Below are positions 1-21,158 of a stretch of DNA of 21,158 nucleotides, one piece after another. Below the pieces are notes generated by a model, which was given only the letters and a program-made list of their open reading frames with translations, did not search any database and had not been told where the DNA came from. Source of the stretch: JAUWCW01 sp030609125 [NCBI: Candidatus Rokuibacteriota bacterium]. Its GTDB lineage: Bacteria; JAUVQV01. The translations under genes were made by a program, and so were the position numbers. How positions within the stretch are numbered: position 1 is the first letter of the stretch; each line of letters opens with the position of its first letter. The stretch covers positions 1 through 21,158 of the forward strand of contig JAUWCW010000006.1 of the NCBI GenBank assembly GCA_030609125.1, given 5' to 3'.

Positions 1-1
1 C

Positions 2-424
2 AGCGAAAGAGCCTTCCTCACCCATCAGGACAGACTGGTCAAGGAGCTGGCTCTCGCCGGCATTGCTTCCATGGAAGAGGCCAACCGCTATCTGAGAAAG
101 ACCTATATGCCTGCCTTCAACGATGAGTTCATGGAACCGGCTGCCGAAGAGGGCTCCGCCTTTATCCCCCTCCTCAACGGGGACATCGATGAGATACTCT
201 GCGAACAGTATGACCGGACTGTCCGGCGCGACAACTGCATCGCCTTCGAAGGGCTGACCATCCAGATCCCCCCGGACAAATACCGCGTGAGCTACTTCAA
301 AACTACCGTGAGGGTCCACCGCTATCCCGACAGCTCACTGGCTATCTTCCACGGCACCAGAAAACTGGCTGCCTATCACCCCAACGGAACCATCATGACT
401 CCCAGAAAGGAGAAGGCTGCCTAA
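2..424 (+). CDS. ISNCY/IS1202-like family transposase, C-terminal part
   Basis: The reading frame is open to the left edge of the window, so the gene starts upstream; the first in-window ATG (71) is internal. The visible 140 residues begin with SERAFLTHQDRLVKEL, which resembles the stretch carrying or following the last acidic residue of the DDE integrase core in these transposases. A tail follows with DIDEILCEQYDRTV, LTIQIPPDKYR and a near-terminal LAIFHG motif, which I recognise as the conserved C-terminal region of ISNCY-type (IS1202 group) transposases. It acts in cut-and-paste or copy-type DNA transposition of its own element. The end at TAA 422-424 looks natural and is followed directly by the IS terminus. 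Family assignment is by recalled similarity, not by search. Whether the full gene is intact cannot be judged here. Confidence 0.82.
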   Translation, partial: SERAFLTHQDRLVKELALAGIASMEEANRYLRKTYMPAFNDEFMEPAAEEGSAFIPLLNGDIDEILCEQYDRTVRRDNCIAFEGLTIQIPPDKYRVSYFKTTVRVHRYPDSSLAIFHGTRKLAAYHPNGTIMTPRKEKAA

Positions 425-444
425 GCCAATCCCAGCACTCAGGC

Positions 445-497
445 AAAGCGGACAATTCATTTGCTACAAAAGCGGACAAATCTATTTGTTGCTAACA
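445..497 (+). repeat. Terminal repeats of the IS: two direct copies of AAAGCGGACAA
   Basis: AAAGCGGACAA occurs at 445-455 and again at 469-479, 24 bp apart. Each copy is followed by an AT-rich stretch ending in TTGCTA (461-466 and 489-494), so the repeat unit is about 22-26 bp. The outer copy leads to the inferred IS tip at 497. Paired sites of this kind at an IS end are typical of transposase binding sites; that role is inferred. Confidence 0.7.
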
Positions 498-534
498 GAT
501 GGAGACCGGCACCAGCACGGGGACGGGGCGCGTA

Positions 535-1050
535 TCACCGGGGCATACCCCTGATGACCCTTCTCCAGCCCTCGCTCTCCACCTCGGTCCTCGAAAGGAT
601 CTGCACCTCGCAGTGAACGGGATCGCCGTTCTCCCTGTAGGCCTGGCGGAACCCCGCCAGTGTCTCCTGCAGGATCACGTACGTTCCGGACCTCGGTGTT
701 TCGATGAGCGGTATTTCGAGGGCCACGGAAGTGAGATTGAGATCCCGGACAGCCTGCCCGACTCGACGGAATTGCGCGGAAGCCTCTTCCCTTCTCAACT
801 CCGCCCCTCCACCGAGCCCCAGGAGCAGAAGTTTGGGGGTCAGGAGCTTGCCCTTCAGGGCCACCAGGGTCATCTCGCCCGCGCCGCCTTTCAGGGTTCC
901 TTCCAGTATCTGCCTCGACAGGAACCCCCCCAGGTACCAGTCGACTTTGCCCACGAGCCCCCGCGGCGGTCTCACCTCGGCGGTGATTCCGGCAATGAAA
1001 ATGTCGGCTTTAGCCCGCGTTATGTCCTGGTAAAAGGCGGTCACCCTCAC
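535..1050 (-). CDS. Free-standing peptidase M17 N-terminal (macro-like) domain protein
   Basis: This 171-residue protein resembles the N-terminal, non-catalytic domain of leucyl aminopeptidase (family M17). It opens with an ADIFIAGI strand at 15-22, has the central KLLLLGLGGGAEL segment at 73-85, then a helix with VRDLNLTSVALEIP (101-114). The metal-binding catalytic domain of M17 is absent and there is no room for it downstream, so peptidase activity is not expected. No signal peptide or membrane segment is seen. The start is a GTG at 1048-1050 with an AGGAGG ribosome site 7 bases upstream, 41 bp inside the end of corC, so it is translated as the last gene of the phoH-ybeY-dgkA-corC string. 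The gene ends 37 bp from the IS, and its terminator may have been displaced by the insertion. The function is unknown; macro-like folds suggest binding of a nucleotide or similar ligand, which is speculative. Confidence 0.75.
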   Translation of the reverse strand: MRVTAFYQDITRAKADIFIAGITAEVRPPRGLVGKVDWYLGGFLSRQILEGTLKGGAGEMTLVALKGKLLTPKLLLLGLGGGAELRREEASAQFRRVGQAVRDLNLTSVALEIPLIETPRSGTYVILQETLAGFRQAYRENGDPVHCEVQILSRTEVESEGWRRVIRGMPR

Positions 1051-1948
1051 CGTCGGACCTCCTGATTTGAACTTTCACCACACGACGACCGTCGGTCTTC
1101 GCCACCCGGAAGAGGTACTCGTGAAAGGGGACCTCCTCCCCCGGCCGCGGGAGCCTGCCCAGGAGCTCTCCCATCAGCCCGCCGACAGTTTCTGATTCTA
1201 TACCCTTCAGATCCGCTTCGCGAATGCCGAGCTTCTCCGCCAGCTCCCACATCCCGATCCTCGTGTCCACAAGCCAGCCGCCGTCTGTTTCCCTGATCAG
1301 CTCCTCCTCGCCCCTGTCGAACTCGTCCTCCACCTCGCCGATTATCTCCTCCACGATGTCCTCCAGGGTTATGAGGCCCCCCGTCCCGCCGAACTCGTCC
1401 ACCACGACGGCAAGGTGCGTTCGCGTTCTCTTCATCTCCCGCAGCAGGTCGCTTATTCTCTCGCTCCCGGGTATGAAGATAACGGGGCGCAGCAGGGAAC
1501 TGATGGAGATCCCCTCCCGTCCGCTCTGCCACACCTTGATCAGATCCTTGGAGTGGAGAACGCCGACTATCTGGTCGATGGTGTCCCTGTAGACGGGAAT
1601 CCTGGTGTGCCCCACCCTGATGATGTTCTCCCGCACGTCGGAGAGTTCCGTTCCCAGCTCCAGCGTCACCATGTCCATCCTCGGCACCATCACCTCCCTG
1701 ACCAGGGTGTCGCCGAACTCAATCACGCTGTGCAGGAGCTCTTCGTCCTCCTTGTCCATCACGCCCTCCTGCATCCCCTCGTCTATGAGGCTCTGCAGTT
1801 CCTCCTCGATCATCTCCGACGGGGAAACCTTGTCCAGGCGCTGTATCATCCTCTCCACGTTCCTCTTGAGCGACCGCAGGACCTTGAGGAGAGGCACAAG
1901 CACAATCCGGGTGACAAGCCCCTTCTCCTGGCGTGCGGCCTCGCTCAT
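1010..1948 (-). CDS. corC: CorC/HlyC-family CBS-domain protein
   Basis: This is a 312-residue protein of the CorC (YbeX) type. Residues 1-80 form a charged helical leader and there is no DUF21 membrane domain, so it is the soluble, short class. A tandem CBS pair follows (about 85-205), with VREVMVPRMDMVTL at the start and VVVDEFGGTGGLITLEDIVEEIIGE split around residue 190. The transporter-associated (CorC_HlyC) domain is at about 215-295. Family members are linked to magnesium/cobalt efflux and, in the ybeX context, to ribosome and rRNA metabolism. The exact role here is not shown by the sequence. It sits 6 bp after dgkA-pap2 and overlaps the M17-N gene by 41 bp. ATG start at 1948. The phoH-ybeY-dgkA-corC order supports orthology with ybeX. 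Confidence 0.9.
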   Translation of the reverse strand: MSEAARQEKGLVTRIVLVPLLKVLRSLKRNVERMIQRLDKVSPSEMIEEELQSLIDEGMQEGVMDKEDEELLHSVIEFGDTLVREVMVPRMDMVTLELGTELSDVRENIIRVGHTRIPVYRDTIDQIVGVLHSKDLIKVWQSGREGISISSLLRPVIFIPGSERISDLLREMKRTRTHLAVVVDEFGGTGGLITLEDIVEEIIGEVEDEFDRGEEELIRETDGGWLVDTRIGMWELAEKLGIREADLKGIESETVGGLMGELLGRLPRPGEEVPFHEYLFRVAKTDGRRVVKVQIRRSDGEGDRLLPGHNAG

Positions 1949-1954
1949 CGCTCG

Positions 1955-2650
1955 TCACCGCAGGAGCTGAAAAACCAGCACCGTAAAGAGAACGCCCAGG
2001 GCGGCCCCCACCAGGACCTCCCGCATCGTGTGAATCCTGAAAACCAGTCTGCTCTGGGCCACCATTATCGCCAGAAGGAGTGTCAGCATCATGACAAGAA
2101 AGCTGCCGCTGAGAAAGGTCACGGCAGTGGCGACGGAGAACGCCACCGCCGAGTGACCGCTCGGCATGCCGCCCCTCAGAACCTGCCCCTTTCCGAAGGA
2201 GGCTTTCCCGGCGACCACCAGCAGAACCACGCCTATGAGCGTGAGGGCCGTTACGAACTCCGATCCCTTCTCCACGTAATCCGCAATGCTCAGAACCGGC
2301 CCCCTGATTTTCGGAGCCAGGATCAGGTAACCACAGGTGAGAGCTACCGCCGAGGCCACGAGAACGGCGCCGGCGGCGGTGTCCTTGGCGGTCTTGGCCA
2401 GAGGATGGTAGTTCTCTGAGACCAGGTCCACCGCCTCTTCCACGGCGCTGTTGAAAAGCTCGGCCGTGATCACCATGCCGATCACGAGGGTCATCATGAT
2501 GAATTCCGTCCTCGAGATGTTGAGCAGCAGGGAGGCCATGACCGCCAGAAAGGCGAAGAGGAGATGATACCTGATGTTGCGCTGGGTCCTGGCGGCGCGC
2601 ACCAGTCCCGTCGCCGCGTCGTTGAAGCTGGAAAACCAGTCCCTTCTCAC
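1955..2650 (-). CDS. dgkA: Diacylglycerol/undecaprenol kinase fused to a PAP2-type phosphatase domain
   Basis: Two membrane enzymes are in one 231-residue chain. Residues 1-110 are DgkA-like: the RNIRYH segment (24-29), two helices at about 30-47 and 50-69, then AELFNSAVEEAVD with E64, N67 and E71, and HPLAKTAKDTAAGAV with K89 and D90. These are the signature residues of small prokaryotic lipid kinases that phosphorylate undecaprenol or diacylglycerol. Residues 125-231 are PAP2-like, with PSGH at 163-166 and an SR-x5-H motif at 200-207, followed by further membrane helices. The first PAP2 motif (K-x6-RP) is not recognisable and the usual final Asp is Glu211, so phosphatase activity is uncertain. 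The chain could phosphorylate and dephosphorylate the same class of lipid carrier. GTG start at 2650 overlaps the ybeY stop by 4 bp, so translation is coupled. Confidence 0.88.
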   Translation of the reverse strand: MRRDWFSSFNDAATGLVRAARTQRNIRYHLLFAFLAVMASLLLNISRTEFIMMTLVIGMVITAELFNSAVEEAVDLVSENYHPLAKTAKDTAAGAVLVASAVALTCGYLILAPKIRGPVLSIADYVEKGSEFVTALTLIGVVLLVVAGKASFGKGQVLRGGMPSGHSAVAFSVATAVTFLSGSFLVMMLTLLLAIMVAQSRLVFRIHTMREVLVGAALGVLFTVLVFQLLR

Positions 2651-3084
2651 GGCCGCCGCCCCTGCAGTATCTTTTTCGTCCAGCGCTCCATCTTCCTTAT
2701 TTCCGCTTCCGAACCGGTGTGATCGAAGCCGGCGAGATGGAGGATGCCGTGCACGGCCAGCAGGTCAAGCTCATTCTCCAGGGGGTGGCCCTCCTCGGAG
2801 GCCTGACGCGCGGCGGTCTCCACGGATATGACCACGTCACCCATCAGGCCCGGGTTGATCCCGGCGTGTTCCCCTTCGGTCTGGGAAAAAGCCAGCACGT
2901 CCGTGGGGGCGTTCCTGTGCCGGTAGTGCCGGTTCATTTCACGGATCCTGCGATCGCTCACGTACACGATTGACACCTGCGCGTTTTCCAGGCCGACAGC
3001 CCGCAGGGCCTTCCCGGCAAGAGCGACGGCCCTCTCCCTGTCCACGGGAAACTTCCTCTGCAGGTTTCTGACCTCTATTTCCAC
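2647..3084 (-). CDS. ybeY: Endoribonuclease YbeY (16S rRNA maturation)
   Basis: This is a 145-residue single-domain metalloprotein of the UPF0054/YbeY family, at normal length. The zinc motif H-x3-H-x5-H is complete (H112, H116, H122, in VHGILHLAGFDH), and the conserved TDVLAF block is at 61-66. Family members are single-strand RNases that act in 16S rRNA 3'-end processing and late ribosome quality control in the cytoplasm. The gene lies 3 bp after phoH and overlaps dgkA-pap2 by 4 bp, the arrangement seen in very many bacteria. The start is a GTG at 3082-3084, with a GAAGAGG-type ribosome site inside the end of phoH; no better ATG is present upstream. Confidence 0.95.
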   Translation of the reverse strand: MEIEVRNLQRKFPVDRERAVALAGKALRAVGLENAQVSIVYVSDRRIREMNRHYRHRNAPTDVLAFSQTEGEHAGINPGLMGDVVISVETAARQASEEGHPLENELDLLAVHGILHLAGFDHTGSEAEIRKMERWTKKILQGRRP

Positions 3085-3087
3085 CGA

Positions 3088-4113
3088 TCAGGCCTCTTCT
3101 TCTTCGGCAGAATTCCCGCGCCCCGGCCTGCCGCCGCCCGCCGCCCCCTGGCTGCCGGGCCGAAAGCTGTCATAGGCACGGACAATTCTCTGGACCAGCT
3201 CGTGCCGCACCACATCTTTCGCACTGAACATGACGGTCTCGACCCCTTTGACGTCCCGCAGGATGTCCCGCGCCTCTATGAGCCCCGACTGTCTCTCGGC
3301 GGGCAGGTCTATCTGGGTGATATCCCCGGTCACAACAGCCCTGGAGTCGAAACCCATCCTGGTGAGAAACATCTTCATCTGCTCCGACGTCGCGTTCTGC
3401 CCCTCGTCAAGTATGATGAATGAACCGTCAAGCGTTCTCCCCCTCATGAATGCCAGGGGCGCGATTTCGATGGTGCCCCTCTCCACCAGTCTCCGCACTT
3501 TCTCCGCGTCCATCATCTGGTAGAGGGCGTCGTAGAGAGGACGCAGATAGGGGTGGATCTTCTCGTAGATGTCGCCCGGGAGAAACCCCAGCTTTTCTCC
3601 CGCCTCCACCGCCGGCCGGGTAAGAATTATCCGTGACACCTTCTTGCGTACCAGGAAAGATACGGCCATGGCCATGGCGAGGAAGGTCTTTCCCGTCCCG
3701 GCAGGCCCGATTCCCAGCACGAGGGCACGCTTTCCCATGGCATGCACGTATCTTCGCTGGTTGGTGCTCTTGGGTGTGATATGCTTCTTGTTGGGGGCGA
3801 CAAAGATGATTTCCTCGAAAACCTCCTCCAGGTCCTGCCCCTGCCGGAAAAAGGCCGTGGCGGCGTAGCGGATATCCCCTTCCTGAACGAGGAGGCCCTT
3901 CTTCCTGAGGGACGTCACCTCCCTGAGAAATTGCCGGGTTTTTTCCAGCCCTTCCGGGCTGCCCTCCATCATGACCTTGTTGCCCCTGGCGGCTATCCGG
4001 ATCCCGGCGCACTCCTCCATCACTCTGAGGTTCGCGTCCCGGGTTCCGAAGAGCCAGGAAAGATCCTCCCCGCCCTCGATGGTCTCTTCGCCCGTCACAG
4101 GCTCTTGCGTCAT
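3088..4113 (-). CDS. phoH: PhoH-family ATPase (YbeZ-like)
   Basis: This is a 341-residue P-loop protein. An N-terminal KH-like segment (about 25-80) precedes the PhoH ATPase core. Walker A is GPAGTGKT (136-143), followed by TRPAVEAGEKLGFLPG (165-180) and Walker B FIILDEGQN (232-240), all intact. The C-terminal tail (after about 318) is Gly/Arg-rich and then acidic, and is probably disordered. Family members hydrolyse ATP and are thought to work with YbeY in RNA handling; many are induced by phosphate or heat stress, but nothing in this sequence shows such control. ATG start at 4113, 25 bp after hisG. Adjacent ybeY supports the ybeZ assignment rather than a toxin-linked PhoH2, since no PIN domain is fused here. 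Confidence 0.95.
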   Translation of the reverse strand: MTQEPVTGEETIEGGEDLSWLFGTRDANLRVMEECAGIRIAARGNKVMMEGSPEGLEKTRQFLREVTSLRKKGLLVQEGDIRYAATAFFRQGQDLEEVFEEIIFVAPNKKHITPKSTNQRRYVHAMGKRALVLGIGPAGTGKTFLAMAMAVSFLVRKKVSRIILTRPAVEAGEKLGFLPGDIYEKIHPYLRPLYDALYQMMDAEKVRRLVERGTIEIAPLAFMRGRTLDGSFIILDEGQNATSEQMKMFLTRMGFDSRAVVTGDITQIDLPAERQSGLIEARDILRDVKGVETVMFSAKDVVRHELVQRIVRAYDSFRPGSQGAAGGGRPGRGNSAEEEEA

Positions 4114-4138
4114 GCCGCCGTCCCCCGCTGCCTTTTCT

Positions 4139-5011
4139 TCAAAGAATTATCTTGTTCAGCGGGTACTCGACGATGCCGCTGGCGCCGGCCCGCTTCAGTT
4201 CGGGAAGAATGTCCCGCACCACCTTCTCCTCGATGATGACTTCCAGGGCCATCCATTCACCGTCGGCCAGGTCCGAGATCGTCGGCGTGTGCATCGCCGG
4301 CAGCACCTTGAGGATTCCCTGGAGGCTCTTCCTCGGCAGGTTCATCTTCAGTCCCACCTTTTCCTCCGCCAGCAGGGCCCCCTGCAGAAGCAGGTCGAGG
4401 TTCTCGATCTTCTTTCTTTTCCACGGGTTCTTCCAGGCCTCGTGGTTCGCAATGAGCTTGGTCGTGGATTCCATCACGGTCTCGACGATGCGCAGGTTAT
4501 TGGCCCTCAGAGACGCCCCCGTCTCCGTCAGCTCAACGATGGCGTCGGCGAGAAGCGGCGGCTTGGCCTCCGTCGACCCCCACGAAAATTCCAGGTCCAC
4601 CTTGACCCCCCGTTTTTTGAAAAAATCACGCGACACCTTCACCAGTTCAGTGGCTACCCGCTTGCCCTCCAGGTCTTCCGCCTTCCTTACACGGGAGCCC
4701 TGCGGAACCGCCAGGACCCAGCGCACGGGGCCCAATCCGCCCTTGGCGTAGTTGAGGTCGGAAACCAGCTTCACCCTGGCTCCCGTTTCCCTCGTCCAAT
4801 CCAGTCCGGTGAGGCCCACGTCAAGAATGCCGTTGCCCACGTGCGTCGCCATCTCCTGCGCCCTCAGGAGCAGGCCCGTCAACTCGGGGTCGTCAAAGGA
4901 TGGGTAAAGGGAGCGCGCGCCCACGTGCACCTGGAAGCCGGCTTTCTTGAAGAGACGAAAGGTCGATTCCTGCAGACTGCCTTTCGGCAGCCCAATCTTA
5001 AGTTTTCTCAT
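4139..5011 (-). CDS. hisG: ATP phosphoribosyltransferase, long form
   Basis: This enzyme catalyses the first step of histidine synthesis, joining ATP and PRPP to give phosphoribosyl-ATP. The 290-residue length marks the long, self-contained form with a C-terminal regulatory ACT-like domain (about 213-290), so no hisZ partner is needed. The N-terminal [12 protein letters not shown] (4-15), the DVGLTGLDW block (64-72) and the PRPP-binding [18 protein letters not shown] segment (156-173) are all present. Feedback inhibition by histidine through the C-terminal domain is known for the family. ATG at 5011 has an AAGGAG site 5 bases upstream. It is a lone his gene: neither neighbour belongs to the pathway. 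Confidence 0.95.
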
Positions 5012-5054
5012 TCTTGCTCCTTCATTGCCCTGGTCTCTCCTGTATTGTTCGCTG

Positions 5055-6119
5055 TCACCTGCTGTTCTTCTTCGACTTCTCCTTGAAAAGCCTGAGCGCC
5101 GACTTGCGCAGGGCCTCAGGGATATTCCGGTTTTTGGCCAGCCCGTCGAGCTCGCGGAGGCTCATCCTCTTGACCTGCTGCAGGGAAATCGCCAGCGGCG
5201 TCTTGGGATTCATGGCCAGCGCCCGCCTGACCGTGATCAGCTTCAGCCATTCTCTCTTGTTGCCGATGTGGCGAAGCACGTCATCGGAAACATTCGTCGA
5301 CCTGGCGTACAGTTCCAGCTCACTGTCGGTGATCCTCGGGTTTTCGAGGACCTTCACGGCTACGAGGCGGTTCTTGTCCCTGATGAGAATCTTCCTCACC
5401 TCGCCGTTTCCCTTGCCCGCCAGCGCCACCTTCTGACCCGCCGTCATCGTCCTCAGAATCTGCTGTATGGTCTGTTTCTCCTGTTCTACCGCCGCGGCAC
5501 CGCCCCCTTCGGAGGGACCCTCCCTCTTCTCCCGCTCCTCGACAAGGACCACCGGCGGCTCCTCTTCTTCCCCGGGCGCCCGCTCATCCCTGCGCGCCCG
5601 CGCCTGCTTCTTCACCTCCTTCGCCTCGCGCACGCGCTCCACCGACTCTTCCCAGAGTCTCAGAACGTTGGAGGGCGTGGACGTGTTGGCGCGCATGTTC
5701 TCCACGATCCGCGGCTCCCTTTCCAGCCGTCCCTGGTTGTGCCCGATCATTTCCAGGAGGGAGGGAAAGGGAAGCGTTGCCAGGAACGCCGCCGTCTCGT
5801 CTCCGCAGGCAGGATTCAGCAGGATCTTTTCCAGCGTCTCCTCGCTGCGCGAGAAGAGCCGTGCCAGTTTGCCCAGGAGCGCCGGCGGGGATTCAGCGGA
5901 TGCGCACACCCCGATGACCACCGTCTGCGGGACTTTTTTCAGGCTCTTCACCGCCTCGGGACGGTATTTCTCCTCGGCGGCAAGGAGCAAGAGGACTTCG
6001 AGCATCTGCGCCGGCCCGAGGGGTATGATTCCTTTGGCGAGCGACATCTTCACCTGTGGCGGCGCCGTTCCGCAGCGCACCTGTTCGAGCATGGCGCCCG
6101 GCGACAGATCGTCCGTCAT
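5055..6119 (-). CDS. Uncharacterised helical-repeat (LRV/HEAT-like) protein
   Basis: This is a 354-residue protein that I do not recognise by name. Residues 1-155 are helical with short repeated Leu/Pro patterns. Residues 156-215 form a highly charged Lys/Arg/Glu linker with acidic Pro-rich stretches, probably disordered. Residues 216-345 contain repeated motifs of the leucine-rich-variant or HEAT kind: [20 protein letters not shown] (253-272), [11 protein letters not shown] (276-286), [18 protein letters not shown] (297-314) and [12 protein letters not shown] (327-338). Such repeats usually serve protein binding. No catalytic motif, signal peptide or membrane segment is seen, so it is probably cytoplasmic. 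The ATG at 6119 is chosen over a start 42 bases upstream because GGAG lies 5 bases before it and it overlaps the cytochrome stop as ATGA. Coupling to the cytochrome gene and the chemosensory block suggests a shared role, which is inference. Confidence 0.75.
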
Positions 6120-6682
6120 CTCTTCTCCGTCGGTAGAGGAGCAGTCCGCACAGCGGCGCACGGAATCGATCCGAGGGCGCTGGAAAGCACAAAATCAGGG
6201 GAGCTCTTGCGGGTGTGGCACCTTCTGCAGATTCTGCCCACCTCACAGGAGGCGCAATCCCTGCCGTAGGCGGTGGAGACCAGCGCAGGGTAGCCGCTGC
6301 CGGCGTGGTCCCCGGAAGGCCCGTGACACGCCTCGCAGGTGACACCAGCAAGCCCGGGAGTGCTCTCCCGGCCCTCGAACCCCTTCCACTCCCCGAAGCC
6401 GGTGGTGTGACAGCGCAGGCAGGCGGGGTTCCGCGCCTCTCCCGACACCTCGAGGGTGCGCAAACTCTCTGCATGAGCGGTCGCACTCCACAGCTCCTGG
6501 AGGACCTCATGACATTCGACGCAGGAACTCCGTCCGACGTACGGGCTCTCCCCCCGGGGTCTCTCCGCAACGGAGACCACCACGGAATCCGTGGGGGCGG
6601 TCACGGGTTCAGGCAGGCTTGCGGCACAGGCCATGACCGTGAAGGGAAGGATGAGGGCGGCGCTTCCGTATCTACCAGCCAT
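6116..6682 (-). CDS. Tetrahaem c-type cytochrome, probable lipoprotein (cytochrome c554-like)
   Basis: This is a 188-residue exported electron-transfer protein. The N-terminus (MAGRYGSAALILPFTVMACA) is a signal peptide with a plausible lipobox VMAC, so it is probably lipid-anchored. There are four CxxCH haem sites (CVECH, CLRCH, CEACH, CRRCH), spaced as in the cytochrome c554-like family: the YVGRSSCVECH opening, HTTGFGEWKGFEG and LAGVTCEACHGPSGDH. A fifth CxxC near the end (CASCE) lacks the histidine and would not bind haem conventionally. The ATG at 6682 is used; a TTG one codon upstream is also possible. The ribosome site (GGAA) is weak and 51 bp separate it from the pseudo-ATPase gene. 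Its stop overlaps the next gene by 4 bp. Proximity to a haem-binding chemoreceptor suggests a redox link; the electron donor and acceptor are unknown. Confidence 0.85.
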   Translation of the reverse strand: MAGRYGSAALILPFTVMACAASLPEPVTAPTDSVVVSVAERPRGESPYVGRSSCVECHEVLQELWSATAHAESLRTLEVSGEARNPACLRCHTTGFGEWKGFEGRESTPGLAGVTCEACHGPSGDHAGSGYPALVSTAYGRDCASCEVGRICRRCHTRKSSPDFVLSSALGSIPCAAVRTAPLPTEKR

Positions 6683-6733
6683 CAATGGTTCCAGGACGTC
6701 GTCCGTCGCTGCCGGAAAACGGTGAGTCGGTGC

Positions 6734-8458
6734 TCACTCCTCCACACCTTCATCCCTCGTTGATTCCAGCACATCTCTCACATCCACAAGCCCCTGCGTC
6801 GCCTTCATGATTCCGTCCTCCTGGAGAGACCACATTCCCTGGCGCAGGGCCTCGTCGTACACAATCTGCACGTCTGTATTCCGGGCCATCAGGTCCCGAA
6901 CCGAAAAACGCAGATTCAGAAACTCGAAGATTCCGAGCCGTCCGGACCGGCCGCTCTGCCCGCATTTCCTGCAACCCATCCCCGTGTAAAAGGCGAGGTC
7001 CTCGGGATTCTTGTCGCGCACGCCTTCAATAAGCTCCACCGGTGTGTCGAGCTTTTCCCTGCAGCTGCTGCAGATCCGGGGCAGCACTCTTTGCACCAGA
7101 AGTCCCCGAATCAGGCTGGCCTGCGTGGTTGGGCTGACACCGCAGTTCCGTATCCACTCCAACGCCTGCCTGTTGTCCCCGAAGCTGCACAGCCCGATGA
7201 CGAGACACTGCCGGGCCGCCGTGAAAACCAGTTCCAGCGTGCGGCAGTCCCTGATGTCGGTAAGCCCGACAACGTCCGGATTCTGCCGAAGCAGCGACTT
7301 GAGACCGTGGTAGAAATCCACCCCCTGCCCGAAGGAGACCTGCGTCTGGCTGACATTGGCAACCGGATACTGCACCGGATGCTCGAGGGTCATGATGTTC
7401 CTTCCCTCCTCCTCCCTGAGAGAGTCAAGAAGGCTGTAAAAGGTCGTCTTCTTCCCCTGCCCGGGCGGAGCGCTCACAAAGAAAACCCCCGTCTGCATGT
7501 TCAGAGCCCGGCCCACTTCGTCAGCGACCTCCTTGGACATCCCGAGCTCCTGAAGACCCCTTCCGATGAGTCCCTCGTCCATTATCCTGAAGACGAGCCT
7601 TTCCCCGTGGATGGTCGGGAAGGACGAGAGGGTCACCGGCAGGGCGCGTTTGCGGACCACCACTTTCAGCCTTCCTTCCATGGGGCTCGCCGAAGACGAC
7701 CGGATGTCTATTCCGGCCAGGCTGAGGCCGTAATCGACGATTCCCCTCCTCAGCTTAACCGGGGCCGTCTCGCCCTCTGCAAGCTTCCCCCCCGACCTGA
7801 AGCGCGCCCTCAGACCTTTCACCGTCGGCTCCAGATGTATCTCCCTTGACCTTCTCCTGATGGCCTGCAAAAAGAAGCGCTTGAGCCAGTCCTCCGTGGT
7901 GTATCCCTCCCGGGGAGGGGTGGAGCGGTAGAGGTGCTTTTCCTCTTTCTCTTCGCCGAGGCGCAGGACACCCTCTCCCTCGCCGGCCCGGACTCCGTCG
8001 CCGCCGCCGTAATACTTCTCCAGCGCGCTCACGAGGGAAGCCTCGGGAGCTATGAGGGGATCCACCTTCATCCCCGTGATCCTCCCCAGTTTCTCAACGA
8101 TGTTTCCTCTCCCCGGATCGACCATGGCCACCGTCAGCGTGTCGTCGAGAAGGTGCAGGGGCACGACCTTTTCCTTCACGGCAAACTCCCGCGGAACGAG
8201 TTCGACGATATCCCTGCCGACCTGGAAGCGATCGAGGTTGACGGCCGCCACGCCGAACTGCTCACTCAGAAACTGCAGGAGGTCGTCCGCTTTCAGCGCT
8301 CCCACACGGATGAGGTTGAAGCAGAGCCGACCGCCTCTCGCCTCCTTCTCCTCCAGCGCCGCCTGAAGCTGCTCTACGGTAATGACTCCCGCTTCCAGGA
8401 GCAGGTCTCCGATCCTCTTCTTTTCCTCTGCAGGCTTCGTCCCGCGGTCTTTCAGCAT
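6734..8458 (-). CDS. MshEN-domain GspE/PilB-like protein with degraded ATPase motifs
   Basis: The 574-residue chain has the full GspE/PilB architecture. Residues 15-38 and 44-67 form two 24-residue MshEN motifs separated by 5 residues (RIGDLLLEAG... and RLCFNLIRVG...), the layout that binds cyclic di-GMP in MshE. An N1E-type region to about 148 and a RecA-like domain follow. The catalytic boxes are altered: the P-loop reads PPGQGKKT (332-338), with Lys in place of the usual Thr/Ser after the invariant Lys; the Asp box is EHPVQY (359-364) instead of EDPxEY; GEIRD is TDIRD (400-404); and both His-box histidines are lost (GLCSFGDN, 422-429). The zinc cysteines C463, C466, C496 and C499 are intact. 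ATP hydrolysis is therefore unlikely. ATG 8458 is chosen over a longer start because it overlaps the GGDEF gene stop by 7 bp and matches the usual family N-terminus. It probably acts as a cyclic-di-GMP-responsive regulator or scaffold; this is inference. Confidence 0.85.
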   Translation of the reverse strand: MLKDRGTKPAEEKKRIGDLLLEAGVITVEQLQAALEEKEARGGRLCFNLIRVGALKADDLLQFLSEQFGVAAVNLDRFQVGRDIVELVPREFAVKEKVVPLHLLDDTLTVAMVDPGRGNIVEKLGRITGMKVDPLIAPEASLVSALEKYYGGGDGVRAGEGEGVLRLGEEKEEKHLYRSTPPREGYTTEDWLKRFFLQAIRRRSREIHLEPTVKGLRARFRSGGKLAEGETAPVKLRRGIVDYGLSLAGIDIRSSSASPMEGRLKVVVRKRALPVTLSSFPTIHGERLVFRIMDEGLIGRGLQELGMSKEVADEVGRALNMQTGVFFVSAPPGQGKKTTFYSLLDSLREEEGRNIMTLEHPVQYPVANVSQTQVSFGQGVDFYHGLKSLLRQNPDVVGLTDIRDCRTLELVFTAARQCLVIGLCSFGDNRQALEWIRNCGVSPTTQASLIRGLLVQRVLPRICSSCREKLDTPVELIEGVRDKNPEDLAFYTGMGCRKCGQSGRSGRLGIFEFLNLRFSVRDLMARNTDVQIVYDEALRQGMWSLQEDGIMKATQGLVDVRDVLESTRDEGVEE

Positions 8459-9921
8459 TCCACCCGGTTCCTTCCGTTTTCCTTCGCTCTGTAAAGCGCC
8501 CTGTCCGCGGCGCTTATCAGCTCCGCCGGACTGGATATCCCCTCCCGGGGGCACGAACCCACACCCATGCTGATGGTAACTCTCAGATCCTCGTCCTGAC
8601 CCGGTATGGAATGCGACTCCACGGCGGCCCTGAGCCTCTCCGCCACCTCCCCGCAGACGCTGTCCCCGGTTTCCGGCATGACTATGGCGAACTCTTCCCC
8701 GCCGTACCGGGCCAGCACATCACCGGAGCGGATATTCCCCTGCAGTACGCGGGCAAGCTCCTTCAGCACGATGTCACCCTGCTGATGTCCATAGGCGTCG
8801 TTGAAGCGCTTGAAGCGGTCGATGTCCAGCAGAATCAGGGACAGGGGCCGGCCGCTCCTCTCGCTGCGGGAGAACTCCCTCAGCAGCTGCTCCTGAAAAT
8901 AGCGGTGATTGTAGACCTTGGTCAGGCCGTCGGTTATTGACAGCCGCTTCGTCCGCTCATAGAGCCTCGCGTAATCGACAACGATGTTGGCGTGGCGGGA
9001 GATGATATCGAAGGTCTGCTCCGTCCGGTCGCTGAAAACCCCTACCTGCGCCGATGCGAGGGCAATGATGCCGCTCGGTTTTCCCTTGGTGAAGAGCTTG
9101 CTGGAGCTCAAAGAGCCAATCTGCGCCGGGTGCGAGCCGGGTACCTCGAGAAGCCCGCCGGGGTCGTACACCTCCTCCTTCATCACCTGCGGTCCGCCCC
9201 CTTCCCCGCCAAGAATCCTGCCCGCCTCGGTCCCGAGCTTTTCCAGAAACGCTCCATCCACACTGCGGTTGACGAAAGTGTGAAGCTCCAGTCTCTCGTC
9301 GTCGCTCAGGACGATGCAGCCGGGGTCAAAATCGATGACCTTGCCGAGAATCTCCAGAACACTGACTATGGTCTTGCTGTAATCGTCGAGGCTGTTCACC
9401 AGGTCCTGTATCTCGTTGACTACCGTCGACTCGAAAAGATTGCGGTCCAGAAGCCTGATAACCCGTTCCATGACGTCGAAACCGAGGCCCCCCGCCTTCT
9501 CCGGCGAAGTCTCCGTCTTCACCCCGGCCGGCTTTTCTCCCGTCCTCTCGTCGAGGAACTTCTTGATCTCTTCCACAAGCTCCCCGACGGCGCCGCCCTT
9601 GGTGATGTACTTGTCAGCGCCGGACTTGAGGCCCCAGAACATGTCCTGCTTCTTGTCCAGGCTCGTGAGAAGGACCACGGGGATGCCCACCGTGTGCTGA
9701 TCGTCCTTGAGAAGCCTGCACACCTGGTAGCCGTTGAGCCTGGGCATGATGACATCCGAAACGATCAGGTCCGGTCTTTCCTGGTAGGTCTTCTCAATGG
9801 CCTCGATACCGTCCCTCGCCAGGACGACCTCGTAACCCAGCCGCTGCAGGCTGAACTTCACCATTGCCGCCTGCGTCGGCGTGTCCTCGGCGAGAAGGAT
9901 TTTCACCTTTCCCCCGCTCAC
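8452..9921 (-). CDS. Response regulator diguanylate cyclase (REC-GAF-GGDEF), WspR-like output
   Basis: The 489-residue protein has three parts: a receiver domain (5-125) with acidic pocket E12/D13, phospho-acceptor D56 and K108; a GAF-like domain (about 160-320); and a GGDEF domain (329-489). The active loop is GGEEF (407-411), competent for making cyclic di-GMP from two GTP. An RxxD product-inhibition I-site (R398-D401) lies exactly 5 residues upstream, so feedback control is expected. It is the only complete output-type regulator in the cluster and lies directly after cheB, as WspR does in the Wsp operon; CheA is the probable phosphodonor. The GTG start at 9921 overlaps the cheB stop by 4 bp. 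The GAF domain is additional to Pseudomonas WspR, so the gene symbol is left blank. Confidence 0.93.
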   Translation of the reverse strand: MSGGKVKILLAEDTPTQAAMVKFSLQRLGYEVVLARDGIEAIEKTYQERPDLIVSDVIMPRLNGYQVCRLLKDDQHTVGIPVVLLTSLDKKQDMFWGLKSGADKYITKGGAVGELVEEIKKFLDERTGEKPAGVKTETSPEKAGGLGFDVMERVIRLLDRNLFESTVVNEIQDLVNSLDDYSKTIVSVLEILGKVIDFDPGCIVLSDDERLELHTFVNRSVDGAFLEKLGTEAGRILGGEGGGPQVMKEEVYDPGGLLEVPGSHPAQIGSLSSSKLFTKGKPSGIIALASAQVGVFSDRTEQTFDIISRHANIVVDYARLYERTKRLSITDGLTKVYNHRYFQEQLLREFSRSERSGRPLSLILLDIDRFKRFNDAYGHQQGDIVLKELARVLQGNIRSGDVLARYGGEEFAIVMPETGDSVCGEVAERLRAAVESHSIPGQDEDLRVTISMGVGSCPREGISSPAELISAADRALYRAKENGRNRVEC

Positions 9922-10967
9922 GTGCCCACCGCCAGCAGCTTCATGACAGCCGGAAGGATCTCCCCGAGAGGCAGTACCTGATCGGCCACCCCGGCCTCGA
10001 TGGCGGCCCTGGGCATCCCGAAGATAATGCTCGTCTCCTCATCCTGGACGATGGTCCGCCCTCCCCTCTCTTTGATGCTCCGCAGCCCCTGAACTCCGTC
10101 GCTGCCCATCCCCGTCAGGAGTATCCCCACGGCCTTGCTTCCGAAGTTCATCGCCACGGATTTCATCATGCCGTCAATGTTCAGTCTCTCGTCCGTGGTC
10201 GTGGCTCTGCGGATTCCTATCCGCCGCCGCCCGTGAACCTCCAGCAGCCCCCTGTCGGGCGCGAAATAGACCACTCCCTTCTCGATCTGCTCCTGGTCCT
10301 CGGCAATCTTGACCTTCACGGATGCGCTTCTGTTCAGCCACTCCACGCATCCGGCCCCGAAGCCCTCCGAGATGTGCTGGGTCACGAAAATCCCCGCCGC
10401 GATATCTTCAGGAACTTCCCGCAGGAGCGTGTGCAGCGCCGACGGACCGCCCGTTGAAGCTCCCACCGCGACTATCAATTCGCCGGGTCCGCCGGTCATT
10501 CTCCCCACCGGCCGTGGGGTGGCCGCCCTGAGCCGGGGGGAAAGGTGCCGGAAGACCTTTATTTCAGAGATCATCTTAACACGCCGTATGATCTCCGCGC
10601 CAATCTCCCGGTAGTCCGATTGCAGGCTTCCCTGCGGCTTCTCAATTATCTCGAGGGCGCCTGCCTGGATCGCGTTGAAGGAGATCTTCAGGTCGTCGCT
10701 GCTGACGGAAGAGCTGATGACGAGAATCGGTGTCGGCGTCTCCGCCATAATGCGCCGCGTGGCCTGGAAACCGTCCAGGACCGGCATCCTGATGTCCATG
10801 GTCACGATATCGGGTTTCAGGTTGCCTACCATTTCAACCGCTTCCCGGCCGTTCTTCGCCACACCGACCACTTCGATGTCCGGGTCCGACTCAAGCATCC
10901 TGGCCAGCATCTTCTGCGTGAAAATGGAATCTTCCGCTATGACCACTGAAATCTTCTTATTTTTCAC
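9918..10967 (-). CDS. cheB: Chemotaxis protein-glutamate methylesterase/deamidase CheB
   Basis: This 349-residue, standard two-domain CheB removes methyl groups from receptor glutamates when phosphorylated by CheA. The receiver domain (6-125) carries D13/D14-region acids (AED at 11-13), phospho-acceptor D58 (TMDIRMP) and K111. The linker is about 126-160. The methylesterase domain (161-349) has the catalytic triad S171 (GASTGGPSA), H198 (TQHISEGF) and D290 (TGMGSDG), all intact. The start is a GTG at 10965-10967, with only a GC-rich, weak ribosome site. It lies 37 bp after cheA and overlaps the GGDEF gene by 4 bp. Together with CheR it forms the adaptation arm; in the Wsp comparison it corresponds to WspF. 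Confidence 0.96.
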   Translation of the reverse strand: MKNKKISVVIAEDSIFTQKMLARMLESDPDIEVVGVAKNGREAVEMVGNLKPDIVTMDIRMPVLDGFQATRRIMAETPTPILVISSSVSSDDLKISFNAIQAGALEIIEKPQGSLQSDYREIGAEIIRRVKMISEIKVFRHLSPRLRAATPRPVGRMTGGPGELIVAVGASTGGPSALHTLLREVPEDIAAGIFVTQHISEGFGAGCVEWLNRSASVKVKIAEDQEQIEKGVVYFAPDRGLLEVHGRRRIGIRRATTTDERLNIDGMMKSVAMNFGSKAVGILLTGMGSDGVQGLRSIKERGGRTIVQDEETSIIFGMPRAAIEAGVADQVLPLGEILPAVMKLLAVGT

Positions 10968-11004
10968 CCTGCCCCCGCACCATCACGGTCCCCTCTTCCC
11001 ACCC

Positions 11005-13311
11005 TCACAGCAGTTGCTTGATGGTCGCCAGAAGGCTCCCCTGCTCGAAGGCTCCCTTGGTGATATAGGCGTCGGCTCCGGCCTCGATCCCTTTCTTCTT
11101 GTCCTCTTCCGAATCCAGGGACGTGACGAGAATGACCGGCAGATCCCGGAAGCGTTCCTCGCTCCGCAGCTGCTCCGTCAGCTCGAAACCGCCCATCCTC
11201 GGCATCTGCACGTCGGAGACGACAAGATCGAATTCTTTCTCCCTCGCTTTTTCCAGAGCGTCTCTGCCGTCAACGGCGAGGGTGACCTTGTAGCCGCTCC
11301 CCTCGAGAATGTTCTTCTCCAGCACGCGGGTGGTCACGGAGTCGTCCACCACCAGGATCTCCGGCCTCCTCCGGGCGCCTTCCCCTTTTTCCCTCTCCCC
11401 CTTGACCCACAGGCCCCTGACTTTCCGGGAGGACTTTATCAGATCGAAGACGTTGAGAATGAGCACCACGCTCCCGTCGCCGAGGATGGTGCCCCCGGAA
11501 ATGTTCCTCACCCTGCGCAGCTGCGGTCCCAGCCCCTTGACGACGATCTCTTTCTCGCCCAGCACCTCCGTGACGATGGCCGCCACCCGCTCCTCCGCCG
11601 ACCCCAGCACCACCACCGGCGCCCTGTCACCCTCCCCGAGCTGTATGCCGTCGTCGGGCAGCGAGAGGACGTCGTGAAGCCTTACCAGGGCGGTGGGCAT
11701 GCCTTCCACCAGGATCGCCTCCCTCGACTCCACCGTCATCACCTCGGCGAGGCCGATCTCGGTGATGTTGTCCACCGCCGTCAGGGGGATGGCGAAAACC
11801 TGATCCTGCACGCGCACCAGCAGGGCCTGGGAGGTGGCGAGAGAGACGGGGAGCTTGATGGAGAAACGCGACCCCTTGCCGCATTCCGAGGACAGCGCAA
11901 TAGTCCCCTTCAGCATTTCGATGGCGCTGTAAACCACGTCCAGCCCGACTCCCCGGCCCGAGAGGTCGGTGATGATCCCTTTCGTGGAGAACCCGGGCTG
12001 GAACACCATGGCCATGATCTGCTGGTCCGTCATTTCGCCCAGGCTCTCCTCCGTGGCATAGCCCCTTCTGAGCGCGATGGATTTCAGCTTCCCGAGCTCG
12101 ATACCCGCTCCGTCGTCGGTTATTTCAATGAGCACGCTGTTCGCCCTCTGGGTGGCTGACAGCCGAATGATTCCCGCCGCCGCCTTGCCCGCCGCCTGTC
12201 GCTCCGCGGGTGTCTCGATTCCGTGGTCGAGAGCGTTGCGGAGAATGTGCATCATCGGGTCCTTCAGCTGCTCGAGTATCCTTTTGTCAAGCTGTATTCC
12301 GCCACCCTCCACCTTGAGCTCCACCTCCTTCCCCTCGCCCCTGGCGATATCGCGCAGAAGACGGGGGAAGGTATTGAAAAGCGCCGACAGGGGCAGCATC
12401 CTCACCCTGTTGATCGACTCCTGGAGCTCACTCGATATGAGGGTCATCCGCAGGCTGTCCTCGTTGAAGCTCGTGAGAAAGGCCGCGAAGCCTTCATGGA
12501 GCCTCGCTATCTTTCTCCCCGTCTCCGTCCGCGATTCGATCAGCCTCTCCATGGCCTCTTCCGAGCGGGGTACATCCGGGAGCTCCATCTGTCTCTGCAG
12601 GTTTCCCCACGCCCTGCGGATGTCGTCGAGCTCGCTTCCAAGCCGCCGGACCTCGGACAGCCTCTGGTCGAACTTGATTTTGGTGACCAGAATTTCCCCG
12701 ATCCGGTTCATCAGGTCGTCGAGCTTGTGCGTCGTCACCCGTATCGTTTCCTCAACCTCGAACCGTACCCCTTCCCGCTCGGATGTTTCCTTTTTCCCGC
12801 GGCGGCCTCTAATCATTCCCGGCTCCGCACCCTCCGGCCCGGGGGCTTTCCCCTCTTTCCTCCGCACCCTCTTCTCCGAAGTCTTCCCTTCCGCCTGCTC
12901 CCTCTTCGGTGTCTCCTCCTTGCCCGCCAGGCCCATGCGCTCCACCAGGTCATCGATATCCTCGACGTCGCCCTCGGGATCGGCGAGCCAGCTCTCCGTC
13001 ACCCTCTGCACTGCATCGAGGGTCTCGAAAATAACGTCGAACGTCCTCCCCTCCAGGGTCAGTTCCTTCTTCCTCACCGCGGCGAAGATGTCCTCGAGGC
13101 TGTGGGCTAGTCTTTCCACGGCGTGAAAGCCGATCATGCGGGCGGAACCTTTGAGACTGTGAGCCTCGCGGAAGACCTCTTCGAGGAGTTCGGGTCTCAG
13201 GGGATCCTTTTCCATGACCAGCAGGCACTCGTTCAGCCTCTGCAGGTGCTCTTCGCTTTCCGCCTTGTAAATGGAGAGGATTTCCTGGAGTTCTTCGGGA
13301 TCGAAGCTCAT
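11005..13311 (-). CDS. cheA: Hybrid chemotaxis histidine kinase CheA with C-terminal receiver
   Basis: The 768-residue domain order is: HPt P1 (1-125) with phospho-site H51 in AHSLKGSARM; a basic, Pro/Gly-rich linker (about 130-183) with no clear P2 CheY-docking domain; dimerisation P3 (184-310); HATPase P4 (about 312-490) with the N box HILRNALDHGIE (355-366), DDGAGI (399-404) and GRGVGLDVV (452-460); CheW-like P5 (491-628); and a receiver (650-768) with D700 and K752. The kinase autophosphorylates in a receptor-CheW array and passes phosphate to its own receiver, CheB and the REC-GGDEF protein. The fused receiver, as in WspE, FrzE and PilL-like kinases, may act as a phosphate sink or relay. 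Lack of P2 agrees with the absence of a stand-alone CheY. ATG 13311 has a weak purine-rich ribosome site and lies 8 bp after the receptor gene. Confidence 0.96.
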   Translation of the reverse strand: MSFDPEELQEILSIYKAESEEHLQRLNECLLVMEKDPLRPELLEEVFREAHSLKGSARMIGFHAVERLAHSLEDIFAAVRKKELTLEGRTFDVIFETLDAVQRVTESWLADPEGDVEDIDDLVERMGLAGKEETPKREQAEGKTSEKRVRRKEGKAPGPEGAEPGMIRGRRGKKETSEREGVRFEVEETIRVTTHKLDDLMNRIGEILVTKIKFDQRLSEVRRLGSELDDIRRAWGNLQRQMELPDVPRSEEAMERLIESRTETGRKIARLHEGFAAFLTSFNEDSLRMTLISSELQESINRVRMLPLSALFNTFPRLLRDIARGEGKEVELKVEGGGIQLDKRILEQLKDPMMHILRNALDHGIETPAERQAAGKAAAGIIRLSATQRANSVLIEITDDGAGIELGKLKSIALRRGYATEESLGEMTDQQIMAMVFQPGFSTKGIITDLSGRGVGLDVVYSAIEMLKGTIALSSECGKGSRFSIKLPVSLATSQALLVRVQDQVFAIPLTAVDNITEIGLAEVMTVESREAILVEGMPTALVRLHDVLSLPDDGIQLGEGDRAPVVVLGSAEERVAAIVTEVLGEKEIVVKGLGPQLRRVRNISGGTILGDGSVVLILNVFDLIKSSRKVRGLWVKGEREKGEGARRRPEILVVDDSVTTRVLEKNILEGSGYKVTLAVDGRDALEKAREKEFDLVVSDVQMPRMGGFELTEQLRSEERFRDLPVILVTSLDSEEDKKKGIEAGADAYITKGAFEQGSLLATIKQLL

Positions 13312-13319
13312 GGTTTCTT

Positions 13320-15287
13320 CTACGGCTTTCCGGGCCGCCCGCTCACGAACCGCTCGAAATCCTGTGCCAGCCGCCGGTAGTTTTCCAGGTGCTCTTTCAG
13401 CTTCTGCAGCTCCCGCAGGCTCGTGAGCATCATCTTGTCAATGCTCCCGATGGAGGCCGCAACCTGGCGGGCCCCGGTGGTCTGCTCCCGCGACGCGATT
13501 GAGATCTGCTGCGCCGACTCCACCACCTCCTGGAACCCTTCCAGGATATGCCCGAAGGAGGCGTTGAGAGAATTGATGACACGGACCCCGGCCTGGACGC
13601 TCTTCGAGCCTTCCTCGGCCGACATGACAGCCGTGTTGGTGGCGTCCTGCATTTCCTGAATGAGCTTTTCGATATCCTGGGTGGACCGCGAGCTCTTGAC
13701 GGCGAGCCCGCGGATTTCCTTCGCCACCACCGCAAAGCCCTTCCCGTGCTCTCCCGCCCCCGCCGCTTCGATGGCCGCGTTCAGGGCCAGCAGGTTTGTC
13801 TGTTTCGACACCTCTCCCACGACCCTCACGATATTGCCTATCTCCTGCGATTTCTTCGAAAGACCGAGGATGTTGTGGGCAATGGTGTTCACCTGGTCGG
13901 CGATGAGGTTCATCCCCTCGATGGACTGGTTCACCAGGCCCCGCCCTTCCTCGGCGGTATCCATCGCCTTCTGGGAGGCCTCAAAGACGTGTTCGACCAT
14001 CTGGGAGGACTGTTTCGCCGCCACCGAAACTTCATCCACCGTCGAAGACGTCTCATGGATAAACTCGTATTCTCTCTCCAGATCGTTCTCTCTTTCCACC
14101 ACGGAGTTCACCACCGCGTTGGAGATCTCCATGATCCCGCCGATGCGCTCTTCTATGCTGCTTAACACCTCCCGCTGTCCCCCCACCAGTTCCGCCAGTT
14201 CGACGGCGAATCCACGGAGGGGACTCTCCGGGGGGAATTCCTTCACAACCTTCTCGAGCCCCCTGCCCTTGTCCGCCAGAAGTCTCTCGAGGAGGAAGAA
14301 AGAGTCCTTCGGCACGGCGATGGTGTCTTTGCGCCCTTCCTCCTGCCGGAGAAGCTTCTCCCGGGCTTCCTTCAGGGCTTCCATGTGCGCGTTGAGGGCT
14401 TTGGCCGCCCTCATCCATCCTTCGTCGCCGTCGGGCTGAAACAAACGGGTGTAGTTACCCCTGGCCATCGCCTCGAGCGAGAGATGCAGCTGACGGAGGA
14501 TCTTCTCCTGCCTGCTCTTCGTCTCCAGGCGTTCTCTTTCTCCCTCGGCAAGAGAGCGGGAGACCCCGTTCATCGCCTTCAGCAGGTCCCCATGCTCGAC
14601 CCACTTTTCCACCGCCGCCGGCTTCCCGTATCTTCCGTCCGCCAGATCCTCTATCTGCTGTCTCAGTTTTTCTTTTCCCGCCCACGCCATCCACGCCGGC
14701 AAGAGGAACGCCAGGAAGGCGACCATCACCGCGGAGGTGATCAGCTGCGTGCGGGAGGCAATGGCATCCTCCACCTCGCGCCCCCGCTCCGAGAGCCGCG
14801 CCACTTCCTTCTCCCTCACCGTCTCCTTCAGCACACCCAGCTGGTAATCGAGGGCGGCCACGAGCCGCAATAGGTCTTCTCCGGAAGAGAGGTTCGTTTC
14901 CGCTTCATCCAGGAGGTTCAGGAGGGGGTCCACATCTTTCCGCAACCGGTAGTGGGGGAGGGCCCGCATCTCTTCCAGCGCCGCCCGGGCCTCTCCGATG
15001 CGCAGGCCGGCATCGCCGCCCTCCCTTACCGGACCGCACGACATGTGCCGGGCAAGCCGGCCCACGGAGTTGCCCGCCACCTCGCTCAGCACCGAAAGCC
15101 TCTGGGACGCAACGATGCCTGAAGCGGCCTCCTTGATCCGATTGTCTTCTCTGAGAACGGCGAAGGAGAGGATACAGATGATGGCCAGCAGCGCCAGCAG
15201 GCCCCTGCCCGTCCAGGAGCTGAAGACCCACCCCGCCCAGCCGGTCTGTGCCCCTCGTACCGCTCTTTCCGGGCCCGCCATGGTCAT
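13320..15287 (-). CDS. Methyl-accepting chemotaxis protein with variant hairpin tip
   Basis: The 655-residue receptor has TM1 at about 28-46, a helical periplasmic region (47-182) of no family I can name, TM2 at about 183-202, a HAMP-like helical stretch, a long helical spacer (about 250-400) and the MCP signalling domain (about 400-645). The tip reads [20 protein letters not shown] (494-513). The Arg that makes trimer contacts in Tsr (R388) is Gly510 here, and the residue aligning with Tsr F373 is Lys495. No NWETF-type CheR tether is present at the C-terminus. It probably couples to the CheA/CheW of this cluster. The start may be the ATG at 15287 or the one two codons in (15281), which has AGAGG 6-7 bases upstream. 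It lies 16 bp after the haem receptor gene. Confidence 0.92.
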
Positions 15288-15303
15288 CCTCTCACCCCCG
15301 CCC

Positions 15304-17661
15304 TCAGATGTCGTACTTCCGGGCCACGTTGCGCAGCGCCATGGCCAGCTCGTTGAAGCCTTCCGCCACGTTCTGCAGGCTCTCAGCGCTGGAGGTGGTC
15401 TGCTTCATGCCGGCGTTGATGCTCGACATCGCAATCGATACCTGCTGGATACCCACCGACTGCTGCTTCGCGATGGAGGCTATCTGCTGAACCGCATCGG
15501 CGGTGTCGGAAATCGTCCGCATGACGCTTTCGATCGTTTCGCCGCCCTTGAGAGCCAGCCTCACCCCCTGCTCCACCCCTCTGGCCCCTTCCTCCGTTGC
15601 CACCACGCTGGCCCGGGTCGCTTTCTGGATCTCATTGACCAGCTCGGCGATGCGGGCCGTCGCCCGCTGGCTCTGTTCGGCCAGCTTCTTGACCTCCACC
15701 GCCACCACGGCAAATCCCTTGCCGTGCTCGCCGGCACGCGCCGCCTCGATGGCCGCGTTGAGGGCGAGCAGGTTCGTCTGGTCCGCTATGTCGCTGACGG
15801 CGGTCACGATGGTCCCGATCTGCTGGGCCTGCTGCGAGAGCTCCAGGATCTGCTGGGCTATCGCCTCAACCTTCTCCCGAATGAGCTGCATGGTCTCGAT
15901 CTCTTCGTTGATCGCCGCCTGGCCCTCCCTGGACACTTCCACCGACTTCTGCGCGGACGCCACCACCGCGTCGGCCTTCTCCGCCGTCTGCTGGGACGTT
16001 ATGTCCAGTTCTTCGATGGTCGTGGCCACTTCCTTCACCGATGACGACTGCTCGGAGATGCTCTTCTTCTGCTCTTCCGTGTTCTGCAGAATCTCACCCG
16101 AGATGTTCAGCGTCTGGCTGGAGGCGTCCTGAACGTGTTTGAGCACCTCCAGCAGGTTGCTCATGTTTTTCTTCTCTTCCGTTACGTCGGTCATGATCTC
16201 CAGGAAGCCCGCTATCTCGTTGCCCGCCGTCATGAGAACGGCGCCGCTGGCCCGGGTGATAATGCGTTCATCCCGCCTGGTGAGAATCTCGCGCTCCACG
16301 CCGTGGACCATGTCTCCCGATTCCAGCACCTGGTCGTAGAGGCAGGAGGTGCGGCAGAACTCCCCGCGGAAGACCTCGTCGCACCGCTTTCCCACCGCCT
16401 CGTCGGGGGCAAAACCGACCAGGGCGGCGGCGGCGTCGTTGATGTAGGTGATCTTCTTTTCCCGATCCATGGTGTACATGGGATCGGCGATCGCCCTCAC
16501 CACCGACTCGGACCAGTTCGTCTTTTCCGCCAGCTCCCGCTCCGCCTTGACCTGCTGCGAGACGTCGCGAAAGATCCCGATCGCTCCCAGAACCTCGCCC
16601 GCCGAGTCCTTCAGCACCGAGGTGCTGGTGATAACGGGTACGAGCTTCCCGCTCTTGGTTCTTATGGTCAGGCTCTCACCACCGCGCTCCTCCCCTCCCT
16701 TGACAAGGCCGAGGAGCGAGCAGCCCTCGTCGCGGCACCTCTCGCACGCCATCAGGTCCCTGCAGGTGAACTTCCCCAGCGCCTCGTCACGGGAGGTCTC
16801 GGTCAGCTCCTCGGCGGCCTCGTTCATGAAGGTCACCGTTCCCTGCATGTCGATGGCCAGCATCGGGTCCGAGATGCCCCTGATGATGCTGCTGCTTCTC
16901 TCCATGGCGTCGTTGAGGTTGACGATCATCTGGTTGAAGGCCCTGGCGAGCAGACCTATCTCGTCCCCGCTCCTGACGGGCACCTTCACGGAGGTGTTCC
17001 CCGCCGCCACCTCCGTGGCCCCGTGAGAAAGCTCCACGATGGGGCCGAGCACCAGGTACTGCAGGAGGAAAAAGAGCGAGACGCCGACGACGACGACAAT
17101 GATAATCCCCCACCACACCATGCGGTTGGTGGCCGCGGCGACGTCACGCCGCAGGTCTTCGATGTCGAGCCGAAGATCCATGGCGCCCAGTATCGCCCCC
17201 ACCGCGACCTCGTCGTGACAGTGCATGCAGGCCTCGGAGTTGATCAGGGGGACCACCTGCCGGAGCACCATCTTGCCGTCCACCGTCTCCCGCACCGTCT
17301 CGGGAACGGCGGTGGAGAAGACCTTCTCCACCAGGTGGTCGCTCGTCCCGGAGCCGACCTCGGCAATCCGGGCGCTCTGGGTAATGACCTTGTTCCAGTT
17401 CATGATGCGAATGCTTTCGAAGTCCGAACCGGCGACCTCCTCCACGAGCCTCTGGATACTCTCCGTATCGCCGCTCCGCATGGCCCTCTCCATGCTCGCC
17501 GAAACGGTTCGGCCGACGTGCTCCATGAGATGCGACGTCCTCTCCAGGGCTTCTCTCTCCTGCTGCTTCAGCATCAGGGCAAACGATATGCCGAGGATGA
17601 CGACGAGGCTCACCCCGATGAAGATCAGGACCTTCGGTCCCAGTTTGACATCTCGCCCCAT
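15304..17661 (-). CDS. Haem-binding, dual-PAS methyl-accepting chemotaxis protein
   Basis: The 785-residue receptor has TM1 at 11-31 and a periplasmic domain (32-178) that ends in a c-type haem motif, CMHCH (145-149), as in DUF3365/Tll0287-like sensor domains. TM2 is at about 181-205 and HAMP at about 205-255. PAS1 (255-368) carries a cysteine cluster (C300, C306, C309, C314) and PAS2 (385-497) another (C427, C436, C440). The MCP signalling domain (about 500-780) has a normal tip, [19 protein letters not shown]. Covalent haem should require export and the cytochrome c maturation machinery. The known precedents are periplasmic haem-PAS chemoreceptors of Geobacter. A role in sensing redox state or a haem ligand is inferred, and the PAS cysteines suggest a second, cytoplasmic redox or metal input. 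ATG 17661 has GAGGGAG just upstream. It follows cheW by 41 bp. Confidence 0.93.
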
Positions 17662-17702
17662 TACTCCCTCCTCTTCTCCCGTCCCGGTCTCTCCCCTCGT
17701 CC

Positions 17703-18341
17703 TCAGACGTTCTCTTCGACGACAAGGCGGGGGTTCTTCAGGATCTTCTCCAGTTCGACAACAATCAGCATCTCTCCTCGGCGCGTGGCGATGCCCCGTA
17801 TGTAATCTTCGGCTATGCCCTTGTCAAGGGAAAGGGGCGGCTTGATACCCTCCTCCCTCACGTCGGTTATTTCGTCAACCATGTCCACCAGCACCCCTAT
17901 CCTCAATCCCTCGCCCTCGACGACGAGAATGCGTGTCTTCTCGCTCATAACGACCTTCGGCAGCCCGAAGAAAACCCGGATGTCCACCACGGAAAGGATA
18001 TTGCCCCTCAGGTTCATAACGCCCGCCACGAAGTCCGGCGCCGTCGGGACGGGGGTGATGCGGCCCGCTCTCTGGATCTCGCTCACCATGTCTATACCGA
18101 CTCCGTACCGGTCCGATCCCAGCCTGAAGGTAACCATCTTCAGGCTGTCGCTCCCTTGCCCCTCCTGAGCCGGCACGCGGCTCAGTTCGAGGGCTCTCCG
18201 ATACCAGAGGTCGTGAAGTTCCTCTTCGGTCATCTCCCCCGACACCTCCCGGGAGAGTTCATCTATCCGGCGGTGGATTTCCTGCCAGACCTCGCTCTGG
18301 TCCGGGCTTCCGAGGTTTCCGCCGCCTTGCTGATCACTCAT
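17703..18341 (-). CDS. cheW: Chemotaxis coupling protein CheW with N-terminal extension
   Basis: The 212-residue adaptor links receptors to CheA. The CheW domain spans about 67-205, with [20 protein letters not shown] (67-86), [18 protein letters not shown] (105-122) and the later [20 protein letters not shown] region, all as expected. Preceding it is an extension of about 65 residues containing [19 protein letters not shown] (39-57), a short helical motif that resembles N-terminal motifs of CheW proteins in alternative-output chemosensory systems. ATG 18341 has a strong GGAGGAG site upstream and overlaps the cheR stop by 8 bp. It is the only free CheW in the window and must serve both receptors unless another is supplied elsewhere. 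Confidence 0.95.
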
Positions 18342-19848
18342 GGCCGAACTCCTCCGGAACGGGACCGGGCATCATCGCCAGAACCGTCTTGCGCAGCCTC
18401 CCGACCGTGAGTCCGTCCACTCCGCTGACGTAATCCCCCTGGTCCCTCCCTTTCAGGATCTCCACGACGTTGACGAAGGAGCGCCCCGCCAGGTGCTCCT
18501 TCCCCTCCCTGAGATAGAACACGCCCATCTGGAAATGGCCGAGAACGAACGCCCGGTTGACATACACGGTCCTTTTCAGTGCCGAGAGCTCACCGTCGCG
18601 GTCTCCCTTGACGCGGCAGATCAGGGACGTCAGGTAGGTGGCCTCGAGATGGAGGGGATTTTTCTCCAGAATATTCCGGACTTCGCCCTCCGCCTTGTCG
18701 ATCTTTCCGCAATTGGCCGCAATGAGCGCCAGCATGTAGCGCGCCCTTTCGTTGGCGGGGTTCATCTCGAGAATTGCCTCGAAACTCGCCATCGCTTCGT
18801 CGAGCCGCATCTCCCGGTAGTGCTCGACCGCCTCCTCGAACCGCACCGTCTCCTCCGTATCAGAGGGTCTCTGGATGCCTGTCTTCCTGCGCTTTCGCGT
18901 CTGGTCGTGAACAACCGTGCCGGGTTCCGGCTTTCCGCTTCCGCGAAAAAGCAGTTTGAGCCCGTTCTCCCAATATCCGCCAGCCGTTTCCTTTCTGTAA
19001 ACGATGGCGGAGCCGAGCATATGCCTCCGAAAGCGGCTGTAGACCATTTCACTGTGCTCTGTGTGGCCCACGAGAAGGTACCCCCCGTCCTTGAGGCACC
19101 CGTAGAAACGGCGCGTTGTCTCGCGACTGAGGTCGACGTTGAAATAGATCATCACGTTGCGGCAGATAACCAGGTCCAGTTCGTCCGTCCTGTTCACCAC
19201 CGCCGGGTATATGTCCTCCGCCAGGTTCAGGTACCGGAACGTCACCATCCGGCACAGCTCCGGCGCCAGCCGCCACCCCTTGTCTTCCTCCACAAAGAAG
19301 CGACGCCGGTAGTAGTCCTCCACCTCCCGGAACGACCAGTTCCTGTAATGCCCTTCCCGGGCGGTATCGAGGGACTTGACGTTGATGTCGGTGGCCAGAA
19401 TGGTGACCGCCCAGTCGGCGATGTCCGGAAGGAGCTCCAGCAGAAGCATGGCGATCGAATACGGCTCCTCGCCGGTCGAGCAGCCGGCGCTCCAGATCCT
19501 GAGACGCCGTCCCTTCTCCCGGGCCCGCCCGATCAGGTCCGGCAGAATCCTGGTCCGCAGGGCGTCGAACTGCGGACGATTGCGGAAGAAATGGGTCTCC
19601 CCCACGGTGAGGCGGTTCACCAGGTGCCTCAGCTCGCTTCCCGCCTCCCCTTCCGCCTGCAGGAGGCTGAAGTACTTGGGGAAGTCCGGCGGGGGGTTCC
19701 TCCGGGCCATGCGCTCGCCGACCAGGGCAACGAGTTCCTCCCGCTTGTCCTCCTTGAGGACAAGCCCGGTCTTTACGGTGAGATAGTCCCTGATTCGTCC
19801 GTATTCTTCTCCCGTAATGGAACTGAGGGTCCTGTTGGTCGTCATCAT
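18334..19848 (-). CDS. cheR: Chemotaxis methyltransferase CheR with C-terminal TPR domain (WspC-like)
   Basis: This enzyme transfers methyl groups from S-adenosylmethionine to receptor glutamates. Numbering from the chosen start: an all-helical N-terminal domain (about 8-75), ETHFFRN (84-90), the SAM loop SAGCSTGEEPYS (120-131) and CRNVMIYFN (229-237), all intact. A basic linker precedes TPR-like repeats (about 340-470), as in WspC/FrzF-type CheR proteins, where TPRs replace the pentapeptide tether. Length is 504 residues. The frame also holds an ATG at 19884, but that start has no ribosome site and lies upstream of a good promoter whose -10 box is at 19865-19870. The ATG at 19848 has AGAGG 6 bases before it. 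It is first in the minus-strand block and overlaps cheW by 8 bp. Confidence 0.93.
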   Translation of the reverse strand: MMTTNRTLSSITGEEYGRIRDYLTVKTGLVLKEDKREELVALVGERMARRNPPPDFPKYFSLLQAEGEAGSELRHLVNRLTVGETHFFRNRPQFDALRTRILPDLIGRAREKGRRLRIWSAGCSTGEEPYSIAMLLLELLPDIADWAVTILATDINVKSLDTAREGHYRNWSFREVEDYYRRRFFVEEDKGWRLAPELCRMVTFRYLNLAEDIYPAVVNRTDELDLVICRNVMIYFNVDLSRETTRRFYGCLKDGGYLLVGHTEHSEMVYSRFRRHMLGSAIVYRKETAGGYWENGLKLLFRGSGKPEPGTVVHDQTRKRRKTGIQRPSDTEETVRFEEAVEHYREMRLDEAMASFEAILEMNPANERARYMLALIAANCGKIDKAEGEVRNILEKNPLHLEATYLTSLICRVKGDRDGELSALKRTVYVNRAFVLGHFQMGVFYLREGKEHLAGRSFVNVVEILKGRDQGDYVSGVDGLTVGRLRKTVLAMMPGPVPEEFGHE

Positions 19849-19864
19849 TCTCCGCCTCTGAGGT

Positions 19865-19892
19865 ATTGTAGGCTTTTTCATCATGCCGTCAA
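19865..19892 (-). promoter_or_regulatory. Sigma70-type promoter for the chemosensory block
   Basis: Reading the minus strand, TTGACG (19892-19887) and TACAAT (19870-19865) are separated by 16 bp, one mismatch to consensus in each box. Transcription would begin near 19858, giving a leader of about 10 bases that contains AGAGG before the cheR ATG at 19848. Such a short leader is unusual but workable. It is the only strong promoter I see at the head of the block. Confidence 0.65.
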
Positions 19893-19981
19893 TGACAAAA
19901 TACAGTATTGATAGATACTTAGGGCTTGTCTGCCCCCCCGGGGAGGAACCCCGCCCGTCTCAGTCCCGGAAAAGGCTCATC

Positions 19982-20010
19982 TTGACCATTTCAGCCGCAA
20001 AGTCTATCAT
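19982..20010 (+). promoter_or_regulatory. Sigma70-type promoter for the PIN/TRAM-ispD genes
   Basis: TTGACC at 19982-19987 and TATCAT at 20005-20010 are spaced by exactly 17 bp. Transcription would start near 20017, leaving a leader of about 44 bases with a GGAGG site at 20048-20052 before the ATG at 20061. Downstream are the PIN/TRAM gene and ispD. Confidence 0.65.
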
Positions 20011-20060
20011 TATCACTCATTCATCTGTGGCAGGCACATTATCTGTGGAGGTAGGGAATT

Positions 20061-21107
20061 ATGTATTTTCTATGGCTTTTTCTTGTTCTCGCACTCAGCG
20101 GCTCCGTCGGTTTCGCACTTTTCCACCGCCTCTTCTCCAATCCCGTCCTGGGCGGAGCGGGCTTCCTGGCCGGTGTCGTTATCGGGCTTATCTTCGACGC
20201 CACTTCCCGGAGGCTGAAAAAGCTGCCCGCCAGGGTTCTCCTGGGCGCCGTGGCGGGCCTCTTCGCCGGACTGCTGGTCATGGCCGTGGCAGTCTCCGCG
20301 GTTCCCCGGAGTGTTCGGGAATTCCCCGCTTTCATTTTCGTCCAATTCTTTGCCGGCCTCGGTCTCGCCTACTGCGGCGTCATCCTGGGAGCACGGAAGG
20401 GGGAGGAATTCTCCCTGGAGGACGTGGCTGAGCCCTTCAGGAAGAAGAGCTCAGGAGGGAGCAACGACAAGATCCTCGACACCAGCGTAATCATTGACGG
20501 GCGCATAGCGGACATCTGCGACACGGGCTTCATAGAGGGCGCCTTCATCGTGCCCCAGTTCGTACTGCGGGAACTGCAGTACATCGCCGACTCTCCCGAT
20601 TCCCTGAAGAGAAACCGCGGCCGCCGGGGGCTGGACATATTGCAGGCGATGCAGAAAAAACCGAACCTGACCGTGAACATTTCCGACCAGGACTTCCCCA
20701 AGATCCGGGAGGTGGACGCAAAACTGATCGAGCTGGCCAGAAAACTCAATGGCAAGATCATTACAAACGATTTCAATCTCAACAAGGTCGCCGAGCTCAA
20801 CGGGGTCCCGGTTCTGAACATCAATCTCCTGACCAACGCTCTCAAGCCCGTCGTCCTTCCGGGAGAGCTTATGAATGTCCACATTCTCCGGGAGGGGAAG
20901 GAGGCCAATCAGGGCGTTGCCTACCTCGACGACGGCACCATGGTCGTGGTGGACAACGCGAGGAGGTTTATCGGCAGGCACGTGGAAGTGAGCGTTACCA
21001 GCGTACTTCAGACAACGGCCGGACGAATGATATTCACCCAGATGAAGGAGAACAGCGCCTTCGAAGCCTCCGTCCCAGACCCTCAGCCCGGCGGTTCCGG
21101 AAGCTGA
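20061..21107 (+). CDS. Membrane-anchored PIN/TRAM domain protein (YacL family)
   Basis: The 348-residue protein has four hydrophobic N-terminal segments (about 3-22, 30-46, 58-81, 90-110). A PIN nuclease domain follows (about 136-260), with acidic residues D140 (ILDTSVIIDGR), E171, D219 and D237 (TNDFNL), so the nuclease centre looks complete. A TRAM RNA-binding domain is at about 265-325 (GEL...GVAYLDDGTMVVVDNA...V). Family members (Bacillus YacL) are widespread next to ispD and are thought to be membrane-bound ribonucleases; their substrate is not settled. ATG 20061 is preceded by GGAGG. Its TGA overlaps the ispD ATG by one base (TGATG), so the two are translationally coupled. The final 15 residues are Pro/Gly/Ser-rich. 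Confidence 0.93.
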   Translation: MYFLWLFLVLALSGSVGFALFHRLFSNPVLGGAGFLAGVVIGLIFDATSRRLKKLPARVLLGAVAGLFAGLLVMAVAVSAVPRSVREFPAFIFVQFFAGLGLAYCGVILGARKGEEFSLEDVAEPFRKKSSGGSNDKILDTSVIIDGRIADICDTGFIEGAFIVPQFVLRELQYIADSPDSLKRNRGRRGLDILQAMQKKPNLTVNISDQDFPKIREVDAKLIELARKLNGKIITNDFNLNKVAELNGVPVLNINLLTNALKPVVLPGELMNVHILREGKEANQGVAYLDDGTMVVVDNARRFIGRHVEVSVTSVLQTTAGRMIFTQMKENSAFEASVPDPQPGGSGS

Positions 21108-21158
21108 TGCGTGCCGCCGTTATCATCCCCGCCGCAGGGAGCGGCATCAGGACGGGCC
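21107..21158 (+). CDS. ispD: 2-C-methyl-D-erythritol 4-phosphate cytidylyltransferase, N-terminal fragment
   Basis: Only 17 codons are in the window. They read MRAAVIIPAAGSGIRTG, the nucleotide-binding opening of IspD-type cytidylyltransferases (consensus AAGxGxRMG). The full enzyme makes CDP-methylerythritol in the MEP isoprenoid pathway. The assignment relies on this motif together with the preceding PIN/TRAM gene, a common neighbour of ispD. Other sugar-phosphate nucleotidyltransferases share the motif, so the call is probable rather than certain. Confidence 0.75.
   Translation, partial: MRAAVIIPAAGSGIRTG

Follow-up and report, generated by a model that had tools for sequence, protein, structure and literature searches.

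A conserved PilB-related protein with a predicted dead ATPase site, encoded in a Wsp-like chemosensory operon

The closest described precedent for the protein studied here is PilB of Myxococcus xanthus, one ATP-binding, MshEN-containing protein that is tied to a chemosensory pathway and serves both as pilus motor and, independently of the motor, in signalling. Its K327A variant shows poor ATP binding, no pilus motility and dominant EPS signalling upstream of Dif, and the available sections of that work propose nucleotide-free PilB as the signalling state and leave open how prevalent signalling ATPases may be (PMC5544727). MshEN domains have also been described joined to CheA, CheX or REC domains (PMC5013675), and Wsp-type (ACF) chemosensory pathways combining CheR-TPR with REC-GGDEF proteins are known as well (PMC3447774).

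Here we describe pseudo-PilB, which is, as judged from its sequence, a conserved pseudo-ATPase of a Wsp-like (ACF) chemosensory operon. It is like the PilB, GspE and MshE assembly ATPases (T2SSE plus MshEN; TIGR02538) in full domain order, fold and zinc tetracysteine motif, but differs from them in having a destroyed nucleotide site, in scoring below the TIGR02538 cut-off and in being encoded in a chemosensory operon. With M. xanthus PilB, whose proposed active form is nucleotide-free, it shares the coupling of an MshEN-containing PilB to a chemosensory pathway; here, however, the gene is a separate one and the motor part is lost, and whereas M. xanthus PilB sits upstream of Dif, the gene order only suggests a place after the REC-GGDEF regulator. 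It links MshEN to chemosensory signalling, as do the joined MshEN domains, but as a complete dead motor, and relative to Wsp/ACF pathways, with which the operon shares CheR-TPR, CheW, MCP, CheA-REC, CheB and REC-GGDEF, it is an extra gene. The parts are known individually; the combination of a dead PilB with a Wsp-like operon did not appear in the literature searched and is apparently new. Among the titles and abstract openings covered by that search, which took in only a minority of subscription-journal papers, none describes a PilB/GspE that carries MshEN, is catalytically dead and belongs to a chemosensory operon, and the available parts of PMC11656802 and PMC12943098 name no such protein.

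The gene, its fold and its operon

Within the window (the whole stretch of 21,158 nucleotides analysed), the pseudo-PilB gene occupies 6734..8458 of the minus strand, with an ATG at 8458 and a stop codon ending at 6734, and encodes 574 amino acids (P0001). An alternative GTG start at 8554 would give a product of 606 amino acids, but in the sequence ATGCTGA the ATG overlaps the stop codon of REC-GGDEF, the gene upstream, making 8458 the likelier start. The domains comprise MshEN_N (residues 15–67), MshEN_C (68–154), N2D (190–290) and a dead ATPase domain with a zinc C4 motif (291–574), with Pfam scores of 193.8 bits for T2SSE (cut-off 24.9) and 67.8 bits for MshEN. The best NCBIfam match was TIGR02538, at 310.9 bits below the PilB equivalog cut-off of 675.65, and a second PilB/GspE equivalog of NCBIfam also scored below its cut-off (262.6 versus 630.25 bits). 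The closest solved structures by sequence were chains named PilB and PilF, and we regard the predicted protein as a diverged PilB. An AlphaFold2 model (mean pLDDT 80.1, pTM 0.61) gave Foldseek matches to PilB and MshE and aligned to PilF with Z 35.8 (rmsd 4.9, 382 residues), having the T2SSE fold with N2D and CTD, and to MshE (5htl) with Z 14.3 (rmsd 3.5, 139 residues), this model being built on a 13-row alignment whose other rows were ordinary T2SSE sequences that favour such a fold. A first model, from two alignment rows, was discarded as poor (mean pLDDT 44.7). The zinc motif is intact (Cys463, Cys466, Cys496 and Cys499), with all four cysteines found also in the orthologue described below and in 37/37 comparators.

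The upstream genes, likewise on the minus strand, encode CheR-TPR (18334..19884) and CheW (17703..18341), both by Pfam; an MCP with HAMP, PAS and an Mcp40H-type sensor (CMHCH), by Pfam and sequence (15304..17661); an MCP-type receptor in which Pfam finds no sensor family (13320..15287); a CheA-REC hybrid kinase with its Hpt His and its N and G boxes present (11005..13311); CheB with REC and methylesterase domains, by Pfam (9918..10967); and a REC-x-GGDEF response regulator with GGEEF, RxxD I-site and phospho-Asp motifs (8452..9921). With CheR-TPR, CheA-REC, CheB, CheW, MCP and a multidomain response regulator all found, the operon is by predicted gene content of the Wsp-like (ACF) type. Flagellin, the one flagellar family searched, gave no match in either of the two incomplete genomes of the phylum.

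The next gene downstream of pseudo-PilB, possibly of the same operon, encodes a cytochrome c554-like multihaem protein (6116..6685, minus) with the motifs CVECH, CLRCH, CEACH, CRRCH and CASCE, a candidate lipoprotein by its N-terminus. Mcp40H-type CMHCH sensors carry haem c, and the Mcp40H/CMHCH receptor and the c554-like gene flank the signalling genes on either side. A 368-residue frame at 5055-6161 (minus) overlaps the end of the cytochrome gene and is blank in Pfam and NCBIfam at E 0.001.

Two genomes of the phylum were covered, the window's own (G000) and a second one (G001), and the gene is found in both. The orthologue, of 568 codons against 574 and 52% identical, lies on a contig of 6108 bases (G001:C280) in the order CheA-REC, CheB, REC-GGDEF, pseudo-PilB, as in the window. 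The CheB orthologue is at 61%, that of CheA-REC, which is cut by the contig end, at 60% over residues 185–768, and that of REC-GGDEF, in the same place, at 56%, its catalytic, I-site and phospho-Asp motifs being present in both genomes. After the orthologue and before the contig end, a lipobox-like stretch similar to that of the c554-like protein reads as a lipoprotein start.

Outside this pair, no orthologue was found in the sets searched. With profile A1 and a cut-off of 1e-100, scoring three candidates per genome, 82 of 386 relatives (including G000 and G001) gave a match, the pair scoring 1179.7 and 1122.4 bits and the next best 388.4. Three further phyla, represented by 3, 195 and 7 genomes and searched at 1e-113 without a positive control (seven candidates per genome for the 195), yielded none. 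The sets searched overlap, and a distant pseudo-PilB scoring under any of these cut-offs would escape. A contig scan outside the phylum gave one locus, a canonical PilB at 30%, and a scan of viral contigs (query A2) gave none.

We also compared 20 related regions from outside the phylum. Of 63 matching genomes, the first 20 each contributed one neighbourhood, centred on the best CheB relative, and several of these regions are cut by contig ends. REC-GGDEF relatives above 340 bits occur in 4/20 and a T2SSE match in 2/20: in one region (L085) the gene is canonical and lies on the other strand, and in another (L089) it is a 224-residue fragment that is situated upstream of CheR, has GEIRD and TLHT, and does not have the P-loop in its frame. 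In 0/20 of these partly truncated regions does a T2SSE match follow REC-GGDEF, so such pathways do without a pseudo-PilB elsewhere. In two regions (L086, 4746-6287, minus; L090, 12356-13891, plus) the gene after REC-GGDEF resembles, to judge from its sequence, an MscS channel that ends in a cyclic-nucleotide-binding part.

The nucleotide site and the constraint on the gene

The site was analysed in an alignment of P0001, its orthologue and 37 comparators, the 39 sequences left after duplicate removal from 45 rows covering at least 440 residues; the comparators are the best matches to the query and hence biased, with shorter matches left out. Five of the 37 have no recognisable MshEN_N, three of these being all gaps there. 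The preliminary description of this DNA had noted altered ATPase boxes together with four retained zinc cysteines and two retained MshEN motifs, and the sequence bears this out. The boxes of pseudo-PilB read APPGQGKKTT (P-loop), LEHPVQY (Asp box), LTDIRD (Walker B) and CLVIGLCSF (His box). In place of the canonical Walker A GPTGSGKT/S, P0001 has APPGQGKK and the orthologue APLGQGRH, the comparators having GPTGSGKT or GPTGSGKS apart from three that carry Cys at the Ser position (and, in one case, Ser at the Gly before it). The Lys of Walker A survives in P0001 as Lys336 and is Arg in the orthologue, and the Thr/Ser is Lys and His, respectively. The Asp box is EHPVQ in P0001, ESPVR in the orthologue and EDPVE or EDPIE in the comparators. 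Both of its acids are gone from P0001, the Asp being His360 and the Mg-coordinating Glu being Gln363 (Arg in the orthologue). Walker B is TDIRD and GDVPD versus GEIRD (one GEVRD) in the comparators, the catalytic Glu being Asp in both proteins, and of the His-box histidines the first is deleted in both and the second is Ser in P0001 and Glu in the orthologue. The Walker A Lys, both Asp-box acids, the catalytic Glu and both His-box histidines are kept in 37/37 comparators. All four boxes are thus altered as first described, with three corrections to that description: both Asp-box acids are gone, the first His-box His is a deletion, and the arginine finger, R271 of Geobacter (Gm) PilB, is Thr276.

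Nine nucleotide-handling residues of Geobacter PilB were taken from the available part of PMC5424180 and mapped via the structure chain, using chain number minus 20 as a deduced numbering. All nine are invariant in 37/37 comparators; P0001 keeps two and the orthologue one. R455 (R457 of P0001) is kept in both and R286 in P0001 (as R291), with Lys in the orthologue, while T327, R271, E357, E395, T411, H413 and H420 are lost in both. The outcome is the same at R271 (Thr), E395 (Asp) and H413 (deletion) and different at the other four, so that the proposal to look for the same substitutions in orthologues was answered in part: the boxes are lost there too, with identical changes at three residues. 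An orthologue with canonical boxes was not found, and the one in the same context lacks the catalytic boxes, which supports the pseudo-ATPase assignment. Being common to a 52%-identical orthologue in the same operon, the box loss is above chance. On these alignments ATP hydrolysis by pseudo-PilB can be taken as lost, and nucleotide binding is very probably lost too.

Among 66 columns invariant in the comparators (residues 190–569), 42 are kept in P0001, 39 in the orthologue and 35 in both. With a nucleotide-site column set that was picked after viewing the alignment, losses at the site versus elsewhere were 11/21 and 13/45 in P0001 (p 0.059), 13/21 and 14/45 in the orthologue (p 0.018) and 10/21 and 10/45 in both (p 0.037). 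This enrichment is only modest, and the whole of pseudo-PilB has therefore diverged, not the site alone. Two cysteines, residues 418 and 424 (7187-7207, minus), lie in the former His-box region of both orthologues, and 0/37 comparators have them at those columns.

The gene is under constraint, as measured in one comparison of two genomes. Codon positions 1, 2 and 3 are identical between the orthologues at 63, 71 and 41% over the whole gene and at 62, 68 and 42% in the former core, and positions 1 and 2 are conserved over position 3 in every segment examined. The dead core thus resembles the rest of the gene, which indicates that pseudo-PilB is still constrained. Identical residues number 33/53 in MshEN_N, 18/26 in the segment before the P-loop (residues 300–325) and 57/113 in the core; by contrast, the GspE-like proteins of the same two genomes share 366/545 overall and 93/113 in the core. 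From these counts we conclude that the special constraint on the core is lost and some constraint is left. The stretch QELGMSKEVADE (residues 303–314) is identical in both pseudo-PilBs and, save for Leu-Gly, unlike most comparators. In the tree the two proteins pair with support 100/100 on the longest inner branch (2.49; midpoint root), a root that together with their unusual letter make-up leaves the place of the pair among the motors unsure.

Possible roles of pseudo-PilB

Pseudo-PilB probably serves in signalling rather than as a motor. The full reading that we prefer, and hold as tentative, is that a PilB motor was recruited to a Wsp-like operon, lost its use of ATP and has been maintained by selection in a signalling role without motor function. 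To the dead site read from sequence, the modelled fold, the shared loss, the conserved gene order and the constraint, it adds a ligand, a partner and an output that we infer as follows. A PilB/GspE-type motor ATPase would have entered the operon before the two genomes of the phylum split, and would then have given up hydrolysing ATP and, very probably, binding it as well. The receptors, one with a CMHCH sensor, would set CheA-REC, which would phosphorylate REC-GGDEF; the c-di-GMP made, perhaps at a high local level, would be sensed by pseudo-PilB next to it through its attenuated MshEN; the body of pseudo-PilB, free of nucleotide at all times, may present a signalling conformation towards a chemosensory or envelope partner, as proposed for ATP-blind M. 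xanthus PilB.

The case for c-di-GMP is weakened by the MshEN domain itself. Its two 24-residue motifs (residues 15–38 and 44–67) are separated by a 5-residue spacer, and NF053729 (NCBIfam) scores 52.7 bits against a cut-off of 38. Ligand-contact residues are changed in both motifs: Cys46 replaces the motif II Gly in both orthologues, as the preliminary description had reported for P0001, and Lys38, which it had overlooked, replaces the Gln at the end of motif I in P0001 only. In MshE this motif Gly makes a backbone hydrogen bond to guanine (PMC5013675), and in GSPII-A of Thermus PilF the same Gly changed to Ala raises KD about tenfold, to 19 uM (PMC12002112). Weak or lost binding is therefore expected for pseudo-PilB. 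Weak binding stays possible, since GSPII-B of PilF still had a KD of 950 nM when Gln was exchanged for Glu at what we count as the last position of motif I (PMC11731258). The receptor role that had been claimed is thus less sure than stated. In G001 an 868-residue frame (L072, G001:C12, 7815-10418, minus) has an MshEN near its C-terminal end and no matched ATPase domain.

These same residues bear on a ligand-blind scaffold, in which the ATP and c-di-GMP sites are both unused and the protein serves the chemoreceptor array as a structural adaptor. Such a role, favoured by Cys46 in both proteins, by Lys38 in G000 and by XpsE, a known MshEN protein that has lost c-di-GMP binding (PMC5013675), appears somewhat unlikely, as 13 of the 15 MshEN columns checked, including Asp114 (which we equate with MshE D108), do not differ between the two orthologues, and MshEN_N is conserved at 33/53 versus 52% overall.

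A dominant-negative or regulatory subunit would instead join a real PilB/GspE hexamer, or compete for platform proteins, and brake pilus extension when the pathway is active. The retained fold, zinc site and R457 would suit such a subunit, and motors with canonical boxes, with gene names read from sequence and neighbours, are present in both genomes: GspE-like ones (C246 and C306), a PilB-like one in G001 (C140) and, in G000 (C347), the C-terminal piece of a PilB-like protein, next to a gene that resembles PilT. We nevertheless consider this role unlikely. Pseudo-PilB is only about 30% identical to the real motors, its arginine finger and several comparator-invariant N2D columns are changed, no inner branch of the tree is longer than its stem, and its gene is in the chemosensory operon and not with pilus genes. 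Of the poisoning or capping of PilB that had been suggested we saw no sign, there being nothing to indicate PilB contact, and the signal-responsive scaffold offered beside it suits the chemosensory context better. The PilM match is a strong one in G001, at 285.8 bits, and a weak one in G000, at 24.1 bits. In both genomes a P2-type CheA is followed by another PilB-like gene whose boxes are canonical (L066, G000:C254; L075, G000:C229; L070, G001:C350), whole in G001 and split over two contig ends in G000, so that a motor adjoins a further chemosensory kinase.

Quite improbable, in our estimate, is a ligand-gated signalling ring in which another input has replaced ATP, namely low-affinity c-di-GMP from the REC-GGDEF pool only and possibly redox state too. 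Redox comes into question because Cys46 of the c-di-GMP pocket, Cys418 and Cys424 are common to both orthologues and absent from 37/37 comparators at those columns, and also because the operon has the CMHCH receptor and an adjoining multihaem cytochrome gene. A slow ATPase, or one of unusual site geometry, is very improbable: Lys336 and R291 are kept in P0001 and Glu to Asp is a conservative change, but Gln or Arg stands for the Mg-binding Glu and Lys or His for the Walker A Thr/Ser, neither His-box histidine is left and the orthologue lacks the Walker A Lys as well. That the gene is a decaying pseudogene, as the long branch and the loss of so many invariant columns might suggest, is scarcely credible given intact frames in copies so far apart, the codon pattern in each segment, four of four zinc cysteines and a conserved place in the operon.

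In the preferred reading, that of a recruited and retained non-motor PilB, pseudo-PilB could act locally as the effector of a Wsp-like diguanylate cyclase. By analogy it looks like the nucleotide-free signalling state of M. xanthus PilB, made permanent in evolution and carried on a gene to itself. In the papers examined, the evidence for a PilB-type motor signalling independently of its pumping comes from mutants of one Myxococcus protein (PMC5544727). A natural, separate and ATP-blind PilB in a c-di-GMP chemosensory operon would make such signalling testable without confounding by the motor.
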